This document shows positions 1 through 64,000 of a DNA stretch of 64,000 nt, one piece after another (within the stretch, counting starts at the first letter, position 1; each line of letters starts with the position of its first letter). The stretch is from a virus: positions 62,001 through 126,000 of IMG/VR virus record IMGVR_UViG_3300027747_002198; one strand, 5' to 3'. Below the pieces are notes generated by a model. The model saw nothing but the letters and a program-made list of their open reading frames with translations. It searched no databases and was not told where the DNA came from. The position numbers and the translations under genes were made by a program.

Positions 1-570
1 GCCCTTAATGTTCCTGTTTCTCGTTTAAATCCAGAAAGTTCCGGATTTACTTTAGGCCGTACAAATGAAATTACTCGTGATGAATTAAAATTTGCTAAAT
101 TTGTTGATCGTTTGCGTAACAAGTTTGCTGAAATGTTTGATCAAGCATTAAGAGTTCAATGTGTTCTTAAAGGTATTTGTACCGCAGAAGAATGGAATGA
201 ATTTAAAGAGCACATTCATTATGACTTCATTAAAGATAATAACTTTACTGAACTTAAAGATGCCGAGTTGATGAAAGAAAGGCTTAGTTTGTTGCAAGAA
301 GTTGATCCATACACCGGTCGTTATTTTTCACAAGCTTGGATTCAACGTCAAGTACTACGTTTAACTGATGACCAAATTAGAGAAATGCAAAGTGAAATTG
401 ATGAAGAAAAAGCAAATGGGTTTGGTTTACCGGTTGGCGTCATCAATCAAGTAGCACAACAATCTATGATGCAACAAGTAGCATCCGATCCTGAACAAGG
501 TGGTGGTGAAGAAATTGATGAACAACCACAATCACCAGGAACATTTACCAAATTGAAACAAATACTATAA
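1..570 (+). CDS. 20: Portal vertex protein gp20, C-terminal part
   Basis: The frame is open from base 1, so the start lies outside the window. The visible 189 residues carry the conserved stretch EITRDELKFAKFVDRLR of T4-like portals and then a Gln/Glu-rich low-complexity tail. In T4 this protein forms the dodecameric portal at the head vertex, nucleates the prohead and is the channel through which terminase packages DNA. It heads the gene run 20-67-21-22-23, the T4 head order, which supports the call. An internal TTG at 112 is only an alternative start codon in an already open frame and is not a real start. Its stop codon lies inside an exact late promoter box. Confidence 0.93.
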   Translation, partial: ALNVPVSRLNPESSGFTLGRTNEITRDELKFAKFVDRLRNKFAEMFDQALRVQCVLKGICTAEEWNEFKEHIHYDFIKDNNFTELKDAELMKERLSLLQEVDPYTGRYFSQAWIQRQVLRLTDDQIREMQSEIDEEKANGFGLPVGVINQVAQQSMMQQVASDPEQGGGEEIDEQPQSPGTFTKLKQIL

Positions 571-573
571 ATA
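566..573 (+). promoter_or_regulatory. T4-type late promoter box TATAAATA
   Basis: This is an exact match to the T4 late -10 consensus. It overlaps the TAA stop of the portal gene (568-570). The expected transcription start near 580 is just ahead of the GGAG ribosome site at 581-584 for the next gene. The box is recognised in T4 by gp55-RNA polymerase; a gp55 gene is present in this window. Confidence 0.7.
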
Positions 574-590
574 CTTTATTGGAGATTAAA

Positions 591-785
591 ATGACAGATA
601 AAACAAGAGCAATTATTGATTACGCTTATGATGACAATGGTAAAGAAATGCGTGATGCTGTTTATGGCGCTATTCACGATAAAGTGATGGCACATATTGA
701 TTCACATAAAAAAGAAATTGCACACAGTTTAATTGCTCCAGAAAGTCGTATGGCTTTACAAGAACCTCAGCAAGATGCGGAATAA
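591..785 (+). CDS. Small head protein, probable gp67-like prohead core protein
   Basis: The protein has 64 residues and is charged, with a helical look and an acidic Gln/Glu tail. The ATG at 591 is preferred over an upstream TTG at 579, because GGAG lies at 581-584, seven bases before the ATG. Its place between gp20 and gp21 is the place of gene 67 in T4, whose product is a prohead core component. The sequence itself is too short and divergent to prove that identity; the assignment rests mainly on position. It is probably co-transcribed from the late box at 566. Confidence 0.6.
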   Translation: MTDKTRAIIDYAYDDNGKEMRDAVYGAIHDKVMAHIDSHKKEIAHSLIAPESRMALQEPQQDAE

Positions 786-789
786 TTAA

Positions 790-1077
790 GTGAAAACTTT
801 TGACGAATTTAAAACTTCTGTTGTTACAGATGAACCAGAAATTGTTGTTGAAAATCTGGAACCAGAAGTATTGGAAGTTGAAGAATTACCTAACCTTCTA
901 GGTGAAGCAGTTAAAAGAAAGCCTTTAGATCCGCCGGCGGTTTTGTTGATGAAACGTAAATCGGTTCGTCAATATCCAAATGGACAAAGAGTGGCATTAT
1001 ACTATGTGGATAAAATAGATAAATATGTAACCGTACCTTATACAGATATGCAATGGTCAGCAGAAGAAACAAAATAG
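790..1077 (+). CDS. Head-region protein with capsid-targeting-like N-terminus
   Basis: This 95-residue protein starts with GTG at 790, four bases after the preceding stop. The N-terminus MKTFDEFKTS resembles the T4 capsid-targeting sequence MKTYQEFIAEA of internal head proteins. An acidic middle (many Glu and Val) follows. The C-terminal half contains SVRQYPNGQRVALYYVDK, a stretch I associate with small proteins next to the scaffold genes of T4 relatives. A role in the prohead core is inferred from position and N-terminus; no enzymatic motif is visible. Confidence 0.6.
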   Translation: MKTFDEFKTSVVTDEPEIVVENLEPEVLEVEELPNLLGEAVKRKPLDPPAVLLMKRKSVRQYPNGQRVALYYVDKIDKYVTVPYTDMQWSAEETK

Positions 1078-1085
1078 GATAAAAA

Positions 1086-1652
1086 ATGGCAAATAAATTT
1101 ACTTACCAAGTATTACGAGATACTACAACAGATTGTGTTATTAAATTAACAGGACAGTTTGATGGTGTTTCAGGAAATGAATCTAATACTTCCAAAATTC
1201 AAGCAAATACTTTGTATGGAGCTTTAGATGCCAATAATGTTCCATTATACACTAGTTTAAGCCTTAGTAATACTGCAAAACCATATTACAATTTACAGTT
1301 AACTTCAGCACAATATTTTGTCAGTATGTCAACCGCTTCTCCTCCCGGTTCTATTGAACTTTTTTGGACTGGTGCAGGAGCCAATCAAAGTGCTCAATAT
1401 GCTAACTCAGCAACCATTTTCTATTTAAACGGAAACGGCGAATACGGTAGTCAACAAAATCCTGCTATTTTAAATAATGCTTCGGGTGGAAATGGAAATT
1501 TAGGAATTAATAGTTATGGTGCAACTACAAACACCGCATACACATTAATTCTTTCTTTCCGTAAGGATAACGCTTATTACCAACGTGGTCAGTTTAATGA
1601 TCCAGCTGCATTTAACTATGGTTCTTATTCTGTATCCGGCGTTAGACAGTAA
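1086..1652 (+). CDS. Probable virion protein, beta-rich, function unknown
   Basis: This 188-residue protein is rich in Asn, Ser, Thr, Tyr and Gly with few charges. That composition is typical of phage decoration or fibre-like structural proteins. The C-terminus RKDNAYYQRGQFNDPAAFNY looks like a surface protein end. It begins seven bases after AGGAT at 1076-1080. It sits inside the head operon between the gp67-like region and the prohead protease, where T4 itself has no such gene. A head decoration role is a guess from composition and location. Confidence 0.55.
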   Translation: MANKFTYQVLRDTTTDCVIKLTGQFDGVSGNESNTSKIQANTLYGALDANNVPLYTSLSLSNTAKPYYNLQLTSAQYFVSMSTASPPGSIELFWTGAGANQSAQYANSATIFYLNGNGEYGSQQNPAILNNASGGNGNLGINSYGATTNTAYTLILSFRKDNAYYQRGQFNDPAAFNYGSYSVSGVRQ

Positions 1653-1672
1653 AAAAGAAAGGTATTAGTAAT

Positions 1673-2317
1673 ATGAAACTAATCAAAGAAGTTACCGAAA
1701 CAGTTAGTTATCTAGCTGAAGAAAAAGACGGTAAAAAGTCATTATACATTCAAGGTCCATTTCTCCAAGCAGAAGTGGTAAATCGAAATGGTCGCAAATA
1801 TCTTAGAGAAGTAATGCAAAAAGAAGTTCAGCGTTACAACGAAAACTATGTACACAAAAACCGTGCCTTTGGTGAATTGGGTCATCCTGATACACCAACA
1901 ATCAATCTTGATAGAGTTTCACATTTAACTACGGAACTTTACCAAGAAGGTAATAATTGGATAGGCAAAGCAAAAATTCTTGACACACCTATGGGTACTA
2001 TTGTTAAGAACCTTATTGAGGGAGGTGCACAAATCGGTGTTTCTTCTCGTGGTATGGGTTCTTTAAAAAATGTTAACGGTGTAAATGTAGTTCAAGACGA
2101 TTTTCATCTGGCCACAGCGGCGGATATAGTAGCAGACCCTTCAGCACCTGATGCTTTTGTACAAGGTATCATGGAGGGTAAAGAATGGATGTTAGTCAAT
2201 GGCGTATGGACTGAACAAGATTACTCTCAAGCGGTATCACAAATCCGCAAAGCTTCACAGAGAGATATTGAACAAGTTAGCATGCGTATCTTTGAAAACT
2301 TCCTGAAAAAACTTTAA
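1673..2317 (+). CDS. 21: Prohead core protease gp21
   Basis: This 214-residue protein (T4 gp21 is 212) is the self-cleaving serine protease that processes scaffold and head proteins after (I/L)xE motifs during prohead maturation. Recognisable blocks are the N-terminal QGPFLQAEVVNRNGRKY, then FGELGHPDTPTINLDRVSH with the conserved histidine, and IGVSSRGMGSL with the candidate active serine. It is followed by scaffold gp22 and capsid gp23, as in T4. The start ATG is preceded by AAAGG at 1658-1662. Several proteins in this window with (I/L)xE near the N-terminus are possible substrates. Confidence 0.93.
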   Translation: MKLIKEVTETVSYLAEEKDGKKSLYIQGPFLQAEVVNRNGRKYLREVMQKEVQRYNENYVHKNRAFGELGHPDTPTINLDRVSHLTTELYQEGNNWIGKAKILDTPMGTIVKNLIEGGAQIGVSSRGMGSLKNVNGVNVVQDDFHLATAADIVADPSAPDAFVQGIMEGKEWMLVNGVWTEQDYSQAVSQIRKASQRDIEQVSMRIFENFLKKL

Positions 2318-2318
2318 A

Positions 2319-2326
2319 TATAAATA
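2319..2326 (+). promoter_or_regulatory. T4-type late promoter box TATAAATA before gene 22
   Basis: This is an exact late -10 consensus two bases after the stop of the protease gene. The ribosome site AGGAG at 2341-2345 and the ATG at 2355 follow at a normal distance. It likely gives extra late transcription of scaffold and capsid genes. Confidence 0.7.
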
Positions 2327-2354
2327 TCCATATCAAATCAAGGAGATTTTCAAA

Positions 2355-3584
2355 ATGGGAAAATTAACAGAAGCCGCTCAGTCAGTAATTTTGGGTGAAG
2401 ATTCAAAATCAATGTTTGACAGCAACATTCGTGCTAAAGCTGGTCAGCGTGAATTAACCAATCCTTTAAAAGTTGGTTCTAGCAAATTACCTACATCTAC
2501 TGTTGCTGGTCAACAAGATGTTGGCATGATTGGTCAGTCACCAGAACGTGGTTTGGTTGACGAATTACCAGATTATTTAAAAGGTGTTCCAACAGCAACT
2601 CCTCCAGGTGCTACTCCTCCACAAGGTAGTGAAAAAGAAGGCGTTGGCATTACTAAATCACATGGCCCACAAGATACAGAAGGACGCAAAGATATTATGT
2701 ACCCAGCCAAATCCGATGCAACCGATTACGAGGACATTCGTGATCGTAAACCTGCTAAGTTGCCTACCAATACTTTTGGTATGAACAAAGGCGCTACATT
2801 TCAACATTACGATGGTACAACAGTTGCCGGTACACAATCTATCTCTTACGGTTCTTATGGTGAAGATGTTGAAGCCATGTTACAAGGTGAGGATCTTTCC
2901 GAAGAATTCAAATCTAAAGCTGCTACAATTTTTGAAGCTGCCGTTGTTGCTCGTGCTGAAGCAGTTATTGCTGAAGCTGAAGAGCAATTAATTGAAGAAT
3001 TTGAACAAGCTGTAGAAGAAGTCAAAGAAGATTTGGCTGCTAAAGTTGATGACTATCTTAACTACATGGTTGAAGAATGGGTTAAAGAAAACGAAATCGC
3101 TATTAATTCTGGATTAAAATCTGAAATTGTAGAAGATTTTATTAAAGGTTTAAAAGGTTTGTTTGAAGAGCATTACATTGATATTCCAGATGAGCAAGTT
3201 GATGTTGTTGAAGAATTGACTGCTAAAGTTGAAGAATTGGAAGAATCTTTAAACGAACAAATTAATACTGCTGTTCAAATGAAAAAAGAATTGAATGAGC
3301 ATAAAAAAATTGAGGCTATCTACACAGCGTGTGAAGGCCTAACGCAGACCCAAGTAGAAAAAATGAAATCACTTGCAGAAGGTGTTGAATTTGCTACTGA
3401 GGAAGAGTTTGTGTCTAAGTTGGAAGTTATTAAAGAATCTTACTTTAAGAATTCCGTTAAGACCGCAGACAGTTCTGCTTTGGATGATGAAGTTCAAATT
3501 GAAGAAGAAACTAAGAAATCAGTTCATTCTCAGGACGCTTTAATTGAACAAGTCGCAAGAACCATTTCACAAACTAAGAAATAA
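2355..3584 (+). CDS. 22: Prohead scaffold protein gp22
   Basis: This 409-residue acidic protein lies between gp21 and gp23, the T4 scaffold position. Residues about 180-340 are a long Glu/Ala/Lys-rich region (many AEA, VEEL and EQAVEEV units) predicted to be coiled coil, as expected for a scaffold that is later degraded by gp21. The first 180 residues are Gly/Pro/Thr-rich and disordered-looking. It is longer than T4 gp22 (269 residues). The C-terminus QDALIEQVARTISQ is the part expected to contact the shell. It is translated from a strong AAGGAG site. Confidence 0.85.
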   Translation: MGKLTEAAQSVILGEDSKSMFDSNIRAKAGQRELTNPLKVGSSKLPTSTVAGQQDVGMIGQSPERGLVDELPDYLKGVPTATPPGATPPQGSEKEGVGITKSHGPQDTEGRKDIMYPAKSDATDYEDIRDRKPAKLPTNTFGMNKGATFQHYDGTTVAGTQSISYGSYGEDVEAMLQGEDLSEEFKSKAATIFEAAVVARAEAVIAEAEEQLIEEFEQAVEEVKEDLAAKVDDYLNYMVEEWVKENEIAINSGLKSEIVEDFIKGLKGLFEEHYIDIPDEQVDVVEELTAKVEELEESLNEQINTAVQMKKELNEHKKIEAIYTACEGLTQTQVEKMKSLAEGVEFATEEEFVSKLEVIKESYFKNSVKTADSSALDDEVQIEEETKKSVHSQDALIEQVARTISQTKK

Positions 3585-3609
3585 AAAGTACCATAATAAG
3601 GAGAATTAA

Positions 3610-4944
3610 ATGTACTTAACAGAAGAACTACAATCTAAATGGGGCGCAGTTCTGGATCATCCAGAATTAGATTCCATTAAGGATCCATACAAGCGTGCCG
3701 TTACAACATTAGTGTTGGAAAACCAAGCACAAGCAATGCGTCAAGATCGTCAACAATTGAACGAATTAAGCGATACTGGTCCTACCAACGTTGCTAGTGG
3801 TGTTCAAAACTTTGACCCAATTTTGATTTCTTTAGTACGCCGTGCTCTACCAAACTTGATCGCTTATGACGTTGCTGGTGTTCAGCCAATGACAGGCCCT
3901 ACAGGTTTGATTTTTGCAATGCGTGCTCGTTACGCTAACCAGACTGGTTCTGAGGCATTCTTCAACGAAGCCAATACAATCTTCTCTGGTAATACTTCAC
4001 AGTATGCACCATACAATAACTATGGTTTCAAAGGTAACTCAACATCTGATACAAATACCAATCCAGTAGCAACTTTAGGTGCTAACAACGTAACAACTGG
4101 TATTGGCATGACAACAGCTAAGGCTGAATTGTTAGGTGCTGACGGTGCTGATGCATTCCAACAGATGGCCTTCTCAATTGAGAAAGTTACTGTAACTGCT
4201 CAATCCCGTGCCTTGAAAGCTGAATACTCTTTAGAGTTGGCACAAGACTTGAAAGCAATTCATGGTCTTGACGCTGAAACAGAATTGTCAAACATTCTGT
4301 CTACAGAAATTTTGGCTGAAATTAACCGTGAAGTTATCCGTACTATCTACAACACTGCTGTTCCAGGTGCTCAGTATGGTACAACAACTGCTGGTTACTT
4401 TGACCTTGATACCGATTCAAACGGTCGTTGGTCTGTTGAGCGTTTCAAAGGTTTGATTTTCCAAATCGAGCGTGACGCTAACGTTATTGCCAAGCAGACT
4501 CGTAGAGGTAAAGGTAATGTGTTGATCGTTTCTTCTGACGTTGCTTCAGCAATGGCAATGGCTGGTGTTCTTTCTTATACACCTGCTCTCCAGTCTGATT
4601 TGCAAGTAGATGACACAGGCAATACATTTGCTGGTATGCTCCACGGTCGTATCAAAGTTTACATCGACCCATACTTTGGTGGATATACATCTAACCAAGA
4701 ATTGGTAACTGTAGGCTACAAAGGTACTTCACCATACGATGCTGGTTTGTTCTATTGCCCATACGTTCCATTGCAAATGGTTCGTGCTGTAGACCAATTC
4801 ACATTCCAACCAAAGATTGGATTTAAGACACGTTATGGAATGGTTGCAAACCCATTCGCACAAGGTCTCAATCCATCTGACGGTATTATTCGTGCTCAAC
4901 AGAACGTTTACTACAGGATTTTTGGAGTTAAAAATTTAATGTAA
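3610..4944 (+). CDS. 23: Major capsid protein gp23
   Basis: This 444-residue T4-like major head protein is shorter than the 521 residues of T4 gp23. Landmarks are the N-terminal cleavage region, NFDPILISLVRRALPNLIAY, DVAGVQPMTGPTGLIFAMR, and AFQQMAFSIEKVTVTAQSRALKAEYS, all hallmark gp23 blocks. The C-terminus ends PFAQGLNPSDGIIRAQQNVYY. AAGGAGA at 3598-3604 gives a strong ribosome site. In T4 relatives the N-terminal peptide is removed by gp21 during maturation. A strong terminator directly downstream closes the head operon. Confidence 0.96.
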   Translation: MYLTEELQSKWGAVLDHPELDSIKDPYKRAVTTLVLENQAQAMRQDRQQLNELSDTGPTNVASGVQNFDPILISLVRRALPNLIAYDVAGVQPMTGPTGLIFAMRARYANQTGSEAFFNEANTIFSGNTSQYAPYNNYGFKGNSTSDTNTNPVATLGANNVTTGIGMTTAKAELLGADGADAFQQMAFSIEKVTVTAQSRALKAEYSLELAQDLKAIHGLDAETELSNILSTEILAEINREVIRTIYNTAVPGAQYGTTTAGYFDLDTDSNGRWSVERFKGLIFQIERDANVIAKQTRRGKGNVLIVSSDVASAMAMAGVLSYTPALQSDLQVDDTGNTFAGMLHGRIKVYIDPYFGGYTSNQELVTVGYKGTSPYDAGLFYCPYVPLQMVRAVDQFTFQPKIGFKTRYGMVANPFAQGLNPSDGIIRAQQNVYYRIFGVKNLM

Positions 4945-4982
4945 GCAAAAAGAAAAGTAAATCACCTCAGAGTGATATTTTT

Positions 4983-5010
4983 AGAGACCTCTTCGGAGGT
5001 CTCTTTTTTT
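4983..5010 (+). terminator. Rho-independent terminator after the major capsid gene
   Basis: A perfect 9-bp stem (4983-4991 with 4996-5004) closes on a UUCG tetraloop with the stabilising C-G closing pair, followed by seven T residues. It ends the head operon right after gene 23. Confidence 0.93.
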
Positions 5011-5014
5011 GGCT

Positions 5015-5022
5015 CCTAAATA
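5015..5022 (+). promoter_or_regulatory. Late promoter-like box CCTAAATA
   Basis: This box has two mismatches to TATAAATA and keeps the TAAATA core. It stands between the terminator of gene 23 and the tail-tube-like gene, so a new promoter is needed here. It lies so close to the ATG at 5028 that a transcript start at the usual distance would fall at the start codon. Confidence 0.5.
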
Positions 5023-5027
5023 ATAGT

Positions 5028-5558
5028 ATGACTGCCTTAACTAGAACACCTCAAAACACCAACTATGCACAACCGACAAAATTCATGTTGTCGTTTGATA
5101 GATTACCCACGGTTACATACTTCTGTACAGCTGTAAACGTACCAGGGGTGAGTGTAGGACAGGCCCCAATCGCTTTTCCATCGCTGACTGTATACTCGCC
5201 TGGTAACCAGTTGTCCTACAATAATTTTAATATTGATTTTAATGTGGATGAATCTTTGGAAACATGGAAAGAACTGTATAATTGGTTTAAATCTTTTGCC
5301 AGTCCTAATGGTACTGAAGAAAGGAATCGTTTAGGTTCTCAATCCAATCAATATAAAAATACCACAAAACCATGGTATTCAGATGCCACTTTGACTGTTT
5401 TAAATGCTCTTAATAATCCTGTAGTACGAATACAGTTTACCAATATGTTTCCTGTAGGATTATCTGATCTTAATTTTGACACCCAACAATCAGCGGATAC
5501 TATCATGACAGGTACCGCCAACTTTGTATACCAACAATTTGAATTTGTACCAGTTTAA
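5028..5558 (+). CDS. Tail tube-fold protein (gp19 family or baseplate relative)
   Basis: This 176-residue protein contains QPTKFMLSFDRLPTVTYFC, VNVPGVSVGQAPIAFPS and FNIDFNVDESLETWKELYNWF, the pattern of the T4-type tail tube family. T4 gp19 is 163 residues, so the length fits. Related folds also occur in the baseplate tube-initiating proteins, so the exact T4 counterpart is uncertain. No ribosome site is visible before the ATG; the late-like box lies six bases upstream, so the message may be leaderless. It stands alone between the capsid terminator and uvsY. Confidence 0.72.
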   Translation: MTALTRTPQNTNYAQPTKFMLSFDRLPTVTYFCTAVNVPGVSVGQAPIAFPSLTVYSPGNQLSYNNFNIDFNVDESLETWKELYNWFKSFASPNGTEERNRLGSQSNQYKNTTKPWYSDATLTVLNALNNPVVRIQFTNMFPVGLSDLNFDTQQSADTIMTGTANFVYQQFEFVPV

Positions 5559-5578
5559 TGTAACATAACTATTGCCTT

Positions 5579-5617
5579 TTAACATGGAGTGTGTTACCGT
5601 GTAGAAAAGCATGTTAA
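5579..5617 (+). repeat. Inverted repeat TTAACATG...CATGTTAA before uvsY
   Basis: Perfect 8-base arms lie at 5579-5586 and 5610-5617, 23 bases apart, in the only non-coding gap of this stretch (5559-5632). It could be an operator or an RNA hairpin ahead of uvsY. I see no convincing promoter hexamers here. Confidence 0.4.
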
Positions 5618-5632
5618 CTCTTTGAAATTATT

Positions 5633-6067
5633 ATGGAAAATCTAGAACAAGTATTAGAAAATTGGAAGCGTGATGCAGAAATTGACCAGACCGAACCTGG
5701 TAAAGAACTCATTCGTATTCCACTTCTTCACAACAAATATCTCACAATTCTCACTAAACACAAAATTGCTTCCAAGAAGGCACATTTTGATTATCTCCGT
5801 ATGCGGAAGATTAAATGGGAATACTATACTGGTAAAATGTCGCAAGAAGAATTAGAAGAATATGGATGGCAGCCTTTTCAATTTACCCTCAAATCCGACA
5901 TTACTACATACTTAGAAGCTGATGCAGATTTGATTAAACTACTTGAAAAGAAAGTTTATCATGAAGAAGTAGTATCGGTAATTGAATCAATAATGAGCGA
6001 ATTAAAATCAAGAACATTTCAGTTAAAAGATTTTATTTCTTGGGAAAAATTTATAGGAGGACAATAA
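5633..6067 (+). CDS. uvsY: Recombination mediator UvsY
   Basis: This 144-residue protein (T4 UvsY is 137) loads the UvsX recombinase onto gp32-covered single-stranded DNA. Visible family features are the N-terminal LEQVLENWKRDAEIDQTEP, the central basic helix SKKAHFDYLRMRKIKWEYYTG, and the C-terminal helix with SIMSELKSRTFQLKDFISWEKF. UvsX itself is encoded at 30.9 kb. The stop overlaps the next start by one base. Confidence 0.82.
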   Translation: MENLEQVLENWKRDAEIDQTEPGKELIRIPLLHNKYLTILTKHKIASKKAHFDYLRMRKIKWEYYTGKMSQEELEEYGWQPFQFTLKSDITTYLEADADLIKLLEKKVYHEEVVSVIESIMSELKSRTFQLKDFISWEKFIGGQ

Positions 6068-6246
6068 TGAGCAATGATGATTATGAACATTATATAACTC
6101 ACAACAACAAAAAATATCGTTATGATCCAGATTTTGATTGTTTTTATCCAGTAAATCCTCCTATGAGCCTTTGGGATAAAATTAGTCCTCTTGTAATTTT
6201 TTTGATATTATTAGCGGCATCATTAACAATTGATTATTTTAAATAA
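6067..6246 (+). CDS. Small single-pass membrane protein
   Basis: This 59-residue protein starts at the ATG sharing one base with the uvsY stop, with AGGAGG at 6056-6061 as ribosome site. The N-terminal half is polar and acidic with many Tyr and Asp. Residues about 38-56 (ISPLVIFLILLAASLTIDYF) form one membrane segment. I do not recognise a family. It is likely translated together with uvsY. Confidence 0.6.
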   Translation: MSNDDYEHYITHNNKKYRYDPDFDCFYPVNPPMSLWDKISPLVIFLILLAASLTIDYFK

Positions 6247-6261
6247 TTTTAGGAGAAAAGT

Positions 6262-6798
6262 ATGTCATCATTAGCGGAAATTTATAAAGAAAATATTGCA
6301 CGACATCCGTATCCATCCGACAAAGGTAGAACACATTGTTATATTGACGAATATTATAACAACGCCTTTGAGTCGTGGCGAAATACCACAAACAACGTTT
6401 TAGAAATTGGTATTCACCATGGTTCTTGTATGGAAATCTGGCGTGAATATTTTGCCAAGGCCAACAAAGTATATGGTGTGGATATTCTAGACCATGGTGT
6501 CCATGTTGAAGGATGTACTTTGGTTTATGGTGATGCTACAAAGCCAGAAACTTTTACTGGCATGGGTAACTTTGATGTAATCATTGATGATGGTTCACAT
6601 TTAACTCCAGATCAAATTAAAACATTTGAAATTTTATTTCCAATGTTAAACAAAGGCGGTGTTTATGTTATTGAAGATATACAAAAATTGGATGAGGAGC
6701 GGCAACAATACCTTTCTTTGTACCCAAATGTTAATATTGTTGATTTGCGTAGCGTCAATGGTTGGTATGATGATGTTATTATAGAATATATTAAATGA
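6262..6798 (+). CDS. Class I SAM-dependent methyltransferase-like protein
   Basis: This 178-residue protein has the Rossmann motif VLEIGIHHGSCMEIW, an acidic second strand VYGVDILDHG, and FDVIIDDGSHLTPDQIKTFE followed by GGVYVIEDI. These are the signature of the small methyltransferase/cephalosporin-hydroxylase-like group often linked to sugar modification. The substrate is unknown. It lies between uvsY and uvsW. Related folds occur at 8281 and 38059, the latter within the glycan cluster, so glycan methylation is a reasonable but unproven guess. Confidence 0.75.
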   Translation: MSSLAEIYKENIARHPYPSDKGRTHCYIDEYYNNAFESWRNTTNNVLEIGIHHGSCMEIWREYFAKANKVYGVDILDHGVHVEGCTLVYGDATKPETFTGMGNFDVIIDDGSHLTPDQIKTFEILFPMLNKGGVYVIEDIQKLDEERQQYLSLYPNVNIVDLRSVNGWYDDVIIEYIK

Positions 6799-8288
6799 CA
6801 TTCGATATTACTGTAAATAAAAAAGATGAAGTACATGCCAAAATAAATTGTGAAAAACATATAGCAAAAGAGTTATCTGAGTATTTTACATTCTTTGTTC
6901 CAGGCTATCAATTTGTTCCTGCCTATCGTAATCGAATTTGGGATGGAAAGATAAGACTTTTTAATTTACAGAGTTCCACTTTATATCTTGGACTCATGCA
7001 TTATTTGCAATTGTTTTGTGAAGAGCGTGAATATTCTATTGAGTACCAAGATAACATTGATGTTGAAAATGAATATTCATTATATCACGCCAAAAAATTT
7101 ATTCAAGATTTAAACATACATTCTCGTGGTGAACAAATAGAAGTAAGAGATTATCAAATAGATTCGTTTGTTCATGCCATGCAACGTAAGCGAGCATTGT
7201 TGTTATCTCCTACCGCTTCTGGTAAATCCCTCATCATATATCTTATTTTTCGTCAATTATGCCAATATCAAAAACTTAAAGGTCTTATAATTGTTCCCAC
7301 CACTTCTTTGGTTGAGCAGTTATTTTCTGACTTTGGTGATTATAATGATGGCAGTATGGAGGAACAAATTCATCGTATTTACCAAGGCAAAGAAAAAACC
7401 ACAGACAAACCTTTGACAATATCCACTTGGCAGTCATTGTATAAAATGCCAAAAGAATATTTTGAACAATTTGATTATGTAATTGGTGATGAGGCACATA
7501 ACTTTAAAGCACAGTCACTTACCTCTATACTTACATCCTGTGTAAATGCTAAATATAGAATAGGACTTACAGGTACTTTAGATGGCACTAAAACACACAA
7601 ATTGGTATTAGAAGGTTTATTTGGTCCAGTTAAAAAAGTTATTAGTACTAAAGAATTAATTGATAATCAACAAGTATCGCAGTTTGAAATTAAATGTTTA
7701 GTATTAAAACATTCAGATGAAATTGCCAAAGAGTATAAACAAAAGTCGTATCAAGATGAAATACAGTATCTAATTTCTAATGAAGGACGAAATAAATTCA
7801 TTAAGAATCTTGCGGTTAGCCTTGGTAATAATACATTAATATTATATCAAATGGTTGAAAAGCACGGAGAGGTCCTGTATAATATGATAAAGGATACAAA
7901 GAAAATTGGCAACAGAAAAGTTTTCTTTGTCCACGGTGGAACAGAAACTTCTGACCGTGAAGAAATCAGAAGAATTATGGAGATAGAAAATGATGCAATT
8001 ATCGTGGCCTCTTTTGGTACTTTTTCTACTGGAATTAATATTAGGAATCTTCATAATATTATATTCGCTATGCCAACTAAGTCCACAATTAGGACTTTGC
8101 AAAGCATTGGAAGAGGCCTTAGACAAGCTGATGGAAAAGATATAGCAACATTATATGATATTGCTGACGACATGAGAGTTGGTAAACATATGAACTTTAC
8201 ACTTAAACATTTTGTGGAAAGAGTAAAAATTTATAATGAAGAAAAGTTTCCGTATAAAATGTATAAGATAGGACTAAAAGATGAGTAA
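6795..8288 (+). CDS. uvsW: ATP-dependent DNA/RNA helicase UvsW
   Basis: This 497-residue SF2 helicase (T4 UvsW is about 500) unwinds branched DNA and R-loops and switches T4 replication from origin-dependent to recombination-dependent. The N-terminal domain contains FVPAYRNRIWDGKIRLF. Walker A SPTASGKS lies near residues 138-145, DEAH in GDEAHNF near 231-237, GLTGTLDG follows, and the C-terminal helicase motif QSIGRGLRQ is present. It overlaps the upstream gene by four bases and the next gene by eight. Confidence 0.95.
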   Translation: MTFDITVNKKDEVHAKINCEKHIAKELSEYFTFFVPGYQFVPAYRNRIWDGKIRLFNLQSSTLYLGLMHYLQLFCEEREYSIEYQDNIDVENEYSLYHAKKFIQDLNIHSRGEQIEVRDYQIDSFVHAMQRKRALLLSPTASGKSLIIYLIFRQLCQYQKLKGLIIVPTTSLVEQLFSDFGDYNDGSMEEQIHRIYQGKEKTTDKPLTISTWQSLYKMPKEYFEQFDYVIGDEAHNFKAQSLTSILTSCVNAKYRIGLTGTLDGTKTHKLVLEGLFGPVKKVISTKELIDNQQVSQFEIKCLVLKHSDEIAKEYKQKSYQDEIQYLISNEGRNKFIKNLAVSLGNNTLILYQMVEKHGEVLYNMIKDTKKIGNRKVFFVHGGTETSDREEIRRIMEIENDAIIVASFGTFSTGINIRNLHNIIFAMPTKSTIRTLQSIGRGLRQADGKDIATLYDIADDMRVGKHMNFTLKHFVERVKIYNEEKFPYKMYKIGLKDE

Positions 8289-8901
8289 TGTTGATTTACC
8301 AACCGATTCTGGTGATTATGATTTATTATTTCGAGCGGCCACACAAATTGATAATGTGCCAGGAATTGTTTGTGAAATTGGTACTCGCCGTGGTGGAAGT
8401 TTAAAATATATTATTGACGGACTACTAAGTGTTGGAGATAATAATCGTAATGTTATTTGCATTGATCCTTATGGTAATATTGAATACGCAGATTCCGAAG
8501 GACATAAAATTGTAACCGATTACACCAATGATATGAGAAATGAATCTTGGGCAAACATTAATCAATATGTTCAAGGTAAACCGGTTAATGTGGTATTTTA
8601 TTGTTTAGAAGATACCGAATTTTTTAATAGATTTAGTGATGGTGTTCCTTTTTATAATACACATAAAGAAATATTAAATCAATATAGTTTAGTGTTTTTT
8701 GATGGACCACACGACACACCGAGTCTATTTAAAGAATTGGAGTTTTTTTACCCTAGAAGTATTGTAGGTACAAGATACGTTTTTGATGATGTTGCAGGTT
8801 ATCCGCATGATTTGATTCACGATGATTTATTAAAAAATGATTTTGAATTAGTAGAATCAGGACCAGAAAACCGAAAGAAAAGTTACATCAAAATAAAATA
8901 G
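8281..8901 (+). CDS. Class I methyltransferase-like protein
   Basis: This 206-residue protein has VCEIGTRRGGSLKYIIDGLL (SAM-binding glycine loop), VICIDPYG, then LVFFDGPHDTPSLFKELEFF, a layout shared with TylF/FkbM-like sugar or peptide methyltransferases. The acidic DGPHD motif may bind metal. It overlaps uvsW by eight bases. The target is not evident; like the gene at 6262 it may act on glycans. It is clearly a separate gene from that one and only distantly similar. Confidence 0.7.
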   Translation: MSNVDLPTDSGDYDLLFRAATQIDNVPGIVCEIGTRRGGSLKYIIDGLLSVGDNNRNVICIDPYGNIEYADSEGHKIVTDYTNDMRNESWANINQYVQGKPVNVVFYCLEDTEFFNRFSDGVPFYNTHKEILNQYSLVFFDGPHDTPSLFKELEFFYPRSIVGTRYVFDDVAGYPHDLIHDDLLKNDFELVESGPENRKKSYIKIK

Positions 8902-8909
8902 GACTAAAA

Positions 8910-9290
8910 ATGGAAAATAATATAAAAATAGTTCGTTTAAAAAATGGTGAAGATATCATTGGCAACTTGTGTAGTAAAGAAAATGGTAACATGGACATTA
9001 CAGAACCTATGAGTGTCCAAATTGTTGAACAAGGTGAACGTAGACCAGGTTTGGTAATGTCACATTGGTTGCCAGTGCAATTAATTAAGAAAAATGAAAT
9101 CACGATTAATTCTCGTGATGTGCTTACGATGTTTGATCCTAATGAAGAATTTTGTGAGTACTATAGCAATACGGTAGAGAAGTTACATGCCGTATTAAAA
9201 GTAAGGGAGTATACAGATTCGTTAACGGATGAAGAACTAGAGGACATTATGGATTCTCTGGAAGAATCTAGAGGACAATCTATTCATTAA
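8910..9290 (+). CDS. Sm-like fold phage protein, paralogue A
   Basis: This 126-residue protein begins IKIVRLKNGEDIIGNL, a small beta-barrel pattern like Sm/Lsm proteins (hydrophobic strand, then NGE-I). The C-terminal third is acidic and helical. It shares length of the barrel part and spacing of hydrophobic and glycine positions with the protein at 27100. An RNA-binding role is inferred only from the fold-like pattern. AGGACT upstream provides a ribosome site. Confidence 0.55.
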   Translation: MENNIKIVRLKNGEDIIGNLCSKENGNMDITEPMSVQIVEQGERRPGLVMSHWLPVQLIKKNEITINSRDVLTMFDPNEEFCEYYSNTVEKLHAVLKVREYTDSLTDEELEDIMDSLEESRGQSIH

Positions 9291-9293
9291 TTT

Positions 9294-9336
9294 CAAAGGG
9301 GGACATACTCGATAATACATCTTGTCAAGCCCTTTG
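9294..9336 (+). other. Interrupted inverted repeat before the late sigma gene
   Basis: CAAAGGG at 9294-9300 pairs with CCCTTTG at 9330-9336. A nested GACA/TGTC pair extends the stem. The element lies in the 83-base gap before gene 55 and has no T-run immediately after it, so it is not a standard terminator. It might be a translational control hairpin or operator for gene 55. Confidence 0.35.
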
Positions 9337-9373
9337 TCAACAACTTTTTGTGGTAAACTTGAATGAGAATAAA

Positions 9374-9910
9374 ATGGCAAAACAAAAACACTATATTAAT
9401 AACGCTGACTTTTTAAAAGCTTTGGTCGATTACAAAGAAGCAACCAAACTTGCTAAGAGTAATAATACAGCACTTCCTCCAATTCCTAATTACATTGGAG
9501 AATGTTTTATGAAGATAGCAGAAGGTTTATCACACAAACCTAATTTCATAAATTACACCTATCGTGATGAAATGATGTCGGATGGTATTGAGAATTGCCT
9601 ACAATACTTTGACAACTTTGATCCTGCCAAATCCAAAAATCCATTTGCCTATTTTACTCAAGTCATTTACTTTGCCTTTTTACGGAGAATTTCCAAAGAA
9701 AAGAAACAAACATACGTTAAATACAAAGCTACCGAACAAATGGGTATTTTGGATGAACACGAAATGATGGAGTTTGAAGATGGTACCTCAGTACAGTTTG
9801 AATTATATGACAACATTGCTGAATTTATTGAAACTTATGAAGGTACCAAAAAAGCCAAAAAAGATGCGGCAAACAAGAAAAAAGGTGTTGAAAAGTTTTT
9901 AGGAGAATGA
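9374..9910 (+). CDS. 55: Late-transcription sigma factor gp55
   Basis: This 178-residue protein (T4 gp55 is 185) is the minimal sigma that directs host RNA polymerase to TATAAATA late promoters. The core block YRDEMMSDGIENCLQYFDNFD and NPFAYFTQVIYFAFLRRISKE are sigma-70 region 2-like and typical of gp55. ATG at 9374 is preferred over GTG at 9350 because the latter has no ribosome site. The C-terminus is Lys/Ala-rich, as expected for the part contacting the sliding clamp. Late boxes in this window are its presumed targets. Confidence 0.9.
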   Translation: MAKQKHYINNADFLKALVDYKEATKLAKSNNTALPPIPNYIGECFMKIAEGLSHKPNFINYTYRDEMMSDGIENCLQYFDNFDPAKSKNPFAYFTQVIYFAFLRRISKEKKQTYVKYKATEQMGILDEHEMMEFEDGTSVQFELYDNIAEFIETYEGTKKAKKDAANKKKGVEKFLGE

Positions 9911-9937
9911 TATAATGAAATTTAGGAGATTAATACT

Positions 9938-10810
9938 ATGAAAATTGTTGAAAATTTTATGTTTTATAATGAGTTTGATATTTTAGAAATCAGACTTAAT
10001 ATTATGGGTGACTATGTTGACCGTTTTAACATTGTTGAAACCGACAGAACACATAGTGGATTACCAAAAGAATTCAATTTAGAAAAACAATGGGATCGGT
10101 TTGCCAAGTGGCATAATAAAATTAATTACATTAAGGTGTCAGGTTTTGAATCCCAACCAAATGCGTGGGATAATGAACGAGCCAATCGTAATCTTGCCAC
10201 ATTAGGTTGGGACGATCTGACTGATGAAGATGTTGTTATCATTTCCGACTGTGATGAAATTACACGACCAGAAGCACTACAGTATATCAGAGAAACAAAC
10301 TTTGATTATTATGCTTTGAAAATGCCAATCTTTTATTTCAAGTTTAACTATATGTTAACCAACGACATGGATGGATTTACCGTGTGGCCCATTGCATATC
10401 GTGGTATTAAAAGTAAAGGTTTAGTGCCATCACAAATGCGTAGGGGTTGGAATGAAACATCTAATCGAGATAGAAGTCATTTTAAAAATGGCGTAGTTGT
10501 CAATCATGCTGGTTGGCACTTTAGTTGGTATGGCGAGAAAGAAGATATTGAACGTAAGATTAAGAGTTATGCTCATACTGAATTTAATAACGATAATGTT
10601 CTAGGAACCTTAGATGTTGATGACTGCATCGCTCGTGGCGATGACCATTTAAAACGAGGTATGATTAAATGGAAAAAAATTCAATTTGATGATTATTTCC
10701 CACAATATTTACGAGATAATAAAGAGAAATATTCAAAGTATATTCTTGAGGATGGTGAACCCATATCCAATTTTATTGAACAAAAATTATTAACTGTTGA
10801 AGGTATGTGA
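9938..10810 (+). CDS. Glycosyltransferase family 17-like protein
   Basis: This 290-residue protein starts MKIVENFMFYNEFDILEIR and carries VVIISDCDEITRP, the DxD-type metal/nucleotide-sugar site, and HAGWHFSWYG. These are characteristic of GT17 (beta-1,4-N-acetylglucosaminyltransferase-like) proteins that occur widely in T4-like marine phages. It probably modifies a phage or host glycan. It lies between gene 55 and gene 47, away from the main sugar cluster. The stop overlaps the ATG of gene 47. Confidence 0.82.
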   Translation: MKIVENFMFYNEFDILEIRLNIMGDYVDRFNIVETDRTHSGLPKEFNLEKQWDRFAKWHNKINYIKVSGFESQPNAWDNERANRNLATLGWDDLTDEDVVIISDCDEITRPEALQYIRETNFDYYALKMPIFYFKFNYMLTNDMDGFTVWPIAYRGIKSKGLVPSQMRRGWNETSNRDRSHFKNGVVVNHAGWHFSWYGEKEDIERKIKSYAHTEFNNDNVLGTLDVDDCIARGDDHLKRGMIKWKKIQFDDYFPQYLRDNKEKYSKYILEDGEPISNFIEQKLLTVEGM

Positions 10811-11880
10811 TGAAAGTGGCTATTATCACCGACCAACATTTTGGTGCTAGGAATGATTCGATCCATTTTTTGGATTATTATGACAAATTCTATACGAATA
10901 CTTTCTTTCCTATTATCGATAGTAATAACATCGGTACTGTTCTCATACTTGGTGACACATTTGACCGAAGAAAATATATTAATTTCTATTCTTACAAAAG
11001 AGCAAGAGAAATGTTTTTTGATAAACTCGCTCAGCGGAATATCAAAGTCCACATGCTTGCCGGTAACCATGATACCTACTACAAAAATACCAACGAAGTA
11101 AATTCTCCAGAACTTCTATTACAAGAATATACCAATATTGAAGTAATCGATTCACCAAAAACAATTGAAGTATACGATACTAAAATTTGCATGATGCCTT
11201 GGATTTGTCCAGAAAATTATGAAGATAGTATGAGAGAACTGAAGGAGACCGATGCCGAAATTTGTATGGGTCATTTTGAAATTGCTGGTTTTGCCATGAT
11301 GCGTGGCATGCCATCACATGAAGGATTAGATCGTGAACTTTTCAAACAATTTGATATGGTCTTTAGTGGCCACTATCATCATCGTTCAGCTGACGCAAAC
11401 ATTCGTTATCTTGGTAACCCGTATGAGCTCACATGGCAGGACTATAATGATACTCGTGGTTTCCATTTATTTGACTTATCTACTCGTGATTTGGAGTTTA
11501 TTCAAAACCCTAATGTAATGTTTCATCGAATTGTTTATGATGACAAAAAAGAAACTATTACCGAGATTACCAATAAAGATTTAAACAAGTATACCAATAC
11601 TTATGTTAAAGTGGTTGTAATCAACAAAACTAATCCTTATCTGTTTGACCGGTTTATGGAAAATCTTTATAAGGTTAATCCAATCGATATTACCATTGCC
11701 GAGGACTTTACTGACTTGACAGAAGGTGTAGAAGATGATATAATTAATCAAGCAGAAGATACTTTAACCATCATTAACAAATATGTGGATGGTATTTCTG
11801 AAGATAACATTGATAACAATAAACTTAAAAACGTTCTCAAAGAATTATATGTTGAGGCATTGAATACAGAACAGGCATGA
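10810..11880 (+). CDS. 47: Recombination nuclease subunit gp47 (SbcD/Mre11-like)
   Basis: This 356-residue phosphoesterase (T4 gp47 is 339) pairs with gp46 to resect DNA ends for recombination. Metal-binding motifs visible in order are TDQHFGARND, LGDTFDRR, AGNHDTYY and SGHYHHR. The ATG at 10810 shares its A with the TGA of the preceding gene; a GTG three bases earlier is less likely. It overlaps gp46 by four bases, indicating coupled translation and equal amounts of both subunits. Confidence 0.95.
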   Translation: MKVAIITDQHFGARNDSIHFLDYYDKFYTNTFFPIIDSNNIGTVLILGDTFDRRKYINFYSYKRAREMFFDKLAQRNIKVHMLAGNHDTYYKNTNEVNSPELLLQEYTNIEVIDSPKTIEVYDTKICMMPWICPENYEDSMRELKETDAEICMGHFEIAGFAMMRGMPSHEGLDRELFKQFDMVFSGHYHHRSADANIRYLGNPYELTWQDYNDTRGFHLFDLSTRDLEFIQNPNVMFHRIVYDDKKETITEITNKDLNKYTNTYVKVVVINKTNPYLFDRFMENLYKVNPIDITIAEDFTDLTEGVEDDIINQAEDTLTIINKYVDGISEDNIDNNKLKNVLKELYVEALNTEQA

Positions 11881-13592
11881 TACATTTTCATACTTTACGG
11901 TGGAAAAATATTTTATCCACCGGCAATAGTTTTACCGAAATCAAATTAGATAAATCACCAAATACATTGATAGTTGGCCATAACGGGGCCGGCAAGTCCA
12001 CTATATTGGATGCTTTGTGTTTTGGTTTGTTTGGCAAACCATTTCGTAAAATTAATAAACCCAATTTACTAAACTCAATCAACAACCAAAATGGTGTAGT
12101 TGAGATTGAATTCTCTATTGGCAAAAAAGAATATAAAATCATTCGTGGTATTAAACCTAATGTATTTGAAATTTATCTTAATGGTGTTCTACTAAATCAA
12201 GATGCCGCTTCTAAAGATTATCAAGAGATATTAGAGAAATCAATTCTCAAATTAAACTTTAAATCATTTACTCAAGTTGTTATTCTTGGTTCAGCATCAT
12301 TTGTTCCTTTCATGCAATTATCTCCTGCTGATCGTAGATTGATTATTGAAGATTTACTAGACATTGGTATCTTTTCATCAATGAACGGATTAGTTAAAGA
12401 GAAAGTATCTACAATCAAAGATGCCAACCAAAAAATTAAGTATGAAATGGACTTAACAGCAGAAAAGATTAAACTTCAAAAAGAATCTATTGAAGAACAT
12501 AAGAATCGTAATGATGAAGAAATTACCAAAAAGAAATCTGAAATTGCTACCAGTATAGACCAGAACTTTAAATTACAAAAAGACATTGAGTTGATTCAAA
12601 AACACATTGATGTTCTTCAGAAAAAAATTCAAGATAAACTTTCTGTAGAAAAGAAAAGTAAGAAGTTATTGCAATTAGAATCCAAGATTGAAACCAACAT
12701 TAAGAAAAACGAAAAGGACATTGCTTTCTATGAAGAACACGACAATTGCCCAACCTGTAAACAAATCATTGACGGAGAATTCAAATCAGAACAAGTTGCC
12801 GAAAGAAAATCAAAAGTCAATACTCAACGGGAAGGCCTTACGGAAATCTCCGCGGAGATTACTAAAGCAAACCAGCGAATAGAAGAAATTAATGGAATCA
12901 TCAAACACATCACCAGTCATAACAACGAAATTGTTAAACACACTTCAACCATATCAGCGGTACATGCTTTCATTAATAAACTCCAAAGAGAAGTTGAAGC
13001 TTTGTCTGCCCACAAGGACACACTTGAGGAAGACAATGCTAAACTCCGAGAACTTAGAGAAGAACTTGGAACTTTGGTTAAAAAACAAGAAGAACTAGCA
13101 ACAGAAAAACAATACTACGATTACGCATCTACATTATTAAAAGATACTGGCATTAAAACAAGAATCATAAAACAATACTTGCCTATCATGAATAAGTTGA
13201 TTAATAAGTATTTGACTGCCATGGATTTCTTTGTAAACTTCAATATCAATGAATCGTTTGAGGAAACTATTAAATCTAGGCACCGTGATGAGTTTTCGTA
13301 TGCCAATTTCTCCGAAGGTGAGAAGATGCGTATTGATTTGGCATTGTTATTCACATGGCGTCAGATTGCTAAATTAAAGAATAGTACCAATACCAATCTA
13401 TTAATCCTCGATGAAGTATTTGATTCTAGTTTAGATACAGTTGGTACTGATGAGTTTTTGAAATTGATCTATGAAATGGGTAAAGAAACCAATGTGTTTG
13501 TGATCTCACACAAAGGTGATGTATTATATGATAAATTCCGGAGCATGATCCGGTTTGAAAAGAAAAATAATTTTAGTCAGGTGGCAAAATGA
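11877..13592 (+). CDS. 46: Recombination nuclease ATPase subunit gp46 (SbcC/Rad50-like)
   Basis: This 571-residue SMC-type ATPase (T4 gp46 is 560) has Walker A GHNGAGKST near residues 36-44, two coiled-coil arms around a zinc-hook CPTC near 291-294, the signature FSEGEKMRIDLAL near 477-489 and Walker B NLLILDEVFDS. It drives gp47 in double-strand end processing. It forms an operon with 47 upstream and, by a four-base overlap, with the heme-oxygenase homologue downstream. Confidence 0.96.
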   Translation: MIHFHTLRWKNILSTGNSFTEIKLDKSPNTLIVGHNGAGKSTILDALCFGLFGKPFRKINKPNLLNSINNQNGVVEIEFSIGKKEYKIIRGIKPNVFEIYLNGVLLNQDAASKDYQEILEKSILKLNFKSFTQVVILGSASFVPFMQLSPADRRLIIEDLLDIGIFSSMNGLVKEKVSTIKDANQKIKYEMDLTAEKIKLQKESIEEHKNRNDEEITKKKSEIATSIDQNFKLQKDIELIQKHIDVLQKKIQDKLSVEKKSKKLLQLESKIETNIKKNEKDIAFYEEHDNCPTCKQIIDGEFKSEQVAERKSKVNTQREGLTEISAEITKANQRIEEINGIIKHITSHNNEIVKHTSTISAVHAFINKLQREVEALSAHKDTLEEDNAKLRELREELGTLVKKQEELATEKQYYDYASTLLKDTGIKTRIIKQYLPIMNKLINKYLTAMDFFVNFNINESFEETIKSRHRDEFSYANFSEGEKMRIDLALLFTWRQIAKLKNSTNTNLLILDEVFDSSLDTVGTDEFLKLIYEMGKETNVFVISHKGDVLYDKFRSMIRFEKKNNFSQVAK

Positions 13593-14140
13593 GTGTATTG
13601 AATGAATATACAAAAGAAAAACATCGTGAAGTAGAATCACATCCATTTGTGCAACATCTATTGACTGGAGAAATTACTCCAGAACATTATGCTTTATTTC
13701 TACAACAGATGTCTATTGTATATTCAAATATTGAATATTTTGCTGAAATATCGCTTTTGTTACAAGATTTGCCTGGTATTAAAAGATCAGATAATATTTC
13801 TGCTGATATAATGGAATTAAATTATAGCGTTGAAAATTCAAAATTTGGATTGCCGGCCACAGAAAAATATAGACAACACATTGTTGATTTATATTATGGT
13901 AATAAAAAGTCATTAATACTTGCTCATGTGTATGTGCGTCACATGGGAGATTTATATGGCGGTAAAGTAATTGCCAAACGAGTTCCTGGTTCAGGTAAAA
14001 TGTACCAGTTTGAAGATAGACCAGGTTTAATCAAAGCATTAAATGCAAAATTATCTATCGATATTGTTGATGAGGCGTTATTAGGATTTGATTTGTCGGC
14101 AGCAATATTTGATGAAATATGGGAGAAAATAAATGAGTGA
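13589..14140 (+). CDS. Heme oxygenase homologue
   Basis: This 183-residue protein matches the heme oxygenase pattern. YTKEKHREVESHPFVQHL places His12 where the proximal heme-ligand histidine lies, and HVYVRHMGDLYGGKVIAKR matches the distal-helix GDLSGGQ block. Heme oxygenase opens heme to biliverdin, iron and CO. Cyanophages carry ho1 for bilin synthesis, but no bilin reductase or photosystem gene is visible here, so iron or heme scavenging, or another role, is possible. It is shorter than bacterial HO-1 (about 215-240). It overlaps gp46 and the deformylase gene by a few bases. Confidence 0.8.
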   Translation: MSVLNEYTKEKHREVESHPFVQHLLTGEITPEHYALFLQQMSIVYSNIEYFAEISLLLQDLPGIKRSDNISADIMELNYSVENSKFGLPATEKYRQHIVDLYYGNKKSLILAHVYVRHMGDLYGGKVIAKRVPGSGKMYQFEDRPGLIKALNAKLSIDIVDEALLGFDLSAAIFDEIWEKINE

Positions 14141-14747
14141 TGTGTTTAAATTTAATACGGAAGATTCTTTAAAAATAGAAACGGCACCGGCACCAAAAGT
14201 CACGGTTCCTATTTTTAATTTGGTATCAGAAAATGATCCAATCTTAAAAGAAGTGATGCCTGAATTTGATTTTGAGAATCCACCAACCGATCCAAATCAA
14301 TTAGCATCTTCATTGGTTGAAACTTGCATTAAACACAATGGTTATGGTTTATCGGCAAATCAATGTGGTTTAAAATATAGAGTATTTGTAATGGGCGCCG
14401 TCAATGATTATGTGGCATTTTTTAATCCAAAGGTTGTGGCAATGTATGATGAAACGCATATGGTGGAAGGTTGTCTTTCTTTCCCAATGTTGGCATTAGG
14501 TATTACTAGACCGGCAGCTATTGATGTTGAATACCAAGATTATACTGGTGCCTTTAAATCGGCACATTATAGTGGCATAAGTGCAAGGTGTTTCTTGCAT
14601 GAATTGGATCATATGAATGGAATAGTGTATACTAGTCGTGCTAAGCCAATGGCATTACAATCCGGCATGAAGAAACGTGGCAAAATTAATAAATTAATTC
14701 AAAAATCACACAAAAGTATTAATAAACTTGAGGCAATATTAAAATAA
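14133..14747 (+). CDS. def: Peptide deformylase
   Basis: This 204-residue metalloenzyme removes the formyl group from nascent N-terminal methionine. All three family motifs are visible: GYGLSANQCG (residues 70-79), EGCLSFP (112-118, Cys metal ligand) and HELDHMNG (156-163, the two His ligands and catalytic Glu). The first about 30 residues are an extension absent from minimal deformylases. Phage deformylases are known from cyanophages and vibriophages, where they are thought to speed maturation of phage or host proteins. It lies within an overlapping gene string. Confidence 0.93.
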   Translation: MSDVFKFNTEDSLKIETAPAPKVTVPIFNLVSENDPILKEVMPEFDFENPPTDPNQLASSLVETCIKHNGYGLSANQCGLKYRVFVMGAVNDYVAFFNPKVVAMYDETHMVEGCLSFPMLALGITRPAAIDVEYQDYTGAFKSAHYSGISARCFLHELDHMNGIVYTSRAKPMALQSGMKKRGKINKLIQKSHKSINKLEAILK

Positions 14748-16072
14748 TGGCTACACCAATTGAATATGTAGAAGAACAATGGCAAAAATGGCAGGAAAAT
14801 AATCCTGTCGATAAGTTTGAACACATCGATGAAGAATCAATGAAAGAAATCCTAATTAAGGATTTGACATACGCTTCTCAAATGGATGTTCGTGAATATA
14901 CCTTATATCAAAAATGGTGTGAGATAAAAGAAAAATATCCTTGTATTGAAAAACAAACACTTTTTGGTATTGAGTATGAACCCAATCAGGAAGATAAAAA
15001 ACGCATTGAAAAAATTAAAAATAACATTTGGATTCCAAAAAGTCCTGATGACTATTTAAATCTTAAACCAACATTAGTTTATACTGACGATTCTAAAATA
15101 GAAAAAGAAGTTAATGCTTTAGGATATGAAATTGAAAACAAAACTAAAAGAAGTGACTTGGCTGAAGAATGGAACACTATTCGTGATTTTATTTCCACAA
15201 TGAAAAACAACTCAAACATCGGCCGTAATTTAAATTTTATTGTTAAAGATGAAGTTACCGGTAAGTATCTTGGTGTAATTTGTATTAGCTCCGATTTTTT
15301 AGATTTAACTCCTAGAGATAAAACAATTGGTTGGTCCCGTGACGTTAAAACACAACAAGGCATGATTAACCATACGGCAATTGGTTCGACCATTGTTCCG
15401 TTTCAACCACTAGGATTTAATTACATGGGTGGCAAACTGTTGGCCCTATTGTGTTTATCTGATGATATTCAAAAATTATGGAAAGAAAAATATGATGATG
15501 TTCTTGTTGGTGTAACGACTACAAGTTTATATGGCAATACTAAATCCAACGGACTTAGCCAATATGATAACCTTGAACATTGGAACAAAATGGGATTCTC
15601 CTCAGGTTCAGTTGCATTTGAACCATCAAGATCAACCAAAAGATTAGTGTTTGATTGGATAAAAGAAAACCACACTCGTAAATATTTTGAATGGTGGGAC
15701 GCAAAAAACAAACAAGGCCTTCCACTTAAACGTGACCACAAAAATCGTTCTTTGAATTTTGCCTATTCTAAACTTGCAATACCTAAAGATAAAATTCGTA
15801 CCGAACATCAACGTGGCATTTATTTCTCTCCTTTGTATAATAATACAAATGAATTTCTCTGTAAACAGATTACAGAAGATAAACTGGTAAAATCATTTGA
15901 TACCAGTAATGAAGCATTATCCAATATATGGAAAGAAAAATATGCCAAAGGCCGTATTCGGCAATTACAAAAAAAGAATACGGTATCCTACGAAACTCTT
16001 TTCTATGACGATTTGATCTATCTGTCATGGGAAGATACCAAAGCGAAATATTTACCACAAGTTGGTCGATAA
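14747..16072 (+). CDS. DUF4338/DruA-like protein, paralogue A
   Basis: This 441-residue protein has a central region (residues about 165-265) with LGVICISSDF, RDKTIGWS, VPFQPLGFNYMGGKLLALL and TTTSLYG. I recognise this layout as DUF4338, the domain named after Druantia protein DruA and also found alone in phages. The gene at 33815 shares the same core (GFNY-GGKLL, TTSLYG, SQYD), so the two are paralogues. Biochemical function is unknown. It shares one base with the deformylase stop and is the last gene before an independent promoter. Confidence 0.68.
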   Translation: MATPIEYVEEQWQKWQENNPVDKFEHIDEESMKEILIKDLTYASQMDVREYTLYQKWCEIKEKYPCIEKQTLFGIEYEPNQEDKKRIEKIKNNIWIPKSPDDYLNLKPTLVYTDDSKIEKEVNALGYEIENKTKRSDLAEEWNTIRDFISTMKNNSNIGRNLNFIVKDEVTGKYLGVICISSDFLDLTPRDKTIGWSRDVKTQQGMINHTAIGSTIVPFQPLGFNYMGGKLLALLCLSDDIQKLWKEKYDDVLVGVTTTSLYGNTKSNGLSQYDNLEHWNKMGFSSGSVAFEPSRSTKRLVFDWIKENHTRKYFEWWDAKNKQGLPLKRDHKNRSLNFAYSKLAIPKDKIRTEHQRGIYFSPLYNNTNEFLCKQITEDKLVKSFDTSNEALSNIWKEKYAKGRIRQLQKKNTVSYETLFYDDLIYLSWEDTKAKYLPQVGR

Positions 16073-16076
16073 ACGC

Positions 16077-16106
16077 TTGACAATACACATATATAAATGA
16101 TATACT
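16077..16106 (+). promoter_or_regulatory. Sigma70-type promoter TTGACA-N18-TATACT
   Basis: The -35 TTGACA lies at 16077-16082 and the -10 TATACT at 16101-16106. A TATAAATG string within the spacer resembles a late box. The -35 begins seven bases after the upstream stop codon. The transcript would carry a 45-base leader before the DNA-binding gene at 16158, which has its own terminator. Confidence 0.85.
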
Positions 16107-16157
16107 GTGTGAACTTGCTAAAGCAAGGATTTTTTAACTTTACTATGGAGTATTACT

Positions 16158-16427
16158 ATGAGCAAGAATTTATCTGCTAAAGAAAAGATGTTGGCTGCTT
16201 TACAAAAGCAAGAAGGTTACAACACTTTTACTGTCAAACAAGCACAACGCCGTTTCGGCATTACCAATGTTACAGCACGCATTGACGAACTCCGTCAAGA
16301 AGGTCATGTAATTTACACCAACAAGAAAATTGTTGATGGTAAGAAAGTTGCTTTCTACCGTATGGGTAAGCCAACCAAAGCTTTGGTTAAGGCAGCACTC
16401 AAGTCTGGTTATTCACTAGCTGCTTAA
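16158..16427 (+). CDS. Small winged-helix DNA-binding protein
   Basis: This basic 89-residue protein has FTVKQAQRRFGITNVTARID, a helix-turn-helix pattern, followed by ELRQEGHVIYTNKKIVDGKK, the wing. I know this type as a conserved small protein of marine T4-like phages, annotated as helix-turn-helix. The gene is an isolated unit with its own strong promoter and terminator, unlike its overlapping neighbours, so abundant early expression and a regulatory role are likely. The target DNA is unknown. Confidence 0.75.
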   Translation: MSKNLSAKEKMLAALQKQEGYNTFTVKQAQRRFGITNVTARIDELRQEGHVIYTNKKIVDGKKVAFYRMGKPTKALVKAALKSGYSLAA

Positions 16428-16432
16428 GTTGT

Positions 16433-16457
16433 AAGAGGGGATAATACCCCTCTTTTT
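16433..16457 (+). terminator. Rho-independent terminator
   Basis: AAGAGGGG (16433-16440) pairs with CCCCTCTT (16447-16454) around an ATAATA loop. The 3' arm runs into a T tract. It ends the monocistronic transcript of the DNA-binding gene. Confidence 0.93.
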
Positions 16458-16476
16458 TATTATTTTTGGAGAACAA

Positions 16477-17295
16477 ATGGAAATTTCAATTAAAAAAGAA
16501 GAACTACAAAAGAAAAGTTTGTTTGTAGCTACACCAATGTATGGTGGCATGAATCATGGACTATACATGAAAGCATGTTTAGATTTACAAGGCCTTTGCA
16601 TGCAGTATGGTATTCAGGTGAAATTTTCATTTCTTTTCAACGAATCATTAATCACTCGTGCTCGTAATTATTTGGTTGATGAGTTTATTCACCGTTCAGA
16701 TTGTACTCACCTATTGTTTATCGATTCTGATATTCATTTTAACCCACAAGATGTGGTTGCTTGTTTAGCATTAGACAAAGATGTTATTGGTGGTCCTTAT
16801 CCTAAGAAGGCAATCAAATGGCGTTCAGTAAAACGTGCCGTTGAAAAGAATCCTGATATTGATCCAGGTATGTTGGAAAAAGTTACTGGTGATTATGTTT
16901 TCAATCCAGTTAAAGGCACCGCACAATTCTCAGTAACAGAACCACTTGATGTATTAGAAATTGGTACTGGTTTCATGATGGTCAAACGTGAAGTATTTGC
17001 AAAGATGGAAGAAGCATATCCTTCTATTCGTTATAAACCAGACCATGTAGGTCAAGCACACTTTGACGGTTCTCGTTATATCCACGCTTTCTTTGATACA
17101 GTTATTGATACAAAAGAATCGATTACTGGTGGCGGCTCGGATCGTTACCTATCAGAAGATTATATGTTCTGTCAGATGTGGCGTAAAATCGGTGGTCAAA
17201 TCTTCTTGTGTCCTTGGATGAAAACATCACACATTGGTACATATCACTTCCAAGGAGATATGCCAGCTGTGGCTAATTTTGTTGGAGAAATGTAA
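16477..17295 (+). CDS. Glycosyltransferase-like protein (GT-A fold)
   Basis: This 272-residue protein has FVATPMYGGMNHGLYM, ESLITRARNYLVDEF and HLLFIDSDIHFNPQD, where DSD is the metal/nucleotide-sugar motif of GT-A transferases. GTGFMMVKREVF and SEDYMFCQMWRKIGG follow. This family is frequent beside the clamp genes of cyanophages. Substrate unknown. It precedes the nucleotide hydrolase gene and sliding clamp in one operon (one-base junctions). Confidence 0.75.
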   Translation: MEISIKKEELQKKSLFVATPMYGGMNHGLYMKACLDLQGLCMQYGIQVKFSFLFNESLITRARNYLVDEFIHRSDCTHLLFIDSDIHFNPQDVVACLALDKDVIGGPYPKKAIKWRSVKRAVEKNPDIDPGMLEKVTGDYVFNPVKGTAQFSVTEPLDVLEIGTGFMMVKREVFAKMEEAYPSIRYKPDHVGQAHFDGSRYIHAFFDTVIDTKESITGGGSDRYLSEDYMFCQMWRKIGGQIFLCPWMKTSHIGTYHFQGDMPAVANFVGEM

Positions 17296-17783
17296 TGTCG
17301 TATCAAGATATTAAACCTGGTGATGTTTTTAAAAAAGTAGAACCTAATCACAAGTATAATTATTTTAGTGATGATACGGCTCTATTAGTTAAAGAAGCTC
17401 CTTATCATCCAGGTTATGAAAGTGCATCTTCACAAGATATAATTAAATCATCACAAACTGCCACAACAGGCGGCCGTAAATTTGATGGAGGCAAGTTACA
17501 ATATGGTTTGCTTCCACCAAACGCATTAAAGGCAACAGTAGAGATTTTAACTTTTGGTGCAGAGAAGTATGAGCCAGATAATTGGAAATGGGTACCCGAT
17601 TCTAAGCGTAGATATTTTGATGCCATGCAACGGCATATGTGGGCTTGGAAATCTGGTGAACAAAATGACCAAGAAACTGGTAAGAATCACTTAGCACACG
17701 CAATGTGCTGCTTGATGTTTTTGTATGAACATGATACAATTGATTTTTTAAATAATGGAGAAGCAAATGAAGTTGTCAAATGA
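17295..17783 (+). CDS. dATP/dGTP diphosphohydrolase-like (MazG-fold) protein
   Basis: This 162-residue protein has, after a 60-residue lead, the block KFDGGKLQYGLLPPNALKAT, FGAEKYEPDNW and NHLAHAMCCLMFLYEHD. I know this domain from phage dATP/dGTP pyrophosphohydrolases (DUF5664-type). In some phages the domain removes dATP to favour 2-aminoadenine, but no Z-DNA synthase (PurZ) is visible here, so ordinary nucleotide-pool control is likelier. It overlaps gene 45 by 17 bases. Confidence 0.75.
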   Translation: MSYQDIKPGDVFKKVEPNHKYNYFSDDTALLVKEAPYHPGYESASSQDIIKSSQTATTGGRKFDGGKLQYGLLPPNALKATVEILTFGAEKYEPDNWKWVPDSKRRYFDAMQRHMWAWKSGEQNDQETGKNHLAHAMCCLMFLYEHDTIDFLNNGEANEVVK

Positions 17784-18447
17784 AACACTATCCGTATTAC
17801 AAAACTTTGCCAAATTAAATTCAGGTATTGAATTTAAACAAGGTAGTAATATTAAAACTATCTCAACTGGTAAAACAGTTCTTGCCAAGGCAACACTAAA
17901 AGATTCTTTTCCACAAGACTTTTGTGTATATGATTTGAATCAATTTTTGGTTGTTTATAATCTTAGCAAAGATACTGAAATTGATTTTGATGATAAGAAT
18001 GTTATTTTCAAATCAGGAAAAGATGGTCGTAGTAAAACCAAATATCGTAAATCACAACGTGATGTTATTGTTGTTCCACCAGAAAAAGAATTAACTTTAC
18101 CTTCTGTTGATGTGGCCTTTACCTTATCACAAGAAGATTACGAAAGTATCTTAAAAACGGCAAGTACATTACAATCACCACACATTGTAGTTGAATCTGA
18201 TGGCGACAAAGTTTATTTGTCTGCTGGTGATGCCACAAATGATGCCGCTCACGTTAGTTCCATTGAAGTTGCTGAAGGTAATGGTAAGAAGTATAAGATG
18301 GTTTTTATTACAGAAAATTTACGAATGATTACAGGCAGTTATGATGTAGAAATTTCGTTTAAGGGTCTTGCTTATTTTAAAAATAAGAATCAAGATATTC
18401 AATATTGGGTTGCAACAGAATCCAAATACTCAAAATCAGGAGAATAA
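17767..18447 (+). CDS. 45: DNA polymerase sliding clamp gp45
   Basis: This 226-residue protein (T4 gp45 is 228) is the trimeric ring that tethers gp43 and also activates late transcription with gp55. The start MKLSNETLSVLQNFAKLNSG is the usual gp45 N-terminus, so ATG 17767 with GGAG at 17757 is chosen over the in-frame ATG at 17755. It begins the clamp, clamp-loader and RegA block in T4 order. Confidence 0.93.
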   Translation: MKLSNETLSVLQNFAKLNSGIEFKQGSNIKTISTGKTVLAKATLKDSFPQDFCVYDLNQFLVVYNLSKDTEIDFDDKNVIFKSGKDGRSKTKYRKSQRDVIVVPPEKELTLPSVDVAFTLSQEDYESILKTASTLQSPHIVVESDGDKVYLSAGDATNDAAHVSSIEVAEGNGKKYKMVFITENLRMITGSYDVEISFKGLAYFKNKNQDIQYWVATESKYSKSGE

Positions 18448-18448
18448 G

Positions 18449-18640
18449 ATGTTAGTATATTTTACAGACGCAGTTACAGAACAACAGATTGCAGTTAATC
18501 CAACCTATGTTACAGCAGTTTTTGTTGCTACTGAGGGTGAGATGAAAGGTAAAACGGTTATTGGTTTAATCAATGGGTCAGTTGTAGTTAAAGAAAGTCA
18601 AATTGATGTAGTTGGTGTAATTCAAGGTCAATTAAAATAA
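18449..18640 (+). CDS. Conserved small protein between gp45 and dsbA-like genes
   Basis: This 63-residue, beta-rich protein (LVYFTDAVTEQQIAVNPTYV, then GKTVIGLINGSVVV) begins at ATG 18449 after AGGAG at 18439-18443. T4 has no direct equivalent here, but a similar small ORF occurs in marine T4 relatives. The repeated short hydrophobic strands suggest a small barrel. Function unknown. Its stop overlaps the next start. Confidence 0.65.
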   Translation: MLVYFTDAVTEQQIAVNPTYVTAVFVATEGEMKGKTVIGLINGSVVVKESQIDVVGVIQGQLK

Positions 18641-18918
18641 TGAGTTTAACTATTCAGACCATTTATGGCACCCTTGATGAGAAAAAACTCAAGGAACTCA
18701 AAGGTGCTATTGAAGAAGTAAATAATTATATGAATGAGATTGAGCATCGCCAAAAACTCATTAAAGAAATTATTGAACTTGCCGCAGATAATTCTAGTAT
18801 TCCCAAAAAGATTGTTAGTCGCATGGCTAAAGTTTATCACAAACAATCCTTTCAAGAAGAAGTTGCGGCACACAAAGAATTTGAATCTTTGTTTGAAGGT
18901 ATTACAGAAGTAAAATAA
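18640..18918 (+). CDS. dsbA: DsbA-like dsDNA-binding protein
   Basis: This 92-residue helical, charged protein has the C-terminal block PKKIVSRMAKVYHKQSFQEE typical of the T4 DsbA family (89 residues in T4). The family binds double-stranded DNA and was reported near late promoters. Position beside gp45 and gp44 supports the call. The N-terminal two thirds form a coiled-coil-like helix. Confidence 0.68.
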   Translation: MSLTIQTIYGTLDEKKLKELKGAIEEVNNYMNEIEHRQKLIKEIIELAADNSSIPKKIVSRMAKVYHKQSFQEEVAAHKEFESLFEGITEVK

Positions 18919-18945
18919 TGTTGTTTTATATTATGGGAGTTGTGA

Positions 18946-19878
18946 ATGAATCATATGCTATGGGTCGAAAAATATCGACCAGCCAAAGTGGAAGATTGCA
19001 TCTTACCGGATGCAATCAAATCCACATTTCAAGAGTATGTCAATAGAAAAGAAATACCGAATTTATTATTATCTGGTACTGCCGGCGTTGGCAAAACTAC
19101 AATCGCAAAAGCTCTCTGTGAGGAAGTTGGTTGCGACTATATTGTTATCAATGGTTCTGATGAGTCTGGTATTGATGTTCTTCGTAATAAAATCAAAAAC
19201 TACGCTTCAGCGGTTTCTCTCATGGGCGGCCGCAAGGTCATCATCATAGATGAAGCAGATTATCTAAATCCTAATTCGACACAACCAGCATTGCGTGGTG
19301 CAATTGAGGAGTTTTCTGGTAACTGTTCTTTCATCTTCACTTGTAACTTCAAAAATCGTATCATCGATCCAATCCATTCTCGGTGTTCTGTCATTGACTT
19401 TAAAATCAATGGTAGTAAACCAAAGATGGCTGCACAATTTTTTAAACGTGTGGAATGGATACTTGAACAAGAGAAAATAACCTATGATAAATCTGTCGTT
19501 GCCGCAGTCATTACGAAACACTTTCCGGACAATCGCCGTGTTCTTAATGAACTTCAGCGATATTCTGTTTCAGGTACAATTGATAAAGGTATACTTTCTA
19601 ATGTTGCTGATATACAACTTGATGATTTATTTAAAGCCTTAAAATCAAAAGATTTTGCATCTACTCGTAAATGGGTAACCTCTAATCTCGATAACGATCC
19701 TGTTAAAATCTATCGTAAACTTTATGATGGTTTGTATGATGTATTGACACCAAATTCTGTACCACAATTGGTTCTTATTTTGGCCAAATATCAATATCAA
19801 GCTGCTTTTGTGGCAGACCATGAAATTAATATGGTTGCTTGTTTAACTGAAATTATGGTAGACTGCGAGTTTAAGTGA
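18946..19878 (+). CDS. 44: Clamp loader ATPase subunit gp44
   Basis: This 310-residue AAA+ ATPase (T4 gp44 is 319) has the opening LWVEKYRPAKVEDCILP, Walker A SGTAGVGKTT near residues 44-53, Walker B IIIDEADYL, and sensor/SRC-like HSRCSVIDF. With gp62 it opens and loads the gp45 clamp. The stop shares a base with the gp62 start, as in T4-like operons. Confidence 0.96.
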   Translation: MNHMLWVEKYRPAKVEDCILPDAIKSTFQEYVNRKEIPNLLLSGTAGVGKTTIAKALCEEVGCDYIVINGSDESGIDVLRNKIKNYASAVSLMGGRKVIIIDEADYLNPNSTQPALRGAIEEFSGNCSFIFTCNFKNRIIDPIHSRCSVIDFKINGSKPKMAAQFFKRVEWILEQEKITYDKSVVAAVITKHFPDNRRVLNELQRYSVSGTIDKGILSNVADIQLDDLFKALKSKDFASTRKWVTSNLDNDPVKIYRKLYDGLYDVLTPNSVPQLVLILAKYQYQAAFVADHEINMVACLTEIMVDCEFK

Positions 19879-20261
19879 TGCCTGATCTATTCAAAGAGAT
19901 CCTGCCGTCAATCCTTGAAACCAAAAAATCTGTATTCCGTGATGAACTAGATTACAAGGATTACAAGCCTTTTATCGTCAACCGAGCCTTGTCCTATCAC
20001 ATGGATTGTGTTCTTTATGTTAATGAATTGAATAAGAACCCATCCATTGATTCGGACATGCAATATTCGTATCTTCTAAATAGTATTAGACCTATGAAAC
20101 GGAAATTTCAACCGTGGCAGAAATCAGAGGTCGATAAGAACCTAGATTGCGTCAAAGAGTTTTTTGGCTATTCAAACGAGAAAGCCAAAGAAGCACTTCG
20201 TATTCTAAATGATGAACAAATCGCTGAAATAAAAAGAAGAACAGATAAAGGCGGAAGATGA
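19878..20261 (+). CDS. 62: Clamp loader small subunit gp62
   Basis: This 127-residue protein is shorter than T4 gp62 (187). It contains DYKDYKPFIVNRALSYHMD and LLNSIRPMKRKFQPW, the family hallmarks. ATG 19878 overlaps the TGA of gene 44; a GTG three bases upstream is less likely. It supplies the non-ATPase subunit of the clamp loader. Its stop overlaps the regA start. Confidence 0.9.
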   Translation: MPDLFKEILPSILETKKSVFRDELDYKDYKPFIVNRALSYHMDCVLYVNELNKNPSIDSDMQYSYLLNSIRPMKRKFQPWQKSEVDKNLDCVKEFFGYSNEKAKEALRILNDEQIAEIKRRTDKGGR

Positions 20262-20665
20262 TTAATATTACAGATTTGGTTGAGGTGACACTAGAACAAC
20301 AGGATGATTTCCTCAAGGTTCGGGAAACTCTTACCCGTATCGGTGTTGCATCCAAAAAAGATAAAACTTTATTTCAATCTTGCCACATTTTACATAAGCA
20401 AGGTCGTTATTATATCGTACACTTTAAAGAGTTATTTGCTTTAGATGGTAAACCTACAGACCTTACCGAAAACGACCTTTCTCGTAGAAATGCCATTGCT
20501 AATCTTTTGCAAGATTGGGGTTTGGTAAAATTGGTTAATCCCCACTCCACCAAAATACCAGAACCTATTTTCTTATCTCAAGTTAAGATACTATCCCACA
20601 AAGAAAAACACGATTGGCAATTAGTACCAAAATATAACATTGGTAATAAAGCAAGAAAAGATTGA
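20258..20665 (+). CDS. regA: Translational repressor RegA
   Basis: This 135-residue protein (T4 RegA is 122) binds early mRNAs at the start codon and represses translation. The opening TDLVEVTLEQQDDFLKVRET, GVASKKDKTLFQSCHILHK and a basic C-terminus fit the family. It is translationally coupled to gp62 by a four-base overlap. A strong promoter begins inside its last codons. Confidence 0.93.
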   Translation: MINITDLVEVTLEQQDDFLKVRETLTRIGVASKKDKTLFQSCHILHKQGRYYIVHFKELFALDGKPTDLTENDLSRRNAIANLLQDWGLVKLVNPHSTKIPEPIFLSQVKILSHKEKHDWQLVPKYNIGNKARKD

Positions 20666-20692
20666 CAACCAGTTAGGTTTATGTTATAAATA
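20662..20692 (+). promoter_or_regulatory. Composite promoter: TTGACA-N17-TATAAA overlapping late box TATAAATA
   Basis: TTGACA lies at 20662-20667 and TATAAA at 20685-20690 with a 17-base spacer. Bases 20685-20692 also read TATAAATA, an exact late box. One site could therefore serve host-sigma and gp55 transcription. It overlaps the end of regA and drives the gene at 20749 through a 50-base leader with an ACAC run. Confidence 0.85.
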
Positions 20693-20748
20693 TACTTGTG
20701 ATATGCTTTATTATCACATTTTAAACACACACACACAAAGGAAATAAA

Positions 20749-21015
20749 ATGTTAAAAACATCAACAATGCCAGAAGTTAAGTTCAGCAAAAACGGATATG
20801 AAATCCGCACAGAAGTCCTCGATATGGCCAAAGGTCTTATCACCGAAGAATACCACTCCAAGTTTGCCGGTTGGGAAATGAGTGCTAAACGTGATGAAAA
20901 AACTGGTCAAATCGTTACTACAGTTGGTATGCCAACATTCCCAGGTCTTGATGAGGTATTAACTGCCGCAGAAAAGATGTATGCGTTTGTTAATACCGGA
21001 TCTAGTAAGAAATGA
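20749..21015 (+). CDS. Conserved T4-like phage protein of unknown function
   Basis: This 88-residue protein begins at ATG 20749 with AAGGAA upstream. It contains KNGYEIRTEVLDMAKGLITEE and VVTTVGMPTFPGLDEVLTAA... style helices. I have seen related small proteins in marine T4-like phages but no function. It sits behind the strongest composite promoter of the region, so it is probably made in large amounts. ATGA overlap with the next small ORF. Confidence 0.7.
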   Translation: MLKTSTMPEVKFSKNGYEIRTEVLDMAKGLITEEYHSKFAGWEMSAKRDEKTGQIVTTVGMPTFPGLDEVLTAAEKMYAFVNTGSSKK

Positions 21016-21113
21016 AAACTATCAAAAAATTTATTCTTGCCGTTCTTGAGGTTATCCAAGATGCTAGGCAACTACAAACTGAAGAAATGAAAAAGAGGTA
21101 TTTTCAAAGATGA
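21012..21113 (+). CDS. Micro-ORF, 33 residues
   Basis: The ORF starts MKTIKKFILAVLEVIQDARQ and ends KKRYFQR: an amphipathic, basic helix. It is joined by ATGA overlaps to the genes before and after, the usual translational coupling in this genome, and lies before a terminator in the same transcript. No family recognised. Confidence 0.55.
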   Translation: MKTIKKFILAVLEVIQDARQLQTEEMKKRYFQR

Positions 21114-21175
21114 ACAACTGGTGGCCTGTAACCGATGAAGAATGGGAAGAATTAAACTTCCCAAACGGTAAATAG
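21110..21175 (+). CDS. Micro-ORF, 21 residues
   Basis: The encoded peptide is MNNWWPVTDEEWEELNFPNG plus a final Lys. It is rich in Trp and Glu, which is unusual for random sequence. It overlaps the preceding micro-ORF by ATGA and is followed three bases later by a terminator. It may be a real small peptide or a T4-like gp33-style tail remnant; unknown. Confidence 0.45.
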   Translation: MNNWWPVTDEEWEELNFPNGK

Positions 21176-21177
21176 TA

Positions 21178-21206
21178 AAAGGGACCTTGACTGGTCCCTT
21201 TCTTTA
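21178..21206 (+). terminator. Rho-independent terminator with a promoter -35 in its loop
   Basis: AAAGGGACC (21178-21186) pairs with GGTCCCTTT (21193-21201), loop TTGACT, then a T-rich tail. It ends the transcript of the 20749 gene and its micro-ORFs. Confidence 0.9.
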
Positions 21207-21215
21207 TGTTATAAT
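21187..21215 (+). promoter_or_regulatory. Sigma70-type promoter TTGACT-N17-TATAAT
   Basis: The -35 hexamer is exactly the loop of the preceding terminator; TATAAT lies at 21210-21215. A start about seven bases later (near 21222) would fall three bases before the ATG of the next gene, so the message would be leaderless or nearly so. Confidence 0.85.
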
Positions 21216-21224
21216 GGATATATT

Positions 21225-21461
21225 ATGAAAACTTTGAACAAAACTCGACCTGGATATATTGCTAGTACAACTGGTGGTAAAGCTATTCTCAAAAAGGTTC
21301 GTTCTAAAACGAATTCTGACATTTATTATACCTATTCAAATTGGGCAACTAATGAGATTGACGGTATAACTTTTATCCCTGTAGTAAAATCATTGCCCGA
21401 TCCAAAGAAAAATCAGGTAATTCATTATATGCGTAAAGATAATATGGAGTTTATCAAGTGA
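21225..21461 (+). CDS. Small protein of unknown function, probably leaderless mRNA
   Basis: This 78-residue basic protein (KTRPGYIASTTGGKAILKKV opening, C-terminal HYMRKDNMEFIK) has no ribosome site; the upstream bases are the -10 region itself. No family recognised. It opens a run of small early-type genes (21225-22435) that overlap one another. Confidence 0.6.
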   Translation: MKTLNKTRPGYIASTTGGKAILKKVRSKTNSDIYYTYSNWATNEIDGITFIPVVKSLPDPKKNQVIHYMRKDNMEFIK

Positions 21462-21667
21462 ATAAGATTCAAAATTGGAATGTGTATCAACGTAGATTAT
21501 TTGAAGCTGGTAGTAAAGACGATATGAAAATTGCTAGAAAATTTTTTCATAATAATAAATGGGAAAATGGATGTCCATTTTTCCTAGAATGGCCTTATTT
21601 GGACATTCCGTCAATGCTGAAAGATAAAATTACACAATATGCTCTAAAAGGACTATATCATGATTGA
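21458..21667 (+). CDS. Small protein of unknown function
   Basis: This 69-residue protein starts with GTG overlapping the preceding TGA; GGAG at 21445-21448 is the likely ribosome site. It is aromatic-rich (WNVYQRRLFEAG, FFHNNKWENGCPFFLEWPYL). No family recognised. It overlaps the next small ORF by eight bases. Confidence 0.6.
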   Translation: MNKIQNWNVYQRRLFEAGSKDDMKIARKFFHNNKWENGCPFFLEWPYLDIPSMLKDKITQYALKGLYHD

Positions 21668-21833
21668 TTGGTTAATGTATTCGGGTTGTAATATTACTTT
21701 GAAACTAAATCCATTTCATTGGAGAATTTCCTTTAAATATAATAAAACAAATGAAGTATGGGAACAAGATGCTTTAGTAATTGAGCTATTGCCCATCACA
21801 ATTCGTATTTGGTTTGATAATGGTGAATGGTAA
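21660..21833 (+). CDS. Small aromatic-rich protein, 57 residues
   Basis: The ORF begins MIDWLMYSGCNITLKLNPFH and ends RIWFDNGEW. It overlaps its neighbours at both ends (8 bases upstream, 1 base downstream), consistent with a real coupled gene. The pattern of Trp and Phe with a final WFDNGEW resembles small phage hypothetical proteins of unknown role. Confidence 0.55.
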   Translation: MIDWLMYSGCNITLKLNPFHWRISFKYNKTNEVWEQDALVIELLPITIRIWFDNGEW

Positions 21834-22435
21834 TGATACCAAGAAAAATAAACAATTTTCTCGATAAAGAAAATTTAGAATTACATTTTTTAAAAGATAT
21901 TGTTGATAATGATAGGCGTCTGCGTTTTGGTGGTTCTCTTAGTGATGATGCTATTAAAACATATTTAAAATCTTCTTTTGTGGATTTTGGTATTAACAAT
22001 ATGTGGTTCATTATTGATGTGGAATCACCAGAAACTTTTGGTCGTAAAGTTGTAGCTACTTGCCATGTGAATTATGATTACCGAACAAATACAGCTGAAT
22101 TAGGATTAACTGTTAGTACCGATTATCGTAACCAAAAAATTGGCCAAGAACTGTATAATCGGGGAGTTACATGGGCTCGAATGAAAGGAGCTGAAATTAT
22201 CTTCATGCATTGTTTATCCGAAAATACTACAATGCAACACATTGCTCGTAAGAATGGTATGTCAGTAGTTACGATTGATCCTACAGAAAAACAATCTTCA
22301 ATTAAGGTTGCTAAGAATCCAATTACTGCCGGATATGAAGATACTATCTATGAACAGATGGCTGTTTTTGATATGGTTGTAAGAAACCAAAAATGGTTTT
22401 TTAAGAGTTTTATGAAAGCATTTGGTGTAAAATAA
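21833..22435 (+). CDS. GNAT-family acetyltransferase-like protein
   Basis: This 200-residue protein has AELGLTVSTDYRNQKIGQEL, the acetyl-CoA-binding RxxxIG loop (here NQKIG), and WARMKGAEIIFMHCLSENTT, the following GNAT helix and strand, then ARKNGM. The start at 21833 (TAATG overlap) is chosen over an in-frame ATG two codons earlier. Substrate unknown; phage GNAT proteins may modify host proteins or small molecules. Confidence 0.75.
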   Translation: MIPRKINNFLDKENLELHFLKDIVDNDRRLRFGGSLSDDAIKTYLKSSFVDFGINNMWFIIDVESPETFGRKVVATCHVNYDYRTNTAELGLTVSTDYRNQKIGQELYNRGVTWARMKGAEIIFMHCLSENTTMQHIARKNGMSVVTIDPTEKQSSIKVAKNPITAGYEDTIYEQMAVFDMVVRNQKWFFKSFMKAFGVK

Positions 22436-23002
22436 ATGTTTATAAAATTAAAAAACAAATTTATCGTTGATGGAAATAAATTCAATACAGGTAATGAAAT
22501 AGTTAATTATGGTTATAATGTTGATGGCCAATTTAAAGGAATTTCATATTTTAAAGTTGAGGGAAATATCTTTCAGGAAGTTTTAAAAGTTGTTCCGGAA
22601 AGGTATAGAAAAAATTTTGCAATTTCATATATGAAAATTAACGATTTGGTTCCTGCACACACAGATAATAATATATTAACTTCTATTAATTTTTATATTA
22701 AGCCTGGAAATTGTTTGACTCAATTTTATGAACTTAAATATAAAAATATAATTAAAAAAAAACATCCAAGTACAATTAAAAATTATATTGCCGGTGATGG
22801 ATTAACTTTTGATGAAAAAGATTTAAATCCAACGAAAAGTTTTATTGCTGAAGAAAATGACGTGTGGTTATTGGATGTTACAAAACCACATGCAGTTAAA
22901 CCTTTAGGAGAAAATACGGAAAGAATTGCAATTACAGTAGCTTCATTAATTTATGATTATAATTTGGTATGTAAAATGTTAAAAGAAACCGGTAATTTAT
23001 AA
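22436..23002 (+). CDS. Fe(II)/2-oxoglutarate oxygenase-like protein A
   Basis: This 188-residue protein has PAHTDNNILTSINFYIKPGN, an HxD metal motif followed by a double-stranded beta helix strand, and LDVTKPHAVKPLGENTERIA, where His and Arg fit the distal metal ligand and 2-oxoglutarate-binding Arg. Oxygenases of this type are common in marine T4-like phages. Substrate unknown. A second such candidate is at 59785. It is strongly AT-rich. Confidence 0.65.
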   Translation: MFIKLKNKFIVDGNKFNTGNEIVNYGYNVDGQFKGISYFKVEGNIFQEVLKVVPERYRKNFAISYMKINDLVPAHTDNNILTSINFYIKPGNCLTQFYELKYKNIIKKKHPSTIKNYIAGDGLTFDEKDLNPTKSFIAEENDVWLLDVTKPHAVKPLGENTERIAITVASLIYDYNLVCKMLKETGNL

Positions 23003-23628
23003 TGGAAAGTTTTAGAACTTTTACCATGTACGGAACATCAGAATCAAACACTTCAATTCAAGTTATGGTCGATGGTGTTATTTGTAAAAATGGAGTAGTT
23101 GAGGGTAATAACTTATTTTCTTTTCAGAATAATGTTAAAACCCACGGCAAAGTAGAAGTCAAAATACAGGTAAATAGTGGTAGTATAACACTTGGAAAAA
23201 CCATGGTAACATATCCTACATTATATGCAAAAAATGCATTTGCAAAATATAACAAAGGAACGATAACTTTTCCACAACCTTTTCAATCAAAATATGTATT
23301 TAATTCTGGTATATTAACTAAATTTGATCCGAATACAATTACCATAAAAGACCATTTTCAATTTGACCATGTAACATTTAATGGTCCTAATAATTTTTTA
23401 TTGTTATCAGAGAATGATTTGGAACCAAATTTAAATTTAGATAATTTTTATTTTTATAATAGTGATGATAGTAAAAATTTAAAAATTTTACCAATCTATA
23501 ATTATAAAAATGTTTATGTAAGTTGGTCATCAAAACAAGATAATTTAAAGTGTTTAGATATATTATTAACTGAAATATATGGAACATTTGGGCCGGTAGC
23601 TCAGTTGGTTAGAGCAGAGGACTCATAA
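23002..23628 (+). CDS. Unknown protein whose 3' end runs into tRNA-Met
   Basis: This 208-residue beta-rich protein, possibly structural (Asn, Phe, Thr rich), is not recognised. Its last 13 codons lie inside the tRNA gene starting at 23590, giving the end GPVAQLVRAEDS, the translation of a tRNA sequence. Thus the original C-terminus was probably replaced when the tRNA arrived, or the real end is uncertain. Codon use is very AT-rich. It shares one base with the preceding stop. Confidence 0.6.
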   Translation: MESFRTFTMYGTSESNTSIQVMVDGVICKNGVVEGNNLFSFQNNVKTHGKVEVKIQVNSGSITLGKTMVTYPTLYAKNAFAKYNKGTITFPQPFQSKYVFNSGILTKFDPNTITIKDHFQFDHVTFNGPNNFLLLSENDLEPNLNLDNFYFYNSDDSKNLKILPIYNYKNVYVSWSSKQDNLKCLDILLTEIYGTFGPVAQLVRAEDS

Positions 23629-23666
23629 TCCTTTGGTCGAAGGTTCAAATCCTTCTCGGCCCACCA
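23590..23666 (+). tRNA. tRNA-Met (CAT), possibly tRNA-Ile2
   Basis: This is a complete cloverleaf with CCA encoded: acceptor GGGCCGG/TCGGCCC, D-stem GCTC/GAGC, anticodon loop CTCATAA, T-loop TTCAAAT. The anticodon CAT means elongator Met, or Ile if C34 is lysidinylated. It overlaps the upstream CDS end and its CCA overlaps a late promoter box. Confidence 0.93.
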
Positions 23667-23672
23667 TAAATA
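23665..23672 (+). promoter_or_regulatory. Late promoter box CATAAATA
   Basis: This box has one mismatch to TATAAATA and overlaps the last two bases of tRNA-Met. It is followed by an AAGGAAAA ribosome site and the ATG of the speD-like gene at 23691. Confidence 0.6.
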
Positions 23673-23690
23673 ATACAAAAAAGGAAAAAG

Positions 23691-24053
23691 ATGGAACATT
23701 GGGGAAAACACCTAATTATCGATGCCAAAGGCTGCGATATACAAAGAGCAAATGATCCAGAATATATCAAACATTTTACCAAAGAATTGGTAAGATTGAT
23801 TGAGATGGTTCCTTTTGGTGAACCACAAGTTGTCCATTTTGCGGATGGTGGCGACAAATCTGGATGGACTATGATACAGTTGATTGAAACATCAAACGTC
23901 ATAGGGCACTTCCTAGACCATAATGGAGACCTTTACCTTGATGTATTCAGTTGTAAAGATTTTTCGGAGCATACGGTTATAGGCGCTTTAAAGATGTTCT
24001 TTTCACCAGGTGAAATTAAACATCAAGTCATTTGGAGAGATGCTCGTAACTAA
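23691..24053 (+). CDS. speD: S-adenosylmethionine decarboxylase-like protein (SpeD)
   Basis: This 120-residue protein fits the bacterial class of AdoMet decarboxylase used in spermidine synthesis. It has KHLIIDAKGCD near the start, the region QLIETSNVIGHFLDHNGDLY where the processing serine lies, and LDVFSCKDF with the conserved Cys. The usual ESHI is ETSNV here, so the histidine after the pyruvoyl-forming serine appears changed; activity is uncertain. SpeD is a known cyanophage auxiliary gene. Confidence 0.78.
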   Translation: MEHWGKHLIIDAKGCDIQRANDPEYIKHFTKELVRLIEMVPFGEPQVVHFADGGDKSGWTMIQLIETSNVIGHFLDHNGDLYLDVFSCKDFSEHTVIGALKMFFSPGEIKHQVIWRDARN

Positions 24054-24056
24054 ATA
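24049..24056 (+). promoter_or_regulatory. Late promoter-like box ACTAAATA
   Basis: The box contains the TAA stop of the speD-like gene and the TAAATA core, with two mismatches to the consensus. It would transcribe the metalloprotease-like gene at 24123. Confidence 0.45.
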
Positions 24057-24122
24057 AGTATGTGTGAGTAGTAACGGATTAATGCAATTATTGGGTCAAC
24101 TTATTAGAAGGAGAGACCTAAA

Positions 24123-24635
24123 ATGCAGTTAAGTATAGTCGGTTGTCCCGATAAAAAACATTTCCGGCCGTATGTTAAAAGAGCGGCGCTATTTTACGCA
24201 CAAGAACTTATAAAACCTAAGATGTTGGAAAACATCTTTTTAAGAATTAAATTCAATAGTAAAATGAATGTATACGGATATGCTGAGATTTTAGAGTATA
24301 ATGAAAGCCGTAAAGCAAGAGAATTTCAAATAGAATTAAATCCAAACATTGGTGCGGCAGAAATATTAAAGTGTTTGGCACATGAAATGACCCATATTAA
24401 ACAATACGCTTACAATGAAACCAACGAAACCTTAACTCGTTGGAAAGGTATAAGAGTTGATTCTGATGTGGTAGATTATTGGGTTCAACCATGGGAAATA
24501 GAAGCATTTGGTAGAGAAGTCGGTCTATTTGCCAAGTTTGCAATTAAAGAAAAACTTTGGGATGTATTTTATGGAGTACAAAATCCTGATGGAGCAATAG
24601 AAATTGAAGAATTAGGTTGGAAAGAGCCTATATAA
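24123..24635 (+). CDS. SprT-like zinc metalloprotease-fold protein
   Basis: This 170-residue protein has LKCLAHEMTHIKQYAYNET, the HExxH zinc motif, and a later glutamate in QPWEIEAFGREVG that could be the third ligand. This matches small zincin proteins seen in T4-like marine phages. Target unknown; SprT-like proteins can act on DNA-bound proteins. It has a strong AAGGAGAG site and is the last protein gene before the tRNA leader region. Confidence 0.75.
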   Translation: MQLSIVGCPDKKHFRPYVKRAALFYAQELIKPKMLENIFLRIKFNSKMNVYGYAEILEYNESRKAREFQIELNPNIGAAEILKCLAHEMTHIKQYAYNETNETLTRWKGIRVDSDVVDYWVQPWEIEAFGREVGLFAKFAIKEKLWDVFYGVQNPDGAIEIEELGWKEPI

Positions 24636-24642
24636 AAGAACA

Positions 24643-24717
24643 ATGAAAAATTTACACATAACAACTTCCAATTATTATAATACATCAGGAACATGGTGTA
24701 GTGGGGTTCGTTTGTAA
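24643..24717 (+). CDS. Putative leader peptide of the tRNA segment, 24 residues
   Basis: The ORF begins seven bases after the protease stop. Codons 10-18 are AAT TAT TAT AAT ACA TCA GGA ACA TGG; all except TCA are read by tRNAs encoded downstream (Asn, Tyr, Thr, Gly, Trp). Its stop lies in the loop of a hairpin that competes with a terminator. The ribosome site is weak (AAAGAAC). TATAAT inside the ORF could instead be a promoter. Whether it is translated is not shown. Confidence 0.4.
   Translation: MKNLHITTSNYYNTSGTWCSGVRL
24651..24681 (+). promoter_or_regulatory. Possible sigma70-type promoter TTTACA-N19-TATAAT
   Basis: TATAAT at 24676-24681 is exact. The -35 candidate TTTACA at 24651-24656 has a long 19-base spacer (TTACAC gives 18). 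If used, the transcript starts near 24688, excludes the leader ORF start, and makes an RNA of about 85 nt ending at the terminator. Confidence 0.5.
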
Positions 24718-24772
24718 ATTTTTAAGTAACACAGATTTATACGAACCCAAGTCTAAACAACTTGGGTTTTTT
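24704..24772 (+). promoter_or_regulatory. Attenuator-like pair of mutually exclusive hairpins with terminator
   Basis: Hairpin 1 pairs GGGTTCGT (24704-24711) with ACGAACCC (24741-24748), extended by GTAAAT/ATTTAT. Hairpin 2 pairs AACCCAAG (24744-24751) with CTTGGGTT (24761-24768), followed by TTTTT: a terminator. They share bases 24744-24748, so only one can form. This is the architecture of an attenuator, directly before tRNA-Trp. Confidence 0.72.
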
Positions 24773-24781
24773 GTTTTCCGT

Positions 24782-24855
24782 GGCCTGCTGGTGTAATGGT
24801 AGCACAAGGCACTCCAAACGCCTTGGTCGGGGTTCGATTCCCTGGTGGGACGCCA
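24782..24855 (+). tRNA. tRNA-Trp (CCA)
   Basis: D-stem GTGT/GCAC, anticodon loop CTCCAAA with anticodon CCA, T-loop TTCGATT and discriminator G followed by encoded CCA. The acceptor stem has one mismatch at pair 2-71, and anticodon-stem pair 31-39 is A-C. G73 fits Trp identity. If the loop were drawn differently a Gly-TCC reading appears, but that needs a nine-base loop. Confidence 0.8.
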
Positions 24856-24858
24856 ATG

Positions 24859-24913
24859 ATTGTAAAGTTAAAAAACTTTATTGTAAAGTTATTCGTAGTT
24901 GATTGTAAAGTTA
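24859..24913 (+). repeat. Three direct repeats of ATTGTAAAGTTA
   Basis: Perfect 12-base copies lie at 24859-24870, 24880-24891 and 24902-24913, spaced 21 and 22 bases, about two helical turns. They fill the gap between tRNA-Trp and the consensus promoter of tRNA-Tyr. The first copy also forms a hairpin with AACTTTA just after it. They look like a protein-binding array. Confidence 0.75.
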
Positions 24914-24949
24914 AGGTGTTGTGTGGAAACAACAGTATCAAAATGTTAC

Positions 24950-24978
24950 TTGACAGAAAATAGTTTGTCTAGTATAAT
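24950..24978 (+). promoter_or_regulatory. Perfect consensus sigma70 promoter TTGACA-N17-TATAAT
   Basis: The -35 is at 24950-24955 and the -10 at 24973-24978, exact in both hexamers with the optimal spacer. The expected start near 24985 is six bases before tRNA-Tyr. It is the strongest host-type promoter in the window. Confidence 0.93.
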
Positions 24979-24990
24979 AGTAGTTCAATT

Positions 24991-25074
24991 GGGGTAGAAG
25001 AATCAACGGTGATTCAGCGGCCTGTAAAGCCGCCGCCTCTGGCATGCTTGGTTCGATCCCAAGATACCCCACCA
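24991..25074 (+). tRNA. tRNA-Tyr (GTA)
   Basis: Anticodon stem GCGGC/GCCGC with loop CTGTAAA gives anticodon GTA. A long variable arm, T-stem CTTGG/CCAAG, loop TTCGATC and encoded CCA follow. Acceptor pair 7-66 is G-A, and the D arm is odd (GAATC/GATTC closing a six-base loop, AA instead of TA at positions 8-9), so the fold departs from standard. Confidence 0.8.
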
Positions 25075-25099
25075 GATTGTTGTATCAAGTGTAATGATT

Positions 25100-25160
25100 G
25101 GGTTGAGGACTTCTCGGCCGACAACAACGGAGGTGGCCGTCCCGTTTACATAACGAGCCC
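25100..25160 (+). other. Structured 5' leader before the small basic ORF
   Basis: CGGCC (25115-25119) pairs with GGCCG (25135-25139), flanked by GGAC/GTCC and by GGGTT (25100-25104) with GAGCCC (25155-25160). This G+C-rich block stands out from its AT-rich surroundings and lies between tRNA-Tyr and the ORF at 25182. It does not fit a tRNA. It may be an RNA processing or translation control element. Confidence 0.4.
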
Positions 25161-25181
25161 CATATTTTTAAGGAGAGTATT

Positions 25182-25400
25182 ATGAAAAAGAAAAATACTC
25201 CCCAACCTCGGAACTATCTTGTCAAATTGGCATTGTTTCGAAAAGCAGGGAGCCATCGTAAGAGTAACAAAGCAGTAAGGCGTAGTGAGAAGTCAAAAAG
25301 AAGTTATTATAGTGAAGTATACTGCCACTTAATACATATATGTGGAGTCCGGCCGGCGCACCTTCCACGGGTCAGCAATAGGTTCGAAACTATTGTGTAG
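25182..25400 (+). CDS. Small basic protein with structured 3' end
   Basis: The first about 45 residues (PRNYLVKLALFRKAGSHRKS, then NKAVRRSEKSKRSYY) match a widespread small basic phage protein pattern; ribosome site AAGGAGAG. From residue about 41 onward the frame runs through a large inverted-repeat element at 25301-25421 and ends VSNRFETIV, which looks like non-coding sequence read through. The original stop was probably lost by insertion of that element. Function unknown; nucleic-acid binding is plausible from charge. Confidence 0.6.
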   Translation: MKKKNTPQPRNYLVKLALFRKAGSHRKSNKAVRRSEKSKRSYYSEVYCHLIHICGVRPAHLPRVSNRFETIV

Positions 25401-25421
25401 TGTGCTTCACTATAATAATTT
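25301..25421 (+). ncRNA. Large hairpin element with long terminal inverted repeat
   Basis: TTATTATAGTGAAG (25304-25317) is perfectly complementary to CTTCACTATAATAA (25405-25418), and the stem continues inward with G-T pairs for about eight more. Inside are GTGGA/TCCAC (25342-25346, 25364-25368) and CAATAG/CTATTG (25376-25381, 25390-25395) with a T-arm-like loop GTTCGAAA. The overall shape is cloverleaf-like but no tRNA can be drawn. It overlaps the 3' part of the small basic ORF and precedes tRNA-Thr. Confidence 0.55.
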
Positions 25422-25433
25422 TGGTCCGCCAAT

Positions 25434-25508
25434 GCCCTTTTAGCACAGCGGTAGTGCAGTGGTTTTGTAAACCAAAGGTCGGGAGTTCAAATCTCTCAGA
25501 GGGCACCA
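25434..25508 (+). tRNA. tRNA-Thr (TGT)
   Basis: Acceptor GCCCTTT/AGAGGGC, D-stem GCAC/GTGC, anticodon loop TTTGTAA (anticodon TGT), T-loop TTCAAAT and encoded CCA. Pair 27-43 is G-A. It reads ACA codons, which are common in this genome. Confidence 0.9.
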
Positions 25509-25527
25509 AGTATACCGCACAATGTTC

Positions 25528-25556
25528 TTGACAATGTGTATAAGTAATGTTATAGT
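25528..25556 (+). promoter_or_regulatory. Sigma70-type promoter TTGACA-N17-TATAGT
   Basis: The -35 is at 25528-25533 and the -10 at 25551-25556. The leader (about 25563-25652) contains GCGGTG (25566-25571) pairing with CACCGC (25623-25628) around an inner AGATA/TATCT hairpin, so it is structured. Drives two small ORFs and probably tRNA-Gly and tRNA-Asn. Confidence 0.85.
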
Positions 25557-25652
25557 ATTGAATATGCGGTGTGTAATAGTACGATGTGAGATACCCTCTT
25601 ATATTATCTGAGCAAAGCAGACCACCGCTCCAAATTTTATTAGGGATTTATA

Positions 25653-25814
25653 ATGGCAACTAAAGATAAAACAAAAAAATCTTCAATGACAACCAAAACA
25701 GGTAAGCCTCGTTTAGGTCCTTTAAATGTTGAACAGTTAACTAAATTATTAGATGGTGCTCGTAAGAAACACAAACCAAAAATTTTGAAAGCAATTGCTC
25801 GAAAAGCAGCATGA
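25653..25814 (+). CDS. Small basic protein, 53 residues
   Basis: The protein starts MATKDKTKKSSMTTKTGKPR and ends RKKHKPKILKAIARKAA. It is Lys/Arg-rich with a C-terminal helix (LNVEQLTKLLDGARKK). AGGGA upstream is the ribosome site. It resembles small basic phage proteins of unknown function; DNA or RNA binding is plausible. ATGA overlap with the next ORF supports translation. Confidence 0.6.
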   Translation: MATKDKTKKSSMTTKTGKPRLGPLNVEQLTKLLDGARKKHKPKILKAIARKAA

Positions 25815-25912
25815 GTTCAAATACAAATCCTTCTTGGGGCAAAACACTAACCAAGAAAGAATTGTTGGATATGCTTGACAGAATTTATGCCAAGCAAAAA
25901 AAAGAAAAGTAA
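25811..25912 (+). CDS. Micro-ORF, 33 residues
   Basis: The peptide has the pattern SWGKTLTKKELLDMLDRIYA followed by a Lys-rich end. It is coupled to the preceding ORF by ATGA and ends four bases before tRNA-Gly. No family recognised. Confidence 0.5.
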   Translation: MSSNTNPSWGKTLTKKELLDMLDRIYAKQKKEK

Positions 25913-25916
25913 CCTT

Positions 25917-25990
25917 GCGGGATTAGTTTAATGGTAAAACTACAGATTTCCAATCTGTTGTCATCGGTTCGATTCCGTTATCCCGCTCCA
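25917..25990 (+). tRNA. tRNA-Gly (TCC)
   Basis: Acceptor GCGGGAT/ATCCCGC, D-stem GTTT/AAAC, anticodon stem ACAGA/TCTGT with loop TTTCCAA, T-loop TTCGATT, discriminator T and encoded CCA. T-stem pair 50-64 is T-T. It reads GGA codons. Confidence 0.92.
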
Positions 25991-25991
25991 T

Positions 25992-26067
25992 TCCTCGATA
26001 GCTCAGTCGGTAGAGCAGCAGACTGTTAATCTGTTGGTCCGTGGTTCAAGTCCACGTTGGGGAGCCA
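25992..26067 (+). tRNA. tRNA-Asn (GTT)
   Basis: Acceptor TCCTCGA/TTGGGGA, D-stem GCTC/GAGC, anticodon loop CTGTTAA, T-stem CGTGG/CCACG, G73 and encoded CCA. It is one base from tRNA-Gly, so the two are probably co-processed. Its final CA also pairs with the base of the following RNA element. Confidence 0.94.
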
Positions 26068-26267
26068 TTGTTGAGAATGTGTGAAAAAGAGTAAGCAATC
26101 CTAACTGTTAAGGAATATCATCACCCTTGAGGTGTCCATCCGAGATCCGGAGATGACTGCTGGCTGAAGCAGTATGAAAGGTGTAATCAAGGGGAGGTCA
26201 GAGCATAGGACGGGTTAAAGACCGCACCGGCGAGAGCCTTTTAAACATAAAACAGTATTCTCAACAA
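26068..26267 (+). ncRNA. Structured RNA of about 200 nt, class unknown
   Basis: TTGTTGAGAAT (26068-26078) pairs with ATTCTCAACAA (26257-26267), enclosing CCCTTGA/TCAAGGG (26124-26130, 26187-26193), ACTGCT/AGCAGT (26156-26161, 26168-26173), TCCG/CGGA and GGC-GAGA-GCC hairpins. The segment has no ORF and is richer in G+C than its surroundings. It starts right after the CCA of tRNA-Asn and ends before the groES ribosome site. I could not match it to RNase P, tmRNA, 6S or a group I intron. Confidence 0.62.
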
Positions 26268-26299
26268 TGACTATATACTTTATTACATAAGGAATTGAT

Positions 26300-26554
26300 A
26301 TGATAATCGTAGATGAAATGACACCAACAAAAGATAACATCATTGTGGATCGTATTGCTGGTGAAAAAGAAACAGAATCAGGAATTATTTTAAAATCATC
26401 CGATGGACCAGACCGTGCAAAAGTGATTGCTATTGGTCCTAAAGTTGATGAAGTTGAAGTTGGTGATGAAGTATTACTTAACTGGAATGGTGCAGTGAAA
26501 ATTGCTAATGAACGTTATGTAATCAAAATTGAACACGTTGTTTTAATTTATTAA
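26300..26554 (+). CDS. GroES-like co-chaperonin
   Basis: This 84-residue protein has the cpn10 pattern: PTKDNIIVDRIAGEKETESG, IILKSSDGPDRAKVIAIGP, VEVGDEVLLNWNGAVKI. The mobile-loop region (ETESGIILK) that contacts GroEL is present. T4 uses gp31 for the same job, folding gp23 with host GroEL; marine relatives use this GroES-type protein. Ribosome site AAGGAA. It lies between the structured RNA and the initiator-like tRNA. Confidence 0.9.
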   Translation: MIIVDEMTPTKDNIIVDRIAGEKETESGIILKSSDGPDRAKVIAIGPKVDEVEVGDEVLLNWNGAVKIANERYVIKIEHVVLIY

Positions 26555-26559
26555 TCTTG

Positions 26560-26634
26560 CGCGGAGTAGTTCAGAGGTAGAACGCTGGACTCATAATCCA
26601 GAGGCCGTTGGTTCGATTCCATCCTCCGCAACCA
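26560..26634 (+). tRNA. tRNA-Met (CAT) with initiator-like C1-A72
   Basis: Acceptor CGCGGAG/CTCCGCA has an unpaired C1-A72, the hallmark of bacterial initiator tRNA; the 3' end CCGCAACCA equals that of fMet tRNA. Anticodon stem CTGGA/TCCAG with loop CTCATAA lacks the three G-C pairs of initiators, and D-stem pair 11-24 is T-A, an elongator feature. It is a mixed type. Confidence 0.9.
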
Positions 26635-26647
26635 ACAAGGAGATAAT

Positions 26648-26791
26648 ATGAGTGTGGTTAAATCAAATACTAAAAAAGTTCCTAATGTTCCTAATATTAA
26701 AAATATAGGACCAAAACCAAACATCAAACCTAAAGGTCCTGTTGCGGCCAAATCTTCAGCACCAATGCGTAAAAGTGGGAGAGGACGATGA
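26648..26791 (+). CDS. Small basic Pro/Lys/Asn-rich protein, 47 residues
   Basis: The sequence is built on repeats of PN(V/I) and KP, for example KKVPNVPNIKNIGPKPNIKP, ending RKSGRGR. AAGGAG ten bases upstream is a clear ribosome site. ATGA overlap with the next ORF. It is unstructured and basic; nucleic-acid binding is possible. No family recognised. Confidence 0.6.
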   Translation: MSVVKSNTKKVPNVPNIKNIGPKPNIKPKGPVAAKSSAPMRKSGRGR

Positions 26792-26934
26792 TACAATCAA
26801 AAGGTGTTGATGAGTCAGATCCAGTAAAGAAACAAGATTCTGAAAATGAAGATGCCGAATTCAAACGAATTGAAGATGAGCAATATCGCCAAAAACAATT
26901 AGAAAAAGTTAGAAACTTGACACGTTGGCCATAA
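26788..26934 (+). CDS. Small charged protein, 48 residues
   Basis: An acidic and basic mixed helix (EDAEFKRIEDEQYRQKQLEK) ends in RNLTRWP. It overlaps the previous ORF by ATGA. The pattern resembles short phage helper peptides, but no family is recognised. Confidence 0.55.
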   Translation: MIQSKGVDESDPVKKQDSENEDAEFKRIEDEQYRQKQLEKVRNLTRWP

Positions 26935-26942
26935 TGGCATAA

Positions 26943-26957
26943 GGCGTATAATACGCC
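26943..26957 (+). promoter_or_regulatory. Perfect palindrome GGCGTATAATACGCC containing TATAAT
   Basis: The 15-base palindrome (7-base arms around a central A) surrounds an exact -10 hexamer at 26947-26952. A weak -35 (TTGGCC, 16-base spacer) precedes it. It may be a promoter covered by an operator, or a hairpin. The following 140 bases are non-coding with only short stems. Confidence 0.5.
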
Positions 26958-27044
26958 ATCAGCATTAGATACACATTATAATCTACCATGTAATCTATGG
27001 GTGTCATAATTGAACCTTTCTTTTGGTATATAAGTATTTATCTC

Positions 27045-27073
27045 TTTACAACCTTTTCTGGTTGTTATATAAT
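27045..27073 (+). promoter_or_regulatory. Sigma70-type promoter TTTACA-N17-TATAAT with spacer palindrome
   Basis: The -35 is at 27045-27050 and the -10 at 27068-27073. ACAACC (27048-27053) and GGTTGT (27060-27065) form a perfect inverted repeat filling the spacer, where a repressor could bind. It drives the Sm-like gene and the DNA polymerase gene behind it. Confidence 0.85.
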
Positions 27074-27099
27074 AATGAAATATTTTGAAAGGAAATAAC

Positions 27100-27414
27100 A
27101 TGGCAGATATTAAATTATTTAAACTATTCACCAATGAAGAAATCTTGGCTGAAATTGAATCTGAATCTGAAACCGAATATGTATTATCTAATACTGTAGG
27201 CGTTTCAGTTGTTCGTCAAAAAGATGGAACACCAGGTGTTGGTTTTATTCCATTCCCTCTACACGCAGAACAAAAAACAAATTCCACATTTGTATTGAAT
27301 AAGAAAAGTGTATCTTATTCTTATGTTCCTGCTCAAGATTTTATTGATAATTATAATTCTATTTTTGGATCAGGCATCGTCCTTCCACCAGCAAAAACTT
27401 TAATCAAAGGTTAA
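27100..27414 (+). CDS. Sm-like fold phage protein, paralogue B
   Basis: This 104-residue protein starts at ATG 27100 with AAAGGA upstream (an in-frame TTG at 27085 is less likely). IKLFKLFTNEEILAEI parallels the opening of the protein at 8910, and both continue with a Val/Ser-rich strand region and a central GxxF/W-P segment. This suggests paralogues with a small beta-barrel. It lies one base before the polymerase start, so the two are coupled. RNA binding is only inferred. Confidence 0.55.
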   Translation: MADIKLFKLFTNEEILAEIESESETEYVLSNTVGVSVVRQKDGTPGVGFIPFPLHAEQKTNSTFVLNKKSVSYSYVPAQDFIDNYNSIFGSGIVLPPAKTLIKG

Positions 27415-27415
27415 A

Positions 27416-29950
27416 TTGAGTAACTTCTACACTAATGTACAATGCTTTGGTAGTAATATTCTCTATCGAGGCATTAAAGATGGTAAAAGAATAAAAGCAA
27501 GGATCGAGTATTCTCCATCTTTGTTTTTGCCGTCTAAAAGAATCACCAACTTCACCTCACTCGAAGGTGATTATCTCGACCAAAAAATCTTTGGTACCAT
27601 CCGTGAAGCGAGAGATTACATCAAGCAATTTGAAGGTGTTTCTGGTGGTGTGAAGATTTATGGTCAAACCCGTTTTGAGTATGCGTATATTGCAGACCAA
27701 CACACAGGTATGGTTGATTACGACCAAGATAAAGTTCTTATTGCTGTAGTCGATATTGAGGTCGGTTCTGAAAATGGATTCCCTGATCCATACAAAGCAA
27801 ACGAACCAATCACAGCTATTTGTATCAAATATGTCAATGGTCCAACTTATGTGTTTGCTTGTGGTGATTATGTTAAACAAGGTGATGAGAATTATGTGAA
27901 ATGTAAAGACGAATATTCTATTTGCAAACAATTTATGGCTTTGTGGACAAATAAATGTCCTGATATTCTAACTGGTTGGAATACTAAGTTTTTTGATGAG
28001 CCTTATTTGATTAATCGTTTCCGTAAAATTCTTGGTGAAGATGAAACCAAGAAACTTTCTCCATGGAATTATATTGGCGAGCGTAAAACAACAATCAATG
28101 GACGCCAGTTAATTGCCTATAACCTGATGGGTGTTGAATCACTCGATTATATTGAATTGTATAAGTGGTATGCTCCTGGCGGAAAGTCACAAGAATCCTA
28201 TCGTTTAGATGCCATTGCTCAAGTCGAATTGGGTGAAGGCAAAATCTCTTATGATGAATATGATAACTTGCACTCATTGTATCGATTAAACTTCCAAAAA
28301 TTTATTGAGTATAATATCAAAGACGTTGAACTCATTATTAAACTTGAAGAAAAGTTAAAGTTACTCGAATTGGGAATAACTTTGGCCTATGATACCAAAA
28401 CAAACTTTGAAGATATCTTTGCTCAAACTCGTATGTGGGATTCTCTAACATATTCTTATCTGTTTGAAAAGAATATTATTGTTCCTCCTAGAATTACCAA
28501 AGAAAAAGATGGTATGTTTGAAGGTGCTTATGTTAAAGTACCACAAGTTGGTTTACATAATTGGGTTGCATCGTTTGACCTGAATAGTTTGTATCCGCAT
28601 TTGATGATGCAATACAATATTTCTCCTGAAACTTTGATTGAGCCTGAAAATTATTCAGATGAAATGCGTGAGATTTTATCTCAAGGTGTTTCTGTTGATA
28701 AGATGCTGTACAAAAATGTGGATACTTCCAAACTTAAAGGTGCAACTCTAACCCCTAATGGACAATTCTTCCGTACCGATATTCAAGGTTTCTTGCCCAA
28801 AATGATGGAAGAAATGTATACTGATAGAAAGAAGTTTAAGAAGTTAATGTTGCAGGCAAAACAGGAATATGAAAATGAAACTGATGAATCTAAAAAATAT
28901 GAAATTGAAAAGCGAATTGCTAAGTACAACAATATTCAGTTGGCCAAAAAAGTGTCCCTTAATAGTGCTTATGGTGCTTTGGGCTCTCAGTACTTCCGTT
29001 TTTATGATTTGCGTATGGCACTTGGTGTTACTACTGCTGGCCAACTTTCCATCAGGTGGATTGAAAATAAACTTAACGATTGGATGAACAATCTATTAAA
29101 AAGTGAGAAAGATTATGTTATTGCGTCCGATACTGATTCGATTTACCTCAACCTTGGTCCATTGGTTAATAGCATTGTTAAATCAAAGATTGAAACTCCT
29201 AAAGTTATCTCCATCATGGACCGTATTTGTGAGGATAAGATTCAACCTTATATTGACAAGAGTTATCAGGAGTTGGCAGAGTATGTGTGTGCATATTCTC
29301 AAAAGATGGAAATGAAACGTGAGGGTTTGTCCGATAAAGGAATCTGGACCGCCAAGAAGCGATATATTCTAAATGTTTATAACAATGAAGGTGTTCAATA
29401 TAACGAACCACAACTCAAGGTGATGGGTTTGGAGATGATTAAATCGTCTACACCATCGGTTGTTCGTGATAAGATGAAATCGCTTATTAAGATTCTTGTA
29501 TCTGGCACAGAAGATGATGTACAATCATTTATTGCAGAGTTTAGAGAACAATTTAAACATCTACCTGTAGAGGAGATATCTTTTCCTCGTGGTCTGAATG
29601 GGCTAAATACCTATTCACATGCGGTGACCTTATACACTAAAGGTACACCAATCCATGTAAAAGGTGCAATTCTATATAATCATAAATTGAAACAAATGGA
29701 ACTCACCAAAAAGTACCCACTCATTCAAGAAGGCGAGAAAGTTAAGTTTACTTATCTAAAAATGCCAAACACATTTAAAGATAGTGTTGTTTCATTTCCT
29801 AGTAGATTACCTGTCGAATTTGATTTACAAAAGTTTATTGATTATGATACACAATTCGAAAAAACATTCTTGGAACCGATCAAAGTAATTCTTGATTGTA
29901 TGGGATGGAAAACAGAAAAATGTAGTTCAATAGAGGACTTTTTCTCATGA
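27416..29950 (+). CDS. 43: DNA polymerase gp43
   Basis: This 844-residue family B polymerase (T4 gp43 is 898) has exonuclease motif VVDIEVGSE near residue 113, polymerase motif A FDLNSLYPHLMMQYN near 387, motif B KVSLNSAYGALGSQYFRFYD, and motif C ASDTDSIYLNL near 571. The expected N-terminus SNFYTNVQCFG begins at a TTG start with AAAGG upstream; no ATG fits. In T4, gp43 and RegA regulate this start. The stop overlaps the next gene by four bases. Confidence 0.96.
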   Translation: MSNFYTNVQCFGSNILYRGIKDGKRIKARIEYSPSLFLPSKRITNFTSLEGDYLDQKIFGTIREARDYIKQFEGVSGGVKIYGQTRFEYAYIADQHTGMVDYDQDKVLIAVVDIEVGSENGFPDPYKANEPITAICIKYVNGPTYVFACGDYVKQGDENYVKCKDEYSICKQFMALWTNKCPDILTGWNTKFFDEPYLINRFRKILGEDETKKLSPWNYIGERKTTINGRQLIAYNLMGVESLDYIELYKWYAPGGKSQESYRLDAIAQVELGEGKISYDEYDNLHSLYRLNFQKFIEYNIKDVELIIKLEEKLKLLELGITLAYDTKTNFEDIFAQTRMWDSLTYSYLFEKNIIVPPRITKEKDGMFEGAYVKVPQVGLHNWVASFDLNSLYPHLMMQYNISPETLIEPENYSDEMREILSQGVSVDKMLYKNVDTSKLKGATLTPNGQFFRTDIQGFLPKMMEEMYTDRKKFKKLMLQAKQEYENETDESKKYEIEKRIAKYNNIQLAKKVSLNSAYGALGSQYFRFYDLRMALGVTTAGQLSIRWIENKLNDWMNNLLKSEKDYVIASDTDSIYLNLGPLVNSIVKSKIETPKVISIMDRICEDKIQPYIDKSYQELAEYVCAYSQKMEMKREGLSDKGIWTAKKRYILNVYNNEGVQYNEPQLKVMGLEMIKSSTPSVVRDKMKSLIKILVSGTEDDVQSFIAEFREQFKHLPVEEISFPRGLNGLNTYSHAVTLYTKGTPIHVKGAILYNHKLKQMELTKKYPLIQEGEKVKFTYLKMPNTFKDSVVSFPSRLPVEFDLQKFIDYDTQFEKTFLEPIKVILDCMGWKTEKCSSIEDFFS

Positions 29951-30879
29951 CATATCTAGTATTTCTTGCCGCATTTCTGTTGTCAGGAATATCGGCATAT
30001 TATTCCGTTATCGGTTTAGCAGCGATATTTTCTGGTGCGTTTTGGCCTGTAGTTTTTATGGGTTCTGCATTAGAATTTTCCAAACTCGTAACCGCCTCTT
30101 GGTTATATCGTAATTGGAAAACAATACCAATATTATTAAAAACTTATCTAACTATTGCCGTAGTAGTCCTTATGCTCATCACCTCGATGGGCATTTTTGG
30201 CTTCTTGGCTAAATCTCATATTGATTCTACATTAGATGCTGGCGCAAATACAGTAGAACTCAAAACATTAAATCAACAACAGAAAATTGCAGAAGATAGA
30301 TTAAACTACCTTCTTGCTCGTGCCAAGGATCCATCAACGGCAAGTAATCGTTTAGATAAACAAATTCAGGACACACAAAAAGAACTTACCGATATTAACA
30401 AGAAACGCTTGCCACTTTTAAAAGAATCCAATAAACTTGTAGCAGATGTTGGCCCAATTAAATATGTGGCAGATATGTTCTTTGGTGATGGAGATGGTGC
30501 ATTGGACAAAGCAGTACGAATGGTAATCTTTGCTATTATGCTTGTGTTTGACCCGCTGGCTGTGTTATTATTGATAGCAGGAAATATATCATTAAAGGCA
30601 AAAGATGAGAAAGAAGAGGTTTCAATTCCCGTTTCGGTATCTGAACCTGTTGAGTTGCATAACGAAGCAATTCAAAGAGATGAGGAACGGGAGAGTGATA
30701 AGATTGAAATACCCAAAGAAAACATTACTTCAATCGAGGAGAATGGCCAACAGGAATTTGAAAAGGTAACAATACAAGTAGGACCAGGCAGATATGAAGA
30801 ACACATACTTCCAAAAAAATTAGAACCTAAGTATGATTATAACGATGAATTTGCATTTCGTGAAAAGGAAAATAAATGA
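29947..30879 (+). CDS. Membrane protein between polymerase and UvsX
   Basis: This 310-residue protein has three hydrophobic segments in the first 95 residues (about 2-20, 28-48, 66-88), a soluble coiled-coil-like middle (LNQQQKIAEDRLNYLLARAK, IQDTQKELTDINKKR), a fourth segment near 193-213 and a charged Glu-rich tail. Similar genes sit at this place in other marine T4-like phages. Function unknown; it may anchor something at the inner membrane. Coupled to polymerase and uvsX by overlaps. Confidence 0.7.
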   Translation: MTYLVFLAAFLLSGISAYYSVIGLAAIFSGAFWPVVFMGSALEFSKLVTASWLYRNWKTIPILLKTYLTIAVVVLMLITSMGIFGFLAKSHIDSTLDAGANTVELKTLNQQQKIAEDRLNYLLARAKDPSTASNRLDKQIQDTQKELTDINKKRLPLLKESNKLVADVGPIKYVADMFFGDGDGALDKAVRMVIFAIMLVFDPLAVLLLIAGNISLKAKDEKEEVSIPVSVSEPVELHNEAIQRDEERESDKIEIPKENITSIEENGQQEFEKVTIQVGPGRYEEHILPKKLEPKYDYNDEFAFREKENK

Positions 30880-31955
30880 GTATTCTTGATAAAATTAAAA
30901 AGAATAGTAGTATTAAAGATTCTGCTATTCTATCCAAGTCAAAATTCTTTACAAATAAAGATATGATACCTACCGCAATTCCCATTATTAATGTGGCGTT
31001 GTCTGGTAAATTGGACGGTGGTTTAACACCAGGTCTTACAATGTGGGCAGGTCCATCAAAACATTTTAAGACCGCTTTTTCACTTTTGATGGCAAAATCT
31101 TATTTAGACAAATATCCCGATGCGGCTCTTTTATTCTACGATAGTGAGTTTGGTACTCCTCAGAGTTATTTTGACAGTTTTGGTATCGATACCGAGCGTG
31201 TATTGCACACTCCCCTTACAGATATTGAACAACTCAAATCCGACATTATGCAACAACTTTCGAATATTGATAGGGGTGACCGATTAATTATTGTTGTCGA
31301 TTCTATTGGTAATTTGGCATCAATCAAAGAAGTCAATGATGCACTCGATGGCAAAACTGTTGCTGATATGACTAGAGCTAAATCAGTTAAATCATTATTC
31401 AGAATGGTTACACCACATCTTTCAATCAAAGATATTCCAATGATTGTAGTAAATCACACTTACATGGAAATTGGAATGTTCCCTAAAGCAATCGTTGGTG
31501 GTGGAACCGGTTCATATTATTCTGCTGATAACATTTTCGTATTAGGTCGTCAACAAGAAAAGGAAGGTACCGAAGTTGTTGGATATAATTTTATCATTAA
31601 TGTTGAAAAGTCTAGATATGTTCGTGAAAAGTCTAAAATTCCTGTTACCGTATCTTTTGATGGTGGTATTAGTAAGTGGTCTGGTCTACTTGATATTGCC
31701 TTGGATTCTGGCCATGTGGTTAAACCCACTAACGGGTGGTATGCCAAAGTTGATTTAGAAACTGGTGAAGTTGATGAAAAGAAATATCGAATCAAAGATA
31801 CCGACACTAAAGAATTTTGGTTACCAATTTTAAAACAAAAATCCTTCAGAGATTATATTGAAAAAACATATAGTATTTCTAATGGAAATATTATACAAGG
31901 CGATATTGATGAAGCGTTTGAAATTGAAACAACAAACGGAGTAGAAGATGATTGA
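30876..31955 (+). CDS. uvsX: Recombinase UvsX (RecA-like)
   Basis: This 359-residue protein (T4 UvsX is 391) performs strand exchange. Walker A is WAGPSKHFKTAFSLL near residues 57-71, the T4-type variant; LLFYDSEFGTPQSYF and LIIVVDSIGNLAS (Walker B) follow, then IVVNHTYME and VGGGTGSYYSADNIFVL. UvsY, its loader, is at 5633. Overlaps neighbours by four and eight bases. Confidence 0.95.
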   Translation: MSILDKIKKNSSIKDSAILSKSKFFTNKDMIPTAIPIINVALSGKLDGGLTPGLTMWAGPSKHFKTAFSLLMAKSYLDKYPDAALLFYDSEFGTPQSYFDSFGIDTERVLHTPLTDIEQLKSDIMQQLSNIDRGDRLIIVVDSIGNLASIKEVNDALDGKTVADMTRAKSVKSLFRMVTPHLSIKDIPMIVVNHTYMEIGMFPKAIVGGGTGSYYSADNIFVLGRQQEKEGTEVVGYNFIINVEKSRYVREKSKIPVTVSFDGGISKWSGLLDIALDSGHVVKPTNGWYAKVDLETGEVDEKKYRIKDTDTKEFWLPILKQKSFRDYIEKTYSISNGNIIQGDIDEAFEIETTNGVEDD

Positions 31956-32268
31956 AGGTGTTGATTATTGTTTCATCTATCCCAAAGATGATGCAAGCTC
32001 GGTACATATTAAATTCTTAGAAGGACCTTATAAAGACACCATGTTCAAATATGGCAAAGTAAAGTTTGAGGAAAAGAATGATTTAGTCTATTTACTTTTT
32101 GGTTACGATGTGTTAGAATCCACCGTAGATAAACCAAAGAAATTGGAAAAAGATGAAACATTTAAGAATTACATTGGTGATTTACTTGTCGAACTTATGT
32201 CGGCTAACATTGAGCAGGAAATAATTGATGAAACTGGAACAGACGATATTAAAAACCCTGATTTATAA
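31948..32268 (+). CDS. Conserved protein between UvsX and gp41
   Basis: This 106-residue protein (GVDYCFIYPKDDASSVHIKF, YKDTMFKYGKVKFEE) overlaps uvsX by eight bases and the helicase gene by 41. Its acidic C-terminus is translated in a different frame from the helicase N-terminus. Related small proteins occur at this spot in marine T4 relatives; T4 has gene 40 there. Function unknown. Confidence 0.65.
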   Translation: MIEGVDYCFIYPKDDASSVHIKFLEGPYKDTMFKYGKVKFEEKNDLVYLLFGYDVLESTVDKPKKLEKDETFKNYIGDLLVELMSANIEQEIIDETGTDDIKNPDL

Positions 32269-33619
32269 TGAAGATTATTTACGGAAAGTTTTACCATTCC
32301 TAAAATCTGATTATTTTTCGGATAGTGTTGAGAAAGTATTATACCATGAGATTACATCATTCACAGAAACTTATAATAACTCACCATCGATTGAAGCAAT
32401 TAGTATTGCCATCAAAGAAAGGCGTAATCTTACGGCTGACGAAGTTGAGAGATGTGAAACTTATCTACAAGAAATTGAGGTTAATAGTAAAACAGAAGCC
32501 GAGATTCAATGGCTTGTTGATAAGACAGAGAAGTTTTGCCAAGAGAAGGCCATATACAATGCAGTATTGGGGTCTATTTCAATTCTCGATGGCAAGGACA
32601 AAAATCATGACAAAGGTCAGATTCCCAAGATATTATCGGACGCCTTGGCCATTTCATTCGATAACTCAGTAGGACACGATTACTTACAGGACTCAGATGA
32701 TCGATTTGAATTCTATCATAGAAAAGAGGAACGAATTCCTTTCGACTTGGAATACTTCAACAAGATTACAAAAGGTGGTCTGCCAACTAAAACTCTCAAT
32801 ATTGCTCTTGCTGGGACTGGTGTTGGTAAATCACTTTTTATGTGTCATGTGGCTGCAGGAGCAATGGTACAAGGCAAAAACGTATTGTATATTACGCTTG
32901 AAATGGCTGAAGAAAAGATTGCTGAACGTATTGACGCAAATCTTCTCAATGTATCACTAGATGATTTAATGGACTTACCAAAGGATATGTATGACAAAAA
33001 AGTTAATCGTGTTCGTGAAAAGTGTACTGGTAAACTTATCATTAAGGAATATCCAACCGCTTCAGCGTCTGTCACTCATTTTAGGACTTTACTAAATGAA
33101 CTTAATCTCAAGCGTTCTTTTGTACCTGACATTATATTTGTTGATTATCTTAATATCTGTTGTTCTTCCCGTATTAAGGCTGGTGCGAATATTAATTCCT
33201 ACACTTATGTCAAGAGCATCGCTGAAGAGCTTAGAGGATTGGCGGTTGAGTATAATGTTCCTATTGTATCTGCTACACAGACTACCAGAAGCGGATTTAC
33301 GAGCAGTGATCCAGGACTTGAAGATACGAGTGAAAGCTTCGGACTTCCCGCCACGGCAGACTTAATGTTCGCTTTGATTTCTTCTGAAGAACTAGAAGAA
33401 CTTGGGCAGATTATGGTGAAACAATTAAAGAATCGATATAATGACCCAACATTCCATAAACGATTTACTGTTGGTGTTGACCGAGCAAAGATGAAATTAT
33501 ACGATATTGAACAATCAGCACAAAAAGGCATTGCAGATGCTGGCCACGACAAACCTCTAAACACATTTGGTACCAGAGAAGAAAAATCTAAAAAATCATT
33601 TGATGGATTTAAAGTATGA
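32228..33619 (+). CDS. 41: Replicative DNA helicase gp41 (DnaB-like)
   Basis: This 463-residue helicase (T4 gp41 is 475) has Walker A LAGTGVGKSLFMCHVAAG near residue 193-210, then YITLEMAEEKIAERIDANL, Walker B PDIIFVDYLNIC and SATQTTRSGF. It is the hexameric 5'-3' helicase of the primosome with gp61 (58291). ATG 32228 is preferred to a TTG three bases earlier. It overlaps the upstream ORF by 41 bases. Confidence 0.95.
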   Translation: MKLEQTILKTLIYNEDYLRKVLPFLKSDYFSDSVEKVLYHEITSFTETYNNSPSIEAISIAIKERRNLTADEVERCETYLQEIEVNSKTEAEIQWLVDKTEKFCQEKAIYNAVLGSISILDGKDKNHDKGQIPKILSDALAISFDNSVGHDYLQDSDDRFEFYHRKEERIPFDLEYFNKITKGGLPTKTLNIALAGTGVGKSLFMCHVAAGAMVQGKNVLYITLEMAEEKIAERIDANLLNVSLDDLMDLPKDMYDKKVNRVREKCTGKLIIKEYPTASASVTHFRTLLNELNLKRSFVPDIIFVDYLNICCSSRIKAGANINSYTYVKSIAEELRGLAVEYNVPIVSATQTTRSGFTSSDPGLEDTSESFGLPATADLMFALISSEELEELGQIMVKQLKNRYNDPTFHKRFTVGVDRAKMKLYDIEQSAQKGIADAGHDKPLNTFGTREEKSKKSFDGFKV

Positions 33620-33828
33620 GAGAAACACACAAAAGAACAATAGTAAGAATGCTTAGTTATAGAATTACAGCTTGGTTATTTACTATTCTGTGGACATATT
33701 TAATTACCGGTGATATTGGTAAATCGACAGGATTTGCTACAATATTACATATTTTATTAAGTGTAGATTATTATATTCATGAACGAATTTGGTTAAAAAT
33801 CAAATGGGGTACAAATGATTCTAACTAG
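33616..33828 (+). CDS. DUF2061-like small membrane protein
   Basis: This 70-residue protein has the pattern ETHKRTIVRMLSYRITAWLF, TILWTYLITGDIGKSTGFAT and DYYIHERIWLKIKWG with two membrane segments. I know it as DUF2061, found in bacteria and marine phages; role unknown. Overlaps the helicase gene by four bases and the next gene by 14. Confidence 0.8.
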   Translation: MRETHKRTIVRMLSYRITAWLFTILWTYLITGDIGKSTGFATILHILLSVDYYIHERIWLKIKWGTNDSN

Positions 33829-34924
33829 AGAACAAGCACTACATGTATCAAAAGTATTCCATGATTATTTTAGTAACATGGGAAGTACCGAAGAATACAT
33901 GCGTGACGAGAAGTTGAAGAATCTTGATAATATACCATCCTCATTATTTCCACCAGAAGATGATTTGTTCTCTGACTTCTCTATGCACCCAAAAGATATG
34001 GATATTGAAGTTTGTGAAATTGATAATTCACAATGGGAAACGTTACTTGCTATTACCAGTTCACATATCAACAAAGCACCAGTTGGTAAGAATGTTCAAT
34101 TGGCAGTAAAAGAACGGAACTCAGGAAAGATTCTAGGATTTATTCGGTTGGGTTCACCAGTTATCTATATGAAACCTCGTAATGAACTCTTGGGGCAAGT
34201 TTGGATTCAACAGGAAGATACAGCCAAACGATTCAATACTGCTTGTGTTATGGGATTTGTAATTGTACCAGCACAACCATTTGGATTTAATTACCTAGGT
34301 GGTAAACTTCTATCTGCCATTTGTACCAGTCATACTGTGAGAGATATTTGTAATAAGAAATATGGTATGAATGTGTGTTTATTTGAAACTACCAGTTTGT
34401 ATGGAAGTACAAAGTCTGTATCACAATACGATGGCATGAAACCCTATATTCGTTTCCGTGGTTTGACTGAATCTGATATTGTGCCAATGATGCACGGTGA
34501 ACGATATCACGACTTAAAGAACTTTGTGGAGAATATTACTGGAGATTTATTGGCAGGAGATACTTCAAGTACTAGTAGAAAACTAAGAACCTTTACCAAG
34601 ATTATAGCTTTAACTAAAGCAGCTTTAAAGGGGAGTTCTGAAGGGGAGGCATTCCTTTTAACGATTGAGAACGCCAAAAGGTTGACAGAAAAGAAAAGAT
34701 ATTATACATCCGATTTTGGGTATAATAACTCCGTTGATTATATGAACTGTAAAACTGATACATTGGTTCCTGGTCCTAATTATGAGAAACATGAGTTAAA
34801 GAACATCATTGAGTGGTGGCGGAGCAAAGCTATAAATAGATATGAAACCCTTAAATCTGAGGACAGATTAAGAACAGAACTTGAAGTATGGACTTCAGGT
34901 AAAGAAATTCAAATTATAAGATAA
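33815..34924 (+). CDS. DUF4338/DruA-like protein, paralogue B
   Basis: This 369-residue protein shares with the gene at 14747 the core VPAQPFGFNYLGGKLLSAIC (residues about 149-168) and ETTSLYGSTKSVSQYDGM (about 190-207), plus a preceding strand pair LGFIRLGSP. The flanks differ. I assign it to the DUF4338 group named after Druantia DruA. It follows the helicase gene without a gap, so it is expressed with replication genes. Function unknown; interference with host defence or a DNA role are both possible. Confidence 0.66.
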   Translation: MILTREQALHVSKVFHDYFSNMGSTEEYMRDEKLKNLDNIPSSLFPPEDDLFSDFSMHPKDMDIEVCEIDNSQWETLLAITSSHINKAPVGKNVQLAVKERNSGKILGFIRLGSPVIYMKPRNELLGQVWIQQEDTAKRFNTACVMGFVIVPAQPFGFNYLGGKLLSAICTSHTVRDICNKKYGMNVCLFETTSLYGSTKSVSQYDGMKPYIRFRGLTESDIVPMMHGERYHDLKNFVENITGDLLAGDTSSTSRKLRTFTKIIALTKAALKGSSEGEAFLLTIENAKRLTEKKRYYTSDFGYNNSVDYMNCKTDTLVPGPNYEKHELKNIIEWWRSKAINRYETLKSEDRLRTELEVWTSGKEIQIIR

Positions 34925-36214
34925 ATGGCAGATACCACTACTTTAGCTGAGGCCTCACAAGCACTTTTTTGTTCCTTGGCGGACTATGTTTTATTAAAAA
35001 GAGAAAAATTAGATATAGTTTTTGATGTGGATAATGCTGCCACATATCCAGGTTTTAAATTACTTTGGGAAAATAATAAAAAATTACCCGATTCAATAGA
35101 ACACATATACAATAACCATACAGATACTCCACAAGCCAGTTTACCTGTTTTGGAAAAGTTTTTAGAAAAGAATGTGGATTGGTACGAATCATCAGTATTG
35201 ATTGCAAAAAAACTTGTATCTGATATTGATAAAGTATTAGGAAAAACTACAGGAATTAAAAAACCTAAAGCCAGTGAAATTTGGTTTGTTCGTGGTGACG
35301 ATACTGTAATGAAAAACATTCAAATTTTATTTGATAAAGCCAATGCAACAGCTAAAGCCATTAATAAAGTTGATGACATAGGCGCTAAAGGTATAGTATT
35401 TGGTGATATTAATAAATGGAGTCCTGCCGATATTTACTTTGCTTCGGATAAAGCCAGAGATAAAATTCAAAAAACTGTAGATGCAAATTCCAATAAAACA
35501 GGATTTATTTTTTCAAGTTTAAATATACTCATCAGCGATTTAATTGAACAAGGACAATTATTGCCTTTATCACTCAAAAAACAAACAAAAGAAGTTACAT
35601 TACAAAAAGTTAATTTTAGTCGTCAAGATGAATTAAAAGTAATTTCAAAATATGAATATAATGGAACAAGTCCTTGGAAACCATACAAAATAAATCAACC
35701 ACAAACTAGAGATATGAAGATTTATTTTAATCCGAACAGTCCAAAAGATTATATTAAAGTGAAACACGATGTATCTGGTGGTGCTTTTAAATGTGACGTT
35801 GTTTATGCTGGTGCTGAAGCTCGAGCAGGTTCTTTAGCATCTATTGAAATATTTTCAGCATTGGTTGGTGTAATTGATTCTAAGTTTGCCGGAGAAATTA
35901 AAAAAACTTTTGATGAAGGAAATAAAATATATAGAAAAGAGTTGGCTGCGTGGTTGAAAAAGTATGCAGGATCTAAAAAACCAGAACTTGAAAAAGATAG
36001 TGTAACTGGTAAAAATAAAAAAACTCCGCTTAGAGAATTATTTGAAAAAGAACGAGCAGAATTGAGTGCATTGAACGTTATCAATAAAATTATGCCAAAA
36101 ATTAAAAATTGGCTAAATCAAGATAAAGATAGAGCAGATAGTTTTGTTCGTATCATTTATGAATATTCAACTTCTCGAACAAAAGATTCAGGTAAATTTG
36201 TTATAGCAAAATAG
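34925..36214 (+). CDS. Large protein of unknown function
   Basis: This 429-residue Lys-rich soluble protein starts immediately after the preceding stop. I see KWSPADIYFASDKARDKIQK near residue 160 and SGGAFKCDVVYAGAEARAGS near 300, which look like conserved core segments, but I recognise no family. The ADIYF segment could belong to a nuclease-like fold, though no full PD-(D/E)xK set is evident. It is co-transcribed with the DruA-like gene, a possible functional pair. Confidence 0.65.
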   Translation: MADTTTLAEASQALFCSLADYVLLKREKLDIVFDVDNAATYPGFKLLWENNKKLPDSIEHIYNNHTDTPQASLPVLEKFLEKNVDWYESSVLIAKKLVSDIDKVLGKTTGIKKPKASEIWFVRGDDTVMKNIQILFDKANATAKAINKVDDIGAKGIVFGDINKWSPADIYFASDKARDKIQKTVDANSNKTGFIFSSLNILISDLIEQGQLLPLSLKKQTKEVTLQKVNFSRQDELKVISKYEYNGTSPWKPYKINQPQTRDMKIYFNPNSPKDYIKVKHDVSGGAFKCDVVYAGAEARAGSLASIEIFSALVGVIDSKFAGEIKKTFDEGNKIYRKELAAWLKKYAGSKKPELEKDSVTGKNKKTPLRELFEKERAELSALNVINKIMPKIKNWLNQDKDRADSFVRIIYEYSTSRTKDSGKFVIAK

Positions 36215-36222
36215 GATAAATT

Positions 36223-36501
36223 ATGGCACTAATTGATTTTGATAAACTCTCTAAACAATATGAAGATGATAATGACTTTGGATTCTCTGCCGTTTCGGAA
36301 GAAGAATACAATGCTGTCATCAATAATACCACAAAAACTGCTGAGGATTACAAGGCACGGCTTGCCGAAGTAGAAAAGATTGTGATACCCTTCCTTACAA
36401 AACTTCATTCTACTGGAGATAAAGAATACATATATTGGCCTAATCGTAAACCGGTTATCGAAAAACAAATTGAAAGAATATTGAAACTAACAAGAGATTA
36501 A
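36223..36501 (+). CDS. Conserved small phage protein
   Basis: This 92-residue protein ends IYWPNRKPVIEKQIERILKL, a motif I associate with small conserved proteins of marine T4-like phages, with an acidic N-terminus (DFDKLSKQYEDDNDFGFSAV). Function unknown. It separates the DruA-like pair from the sugar cluster. Ribosome site AGGAT. Confidence 0.65.
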   Translation: MALIDFDKLSKQYEDDNDFGFSAVSEEEYNAVINNTTKTAEDYKARLAEVEKIVIPFLTKLHSTGDKEYIYWPNRKPVIEKQIERILKLTRD

Positions 36502-36503
36502 TT

Positions 36504-37217
36504 ATGTCTGCTACTGTGATTATACCAACGACTGGAGTGCCAGAAGTTGTTGATGCTGTAAAGTCTGTTTTAAATCAAACTTATCCTACTGATTGTTATG
36601 TGGTCATCGATGGTGATGACTATGTTGATAAAGCTGTTGAATTATTAAAACAATTTGATGGTAATGAACGATTCCATATTACTGCTTTACCTGTCAATGT
36701 TGGTGCCAAAGGTTTTTATGGCCACCGAATCTATGCAGCATTTACCCACCTTATTAATACTAATTATGTTATGTGGCTCGACCAAGATAACTGGTTGGGT
36801 AATCGTCATGTGCAAGAATGTGTTGAAACAATAGAAGCCAGAAATTTAGATTGGTGTTACGCTTTACGACAAATACATCATAAGAGTGGAGATTTTGCTG
36901 CCTTTGATGATTGTGAATCTCTAGGTAAATGGCAATCGTATCACGGAATAAATCATATAGATACTAATTGTTATTGTGTTAAAACAGAAGTAGCAACAAA
37001 AATTGCAAGTGTGTGGCATGGTGGCTGGGGGCAAGATAGAGTATTCTTATCCACAATTTCTCAATACTTTCCAAAATTTGATTGCACAAATGAATATACG
37101 GTACATTACCGTGTAGATGGTGGCAGAGGTTCTGTAACATCAGAATTCTTTGAAAATGGAAATAAAATAATGAATGAAAAATATAATGGAGTTTACCCAT
37201 GGCGCAAAAAGACCTAA
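36504..37217 (+). CDS. Glycosyltransferase family 2-like protein
   Basis: This 237-residue protein has VIIPTTGVPEVVDAVKSVLN, YVVIDGDDYVDKA and VMWLDQDNWLGN, the GT-A layout with a DxD site, then TNCYCVKTEVATKIASVW and GGWGQDRVF. First gene of the 36.5-45.9 kb glycan cluster. It overlaps the next gene by 19 bases. Donor and acceptor sugars unknown. Confidence 0.82.
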   Translation: MSATVIIPTTGVPEVVDAVKSVLNQTYPTDCYVVIDGDDYVDKAVELLKQFDGNERFHITALPVNVGAKGFYGHRIYAAFTHLINTNYVMWLDQDNWLGNRHVQECVETIEARNLDWCYALRQIHHKSGDFAAFDDCESLGKWQSYHGINHIDTNCYCVKTEVATKIASVWHGGWGQDRVFLSTISQYFPKFDCTNEYTVHYRVDGGRGSVTSEFFENGNKIMNEKYNGVYPWRKKT

Positions 37218-38056
37218 TTATTGGCGGATTTACAGGATACAATTATAATCAACTAAAACCATGGGTCGAATCAATCGATGACTGTGGTTTTACTGGTGAC
37301 AAAGTGATGGTGGTTGGTGATGCCTCACAAGAAACTATCGGTGAACTAATCAAAAGGAACTTTGTTATTGTTCCAATGATGAGAATCAATGCTCCTGTTC
37401 ATGTAGCACGATTCTTATCAATCTACGACTTTCTCAAAGCACATTATAACCGATATCGTTATGTGGTTACCACAGACGTTAAAGATGTTATATTTCAAAC
37501 TAATCCAATGGTTTGGTTAGAAAATAATTTAGGCAGTTCCCAATTGGTTGCCGGTTCAGAAGGAATGAAATATAAAGATGAGCCATGGGGTAATGAGAAT
37601 CTAATGCAAACTTATGGTCCGTATGTACATGAGTTGTTCAAAAATAATAAAATCTACAATGTTGGAACAATCGGTGGTGATGCAGAGTATGTTAAAGATA
37701 TGGTGTTTAATATTTTTTGGAACGCAATCAACCGACCTATTCCTATCTGTGATCAAGCGGTTTATAATGTTCTAATTCAAACACAACCTTTCTTTGATGC
37801 AACAAAATTTGCCGACCAACAAGATGGTTGGGCTTGTCAAGCAGGCACAACAGTAGATCCATCCAAGATTGAACAGTTTAGACCTTTCTTAACCGAGAAA
37901 GAACCAATCTTTGAAGATGGTATTGTAAAAACTTGTGATGGTGTTCCGTTTGCTATTGTGCACCAATATGACCGAGTACCGGAATGGAAGAAATTTATTC
38001 AAGAGAAGTATAAACAAGAAGAACCCGAAGCATTTTTCACTTATAGGACAACATAA
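37199..38056 (+). CDS. Glycosyltransferase-like protein
   Basis: This 285-residue protein has YNYNQLKPWVESIDDCGF, RYVVTTDVKDVIFQTNPMVW, where TTDVKDVIF is a DxxD variant of the sugar-nucleotide site, and YNVGTIGGDAEYVKDM. This layout fits a GT-A transferase family common in marine phages and cyanobacteria. Acceptor unknown. Overlaps the preceding gene. Confidence 0.72.
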   Translation: MAQKDLIIGGFTGYNYNQLKPWVESIDDCGFTGDKVMVVGDASQETIGELIKRNFVIVPMMRINAPVHVARFLSIYDFLKAHYNRYRYVVTTDVKDVIFQTNPMVWLENNLGSSQLVAGSEGMKYKDEPWGNENLMQTYGPYVHELFKNNKIYNVGTIGGDAEYVKDMVFNIFWNAINRPIPICDQAVYNVLIQTQPFFDATKFADQQDGWACQAGTTVDPSKIEQFRPFLTEKEPIFEDGIVKTCDGVPFAIVHQYDRVPEWKKFIQEKYKQEEPEAFFTYRTT

Positions 38057-38058
38057 TC

Positions 38059-38589
38059 ATGGATTTTGAACAATTATATCAAGAAGCTTGTGCCAAAGAA
38101 ACTGACATCTTTGAACATTTACCTGTATTATCAGATTTGACTTCACAATGTAAACACGTTACTGAACTTGGTGTTGGTTGGGCTCAAAGTACCCGAGCAT
38201 TTCTCCGTCACGATGTTGAATTACATAGTTATGAATTGATGCCACAACCTGGTATTGTCGAGTTTTTTGAACAGGCAAAAGCCGCTGGACGAAATGTTTA
38301 TTTGCATATTGATGATACTCGTAAAGTTGAAATTGCACCTACAGAATTGTTGTTTGTTGATAGTTTACATATTTACGAACAAGTACAAAAAGAATTACAA
38401 TTACATGCTGATAAAGCAAGTAAGTATCTTGTATTCCATGATACAACATCTTATGCTGTTAATGGTGAATTTGGTGGCAAAGGTATTTGGCCTGCTATTC
38501 AGGAGTTTATGGATACACATCCAGAATGGGAATTACTTGAACGCAGAACTAACAATAACGGACTAACAACTTTGAAACGAGTTGCATGA
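38059..38589 (+). CDS. Class I methyltransferase-like protein of the sugar cluster
   Basis: This 176-residue protein has [16 protein letters not shown] (SAM loop), [12 protein letters not shown] and [17 protein letters not shown], then [20 protein letters not shown]. It resembles the cephalosporin-hydroxylase-like methyltransferases found in O-antigen loci. It overlaps the sugar-nucleotide decarboxylase gene by four bases; sugar methylation is likely. Confidence 0.7.
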
Positions 38590-39509
38590 AAAAAATATTA
38601 GTGACTGGTGGTGCCGGATTTCTCGGTAGCCACCTTTGTGATAAATTGGTATCTCAAGGGCATCATGTGCTTTGCGTAGACAATTATTTTACCGGCAGCA
38701 AACAAAACATACAACTTCTTTTGAATAAACCAAATTTTGAAATTATTCGTCAAGATATTTGTTTTCCTCTTTATGTTGAAGTTGATGAGATTTATAATCT
38801 TGCTTGTCCGGCTTCGCCTGTACACTATCAACACGACCCAATCCAGACAATGAAAACAAGCATCTTGGGTGCATATAATATGTTAGGTTTGGCGAAAAGA
38901 ACTGGCGCAAAGATTCTGCAAGCATCAACATCGGAAGTCTATGGTGATCCACTTGTTCATCCACAAACAGAAGAATATTGGGGTAATGTAAATCCAATTG
39001 GTATTCGTTCTTGTTATGATGAAGGCAAGCGTGCCGCAGAAACTTTGTTTATGGATTATAATCGCAAACATAACGTGGCCACAAAAATTATTCGTATTTT
39101 CAATACTTATGGTCCTAGGATGTCACCTAATGATGGCCGAGTTGTTAGTAACTTCATTACACAAGCGTTAACAGGTAAAGATATTACAATTTATGGTGAT
39201 GGTTCACAAACAAGAAGCTTTTGTTATGTGGTTGATTTGATTGATGGTATGATGAAGATGATGGATTCAAAAGTTGCTGGGCCAATTAATCTAGGAAATC
39301 CAAATGAATACACAATGTTAGAGTTAGCTGAAAATGTTATTAAAAAAACCAAATCAAAAAGTAGAATTGTTTTTCACGAATTGCCTGAAGATGATCCAAA
39401 ACAAAGGCAACCCAACATTACAAAAGCAAGAGAATTATTAAATTGGAAACCATATTATGATTTAGAATATGGTTTACTTGAAACAATACATTATTTTAAA
39501 TTATTATGA
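38586..39509 (+). CDS. UDP-glucuronate decarboxylase (UXS-type)
   Basis: This 307-residue extended SDR enzyme has NAD loop [16 protein letters not shown] (residues 6-21), [20 protein letters not shown], the UXS hallmark, [14 protein letters not shown], catalytic YDEGKR (YxxxK) and [11 protein letters not shown] converts UDP-glucuronate to UDP-xylose. It supplies a nucleotide sugar for the neighbouring transferases. Overlaps both neighbours by four bases. Confidence 0.93.
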
Positions 39510-40240
39510 GCATATCTTTTTTCCATATCGCATCAGTATATCCTAAAGCAACCGATGTAATCATAGAGAATGTTAGAAAACATCATCCAAATGATTATTA
39601 TTTTTTGGCTGTCGATGGACTCAGAATGAATTACTTCAATACATCTGACAAATATTTTTGTGATACTATTATCTATGGCCAAAAGATTGGTGGTCCTGTT
39701 CCACCATATGGTTTTACTTTAGAGAAAACTATTGAGTTCTTTGAGAGATTCCGTAGGGCTTGCCGAGGCGCTAACACATCACATATAATAATGATGGAAG
39801 ATGACGTATTGATTACTAAACCTATTACAGTTAATCCTGAATGGGAACATGTGGGTGCTGATACACGAATTGGTAATCATTTACCAGATTTTCTTCTTGA
39901 TATGATTGAGATACATTCTGGCAAACGGCCAATACGAACACAATATGGTGCAGGCGGCGGTTCAATTTTTAAAGTATCAACTTTTTTGGAACACTATGAA
40001 AGAAACATTCAATGGTTCAAAAACAACTTTAATATTATTCAAACAATGTATCCGACAATTGGTTATGTTGACTGCTTTATGAATGTTTATTATTGGTTAG
40101 CCGGTAAAGATTATTCTGCTAATCCACACAGAACAGATACACATAACCATCAGCCAGGATTTGATTATGAGGCCTTTATAAGTAATCAACCAAGTGAAAT
40201 TGAAATTATTAACAATTACAAGAAATACTATTATGAATGA
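39506..40240 (+). CDS. Glycosyltransferase-like protein
   Basis: This 244-residue protein has [36 protein letters not shown] with an EDD acidic motif, then [19 protein letters not shown] and [22 protein letters not shown]-like. Substrate unknown. Coupled to the decarboxylase gene upstream by a four-base overlap. Confidence 0.68.
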
Positions 40241-41033
40241 ACTTACTATTGTAACGGCCTTCTTTGATATTGGTCGTGGTGAATGGACTCCTGATAAAGG
40301 TTTGCCTTCTTACCTACAAAGAACAACCGATACTTATTTTGAACGATTTGGCCACATGGCCAAACTTGATAATCACATCATCGTTTATACCTCTAATGAT
40401 TTTGTTGACCAAATCAAAGAAATTCGTGGTGACAAACCAACAACAGTTCTTACAGTTGATTTTCCTAATTCTTTTGTTAAACTCCGTGAAGAAGTTTCTC
40501 GTGTACAAAAAAGTCCAGAATATCAAGCAAAAATAAATCCCATGCAAGTACGAAATCCAGAATATTGGAACGCTGACTACGTTATCGTCAATGCTTTAAA
40601 ATCATCTTTTGCAACACAAGCTATTCAAAGAGGAGTTGTTGAAACCGAAATGTTGGCTTGGTTAGATTTTGGTTATTGTCGTGACGAAGATACACTTAAC
40701 GGTGTAACAAACTGGCAGTATCCATTTGATAAAGAAAAAATTCATTTCTTTAATATTAAAGAATGGGTTGAAGGCACATACATTCAAAATGTAATTGCCA
40801 ATAATGATGTACATATTACAGGACCAATGATTGTCGCCAGCAAAGAAAATTGGCCAGTATTGGAACAATTAGTGCACCATAGTATCAACGAACTATTAAA
40901 GAATGATTTGATTGATGATGATCAAACTTTATTATTGATGTCATATTTACAAAAACCAGAATTATTTGAATTACATTTCCTCAAAGATAATTGGTTTGCT
41001 GCTTTTAAGGATTATCATGCTGATATATGTTAG
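40233..41033 (+). CDS. HtrL/YibB-like glycosyltransferase
   Basis: This 266-residue protein opens LTIVTAFFDIGRGEW and continues TYFERFGHMAKLDNHIIVYT, the signature of the HtrL/YibB (WlaTC) family, linked to lipopolysaccharide or glycan loci. LAWLDFGYCRDEDTL is the acidic core. ATG 40233 is used rather than an upstream in-frame start because it overlaps the previous stop by eight bases in the style of the cluster. Confidence 0.8.
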   Translation: MNELTIVTAFFDIGRGEWTPDKGLPSYLQRTTDTYFERFGHMAKLDNHIIVYTSNDFVDQIKEIRGDKPTTVLTVDFPNSFVKLREEVSRVQKSPEYQAKINPMQVRNPEYWNADYVIVNALKSSFATQAIQRGVVETEMLAWLDFGYCRDEDTLNGVTNWQYPFDKEKIHFFNIKEWVEGTYIQNVIANNDVHITGPMIVASKENWPVLEQLVHHSINELLKNDLIDDDQTLLLMSYLQKPELFELHFLKDNWFAAFKDYHADIC

Positions 41034-41736
41034 TTGTACCGGTAATCTAGGAGATTTTGCTAACGCATTACCTGTTATTTCAGGTTTATCATTATACGAC
41101 AAACGGCCAATCGATTTGGTCATCAAAGGTGAGATGCGTAAGTTTAATGGAATCAAAGAACTACTACTTCAACAACCTTGTATTAATTCGGTTGAATTTG
41201 ATGATGAAGTTTATTTCAATGGCGGAATTAATTTAAGTTCTTGGACTCGCATGGACCAAGATGATTCCAATCGACCAATTGAAACTTGCCGTTACGAAAA
41301 TTGGATAAGAGATAATTACAAATTAGATTTTAAGGTCGATGATGATTTTGAACTTCAGTTCACTCCAATGGAAGTTGAAAATACAGGCGATAAAACAGTT
41401 ATTGGTGATCGATGGAATCATGCAACAATCGACACTCGAAGAAAAACAAATGTGGTTGAACACGGAGCAAATCCGGATCCAGCAAAAGTATTCTATTTGG
41501 ACTATACAAAACCAATTTGTTACAATTTGTCGATAATTAAAAATAGTCCTCGACATTTTGTTACAACTTTTACTGGCATTGGTATTCTTGCTGATCTAAT
41601 GAATAAAGAAACCATTTGTTGTTGGGACGAAGATATGAGGATGTGGGATGGACATCCTGTTGAATACGACTTCATCCGCCATTACTATGGCAATCGTAAA
41701 TCAAAACTTGTTTATGTGAAAGATTTAGTAATATGA
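41017..41736 (+). CDS. Glycosyltransferase-like protein (GT-B, heptosyltransferase-like)
   Basis: This 239-residue protein starts MLIYVSCTGNLGDFANALPV, a strand and glycine loop typical of GT9-type transferases. Later it has the block HFVTTFTGIGILADLMNKET, where the family usually binds the nucleotide sugar. ATG 41017 is chosen as it starts the first strand and overlaps the previous gene by 17 bases. Confidence 0.6.
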   Translation: MLIYVSCTGNLGDFANALPVISGLSLYDKRPIDLVIKGEMRKFNGIKELLLQQPCINSVEFDDEVYFNGGINLSSWTRMDQDDSNRPIETCRYENWIRDNYKLDFKVDDDFELQFTPMEVENTGDKTVIGDRWNHATIDTRRKTNVVEHGANPDPAKVFYLDYTKPICYNLSIIKNSPRHFVTTFTGIGILADLMNKETICCWDEDMRMWDGHPVEYDFIRHYYGNRKSKLVYVKDLVI

Positions 41737-42440
41737 TTATTAATATTCGTAAAGGTGTTTTCGGCGATTGCATTCGTGGTGGTGATTTAGTTGCTATTGG
41801 AAATGTAGTAGAGCATTTAAGAAAAGTTAATAACAATCCTAACATTAGATTTTGGATTGATCCAAAAGCAACTAGTTCTGATAGATATGTTCAAGATTTT
41901 CATTCATTTTTAATTGCTATGACAGATTATTTTTCCTCATTTGAAGGCCAAGAAGAATTGCCATGGCGTAGAATTAATCTTTGGGATTTTCGTGATATCT
42001 CTGGTGATTTGGTTAAAATACCAAACACTAAAGAAATGAAAAAGAAAATTGTAATCTTTCCTTTGACAGATGCTCCATACAATCAATGGCGTAATTGGCC
42101 ACCACATCTATTATCAGAATTAATTAAAAAGTACGATGGTGAAGAATATAAAGATTATGTTAAAATAATTTGTTCTAAAAATTCAGCATATTATGGTGAA
42201 GAATGGACTTGTAGTACCGATATAATAGATAATCTAAACCATATTATGGATGCCGAAATCTTTGTTGGTGGTGACACAGGAACAACACATTTTGCATTTG
42301 CGCTTGACAGAGCACCTAAAGACCTGTTATACTATGGATCCAGTCGAGCATTGGTGCATACATTACCTTTCTATTTACTACAAGGTAAAGGTAAAGTTAC
42401 AAATTATTGGTTGGATTTTGAGGGCTCAAAATGGCAATAA
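41733..42440 (+). CDS. Glycosyltransferase family 9-like protein
   Basis: This 235-residue protein has IVIFPLTDAPYNQWRNWPPH and IMDAEIFVGGDTGTTHFAFALD, the latter the GT9 pattern (Asp-Thr-Gly followed by His). With the preceding gene it may form a two-domain GT-B pair. Acceptor unknown. Overlaps: four bases upstream, ten downstream. Confidence 0.7.
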   Translation: MIINIRKGVFGDCIRGGDLVAIGNVVEHLRKVNNNPNIRFWIDPKATSSDRYVQDFHSFLIAMTDYFSSFEGQEELPWRRINLWDFRDISGDLVKIPNTKEMKKKIVIFPLTDAPYNQWRNWPPHLLSELIKKYDGEEYKDYVKIICSKNSAYYGEEWTCSTDIIDNLNHIMDAEIFVGGDTGTTHFAFALDRAPKDLLYYGSSRALVHTLPFYLLQGKGKVTNYWLDFEGSKWQ

Positions 42441-43084
42441 ATGATACAGCAGCAATTGTTACCGCTTTTTTTGGTAACAATGAAAATTTCTTTTATAAAC
42501 AAAACATGGCTAGAACTCTATGTAGAAACATAAAACGTTCTGATATATTTACTTGTTTGGCTTCACACTCCACTATTGATGAGAAAACTCAATCTTACAC
42601 TAATATTTCAATTTATGATGCAGACAATAGTTTTCAGATTAATGGAAAACCAAACGTAACACACAATCATGGTGTGGCAGAGTTAACTTCAATGCACAAT
42701 GCAGTAAATGCCCTTAAACGATTTGGTTTTAAATACATTATCAAATTTCCATTTGACATTGTTCCTGAAATGGATTTTACTAAACTAATAGACGATTGCA
42801 AAGCAACAGGTAAAAAATTAGTAACGGGAAGATGGGACAACGATATTACTATTGGTACTTTTGCCTTCTTTGCTGAAATTGACTTTTTCTTAGAAACATT
42901 TTCACTCGATGAAATATATCGGTGTGACAAAGATTTAGAATATGCTTGGTTTGATTCGGTAAATGAAAAAGGTTTATTGGAACAAGTACATTTTTGTAGT
43001 GGTTATAATAATTTTATGGGAAATAATATGACACAATATTCAGAAGGTGCTGGCACGAAAGTGTTGCAGTATCCATTTAGATGA
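42431..43084 (+). CDS. Glycosyltransferase-like protein
   Basis: This 217-residue protein has IVTAFFGNNENFFYKQNMAR, HNHGVAELTSMHNAVNALKR, YIIKFPFDIVPE (acidic site) and AWFDSVNEKG. Probably GT-A-like, family not identified. It lies within the sugar cluster and overlaps both neighbours. Confidence 0.55.
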   Translation: MAINDTAAIVTAFFGNNENFFYKQNMARTLCRNIKRSDIFTCLASHSTIDEKTQSYTNISIYDADNSFQINGKPNVTHNHGVAELTSMHNAVNALKRFGFKYIIKFPFDIVPEMDFTKLIDDCKATGKKLVTGRWDNDITIGTFAFFAEIDFFLETFSLDEIYRCDKDLEYAWFDSVNEKGLLEQVHFCSGYNNFMGNNMTQYSEGAGTKVLQYPFR

Positions 43085-43773
43085 AAACACTTGGTATAAC
43101 TTGTATTGACGCTTACACATATACTCCTACAATAAAAGCGTTAAGAAAAACATTAGAAACACTAGATGGTTTATTTGATATTAAAACGGTATATTGGTTT
43201 AGTGACATTGACTTTCCTGAACCAATTGAGTATAATGTTAATTGGGTCAAAGTTAACCGATTTAAGAAATATACTGATGAATATAATTATATCACACTTA
43301 AACTTTTACCACATGTTGCAAAAGAAGATTATAACCTAATCATTCATGCTGACGGTTTTGCCGTTAATCGTGATGCGTGGGATCCAAAATTCTTAGAATA
43401 TGATTATCTTGGTGCTCGTTGGCCAAGTGGCGGTGTTGGCAACGGAGGTTTCTGTTTGCGTAGTAAAAAATTACTTGACGCTTTATTAGAACTAGAAGTA
43501 GGTTATAAAACATCCGATTTTCCTCAGGATGTTATAAACAATTATGAAAACTATGTGTTTGATGCATTTGGTGATAAAGTTATTCCGGAAGATAACACTA
43601 TTTGTAAAATTTATAGGCCGACACTTGAACAGAAATATGGCATCAGATTTCCTGATGGAGATATCATAGATAAGTTTAGTATTGAACACAACATGAGTTC
43701 TCCTTGGCTAGGAAAAAGCTTAGGTTTTCATGGAAAACATGGCGTAGCAACACATTATGGAATTGAACTATGA
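43081..43773 (+). CDS. DUF5672-like glycosyltransferase
   Basis: This 230-residue protein has YNLIIHADGFAVNRDAWDPK, YDYLGARWPSGGVGNGGFCL and RSKKLLDALLE, the layout I recall as DUF5672, an uncharacterised glycosyltransferase family of LPS loci and marine phages. Substrate unknown. Overlaps neighbours by four bases. Confidence 0.8.
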   Translation: MKTLGITCIDAYTYTPTIKALRKTLETLDGLFDIKTVYWFSDIDFPEPIEYNVNWVKVNRFKKYTDEYNYITLKLLPHVAKEDYNLIIHADGFAVNRDAWDPKFLEYDYLGARWPSGGVGNGGFCLRSKKLLDALLELEVGYKTSDFPQDVINNYENYVFDAFGDKVIPEDNTICKIYRPTLEQKYGIRFPDGDIIDKFSIEHNMSSPWLGKSLGFHGKHGVATHYGIEL

Positions 43774-45065
43774 ATGAAAATAAAGAAATTACCCAAAAAA
43801 TTATTGAAGCATTATCACAGTCGGTTAGACCAAAGTATGTAAAAAATTACGATGACTTTGAAGAAGGTCAATATGTGCAATACTCCGGTCAGCTTTGGGA
43901 TGACAAAGAAGTTTATGCGGCTATTGATGCAATACTACATGGCAGTTGGGTTGTTGCAGGTGAAAAGGTTGCACAATTTCAAAACAAGTTTAGCAAAAGA
44001 TTTAATGTAAAATATTCTCACATGGTAAATTCAGGCAGTTCTGCTGATTTAATTTTGGTTGCCGCAGCCAAAAAGAGATTGCAATGGAATGATGATGATG
44101 AAGTTATTGTATCACCGGTCGGATTCCCAACAACTATCTCAAGTATTGTACATAATAAGTTAAAACCTGTTTTTGTTGATATCGAATTGAATACACTCAA
44201 CTTTGATGTGAATTTAATTGAGAAAAAGATTACAAGTAAAACAAAAGCGATATTTGTTTCTCCCGTTCTTGCTAATCCTCCAGATATGGACAAGTTGGTT
44301 GAAATCTGCAAGAAACACAACATAGTTTTACTCGGCGATAATTGTGATTCTTTAGGTACTCTATGGAAAGATAAATTGATTACCGACCTGTATTATGCTT
44401 GGTCAACATCATTCTATCCTGCACACCATATCAGTACAGGTGAAGGCGGTATGGTGTGTTCTAATGATGAAGAATATATCAAAGAAGCAAGAAGTTTTTC
44501 TTGGTGGGGCCGTGACTGTTATTGTGTTGGTGCTAATAATCTTTTAGAATGTGGTACTTGCGGAAAACGATTTGATAATTGGTTAGATGATTATGATGGT
44601 ATCATTGACCACAAATATGTGTTTACCAATATGGGGTACAATCTTAAACCCTTAGATTTGCAAGGTGCGATTGGTATTGAACAGTTGAAGAAGTTTGATT
44701 TCTTAGAAGGCTCACGCAGAACATATAAAGAAAAAATACAACAATATATTGAATCTAATATTGATGAGGTTCGTGTTATTCGAGCAACTAAACATTCTGA
44801 TCCGTCTTGGTTTGGAGTTCCAATTTATTGTGAAACACAAGGATTAAAAGAAATGTTGGTTTCACATTTTGAAGAAAACAAAATTCAAACAAGAAACTAT
44901 TTTGCTGGAAACATTTTGTTACATCCTGGTTTCAAACATTTAGATGATTACAAATTGTATCCAAACTCAAACTTAGCATTAAGCAATGTGTTCTTTCTAG
45001 GTTGCTCTCCATTATATAATGAAAAGATATTACACTATATTGAAAAGGTCTGTAAAAAATGGTAA
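43770..45065 (+). CDS. rfbH: RfbH/E1-like sugar 3-dehydratase (DegT family)
   Basis: This 431-residue protein has the PLP-enzyme fold with GSSADLILVAAAKK, GDNCDSLGT, and TSFYPAHHISTGEGGMV near residues 213-229, where His replaces the usual PLP-binding lysine, as in CDP-4-keto-6-deoxyglucose 3-dehydratase. The Cys cluster in WGRDCYC and ECGTCGKRF fits the [2Fe-2S] site of that enzyme. It makes 3,6-dideoxyhexoses of O-antigens. Overlaps neighbours by 4-7 bases. Confidence 0.88.
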   Translation: MNENKEITQKIIEALSQSVRPKYVKNYDDFEEGQYVQYSGQLWDDKEVYAAIDAILHGSWVVAGEKVAQFQNKFSKRFNVKYSHMVNSGSSADLILVAAAKKRLQWNDDDEVIVSPVGFPTTISSIVHNKLKPVFVDIELNTLNFDVNLIEKKITSKTKAIFVSPVLANPPDMDKLVEICKKHNIVLLGDNCDSLGTLWKDKLITDLYYAWSTSFYPAHHISTGEGGMVCSNDEEYIKEARSFSWWGRDCYCVGANNLLECGTCGKRFDNWLDDYDGIIDHKYVFTNMGYNLKPLDLQGAIGIEQLKKFDFLEGSRRTYKEKIQQYIESNIDEVRVIRATKHSDPSWFGVPIYCETQGLKEMLVSHFEENKIQTRNYFAGNILLHPGFKHLDDYKLYPNSNLALSNVFFLGCSPLYNEKILHYIEKVCKKW

Positions 45066-45889
45066 ATCTATTTGGTAAAGGTTTTGTTGGCCTTAGATAT
45101 TGTGAAATGGTACCTGAGGTCCGAGCAAACCAAAGAAATGATTATGATGTTTGTGAAAAAGATGTACTTTACATGATATCAACAATTCATAACTATCATG
45201 TTTGGACCAATCCTTATCTAGATATTGAAACTAATTTATCGACACTTATAGAAGTATTAGAATCATTTAGAAAATTTGATGGTGGTGGTACATTCAATTT
45301 TATTAGTTCTTGGTTTGTTTACGGTACGGTACCTTTGCCAGCGAGAGAGGATGCTCATTGTGATCCTAAAGGATTTTATAGTATCACCAAACGAACAGCA
45401 GAACAATTACTAATATCTTATTGCGAAACATATAAATTAAATTATAGAATTATTCGTTTACCCAACGTGTTAGGCGAAACAGACAGTAAAGTTTCAAAAA
45501 AGAAAAACGCATTACAATATATGTTGCGTCAAGTTCAAAGTAATGAAACATTAAGTTTGTATGATGGTGGCCATGCACTTAGAGATTATATGTATGTGGA
45601 TGATGTTGTCCGAGCAATACATTTGATTCTAGAAAAAGGTAATCAAAACGAAATCTACAATATTGGTACTGGAGTTGGAGTATCAGTTAGACAATGCCTT
45701 GATTATGCTATAAAAAAGATAAACTCCACTTCAAAAATCGAAGTAATAGAACCGGCCGAGTTTCACAAAGTGGTACAAACGGTAAATATGGTAATCGATA
45801 ATACCAAAATTAAGAACCTAGGATTCTTGCCAAAATACACAATTTATGATATAATTGACAGGTTGTTAGAGAAAAACCCAACAATTTGA
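45059..45889 (+). CDS. NAD-dependent sugar epimerase/dehydratase
   Basis: This 276-residue SDR enzyme has GKGFVGLRYCEMV (shortened NAD loop), ISSWFVYGTVPLPARE, FYSITKRTAE with Y and K as YxxxK, RIIRLPNVLGE, RDYMYVDDVVRAIHL and YNIGTGVGVSVRQC. It probably acts on the product of the dehydratase upstream. Last gene of the sugar cluster, followed by a late promoter. Confidence 0.85.
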   Translation: MVNLFGKGFVGLRYCEMVPEVRANQRNDYDVCEKDVLYMISTIHNYHVWTNPYLDIETNLSTLIEVLESFRKFDGGGTFNFISSWFVYGTVPLPAREDAHCDPKGFYSITKRTAEQLLISYCETYKLNYRIIRLPNVLGETDSKVSKKKNALQYMLRQVQSNETLSLYDGGHALRDYMYVDDVVRAIHLILEKGNQNEIYNIGTGVGVSVRQCLDYAIKKINSTSKIEVIEPAEFHKVVQTVNMVIDNTKIKNLGFLPKYTIYDIIDRLLEKNPTI

Positions 45890-45945
45890 CGAGTATATAT
45901 CTAACCCAACCTTTTGATGGTTTGGTGGTGTAGTTTCAAAAGTTG

Positions 45946-45953
45946 TATAAATA
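45946..45953 (+). promoter_or_regulatory. Late promoter box TATAAATA
   Basis: Exact late consensus in the 108-base gap after the sugar cluster. AAGGAAATTA and the ATG at 45998 follow. CTTTTGA/TCAAAAG (45911-45943 region) forms an inverted repeat just before it. Starts the run of probable packaged-protein genes. Confidence 0.78.
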
Positions 45954-45997
45954 AGCAATCGGCAACCAAAGTGTGTTGCATATCTAGAAGGAAATTA

Positions 45998-47170
45998 ATG
46001 AGGTCTTTTACAAGCTTTCTTACCGAAGAAGTTGAGGGTGAAAAACTCAAGCATATAACTCATGCTGAAGATAGACCATTACAACATGGCGCCAAAGGTT
46101 TTACCCACGCATATAATGCTATGCAACAAGTTCACGACCATATTAAGTCTGGTGGAAATAGTTCTGCTTTGACAATGAAATATGATGGTTCTCCTGCTGT
46201 GGTATTTGGTCGTCATCCAGAAAATGGCAAGTTTTTTGTAGCTAGTAAATCTGCCTTCAACAAAAATCCAAAGTTAAATTACACCCACGATGACATCGTT
46301 AAGAACCATGGACACGCACCAGGCCTCGTAGAAAAACTCCACTCAGCATTGAATCATCTTAAAAAAATAGCACCTAAAACTGGTGTATACCAAGGAGATT
46401 TGATGTATTCTGAGGGAGATAAAACCGATACCAAAAAAGGTGTTTCTTTTACCCCAAATACCATTACCTATACCGCCAAAGATGAGCAGGCAGATAAAAT
46501 TCGTAAATCTAAATTAGGCGTTATTGTTCACACGCAATATCACGGTAATAATATTCAAACTATGGGTGCCGATCCACATCCAGATTTGCATAATTTTACA
46601 CAGCACCCCGATGTATGGCATAAGTCAGCTAATCATGATACGAAACATATACATTATTCTGAGGAAGATCAAAATCAATTTAAATCCCATCTAGATGCTG
46701 CTAAAAAAATACATGACGAACATAAAAAAAACATGTACAAGGCAACAGAACCCCATCGTGGCGAAGCAAGTCACTTAGAAACATATATTAACCATACTGT
46801 TAGGACCGATGAAACTCCTACTTCTGCTGGATTAAAGAAACATATTCAATCCAAATATGATAAAATGGCTAGTAAGTTAAAAACACCTGCGGCCCAAAGC
46901 AGAAAAAATACTGAAGCAAAATCACATATGAATTATATTGATGCTAATAAGCAACACTATGATAATCTTTTAGCTATGCATAGCCATTTACAAATGGCAA
47001 AAAATGTGTTGGTATCTACACTAAATCAACATGAAGGTGGACTCGAACATCATATTGACAGCAAAAGAAGTGGTCCTGAAGGATTTGTTGTTAATCATGC
47101 CGGAGAGCCAACTAAATTGGTTGATAGAAAAGAGTTTGCTAAAGCTAATTTGTTAAAGGTGAGAAAATGA
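45998..47170 (+). CDS. Ligase-like nucleotidyltransferase with capsid-targeting-like leader
   Basis: This 390-residue protein has MRSFTSFLTEE at the start (like the T4 capsid-targeting signal), then TMKYDGSPAVVFGRHPENGK, a KxDG motif of the DNA/RNA-ligase and capping-enzyme superfamily, with KFFVASKSAFN and GVYQGDLMY as later motifs. The C-terminal half is His/Lys-rich and helical. I recall the family as DUF6267 (unverified). ATG 45998 with AAGGAAA is used, not the longer upstream frame. Overlaps the next gene. Confidence 0.72.
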   Translation: MRSFTSFLTEEVEGEKLKHITHAEDRPLQHGAKGFTHAYNAMQQVHDHIKSGGNSSALTMKYDGSPAVVFGRHPENGKFFVASKSAFNKNPKLNYTHDDIVKNHGHAPGLVEKLHSALNHLKKIAPKTGVYQGDLMYSEGDKTDTKKGVSFTPNTITYTAKDEQADKIRKSKLGVIVHTQYHGNNIQTMGADPHPDLHNFTQHPDVWHKSANHDTKHIHYSEEDQNQFKSHLDAAKKIHDEHKKNMYKATEPHRGEASHLETYINHTVRTDETPTSAGLKKHIQSKYDKMASKLKTPAAQSRKNTEAKSHMNYIDANKQHYDNLLAMHSHLQMAKNVLVSTLNQHEGGLEHHIDSKRSGPEGFVVNHAGEPTKLVDRKEFAKANLLKVRK

Positions 47171-48171
47171 AAAATTTATTTGATGTAATTGATCGTGAAT
47201 TAATCATTGAAGCGGTCGGCCGTGGATTTCTTACATCTTCAGGTTTGGATTCCGAACGGCAAGAAAAGAAGTATATTGATCCTCATATCGGTGGAACCGA
47301 ATATACTCATGAATTAGGCAAAGCACACAAAGATATTCCTGTTGGTTCTAAGTTGAGATTAACGGGCAAAGAAAGAATTGAAGGCAAGTTGCATGTACGA
47401 GCTATTAATGACGCAACTAGAGAAGAACATTTAATACCTGCATCAAAGATACATAAACCAGGTGAAGCACCAAAGAATAAAGGCTTGGATTATGAAACTC
47501 AAACTTTTCAGAGATTTCAAAGAGCAGGTATTACACCTTTAGACGCAAAGAGTGCAGGTTCAACTGGTGGCACCGATGTTACTATTGTTAATAAAAAGAA
47601 AAAAACAACACACAAAGGTCGTATTAAGAGTGCTGAAGATTTAATCCACGGAGAAGTAAAAGAAGGTGTGACGGCAGCTATGGGTCAACTAACAATACAC
47701 CATGATCCAGCTAAAGGTGGTTGGCATGTTGGAGATAAAGCAAAAAATTTAAGGCCAAACTACGCCAAAGCAATTGAAGATGCGGGTATCATTAAAATGA
47801 TGAATAAAAAATATAATCCCGATAAACATGATATACCAACAACTGCAAGTGGTCGTGCCAAATCGATTAGTATTAAACATCCTAATTTAGATCCGGCCGT
47901 ACATTATTTAAATGACCATCATGTTCATGTATTGCATGTTGGTAGTGGTTATGGAACATATAAAGTGGGCGAAAAAGATCCTACTGGCCACGGATTACCA
48001 GCAGTTTCAGGCAAAGGCGAATTTATAGTTCGTGAAAAACAAGCAGGCAACAAAAAGGCAAGGACTGTTATGTTCAAACCTGACGGAGTAAAAGGCTTAA
48101 ATAAAAGCCATGTGAATCTAGATGATGACGAACATTTAGAACATTTTGCAAAAACATTAGGACATAGATGA
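47167..48171 (+). CDS. Possible PD-(D/E)xK nuclease-like protein with leader
   Basis: This 334-residue protein begins MKNLFDVIDRELIIEAVG, a capsid-targeting-like leader with IIE as possible gp21 cut. Around residues 115-165 SAGSTGGTDVTIV and LIHGEVKEGVTAAMGQLTIH give D...ExK spacing of the PD-(D/E)xK nuclease fold. A Gly/His-rich end with HHVHVLHVGSGYGTYKVG follows. Nuclease activity is inferred only. It overlaps both neighbours by four bases. Confidence 0.6.
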   Translation: MKNLFDVIDRELIIEAVGRGFLTSSGLDSERQEKKYIDPHIGGTEYTHELGKAHKDIPVGSKLRLTGKERIEGKLHVRAINDATREEHLIPASKIHKPGEAPKNKGLDYETQTFQRFQRAGITPLDAKSAGSTGGTDVTIVNKKKKTTHKGRIKSAEDLIHGEVKEGVTAAMGQLTIHHDPAKGGWHVGDKAKNLRPNYAKAIEDAGIIKMMNKKYNPDKHDIPTTASGRAKSISIKHPNLDPAVHYLNDHHVHVLHVGSGYGTYKVGEKDPTGHGLPAVSGKGEFIVREKQAGNKKARTVMFKPDGVKGLNKSHVNLDDDEHLEHFAKTLGHR

Positions 48172-50045
48172 AATCATTCTTACAGCTTATCGAAGAACAA
48201 GAAGCCACGAAGAAACCCGTGGTAATGGCCTTTGGTCGGATGAACCCTCCAACAACAGGTCATTTGAAATTAATTGATAAAGTTAAATCGACCGCAGAAA
48301 AAATGGGTGCCAAGCACACCGTTGTGGTTTCACACTCACAAGATTCCAAAAAGAATCCTTTATCTACTGAACAAAAAATTAAACATCTAAAACGGTATTC
48401 ACCAGGAACACATTTTGAAGCGGCTTCTAAAGATCAACCAACAATATTGCATCATGCTTCTCGATTACACACAGCTGGTCATGATCATTTAGTTGTGGTC
48501 GGGGGTTCTGACCGAGTTAAAGAAATGCACGATTTATTACACAAGTATAATGGTGTTGAAGGTAAACACGGACATTTCAATTTTAAGAAAATAGAAGTTC
48601 GTTCCGCTGGTCATCGTGATCCTGATGCCGAAGGCGCAGAAGGCATGTCTGGTACCAAAATGAGAGAACATGCAAAAAATAAAGATTTTTCATCTTTCCG
48701 TCAAGGTGTTCCAGGTCATGTTTCCGACCAACACGCCAAAGAACTGATGAATGATGTCCGTAAGGGTATGGGATTAAACGAACAAGTAAACCGTGGACAA
48801 TTTAAAGCTATTTTTGTTACCGGCGGTCCTGGTTCTGGTAAAGATGTTATTATTCGTGAAGCTATTGCCGAATCTAAAGCCGTTGAAATTAACTCGGTAC
48901 AAGCATTTGAATATCTTGCCGATAAACAAAAACTATCAGAAAAATCTGGTGACTTCCGTAGAGAATCTATTCGTAATCGTGGTCCATTAATAATTAATGG
49001 TCCAGCAGACGATAAGGATCGTATTCTCTATATCAAAGAAGAACTAGAAGATTTAGGTTACTCGACCTTGATGATTTTTGTTGAGGCTTCTAATGAAGCC
49101 AGCCAAGAAAGAAATAGCAAGTTATCTAGAATGATGGTCGAATCCATACGTCAGGACAAATGGTTGAAGTCTAAAGAAAATTTTAAATTATATAATCAAT
49201 TATTTGATGATTTTATTAGTTTTGACAACAATAAATCCATCGAATATATAGAAGAAGATATAACAAATACTTACCACAACATTAATACTTTTATTGATAA
49301 TAAAGTACAAAATGAAGTCGCTTTTGACTGGTTAGAAAAGCATAATAGGTTAAATAAAGGTAATATCTTCAAGGAAGAAAAAAATGTTCAAAAAATTAAT
49401 AGATTTCTTAAAATTAAAACCGGTGGCCCCAAAGCAGACGGTCCAGCCTCCATTCCCGCTGACAACAGAGCAGGCAGCCCAAACTCAGACAACGTTAAGT
49501 GGGACGCCAACAAAAGAACAAAAACCTACACGTTCGGCCAAAACGCCGGAGTCTACGCAGAAGCCCAAACGCCCACGCTCGCCAAAAGGTCAGAGCCAAA
49601 AGAGCCCAGCTTCCAACAAGATAAAGAAAAAACAAAGTTAAAGAAACGTGGTGATAGAACAATAAGCCCAGCTCGTGTTGGTCGACCAGATGGTATTGGC
49701 CAAGAATATGATACACGAGCAGGTGGTCAAGGTGCTGCAGCGGGCGCCGGACTTGGCCAGAATGTAGGCGAAACGATAGAATATAGTAACGCAAGTCAAA
49801 ATGGTACAACAATGCTTGGGGCTAAGTTAGAACCAAATCCATTAACGGAAAAGAAACCATTTAAGAAGTTTAGAAAGAATATTAAAGAATTTAATGGGTA
49901 TCAAAATGATACCGAATCCGGTCTTGGTGGAGTATTAGGCGGCGCAAGTAACAAAGAAGGTATGGATTCATATAAAGATACATCGAGAAACATACAAAAC
50001 GATTATGGTCTTAAAATAAAAAAGAAAAAGAAACAGGAGAAATAA
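48168..50045 (+). CDS. Nucleotidyltransferase-kinase fusion with leader
   Basis: This 625-residue protein starts MKSFLQLIEEQ (capsid-targeting-like). Domain 1 (about 15-205): VMAFGRMNPPTTGHLKLI (TxGH) and MSGTKMREHA, a cytidylyl/adenylyltransferase fold. Domain 2 (about 212-400): AIFVTGGPGSGKDVIIREA, a P-loop kinase. The combination resembles NadR. A low-complexity tail contains GGQGAAAGAGLGQN and ends Lys-rich. Codons 406-490 have unusual C-ending bias and overlie a second ORF at 49384. Confidence 0.78.
   Translation: MKSFLQLIEEQEATKKPVVMAFGRMNPPTTGHLKLIDKVKSTAEKMGAKHTVVVSHSQDSKKNPLSTEQKIKHLKRYSPGTHFEAASKDQPTILHHASRLHTAGHDHLVVVGGSDRVKEMHDLLHKYNGVEGKHGHFNFKKIEVRSAGHRDPDAEGAEGMSGTKMREHAKNKDFSSFRQGVPGHVSDQHAKELMNDVRKGMGLNEQVNRGQFKAIFVTGGPGSGKDVIIREAIAESKAVEINSVQAFEYLADKQKLSEKSGDFRRESIRNRGPLIINGPADDKDRILYIKEELEDLGYSTLMIFVEASNEASQERNSKLSRMMVESIRQDKWLKSKENFKLYNQLFDDFISFDNNKSIEYIEEDITNTYHNINTFIDNKVQNEVAFDWLEKHNRLNKGNIFKEEKNVQKINRFLKIKTGGPKADGPASIPADNRAGSPNSDNVKWDANKRTKTYTFGQNAGVYAEAQTPTLAKRSEPKEPSFQQDKEKTKLKKRGDRTISPARVGRPDGIGQEYDTRAGGQGAAAGAGLGQNVGETIEYSNASQNGTTMLGAKLEPNPLTEKKPFKKFRKNIKEFNGYQNDTESGLGGVLGGASNKEGMDSYKDTSRNIQNDYGLKIKKKKKQEK
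49384..49641 (+). CDS. Candidate overprinted ORF, 85 residues, inside the fusion gene
   Basis: This +1-frame ORF has GGAAG about ten bases upstream and starts MFKKLIDFLKLKPVAPKQT. The rest is rich in Pro, Thr, Ser, Lys and Gln, ending PRSPKGQSQKSPASN and a Lys run. The host frame shows an abrupt change to C-ending codons over just this span. That may reflect selection on both frames, or a GC-rich insert. No homology known. Confidence 0.4.
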   Translation: MFKKLIDFLKLKPVAPKQTVQPPFPLTTEQAAQTQTTLSGTPTKEQKPTRSAKTPESTQKPKRPRSPKGQSQKSPASNKIKKKQS

Positions 50046-50046
50046 A

Positions 50047-51705
50047 ATGTTTGGTCCGAAAAAAATATCTCAATCTTTGATTGATGCAGTTTTAAAAGTA
50101 ACAGAAGATAAAACTGAAGTTACTCAAGCACCTCAATTATTAGATGAGGCAGATAAGGTACCTACACCAACAGGTATGAAAGTATATGGTTCCCGTTACG
50201 GAAATTCTGCCAAAGCTCGTAGAGATCAAACTAAAGCTGCCGTTGACACATTAAAAGGTCCTAAGGACAAAGAATTAATTAAAGATGATGAAATAGACGA
50301 AACTGGTTTTCATAAAGCTGCTCACGGCGCCAAAAAGGCAGGTCAGTCCCATTTTGAGTTTCAAGGCAAAAAATATCCAGTTACAGCAAAATCTCATGCT
50401 GAAGCCGTTGAAGAAGAAGGCGATTGTGTAACCAAACCCCAGGCAAAAGATATTGCTAAGAAAGAAGTTGGCAAGCACGAAAAAGGCATGCACGGCAAAT
50501 CAGGTGAAGTTGCCAAGCACGAAAAGAAAATGCACAAAGAAGGTATGTCGTTTAAAGAACGTTTACTTGAGCGTGAAATGACTTCTGCTGAATCTCGTAA
50601 AAAAGAAAAGATTGTTATGTCCATGAAGGACAAACAAGAGTATTTCAAGAAAAAATATGGTAAGCGTTGGAAAGAAGTAATGTATGCTACCGCTACTAAG
50701 CAAGCTATGAAAGAAGAAATTGAAGATTTAGAAGATGATGTTGAAGAAATACAACAAGAAGCGGTTAAGAAGTCTGATGTTCCAGCTTTCTTACGCAAAA
50801 TGCGTGGTGACAAGCCATTGACAATGAAAGATGTTAAGTCTGGTGACAAAGATTCTATTTCACACAAAGATAATCTTGCTAAAGCTCGTAACGAAGAATT
50901 CGAATTAACTGAAAAAAATGATTCGCATACTCATGCCGCTCACTATGAAAATGAAAAGGGTGAATGGACTGGCATGAACTTGTTTACGGCTAAAGATGAT
51001 ACTGATGCCATCAAACAAGCTCAAGCAAAATGTAAAGAAGGTTGCCGTCTATCTAAAGTAGAACGCCACACAACAGTTAAAGAAGATGTTGAAGTTATTC
51101 AAGATAAAAATGGACACAGAACTACAACGGATATGTTGAGTGGTCGCCATGAAGGCGGAAAGTTAAATTCATTTAAAAACTTTAAAGTGAATTTAGTAGT
51201 TAGTGGTGAAGAAGAAATTCCTACAGAAGTTGATAGAGGTGAAGATACTAAAGAAAAACAAAAGATCACTACTAATCCTGGCCCAGTAGATATTAAGTTT
51301 GATGATAAATTGGTAACGCCTCCACAGAAATATTTTTCTAGTCAAAAAGCCGTTACGAGTGAAGAAGTTCGTGGTGAGTTGAAGCACATTCGTTCCAAAG
51401 AAAAAGCAATGCGTAATAAAGAAGTAAGTCAATTTGCTTCACACAAAGCTACAAAAACCACACAGCAAGAAGAAGAAGTTCAAGAAGCTAAAGATCCACA
51501 TATGGATGCCGGCGTTGGTTCCCAACCAGATTTTGCTACCGAAAAAGTTATTGCTGGCGTAGATGGTTGGAAGAAAGTACAGAAGAATGTACAAGATAAA
51601 TCTGGTGCAGTTCATACTCCACATTCTCGTGCTAAAGATTTAGCTCGCCAAGCATTCAAAAAAGTTAAAAGTGAAATGTTAGGTAAAGCGCCAGGGAATA
51701 ACTAA
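50047..51705 (+). CDS. Probable prohead/virion internal protein
   Basis: This 552-residue hydrophilic, Lys/Glu/His-rich protein has no membrane segment. The repeated KHEKGMHGKSGEVAKHEKKM and SFKERLLEREMTSAESRKKE, DKQEYFKKKYGKRWKEVMYA look like conserved blocks of virion-associated proteins in marine T4 relatives. Many (I/L)xE sites would suit gp21 cleavage. It lies between packaged-protein candidates and a similar gene at 51707. Virion role inferred. Confidence 0.6.
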   Translation: MFGPKKISQSLIDAVLKVTEDKTEVTQAPQLLDEADKVPTPTGMKVYGSRYGNSAKARRDQTKAAVDTLKGPKDKELIKDDEIDETGFHKAAHGAKKAGQSHFEFQGKKYPVTAKSHAEAVEEEGDCVTKPQAKDIAKKEVGKHEKGMHGKSGEVAKHEKKMHKEGMSFKERLLEREMTSAESRKKEKIVMSMKDKQEYFKKKYGKRWKEVMYATATKQAMKEEIEDLEDDVEEIQQEAVKKSDVPAFLRKMRGDKPLTMKDVKSGDKDSISHKDNLAKARNEEFELTEKNDSHTHAAHYENEKGEWTGMNLFTAKDDTDAIKQAQAKCKEGCRLSKVERHTTVKEDVEVIQDKNGHRTTTDMLSGRHEGGKLNSFKNFKVNLVVSGEEEIPTEVDRGEDTKEKQKITTNPGPVDIKFDDKLVTPPQKYFSSQKAVTSEEVRGELKHIRSKEKAMRNKEVSQFASHKATKTTQQEEEVQEAKDPHMDAGVGSQPDFATEKVIAGVDGWKKVQKNVQDKSGAVHTPHSRAKDLARQAFKKVKSEMLGKAPGNN

Positions 51706-51706
51706 T

Positions 51707-53155
51707 ATGACAAAGTTATCACAAACATTAAAATTTGTTGTTAAAAAGCCTGCTGATAAGGTAACTTTTGGTACCGATCCAAAAGATCCTTGGTCCGCAA
51801 AAGCAGGTATTAACGAAGGTGCACTTGAACAATACTTGAAGTCTAAAGGTATTAATCCTGAGTATGTGAGCAAAGATCAAAAGATTGCTTACGCCAAATC
51901 AATGACATTTCTTAAATGGAAAGCTGAACATCAATTTGAAGAAGTTATTCCTGAGAGTATGGTGATTGCTCCTTCTATAACACACAAGAAAAAAGCAGAA
52001 ACACAAAAGTCTGCTCATGCTCATAAAGAGATTAAAACTCCTCGTGGGCCAGGAAGTCACAATGAAGGTAAAGGGTCACAAATGACCCAATTAACACCTG
52101 AGTCAGTTTCACAAGAAATTCATGGTGAAGCAAAGAAACCTAAATTGACAGCTTTAGATAAATTCCGTAAATCATCTGCTGAGCGCCAAAAGAAACATGA
52201 CGAGATTGAAAAGAAATCTGGTGGTATGACTTCTGCTATTGATCGTTTACAGAAACACATGAACAAAGAAGAAGTTGAACAGATTGATGAACTGAATTAC
52301 GATACAGTTAAATCGCTTTACACCAAGCGTAGAACTATTCGTGATTTACCAAGTAAGAAATCTAAAGATGTTAAAGTAAAAAATGTAAGTACTTCCATTT
52401 CTCGCTTGGCTGGACACAAACCAACACAAAATCAACCATTCGACAAAGTTGATAAAGGTACACATTTTGAATTGGTTCCAAAAAACGAAGAAGTTGAAGA
52501 ACTCGATGAACTCAAAAAAGATACATTAAAATCTTATAGAGATAAATCAATGGCCAGTTTAAAAAATGCTCGAAAAAATCGTGATGCGGCAGAACCTGGT
52601 AAAGATATGTCCAAAGGTTTTGCTGATTTGCATGCAAAATCTGACGCTATTGCTAAAAAGAGAGCAAAAGGATTGTCCGGTTACCTACAACGTAAACATG
52701 GCATGAAACCTGGTTATCCTGATGAGCGTAAAACAACTTCTGAAGATGTTGGTGATCCCAAGGCCGCTGTAAATGCTGACGGTCAACCAAATCCACAACT
52801 TGAGCCAGTATCCGAGAAGAAGAAACAAATGTCTAAATCTGCTCGTATGATCAAGGCATTATATAAGAAAAAAGGCGTGGTCAAAGAAGATATGCACGAC
52901 CATGAAAAAGAAGATAAATCGGTAGCCGCCTACGGTAAGAAACCAAAGGTAGATAAAGCCGATAAAGATGATAGCAAAGGTGAAAACAAACCACAGGCAG
53001 CTATGACGTTAACTGGTGGTAAAACCTTGACTGGTATCGAGAGAGATACTGTCGAGATTGATCCTATGATGAGAAATCGTCCAGGTCAACCTGATGTAAC
53101 CAAAAAGGATGACAAAAAAGACGGTAAAAAAGAAGATAAGAAGAAAGATAAATAG
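51707..53155 (+). CDS. Probable head-internal protein with repeated DEL-TL-SY motif
   Basis: This 482-residue Lys-rich disordered protein contains two related segments: EEVEQIDELNYDTVKSLYTK (residues about 188-207) and EEVEELDELKKDTLKSYRDK (about 262-281), followed by KNARKNRDAAEPGK... KRAKGLSGYLQRKHG. This motif recurs in virion proteins of large phages. The C-terminus is a KKDDKK tail. Probably packaged with DNA; inferred. Confidence 0.6.
   Translation: MTKLSQTLKFVVKKPADKVTFGTDPKDPWSAKAGINEGALEQYLKSKGINPEYVSKDQKIAYAKSMTFLKWKAEHQFEEVIPESMVIAPSITHKKKAETQKSAHAHKEIKTPRGPGSHNEGKGSQMTQLTPESVSQEIHGEAKKPKLTALDKFRKSSAERQKKHDEIEKKSGGMTSAIDRLQKHMNKEEVEQIDELNYDTVKSLYTKRRTIRDLPSKKSKDVKVKNVSTSISRLAGHKPTQNQPFDKVDKGTHFELVPKNEEVEELDELKKDTLKSYRDKSMASLKNARKNRDAAEPGKDMSKGFADLHAKSDAIAKKRAKGLSGYLQRKHGMKPGYPDERKTTSEDVGDPKAAVNADGQPNPQLEPVSEKKKQMSKSARMIKALYKKKGVVKEDMHDHEKEDKSVAAYGKKPKVDKADKDDSKGENKPQAAMTLTGGKTLTGIERDTVEIDPMMRNRPGQPDVTKKDDKKDGKKEDKKKDK
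53147..53154 (+). promoter_or_regulatory. Late promoter-like box GATAAATA
   Basis: One mismatch to TATAAATA; it overlaps the TAG stop of the preceding gene. AAGGAGAAAA and the ATG at 53189 follow. Confidence 0.5.
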
Positions 53156-53188
53156 TACTATAACCGAGGCTAATTAAGGAGAAAAAAG

Positions 53189-53845
53189 ATGCCATCATGG
53201 GGAAATACAGACGCTGCGAATAGTATTCCACTATTTGCACAATTCAGAGAAGTAGCTCCTTCTCTATATTTTATAACCGCTAATAACACAATTGCAGGAA
53301 ATACCATTGTATTAACATCAAGCACTGGTCTGTCCACAATTGCAAACGGATCTTACGTTTACGCTATTGAAGCTAACACGGCCGCAACTGCTAACGTTTC
53401 ACGTTTGGCTAAAGATTTGTCATATGTTGACCAAAATGACATTGATTTTTATCGTTCAAATAACGTAATTACAAACGCAAATACTCTTGGATCATATATT
53501 CAGTTGAATAATAACCTTGCTGGAAACTTACAAGGTGGTTCACAAATTTTCATTGGTACTACAGTACCACACGATGCCACCAAATATGAAAACGTTAACG
53601 ATGTTATTTTAGTAACAGCTGGTCGTTTAGCTAATACTAAAGGCACAACTGGTGCTGCTGGTTCAGATACATCAAATACACTTATTGGAAGCACAAATAG
53701 TGGATGGAATCGTATTACTCGTAAGATCAACAACGATGGTACAGTACGTTTCTTGAAAGAAACTTTGGTTTGTCTTGCTAGTCCAGTTGCTTCTAATGCA
53801 TCATCTGCTAACACATCATCTAATGCTATTTTTGGTGGACTGTAA
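53189..53845 (+). CDS. Virion structural protein, beta-rich
   Basis: This 218-residue Asn/Ala/Thr-rich protein of low charge has MPSWGNTDAANSIPLFAQF at the start, and ENVNDVILVTAGRLANTKGT with GWNRITRKINNDGTVRFLKE, blocks typical of a structural protein conserved in marine T4-like phages (I recall similar ORFs beside gene 22-like proteins). Role in capsid decoration or tail fibre is not decided. Strong ribosome site. Confidence 0.6.
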   Translation: MPSWGNTDAANSIPLFAQFREVAPSLYFITANNTIAGNTIVLTSSTGLSTIANGSYVYAIEANTAATANVSRLAKDLSYVDQNDIDFYRSNNVITNANTLGSYIQLNNNLAGNLQGGSQIFIGTTVPHDATKYENVNDVILVTAGRLANTKGTTGAAGSDTSNTLIGSTNSGWNRITRKINNDGTVRFLKETLVCLASPVASNASSANTSSNAIFGGL

Positions 53846-53870
53846 TACTACATTATAAAGGTTTTTGATT

Positions 53871-54815
53871 ATGAAAGTGTTGTTTCATACACACACATTG
53901 AATTATCGTGGTACTACAGTAGCAATTTTAGATTATGCTCGTTACAACCAAGAAGTATTAGGTAATGAAAGCGTTGTTTCTTATTGGGCTGATGGTCCAG
54001 TAGGAAACGATGCTGGTAACGAAGCACCAATGATTGAAAAGTTTAAATCGGAGTTTGAATTAAGACCAGCAACTGGTGGCAATTTGACTCCGATTTGTAA
54101 CGATATAGATGTAGCATATTTTATAAGGTCAGGAGAAGTTGAACCTCTTCCGAATGTTAAAACGGCCGTACATGCTGTATTCGGTCATAGGACTCCACAC
54201 GGAGATTCGTATGCCTATATTTCTGAGTGGTTAGCAGAGCATAGGTGTAAAGATTTAAATCTTCCTTATGTTCCACACATAGTTAATTTGCCCAAGCCTG
54301 ATGCAGATTTTAGGCAACGATTAGGCATCAACAAAGATAAAATTGTAGTTGGTAGATTGGGTGGCCACACCACTTTTGATATTGGTTGGGTTCATTCTGC
54401 TGTACGCAGGGTATTGGAATCTGATTCAAGATTTGTATTTGTGTTTTTAAATACGGCTAGGTTTATGGATCACCCTAATATTATCTATTTGGATCCAATC
54501 CATAACATGCAGGAGAAGTCAAACTATATTGATATGTGTGATGCCTTCTTACACGCTAGGTCAATTGGAGAAAGCTTTGGTTTATCAGTATGCGAACCAT
54601 TATTCCACAACAAACCAACATTTGCCTTTAATGGTGGTGACGATAAACACCACATGATGATATTAGATGGAACAGGTCTACTATATAATGATGAAAACGA
54701 CCTGGTTACGAAGCTATTAAATTTAGAATCTTTTGATAAGGATTATCATTCATTAGTTGCCAAATTTAATCCTACCACGGTTATGGGTAAGTTTAAAGAA
54801 GTGTTTTTAACATAA
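53871..54815 (+). CDS. Glycosyltransferase, GT4-like
   Basis: This 314-residue GT-B protein has LFHTHTLNYRGTTVAILDYA, VGRLGGHTTFDIGWVHSAV and LHARSIGESFGLSVCEPLFH, the E(x7)E region of family 4 transferases. It is separated from the sugar cluster and sits among structural genes, so virion glycosylation is conceivable. ATG 53871 chosen with AAAGG upstream. Confidence 0.78.
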   Translation: MKVLFHTHTLNYRGTTVAILDYARYNQEVLGNESVVSYWADGPVGNDAGNEAPMIEKFKSEFELRPATGGNLTPICNDIDVAYFIRSGEVEPLPNVKTAVHAVFGHRTPHGDSYAYISEWLAEHRCKDLNLPYVPHIVNLPKPDADFRQRLGINKDKIVVGRLGGHTTFDIGWVHSAVRRVLESDSRFVFVFLNTARFMDHPNIIYLDPIHNMQEKSNYIDMCDAFLHARSIGESFGLSVCEPLFHNKPTFAFNGGDDKHHMMILDGTGLLYNDENDLVTKLLNLESFDKDYHSLVAKFNPTTVMGKFKEVFLT

Positions 54816-54818
54816 ATA
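54811..54818 (+). promoter_or_regulatory. Late promoter box CATAAATA
   Basis: The box contains the TAA stop of the glycosyltransferase gene. It lies ten bases before the ATG at 54828, so the transcript would have almost no leader. Confidence 0.5.
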
Positions 54819-54827
54819 GGTTAATGA

Positions 54828-55214
54828 ATGTTTGATGACTTGAATGATGACAATTTCATGATATATGCAATGAAGTGTTATAACTCACCTAATTGCATTA
54901 TGTCAGAATTTGAAAATGATATCAAAAGAACCAAATATCTAAAACGATTATTTCGTAGATATAAGGTCACAAAAAGTTTAAAAGAACGATTGATTTTAAA
55001 TCACATTATTCTATTGAATAATGTTTTTGGCCACGAAGCAGTAGCAAGAATTTTATTCTATAGAATTGATGAACGTGATTATGATGTTTTAAAAACATTT
55101 TTGATGTATTTAAATATTATGCCAGATGCAATTTACGGTATCAGAGGAAAAACAATACACACCGCTGATATTCCCTTAGACGAAAATATTGTAGAAATAT
55201 TGGTAAAGATATGA
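54828..55214 (+). CDS. Conserved T4-like phage protein (DUF7207-type)
   Basis: This 128-residue protein has DDNFMIYAMKCYNSPNCIMS, KYLKRLFRRYKVTKSLKERL and ILNHIILLNNVFGHEAVARI, a strongly conserved pattern in T4-like phages of marine hosts; I recall DUF7207. Function unknown but it is a core gene near structural genes. Overlaps the next gene by four bases. Confidence 0.75.
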   Translation: MFDDLNDDNFMIYAMKCYNSPNCIMSEFENDIKRTKYLKRLFRRYKVTKSLKERLILNHIILLNNVFGHEAVARILFYRIDERDYDVLKTFLMYLNIMPDAIYGIRGKTIHTADIPLDENIVEILVKI

Positions 55215-55903
55215 TAACATTTAAACAATACTTAAACGAAGTCGCCAAGCCCACAGGAGATTTAAAGAAGGCCTGCTGGAAAGGATATACTGCTGTTGGC
55301 ACAAAACAAAAAAACGGCAGAACAGTTCCTAATTGTGTACCAGAAGGTCATGTTGAAGAATTGGAAAAAGGTTTAAAACAATTAGATAGTCACGATTATG
55401 ATACGATTCATAAATTAATGATGGGTATATGTAAAGAACATGGAGTTTCTGGTGAAGAATTACACAATGATTTTAAATCTAAACATGGCAAAACTCCTGA
55501 TAATTGGATTAAAGAAGAAGTTGAATTGGAAGAACTATTCGATATTCTAGAAGAAGTAGTTGATGGTATTGCAGAAGAAAACAATATTGATCCAGATATT
55601 CTTTGGGAAAATCTTGAAGATGTATCCGATGAAGAACTGTATGAAACTGCTGCTTGGCGCCGTAAAGAAGGCAAAAATCCTACTGGCGGTTTAAATGCCA
55701 AAGGTATTGCATCTTATCGTAGAGAAAATCCAGGTTCCAAATTAAAGAAAGCTGTTACAGGTAAAGTAAAACCTGGTAGCAAAGCTGCAAAGCGTAGAAA
55801 ATCATTTTGTGCTCGCATGGGTGGCATGAAAGGCGCAATGAAAAAACCAAATGGCGAACCTACAAGAAAAGCACTAGCTTTAAGAAAGTGGAAATGCAGA
55901 TGA
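55211..55903 (+). CDS. Virion-type protein with capsid-targeting-like leader
   Basis: This 230-residue protein begins MITFKQYLNEVAKP (leader-like; LNE possible gp21 cut), then KKACWKGYTAVGTKQKNGRT with C...C spacing, an acidic coiled middle (EELFDILEEVVDGIAEEN), and the conserved end AAWRRKEGKNPTGGLNAKGI, RKSFCARMGGMKGAMKKP. I recall the latter as DUF6321, basic and DNA-binding-looking. Overlaps the next ORF by ATGA. Confidence 0.7.
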   Translation: MITFKQYLNEVAKPTGDLKKACWKGYTAVGTKQKNGRTVPNCVPEGHVEELEKGLKQLDSHDYDTIHKLMMGICKEHGVSGEELHNDFKSKHGKTPDNWIKEEVELEELFDILEEVVDGIAEENNIDPDILWENLEDVSDEELYETAAWRRKEGKNPTGGLNAKGIASYRRENPGSKLKKAVTGKVKPGSKAAKRRKSFCARMGGMKGAMKKPNGEPTRKALALRKWKCR

Positions 55904-56175
55904 AATCTTTTAAACAATATTTGGATGAATCTGGTCGTTGCTGGACAGGTTATAAACCTGTAAGGGGCAAAAAAGCATTTTCTAAAGGTTCATGTGTCAA
56001 AGAAGATGGCATGGGTGGCGGCGCAGTTGCCGCAGGACCAACTAATGTAGTTGGTGGTGGAGCAATCGCCGGTACTGGTGGTAAAGGTGGAGAACCTGGT
56101 GTTGATTTAAGAAAGAAAAAGAAAGTTGCAGATCCACGGATGCCAATGGGCATGGGTAAACGAAAGGACTTCTAA
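55900..56175 (+). CDS. Small Gly-rich protein with capsid-targeting-like leader
   Basis: This 91-residue protein begins MKSFKQYLDESGRCWTGYKP; its CWTGY...C motif repeats that of the preceding gene. A long Gly/Ala run (MGGGAVAAGPTNVVGGGAIA) precedes a basic end. Starts by ATGA overlap rather than at in-frame upstream starts. Probable head-internal protein; unknown function. Confidence 0.65.
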   Translation: MKSFKQYLDESGRCWTGYKPVRGKKAFSKGSCVKEDGMGGGAVAAGPTNVVGGGAIAGTGGKGGEPGVDLRKKKKVADPRMPMGMGKRKDF

Positions 56176-56427
56176 GTGATCGAAATCCAAGATAGAATTA
56201 GAGAAAAGTTTGGATTAGAAGCGGAAGTCGTTGAAGCAGCAAATGTACTATTTCTGAGAGTTCAAGGTTTGGATAACGTATCTCTTGCTGAATGGATTAG
56301 AATAGAATTCCATAACGTATATGTTAGTGTAAAAAATAGAAGAACATTTGAGTTTTCAGACGATGGATGGATTAAAATAGAAAAAAATGATAACAGTAGA
56401 TCAAATACAGAAGATACTGCCACATAA
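56176..56427 (+). CDS. Small protein of unknown function before the endolysin
   Basis: This 83-residue protein uses GTG at 56176, right after the previous stop, with AAGGA upstream. VLFLRVQGLDNVSLAEWIRI and VYVSVKNRRTFEFSDDGWIK suggest a small mixed fold. It overlaps the endolysin gene by 41 bases. No family recognised. Confidence 0.55.
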   Translation: MIEIQDRIREKFGLEAEVVEAANVLFLRVQGLDNVSLAEWIRIEFHNVYVSVKNRRTFEFSDDGWIKIEKNDNSRSNTEDTAT

Positions 56428-56992
56428 TACATCACCAGATACTTTATGTTCGGTTTTAAATGGGATATTACCCAGGTATGAAATTAATACAAAAAATCGT
56501 ATCGCTGGATTTTTGGGACAATGTGCTGTTGAGTCGGCTGAATTTACTAAATTTCAAGAAAACTTAAATTATAGTGCACAAAGTTTAATGAAAGTTTGGC
56601 CTAAGCAATTTCCTAATGTTGATATAGCAAATCAATACGGCCGCCAGCCAGAAAAAATTGCCAATCGAGCTTACGCAAATAGATATGGCAATCGTGATGA
56701 AGCAAGCGGTGATGGATGGTTATATCGTGGTCGTGGTGCTATACAAACAACTTTTCATGACAACTATAAAGTATTTGCAGTTTCTATTGGAATGCCATTG
56801 GACAAAACAGTTGCTTACTGTGAATCTTTATCTGGTGCGGTAGAATCTGCTTGTTTTTATTGGAAAATGCACAATATTAATCAAGCGTGTGATGCTGATG
56901 ATATTGACGACATGACACATAGAATTAATGCAGCTAAGCTAGATTTAGATAAAAGAAAAACATATTACGAAAAGGCTAAGTCGGTATTATGA
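56387..56992 (+). CDS. Endolysin, glycoside hydrolase family 19-like
   Basis: This 201-residue muralytic enzyme has GFLGQCAVESAEFTKFQENL (catalytic Glu within CAVES), NRAYANRYGNRDEASGDGWL and YRGRGAIQTTFHDNYK, the GH19 chitinase-like lysin signature. It cuts peptidoglycan glycan strands at the end of infection. No signal peptide, so it needs a holin. First gene of the lysis cassette. Confidence 0.92.
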   Translation: MITVDQIQKILPHNTSPDTLCSVLNGILPRYEINTKNRIAGFLGQCAVESAEFTKFQENLNYSAQSLMKVWPKQFPNVDIANQYGRQPEKIANRAYANRYGNRDEASGDGWLYRGRGAIQTTFHDNYKVFAVSIGMPLDKTVAYCESLSGAVESACFYWKMHNINQACDADDIDDMTHRINAAKLDLDKRKTYYEKAKSVL

Positions 56993-57594
56993 TGGGGATA
57001 TTACTTTGGTTGTTTAATTACATACCGACATTCATTATATACATGATGTTTGCATTAGGTATCGTGCTTTATCTTTTTTCCGAATCGTTTACAATTCGTA
57101 TTGTCCAATTTATTCCAACAAGTGTTCTAACACCAGCATTAATTAGAATAATTGGTATTGTGGTAATGGGTATAAGCATATTTTTATTAGGCGTATCTTT
57201 TAGTGATACAGAATTTAAAAAAGAAATTGATAAAAAAAATGCTGAAATTGCAAAAATAAATGATGAGGCAAAAAACATTTCGGCACAGATAACAACCAAG
57301 TACATTTATAGAGATAAGATTATTAAGGAGAAGGGTGATGAAATCATTAAGTATGTCAGCACTAAAAATGATGCTGATTGTAACCTGCACAACTCTACTA
57401 TTGAGTTGCTCAACGCTGCCGCAAAAAACAACCTTCCCAATCCCACCAGAGCAATTGATGAAACCGGCTCCGGAGTTAACCTTAGTGCCGTTGAAGGAAC
57501 AGTCATCGAAAACTACAACAAATACCACGAAGTAAAGAATCGATTAGATTTATTGCAAGAGTGGGTGCAAGAACAACAAAAGAATAATAAATGA
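56989..57594 (+). CDS. Inner-membrane spanin (Rz-like)
   Basis: This 201-residue protein has two hydrophobic segments near residues 4-29 and 44-67, then a long charged coiled coil (EFKKEIDKKNAEIAKINDEA and beyond) with a C-terminal helix. An o-spanin ORF is embedded in another frame, which is the classical Rz/Rz1 layout. Two membrane segments are unusual (Rz has one). It starts in ATGA overlap with the endolysin. Confidence 0.78.
   Translation: MMGILLWLFNYIPTFIIYMMFALGIVLYLFSESFTIRIVQFIPTSVLTPALIRIIGIVVMGISIFLLGVSFSDTEFKKEIDKKNAEIAKINDEAKNISAQITTKYIYRDKIIKEKGDEIIKYVSTKNDADCNLHNSTIELLNAAAKNNLPNPTRAIDETGSGVNLSAVEGTVIENYNKYHEVKNRLDLLQEWVQEQQKNNK
57338..57535 (+). CDS. Outer-membrane lipoprotein spanin (Rz1-like), embedded
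   Basis: This 65-residue ORF lies wholly inside the i-spanin gene in another frame. It has a signal peptide with lipobox LLSC (Cys24), then a Pro-rich mature part (FPIPPEQLMKPAPELTLVP). AAGGAG at 57325-57330 places ATG 57338 as start. With the i-spanin it fuses inner and outer membranes at lysis, so the host is Gram-negative. Confidence 0.82.
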   Translation: MKSLSMSALKMMLIVTCTTLLLSCSTLPQKTTFPIPPEQLMKPAPELTLVPLKEQSSKTTTNTTK

Positions 57595-57839
57595 ATCAAA
57601 TATTAAAAGACTTGTTGACTGGCAAAGACGGCAAAACCCACGACATTGCTCGATGGTCTTGGATGATTTCTATGCTTGCAATTCTTGTTGGCGCAGGTTA
57701 CGAATTAGCACATTCAGCTACCGTAAGTTTAAGGGAGTTTGCAGAATCAATAGGTATTATTGCCGGTGCTCATGGTGCAGCCGTAATGTTAAAAAAAGAT
57801 GCTGAACCCCAAGCAGAAGAAGATACAACAAATAAATAA
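57591..57839 (+). CDS. Small membrane protein, holin candidate
   Basis: This 82-residue protein has a segment WSWMISMLAILVGAGYELAH (about residues 22-41) and a second, weaker one (SIGIIAGAHGAAVML) before a charged tail. The opening LTGKDGKTHDIARWSW is a pattern I know from small phage membrane proteins beside lysins. A class II-like holin is plausible. Overlaps the i-spanin by four bases. Confidence 0.6.
   Translation: MNQILKDLLTGKDGKTHDIARWSWMISMLAILVGAGYELAHSATVSLREFAESIGIIAGAHGAAVMLKKDAEPQAEEDTTNK
57831..57838 (+). promoter_or_regulatory. Late promoter-like box AATAAATA
   Basis: One mismatch to TATAAATA; overlaps the stop of the holin-like gene and lies ten bases before the next ATG. Confidence 0.35.
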
Positions 57840-57848
57840 GAGAACGTT

Positions 57849-58265
57849 ATGGCAGACAATGTTATACAATTAAAAGTTGATGTGGAAGTATTAAAAACTC
57901 AAGTGACCACATTAACTTCCCTTTGTACAAAAATGGATACGGTTATTGAGAAACTTGTGGACCAACAAGAAAAATATACCGCACAAATTTACAAAGATAT
58001 GGAAAATCGTAGAATAGAAAAGAATGCCGAGATCAAAGAGATACACGACCGCATTGATACTGTTATAGATAAAGTTCAAATTACCGAATTGCGTATTATG
58101 GATGAAATTAAACAGTTGCGAGCAGAATTAACCAAACGGCAAGAAAAAGATTCCGGCAAATTAGATAATATCTCTAGTAGAAACTGGATGATTGTTGGTG
58201 GTATTATTGTTATGGCATATATTATTAGTCATGCGGTACAAATCATAGATCACTTGACAAAGTAA
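57849..58265 (+). CDS. Coiled-coil protein with C-terminal membrane anchor
   Basis: This 138-residue protein: residues 1-110 form a heptad-rich helix (VIQLKVDVEVLKTQVTTLTS, MDEIKQLRAELTKR), and residues about 113-133 a membrane segment (NWMIVGGIIVMAYIISHAVQ). This topology is like XhlA-type lysis accessory proteins and other tail-anchored phage proteins. It is the last gene of the lysis cassette. A lysis role is inferred. Confidence 0.6.
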   Translation: MADNVIQLKVDVEVLKTQVTTLTSLCTKMDTVIEKLVDQQEKYTAQIYKDMENRRIEKNAEIKEIHDRIDTVIDKVQITELRIMDEIKQLRAELTKRQEKDSGKLDNISSRNWMIVGGIIVMAYIISHAVQIIDHLTK

Positions 58266-58282
58266 TAATATTGTAGTATTAT
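58254..58282 (+). promoter_or_regulatory. Sigma70-type promoter TTGACA-N17-TATTAT
   Basis: The -35 lies at 58254-58259 within the preceding gene and the -10 at 58277-58282. A start near 58289 would fall two bases before the primase ATG at 58291. Confidence 0.82.
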
Positions 58283-58290
58283 TGTACATT

Positions 58291-59301
58291 ATGAGCATAT
58301 ACATTGATAGAGCATTTTTGCTTCGGGTTTCCCCGAAGCTTTTACGATTCACACAGAAAAAGGAAGACCTTTATAACTTCCGGTGTCCTCTGTGTGGAGA
58401 TTCTCAAAAAAATAAAACTAAGGCCCGAGGATTTGTTTTTCGTAAGAAAGACGATTACTTCTACATGTGCCACAATTGTGGAGTATCCACCACTTTTTAT
58501 AATTTCTTAGATAAAGTTGATCCTTCATTAACTAAACAATATGCTTTGGAAAGATATAAAAATGGGACACAAAACAATAACACCAAAACGCCTGAATTTG
58601 AACAAGCAAAAACGGAAAAACCAATCTTTCGTAAAAAATTATCATTGGAATCAATTGACTCGTTACCAGAAGAACATTTTGCTAAGGCATATGTTCAATC
58701 GAGAAAAATTCCCAAAGATTTCCATTCGCAACTATACTTTGCGCCAGATTTCCGTAAATTCATTCAAGAACTTAATGTCGAACAAGAAGGCCTTAAAGAA
58801 AATGACCAAAGGCTCGTTATTCCATTCTATGATACGGACAAAAACCTCATTGCGGTTCAAGGTAGGGCTCTCGGTGAGTCCAAACTCCGTTATATCACAA
58901 TCAAGATTAACGAAGATGTTTCCAAAGTCTATGGACTCGATAGGATAGATCAGGAGAAGATGATCTATGTGGTGGAAGGTCCTATTGACAGCATGTTTCT
59001 AGACAATGCTGTAGCCACTGCGGATTCTAACTTGGAATCAATCATAAGTACATTTAACAAATCTAAAATTACTTTGGTGTTTGATAACGAGCCAAGAAAT
59101 AAAGAAATTGTTAAGAAAATAGAGCACGCCATTGACAATCATTTTAATGTTGTTGTTTGGCCAGAATTTCTTGAAGAAAAAGATATCAATGATATGATCC
59201 TGTCGGGTTTTTCATTGGATGAAATTCGAGATATTATAGATAAAAATACCTTTCTCAATTTGAGAGCAAAAATGGAATTCATTAAGTGGAAAAAGATATA
59301 A
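58291..59301 (+). CDS. 61: DNA primase gp61
   Basis: This 336-residue primase (T4 gp61 is 342) has a zinc ribbon CPLCGDS...CHNCG near residues 31-60, and the TOPRIM motifs MIYVVEGPIDSMFLDNAVAT near 225-244 and ITLVFDNEPRNKE. It makes RNA primers with gp41. ATG 58291 is used (no ribosome site visible; an in-frame TTG at 58282 is less likely). Overlaps the next gene by 16 bases. Confidence 0.93.
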   Translation: MSIYIDRAFLLRVSPKLLRFTQKKEDLYNFRCPLCGDSQKNKTKARGFVFRKKDDYFYMCHNCGVSTTFYNFLDKVDPSLTKQYALERYKNGTQNNNTKTPEFEQAKTEKPIFRKKLSLESIDSLPEEHFAKAYVQSRKIPKDFHSQLYFAPDFRKFIQELNVEQEGLKENDQRLVIPFYDTDKNLIAVQGRALGESKLRYITIKINEDVSKVYGLDRIDQEKMIYVVEGPIDSMFLDNAVATADSNLESIISTFNKSKITLVFDNEPRNKEIVKKIEHAIDNHFNVVVWPEFLEEKDINDMILSGFSLDEIRDIIDKNTFLNLRAKMEFIKWKKI

Positions 59302-59756
59302 TTGGGTGGATAAAACGAATTTCCGAAAAGCATGATGAACTTGGTGGATTTGCTATTTGTCCTTTTGCAAGAAAGGCACTCAAAGAGAAAAAAATATTTT
59401 GGTCATTCATAGGTTATGAGCCCTCAGCTTACATAAGTAGGTATATGGAGATGATGAATGAAGATTATGAGGTGGTGCTATTTTATAATCTGAAAAAAAA
59501 CTTAACCGATCAGGACTGCATTGAATTAATCAATAAACTCAATAACAAATTCCCCAATATAGTATTTTTAAAAGACCATCCTGATAATCCCGGATTTATC
59601 AATGGCATTAACACCAGCAATGGTGAATATCCGGTAATTATTGCTCAACCAAAAGGAAAATTAATTGATGCTAGGCTTGCTTTAGAGAAAACAAAGTATT
59701 ATGATGTATGGAGTGATGAATATAAAAAAGAAATTTTGGGTTACGGCCAATCATAA
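59286..59756 (+). CDS. Protein of unknown function after primase
   Basis: This 156-residue protein uses GTG at 59286 within the primase end. FAICPFARKALKEKKIFWSF and VFLKDHPDNPGFINGINTSN stand out; the CPFA motif recalls small conserved phage proteins, but I cannot name the family. It belongs to the primase transcript. Confidence 0.6.
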   Translation: MEKDIIGWIKRISEKHDELGGFAICPFARKALKEKKIFWSFIGYEPSAYISRYMEMMNEDYEVVLFYNLKKNLTDQDCIELINKLNNKFPNIVFLKDHPDNPGFINGINTSNGEYPVIIAQPKGKLIDARLALEKTKYYDVWSDEYKKEILGYGQS

Positions 59757-59784
59757 GTTTGTAAATCGGAAAATATAAAATAAA

Positions 59785-60402
59785 ATGTTTTATGAAGAAA
59801 ATAATTTTTTTTCGGAAGAAGAACGTATTGAAATAAAAAAAAGAGTATTAGAATTAAAAGAACATTGGGAAGTAGTTGGACCTGATTTTTTTACTCTAGG
59901 AGAATCAATATATTTACTGGAACAAAAAATACCAACTAAAATAAATGAAACGACTAAGAAAATTGTAATTGATAATTTTGGATGGATAATTGAAAGGATA
60001 TGTAAAAATATAGAAAAAATAACGAGCATTAAAACAATTATCCATCCAAAATTACCATCTCCAGGATTTCATATAAGTAAATTACCGTTTGAGTTTAAAA
60101 CTAGAAGATTTCACCAAGATTCATCTATACTAAAGTTTGATAAATCAATTGATTTCAATACAGTACATTCGGTGTTATTATTAATAGAAAAACCTAGTTA
60201 TGGGGCTTGGTTGGATTATAGATTTGAAAACAAAGATGAGGTACAAAAATATTATTATGAATATGGAAAATTTATTAGTTGGAAAAGTGATCTGTATCAT
60301 AAGATAGGTAATTTAAAATGTTTACCTGAAGAACACAGGATAACATTACAATGTCATTACGGTTATAGTAGTGATATGAAAAAGAATTTAGTTTATTTTT
60401 AA
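59785..60402 (+). CDS. Fe(II)/2-oxoglutarate oxygenase-like protein B
   Basis: This 205-residue protein has RRFHQDSSILKFDK (HxD), a beta-helix segment NTVHSVLLLIEKPSYGAWLD, WKSDLYHKIGNLKC (distal His) and EEHRITLQCHYGY (Arg), the ligand order of 2OG oxygenases. Substrate unknown; nucleotide or protein modification is possible next to ribonucleotide reductase. AT-rich. Confidence 0.65.
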   Translation: MFYEENNFFSEEERIEIKKRVLELKEHWEVVGPDFFTLGESIYLLEQKIPTKINETTKKIVIDNFGWIIERICKNIEKITSIKTIIHPKLPSPGFHISKLPFEFKTRRFHQDSSILKFDKSIDFNTVHSVLLLIEKPSYGAWLDYRFENKDEVQKYYYEYGKFISWKSDLYHKIGNLKCLPEEHRITLQCHYGYSSDMKKNLVYF

Positions 60403-60434
60403 TAATATACAATAATAAAAAAGGCAAAGCTCGT

Positions 60435-62222
60435 ATGGAATATCTAGGTATCAATATAGATTTAGAAAGAGATAAACTGTTTGATGAATTGGGCATCAGA
60501 CGATTAAAAGAAAGTTACATGAAAGAAAATGAAGAAAGTCCACAACACAGATTTGCATACGTCAGCAAAACGTTCAGTTCCAACCCAGAGCATGCCCAAC
60601 GATTATATGATTATAGCTCTAAACATTGGTTATCTTATAGCACTCCCATTCTTAGTTTTGGTCGTTCTAAGCGTGGGATGCCTATATCGTGTTTCCTTAA
60701 TTATATCGAAGATACTGCGGAGGGATTAGTTGATAACTTATCAGAAACTAACTGGCTCTCTATGCTTGGCGGTGGTGTTGGTATTGGTTTTGGTATTCGG
60801 TCTGCCGATGATAAGTCTACTGGCGTTATGCCGCATCTTAAAATTTATGATGCAAGTTCTCTTGCTTATCGCCAAGGTCGCACTCGCCGTGGCAGTTACG
60901 CCGCTTATCTTAATATTTCTCATCCTGATATCATTGCGTTCCTAGAAATAAGAAAACCAACGGGTGATCCCAATCAGCGGTGTTTAAATCTACATCACGG
61001 TATCAACATTACAGATGACTTTATGGAAATCATTGAAAAGGCTATGTTGGATCCCGAAGTTGATGACTCTTGGACATTAAAAGATCCACACACAGGAGAA
61101 ATTCGTGAAGTTGTGTCGGCTAAACACCTGTGGCAACAAATTTTAGAATTGCGTATGCACACCGGCGAACCATATATTCACTATATCGATACAAGTAACC
61201 GAGAATTACCACAATGGCTGAAGGACAAAGGATTGAAGGTACACCAATCAAATCTTTGTTCTGAAATTATATTACCAACAAATGAACAACGCACAGCAGT
61301 ATGTTGTTTATCTTCTTTGAATTTGGAGACCTATGATGAATGGAAAGACAACAAACTTTTTCTTAAAGACGTTGCTGAGATGCTTGATAACGTGCTTAAC
61401 TACTTTATTGATAACGCTCCTGATAGTATCAGTCGTGCTAGATATTCCGCTGAGCGAGAGCGCTCCATTGGCATTGGTGCTCTCGGCTTTCATGCTTATC
61501 TACAGCGTAACGGAATTGCTTTTGAAGGAGTTATGGCCAAAGTTGCTAACAACAAAATCTTCAAATCAATCAGACGTGGGTTAGATGAAGCAAATCTTGA
61601 ATTGGGTAAAGAACGTGGTGAAGCTCCTGATGCTATTGGTACTGGCCGCAGGTTCAGTCATGTTATGGCCATTGCTCCTAATGCCTCATCTTCCATCATT
61701 ATGGGTAATACCAGTCCATCTATTGAGCCCTATCGTGCTAATGCTTATCGTCAAGATACTTTATCGGGATCATTCTTAAATAAGAATCGTTGGCTCGACA
61801 AAATAATTAAGGAGAAAACAAATGGTAGTGAACAAGATTACGCTGATGCTTGGTCTAGCATTATTGCTAATGATGGTAGCTGTCAGCACCTTGATATACT
61901 CTCTGAAGCAGAACGTGATGTTTTCAAAACCTCAATGGAAATCGATCAAAGATGGGTTATTGAATTGGCTGGCGACCGTCAAGCATATATTGACCAAGCA
62001 CAATCATTAAACCTATTTTTTAGACCAGATGCACATATTAAGTATATTCATGCTATTCATTTCATGGCATGGAAAAAAGGATTGAAAACTTTATACTATT
62101 GCCGTTCAGAGAAGATTGGCAAAGCAGATAAAGTTTCAAAACGTATTGAAAGACAAGTTATTAAGGAGTTAGACATGGAACAAATTGCGCAAGGCAACGA
62201 CTGTATTGCTTGTGAGGGATAA
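60435..62222 (+). CDS. nrdA: Ribonucleotide reductase large subunit NrdA, no ATP-cone
   Basis: This 595-residue class I alpha subunit has the active-site cysteines in GMPISCFLNYIED, NLCSEIILPT and CCLSSLNLE, plus the mobile C-terminal pair CIACEG. It begins after the usual position of the regulatory ATP-cone, so it is shorter than T4 NrdA (754) and probably insensitive to dATP shut-off at that site. It makes deoxynucleotides for phage DNA. Sulfotransferase gene follows after two bases. Confidence 0.95.
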   Translation: MEYLGINIDLERDKLFDELGIRRLKESYMKENEESPQHRFAYVSKTFSSNPEHAQRLYDYSSKHWLSYSTPILSFGRSKRGMPISCFLNYIEDTAEGLVDNLSETNWLSMLGGGVGIGFGIRSADDKSTGVMPHLKIYDASSLAYRQGRTRRGSYAAYLNISHPDIIAFLEIRKPTGDPNQRCLNLHHGINITDDFMEIIEKAMLDPEVDDSWTLKDPHTGEIREVVSAKHLWQQILELRMHTGEPYIHYIDTSNRELPQWLKDKGLKVHQSNLCSEIILPTNEQRTAVCCLSSLNLETYDEWKDNKLFLKDVAEMLDNVLNYFIDNAPDSISRARYSAERERSIGIGALGFHAYLQRNGIAFEGVMAKVANNKIFKSIRRGLDEANLELGKERGEAPDAIGTGRRFSHVMAIAPNASSSIIMGNTSPSIEPYRANAYRQDTLSGSFLNKNRWLDKIIKEKTNGSEQDYADAWSSIIANDGSCQHLDILSEAERDVFKTSMEIDQRWVIELAGDRQAYIDQAQSLNLFFRPDAHIKYIHAIHFMAWKKGLKTLYYCRSEKIGKADKVSKRIERQVIKELDMEQIAQGNDCIACEG

Positions 62223-62224
62223 AA

Positions 62225-62803
62225 ATGTCAAAATATTTGTTTGTACACATACCAAAAACGGGCGGAACTTCCGTCCGTGAAACACTCTTTACTATCGAGA
62301 AAGATAATTGGAAAAGAACATTTTCTTTACTTTATCACGATCCCATTTCTTTATTGCGGGAAAACAATTTTATAGATGATGATTGTTTTGTTTTTACCGT
62401 AGTTAGAAATCCTTTTACAAGAGCTTTTAGTTTGTATCAATATCATAAAATAATAGTCATGAATTTTAGTGTAGATAAAAGTGCAGTCGATTCTTGGACA
62501 TTTGAATATTTTTTGGAATGTATAAAAACTAATAAAAATATATTTTTTACACCAACATTGAAATCTACACAATCTTATTTTGTGCGTGATAATAATAATA
62601 ATATTGATGTTAATAAAGTATATAAACTTGAAAATTTGCAAGAACTTTCAAATGATCTTAATGTGCCTATACTAAAACTTAATAAAGGAAATTACACTCA
62701 GTCTGATTATATTAATGCTTATAATGATAAAACAATATCCTTAGTTCAAGAAATATATGCAGAAGATTTTATAAATTTTAACTATTCAACTAACTTTTCA
62801 TAA
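62225..62803 (+). CDS. Sulfotransferase-like protein between nrdA and nrdB
   Basis: This 192-residue protein has FVHIPKTGGTSVRETL, the 5'-phosphosulfate-binding loop, and FTVVRNPFTRAFSLYQYH, the 3'-phosphate-binding RxxxS-like block, both hallmarks of PAPS-dependent sulfotransferases of the carbohydrate type. Inserted between the two reductase subunit genes. It might sulfate a glycan made with the sugar cluster products. Acceptor unknown; very AT-rich. Confidence 0.82.
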   Translation: MSKYLFVHIPKTGGTSVRETLFTIEKDNWKRTFSLLYHDPISLLRENNFIDDDCFVFTVVRNPFTRAFSLYQYHKIIVMNFSVDKSAVDSWTFEYFLECIKTNKNIFFTPTLKSTQSYFVRDNNNNIDVNKVYKLENLQELSNDLNVPILKLNKGNYTQSDYINAYNDKTISLVQEIYAEDFINFNYSTNFS

Positions 62804-62808
62804 AAACA

Positions 62809-63795
62809 ATGATTAAAAAACACGATACACAACTAACATCCGAACGGTCATATTTCAAACCATTCAATTATGCTTGGGCATACGATGCTTGGTTAAAACA
62901 CGAACAATCACATTGGTTACACACAGAAGTTCCAATGCTAGATGATGTTAAAGATTGGAAAAAGAAACTTACAAAAGAAGAAAAACAATTTTTAACACAC
63001 ATCTTCCGATTCTTCACACAAGGAGATATTGATGTCGCCGGTGGTTATGTCAAGAATTATCTTCCTTATTTTCCACAACCAGAAATTCGTATGATGCTCT
63101 TGGGTTTTGCGGCAAGAGAAGCACTACATATTGCTGCTTATTCTCATCTTATTGAAACCTTAGGTCTTCCAGACACCACATACAATGAGTTTATGGAATA
63201 TGCCGAAATGAAAGAAAAACATGACTACGTTATGGACATCTCTGCTAAAAATACTACAAAAGAGAATACTGCAACTCATATTGCTGTATTCTCGGCATTT
63301 ACCGAAGGTATGCAGTTGTTTAGCTCTTTTATTATGTTACTTAATTTTCCACGACATGGCAAAATGAAAGGTATGGGGCAAATTGTTACTTGGTCTATTG
63401 TTGATGAAACGCAACATACGGAAAACATGGTAAAATTGTTCAGAACATATATACAAGAAAATAATGAAATTTGGAACGATGAATTAAAAAGTAAACTTTA
63501 CACCATTGCAGAACGGATGGTAGAATTAGAAGATAAATTCATTGACCTAGCATTTAAGATGGGTGCGATGGAAGATTTATCTGCCGAAGATGTTAAGAAG
63601 TATATTCGTTATATTGCAGACCGCCGTCTAATCTCATTGGGATTAAAAGGTGTGTTTAAAGTGAAAAGAAATCCTCTACCGTGGGTAGAAGAAATGATTA
63701 ACGCACCAACACACACCAATTTCTTTGAGAACAGAGCAACCGATTATGCAAAAGGTGCTTTATCGGGAGATTGGGGTGATGTATGGGCCAAATAA
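62809..63795 (+). CDS. nrdB: Ribonucleotide reductase small subunit NrdB
   Basis: This 328-residue di-iron protein shows AAREALHIAAYSHLIE with E, H and the radical Tyr in E..H...Y spacing, FSAFTEGMQLF and WSIVDETQHTENM with the remaining Glu and His ligands. It forms the tyrosyl radical needed by NrdA. Its start is five bases after the sulfotransferase stop with no strong ribosome site. Confidence 0.93.
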   Translation: MIKKHDTQLTSERSYFKPFNYAWAYDAWLKHEQSHWLHTEVPMLDDVKDWKKKLTKEEKQFLTHIFRFFTQGDIDVAGGYVKNYLPYFPQPEIRMMLLGFAAREALHIAAYSHLIETLGLPDTTYNEFMEYAEMKEKHDYVMDISAKNTTKENTATHIAVFSAFTEGMQLFSSFIMLLNFPRHGKMKGMGQIVTWSIVDETQHTENMVKLFRTYIQENNEIWNDELKSKLYTIAERMVELEDKFIDLAFKMGAMEDLSAEDVKKYIRYIADRRLISLGLKGVFKVKRNPLPWVEEMINAPTHTNFFENRATDYAKGALSGDWGDVWAK

Positions 63796-63804
63796 GGAAT
63801 ACAA

Positions 63805-63990
63805 ATGACTCAAAAACAATTATCCGGCGATTGCACTAGTTGCGAATCAACTTATAGCATAGCATTTATGGAAGAAATGGTCTCACAAGAATTACCGGAA
63901 CATTGTCCGTTTTGTGGTTCTGAAATAGAAGAACTAACTGAAGAATATACCGAAGAAGAAGATGATTTAGATAATGGAGATTGGGACTAA
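63805..63990 (+). CDS. Small zinc-ribbon protein
   Basis: This 61-residue protein has CTSC near the start and CPFC after 20 residues, a zinc-ribbon pair, followed by a highly acidic tail (EEYTEEEDDLDNGDW). It follows nrdB after an AAGGAA site. Perhaps a transcription or redox accessory; not a glutaredoxin (no CxxC near the N-terminal strand pattern). Last gene in the window. Confidence 0.6.
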   Translation: MTQKQLSGDCTSCESTYSIAFMEEMVSQELPEHCPFCGSEIEELTEEYTEEEDDLDNGDWD

Positions 63991-64000
63991 CTTACACTTA

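Follow-up and report, generated by a model that had tools for sequence, protein, structure and literature searches.

It has long been asked why phages carry tRNA genes, and the question has recently been linked to host defences that cut tRNAs. The leader described here raises the related question of whether a virus could switch on its own tRNAs upon a shortage in the cell. Many related viruses were found to have such a leader, with codons matched to their own tRNA sets. The DNA analysed (the window, 64,000 nt) is part of a 161.8 kb record of an uncultured freshwater bacterial virus. The nearest relatives of its DNA polymerase are those of Prochlorococcus and Synechococcus myoviruses, with about 50% identity; the virus was therefore categorized as a T4-like phage.

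The tRNA array and its surroundings

The leader (24643-24772) is located between the gene of a putative HExxH protein (24123-24635), for which no Pfam match was found, and tRNA-Trp, which starts at 24782. It combines an ORF of 24 codons with an antiterminator hairpin and a strong intrinsic terminator, and the tRNA gene follows directly. Five tRNA genes lie within 1.3 kb 3' of the leader, all on the plus strand: tRNA-Trp(cca) (24782-24855), tRNA-Tyr(gta) (24991-25074), tRNA-Thr(tgt) (25434-25508), tRNA-Gly(tcc) (25917-25990), and tRNA-Asn(gtt) (25992-26067). No additional tRNAs were found in the 20 kb on either side of the window; the remaining outer record was searched with the Rfam tRNA model only. 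A consensus promoter on the plus strand (TTGACA-17-TATAAT, 24950-24978) precedes tRNA-Tyr and is a possible second source for this and the later genes. Therefore, tRNA-Trp is the only tRNA of the window that lies solely behind the putative attenuator. Most of the arrays examined contain internal promoters, so that the later tRNAs need not rely on read-through.

Several other features were observed in this region. An S-adenosylmethionine decarboxylase-like gene (23691-24053) and a chaperonin-10-like gene (26300-26554) are located beside or inside the array. A small basic ORF (25182-25400; MKKKNTPQPRNYLVKLALFRKAG...), for which no Pfam match was found, is kept here or nearby in many relatives (L016-L020, L078, L080). 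Directly 3' of a strong promoter (25528-25556) there is a tight, tRNA-like fold (GCGGTGTG...CACCGCTCC; 25564-25632), which was called by neither ARAGORN nor Rfam. This fold is kept in many relatives (e.g. L028, L047, L050), and an alternative version (GCGGTCGGGG...CCGCTCCA) was found in L045, L049, and L059; it may be a Gly-like tRNA that has diverged and has an unusual anticodon loop. Between the tRNA genes there are two G+C-rich stretches that look structured (25078-25165 and 26080-26262); neither gave a Rfam match, and the first is also present in L014 and L023. The inverted repeat GTTGT-GTGGAA-ACAAC (24917-24932), a possible operator, lies just 5' of the internal promoter that begins at 24950, and L055 and L063 have similar repeats (TTGTTTTGGTACAACA) 5' of their internal promoters. 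Among L210-L241, ARAGORN missed several phage tRNAs that share 81-96% identity with tRNAs it called in relatives.

Competing RNA structures and their conservation

In hairpin 1, GGGTTCGT (24704-24711) pairs with ACGAACCC (24741-24748), extended by the pairing of 24714-24721 with 24733-24740. Its 5' arm belongs to segment 2 (24703-24723), which holds the stop codon of the ORF, and its 3' arm forms segment 3 (24733-24748). The intrinsic terminator (24743-24772, plus strand as are all these segments) consists of the 3:4 hairpin (24743-24769) and a T run. The original prediction had proposed that hairpin 1 competes with the terminator hairpin, and this is borne out: both use 24743-24748, and the two are therefore mutually exclusive. 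A third structure, absent from that prediction, was found by folding, in which ORF bases 24646-24668 (segment 1) pair with 24703-24723 to form the 1:2 anti-antiterminator. Inside it, an inner hairpin (24681-24700; 24681-24687 with 24694-24700) pairs ACATCA with TGGTGT. The complete leader is predicted to fold as 1:2 plus the terminator, and the leader without its 5' part as the 2:3 antiterminator. As predicted by folding, the 1:2, 2:3, and 3:4 structures together make up a classical three-structure attenuator of the trp type.

The window's whole leader is more stable than its shuffles (z -3.4), and in all 30 leaders examined, dinucleotide shuffles were less stable than the full-length leader (z -2.1 to -5.9). 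The terminator was always more stable than shuffles, as were the 1:2 and 2:3 structures in the majority of the 30. Most leaders are predicted to fold as 1:2 plus 3:4, with 2:3 as the alternative, as would be expected of a ribosome-mediated attenuator; several of them, such as L247 (z 0.2) and L233 (z -0.4), have a 1:2 fold that is weak when taken by itself. The original prediction had suggested aligning the leader in related phages, and this alignment showed that the competing hairpins are kept by compensatory change. The 2:3 stem is kept through GGGTTCGTGT/ACACGAACCC, GGGTTTGTGT/ACACAAACCC, and GGGTTTTGTGT/ACACAAAACCC, and the terminator stem through CCCAAG/CTTGGG vs CCCTAG/CTAGGG. The compensatory changes exceed 500 of 500 shuffles in the terminator stem; the double changes of the antiterminator exceed 499 of 500, but with fewer pair types. 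Across the leader families, the antiterminator sequence changes and the pairing stays. With segment 3 common to both and compensatory changes in both stems, the mutually exclusive antiterminator and terminator of an attenuator are present in these leaders.

The relatives were identified by scanning IMG/VR with the neighbouring gene, the segment-2 sequence, the promoter-ATG sequence, and the terminator sequence. The same order of parts was found in tens of uncultured viral contigs, which form several dissimilar leader families; the promoter-like element, ORF, antiterminator, terminator, and tRNA follow each other in all of these families. Relatives lacking the ORF and the alternative hairpins had been named as evidence that would speak against the original prediction. 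Many relatives keep both, but L008, L009, and L055 have a similar terminator directly after the upstream gene, with neither leader ORF nor segment 2, and the module is therefore not universal. In L008 and L009, a new promoter lies between the terminator and the tRNAs. The ORF-less state might be either a loss or a precursor. No Rfam match to the leader was found, and no credible match to these leader peptides was found among 50,697 phage records of named phages. A peptide match in the T7-like Macromonas phage BK-30P was rejected (E 0.1, judged to be chance). In their annotation, the tRNA arrays of Sf-CH5, S-SCSM2R, and AP1 show no leader.

Leader codons and tRNA sets

The sampler codons of the window (TCC AAT TAT TAT AAT ACA TCA GGA ACA TGG; 24667-24696, plus strand) include the nine named in the original prediction, eight of which are indeed read by the tRNAs encoded downstream, with TCA (Ser) as the sole exception. 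In total, 11 of 23 codons of the leader are readable by the phage's own tRNAs, compared with a mean of 3.6 in windows from its own genes (p=0.001), and all five own tRNA species are covered (p=0.0097 against the same kind of windows). Part of this match has a second cause, since the inner hairpin also holds the Thr-Ser and Trp-Cys codons. For the coverage of own tRNA species against own-gene windows, the median p was 0.012 in family 1, the window's own family, and 0.007 in the other families; the combined p values (5e-13 and 2e-12) are overstated, as the leaders within a family are related.

The window was picked for its codon match, and hence the tests were repeated with the window left out. 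DNA patterns, and not codon content, were used to identify the relatives, although one pattern did require the Trp codon. Seven leaders found by an RNA pattern of segment 2 only cover 5/5, 18/20, 13/16, 7/7, 5/5, 6/6, and 5/5 of their own species. The fit of a leader to its own phage, relative to phages of the same family, was addressed by a permutation test, in which the tRNA sets, by amino acid, were swapped among 14 family-1 phages (p=1e-4). When the window was excluded, the value was 1.6e-4, or 0.0015 if the arrays were also limited to those with 3.4 kb or more downstream; swaps confined to leader subtypes gave 0.0025. Relatedness among the family-1 phages is only partly controlled in these tests. 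Several tRNAs missed by ARAGORN were recovered by homology search and match leader codons (L217 His, L219 Tyr, and L221 Tyr; in other families L229 Tyr, L232 Ala, and L240 and L241 Val). The permutation result includes recovered tRNAs, with a few recovered Met, Asn, and Ile candidates left out, and p is also 1e-4 without the later-recovered tRNAs.

The match proposed for the window is thus part of a wider pattern, in which the codon content of the relatives' leaders tracks the tRNA set of each phage. For the variable amino acids, the leader has the residue in 72% of the cases with the tRNA and in 23% of those without it. Of the tRNAs that precede the first promoter-like site after the leader, 41/43 are covered (with four-codon-box wobble), compared with 43/56 of the later ones; strict decoding gives 38/43 for this first block, and p=0.008. 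The permutation and the first-block coverage both indicate that the leaders contain cognate regulatory codons, as attenuators do. The own tRNAs that have no leader codon (Glu in 7 phages, Gly in 3, and Arg in 3) are mostly in later blocks. Some phages have Asn, Thr, Ser, or His codons in the leader with no detected tRNA. The Thr-Ser codons among these may be explained by the inner hairpin; the contigs of the relatives are incomplete, and the tRNA sets of phages with unmatched Ser, Thr, and Asn codons could be partial.

The leaders before the arrays of 13-25 species hold 16-20 different amino acids in 31-42 codons, often more than own-gene windows, and a Trp codon is present in every leader examined. 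Total codon matches, as distinct from species covered, are not enriched in the large arrays, in which almost every codon is readable. The many amino acids of these leaders and the ever-present Trp codon would also suit an attenuator that is real but senses translation capacity in general, sampling many amino acids to detect any slow-down, with the match to the own tRNAs being secondary. The family-1 leaders, before arrays of 3-11 tRNA species, argue against this: their sampled set follows the tRNA set, and Ala, Pro, and Cys codons occur almost only where the matching tRNA is present. Such a general sensor is therefore considered possible, if somewhat doubtful.

The leader peptide and its promoter

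The leader ORF (24643-24717, plus strand; MKNLHITTSNYYNTSGTWCSGVRL*) ends inside hairpin 1, as had been predicted, with the stop codon (24715-24717) within the 5' arm. In the window's own leader family, the distance from the ATG to GGGGTTCG is 54, 57, 60, or 63 bases, and this stretch is in frame and open in 15/15 distinct sequences; the indels are multiples of three in all of them, with four lengths. This in-frame conservation suggests a short translated leader ORF, as in ribosome-mediated attenuators.

The C-terminus of the family-1 peptides, WxxGVRL*, is invariant in the alignment. It might stall the ribosome upon binding of a ligand, in the manner of TnaC, with the codon content being incidental. 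However, the pattern scans favoured the WxxGVRL* stretch, and its bases are those of segment 2. The segment-2 RNA is conserved, and other families either translate it in another frame (GFCV, GVCV, GVRV) or have no such motif, so that the conserved peptide end reflects RNA pairing; the conservation independent of RNA pairing that is typical of arrest peptides was not observed. Outside this end, the peptide changes along with the tRNA set. Nascent-peptide arrest is thus rather improbable. It is very improbable that the ORF encodes a functional micropeptide, with a terminator that merely ends its transcript and tRNA genes adjacent by coincidence. Several relatives probably have a short transcript with its own promoter, as this would require, but the peptides of different families share little, their composition follows the tRNA set, and the competing antiterminator would have no role.

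A -10-like TATATAAA element (24627-24642, plus strand) is located just 5' of the ATG and overlaps the end of the upstream gene. This copy has no recognisable -35. The relatives share a TATATAA-like motif, the end of which is a few nt 5' of the ATG; where the upstream gene leaves room, there is a full TTGACA-17-TATAAT before the leader ORF. In relatives with the full promoter, the transcript would be expected to start at the AUG or a few nt away from it. The original prediction had cautioned that the TATAAT inside the ORF (24676-24681) may be a promoter that excludes the ORF. In this reading, promoter and terminator would give a short untranslated RNA, and the ORF would be there by chance. It is largely refuted and retains hardly any probability: the 10/12 promoter match at 24651-24681 is absent from nearly all relatives, the ORF is kept in frame in 15/15 distinct relatives, and 26 such matches were found vs 24.6 expected by chance.

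Proposed regulation and known systems

The architecture (ORF, mutually exclusive structures, and their conservation) and the co-variation of codons and tRNAs are present across these viruses. From these sequence features we infer that the element is probably a ribosome-mediated transcription attenuator before a phage tRNA array, which would act as a multiplex sensor of tRNA shortage. With no ribosome on the leader, 1:2 and 3:4 would form, and transcription would stop. A fast ribosome reaching the stop codon would cover segment 2, and the terminator 3:4 would form. A ribosome slowed at any sampler codon by a shortage of charged tRNA would open 1:2; the free segment 2 would pair with segment 3, no terminator would form, and the polymerase would enter the tRNA genes. 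The array would be released when the cell is short of the tRNAs that it supplies. Because a ribosome that translates quickly as far as the stop would cover segment 2, low supply of a sampled tRNA should give read-through, which agrees with attenuation theory (PMC1183508).

In all family-1 leaders, the Trp codon precedes the GGGG of segment 2 by two codons. The ribosome footprint is about 15 nt from the P site. Given this usual footprint, a ribosome stalled at any codon 3' of the Trp codon would no longer leave most of segment 2 free, which fits with a need for all sampler codons to be located 5' of this point. A point against the model is that late sampler stalls put segment 1 upstream of the ribosome, where it could in principle still pair.

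The cleavage of tRNAs is an anti-phage defence that is countered by phage tRNAs (PMC10264068, PMC11555353). The attenuator might be linked to this defence, with tRNA loss during infection as its likely signal. The chances seem about even that near-pangram leaders let one attenuator monitor most or all tRNAs of the array and switch on replacements upon depletion by anticodon nucleases or infection, the leader evolving with tRNA gain and loss. If the attenuator functions as proposed, it would respond to the state of exactly those tRNAs and would thereby show directly under which condition the phage needs them. The leader codons would be a sequence-level readout of the tRNA need of the phage, and attenuation, so far a matter of one amino acid or a few, would be extended to a sensor with many inputs.

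Ribosome-mediated attenuators of amino-acid operons (E. coli trp, his, thr, and ilvGMEDA) have been modelled (PMC1183508). The phage leaders share with them the alternative 1:2, 2:3, and 3:4 structures, the intrinsic terminator before the regulated genes, and the decision by ribosome position. The ilv and thr leaders sense more than one amino acid; in the phage leaders, however, the regulatory codons are spread over many amino acids, up to all 20, once or twice each, and the sampled set tracks the tRNA genes. Several relatives probably have a leaderless start, unlike these operons. The phage-borne element would also control tRNA genes and not an amino-acid biosynthesis or aminoacylation operon, a typical though not mechanistic trait of attenuators. 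Therefore, it would work like an attenuator, and it is not assigned to any named leader family; the Rfam covariance models of the Trp, His, Leu, and Thr leader families gave no match.

Like the T-box riboswitches, the proposed element is an RNA that senses tRNA charging 5' of translation-related genes. However, the T-box RNA binds tRNA directly without translation, whereas here an ORF is present and would be translated; no match to the T-box covariance model was found in Rfam scans, at the gathering threshold or with E up to 10. As in the arrest-peptide leaders TnaC and ErmCL, a ribosome stalled on the leader peptide would switch the RNA structure, but those depend on a conserved peptide and a ligand, whereas here the middle of the peptide varies. 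The downstream genes are the same as in the phage tRNA arrays that replace cleaved host tRNAs (PMC10264068, PMC11555353). The words leader, attenuation, and promoter are absent from the main text of PMC10264068, and no phage tRNA attenuator was found in the literature, as covered by incomplete libraries. The principle of attenuation is known; what appears to be new is that it is applied to phage tRNA arrays and uses a sampler of many codons.
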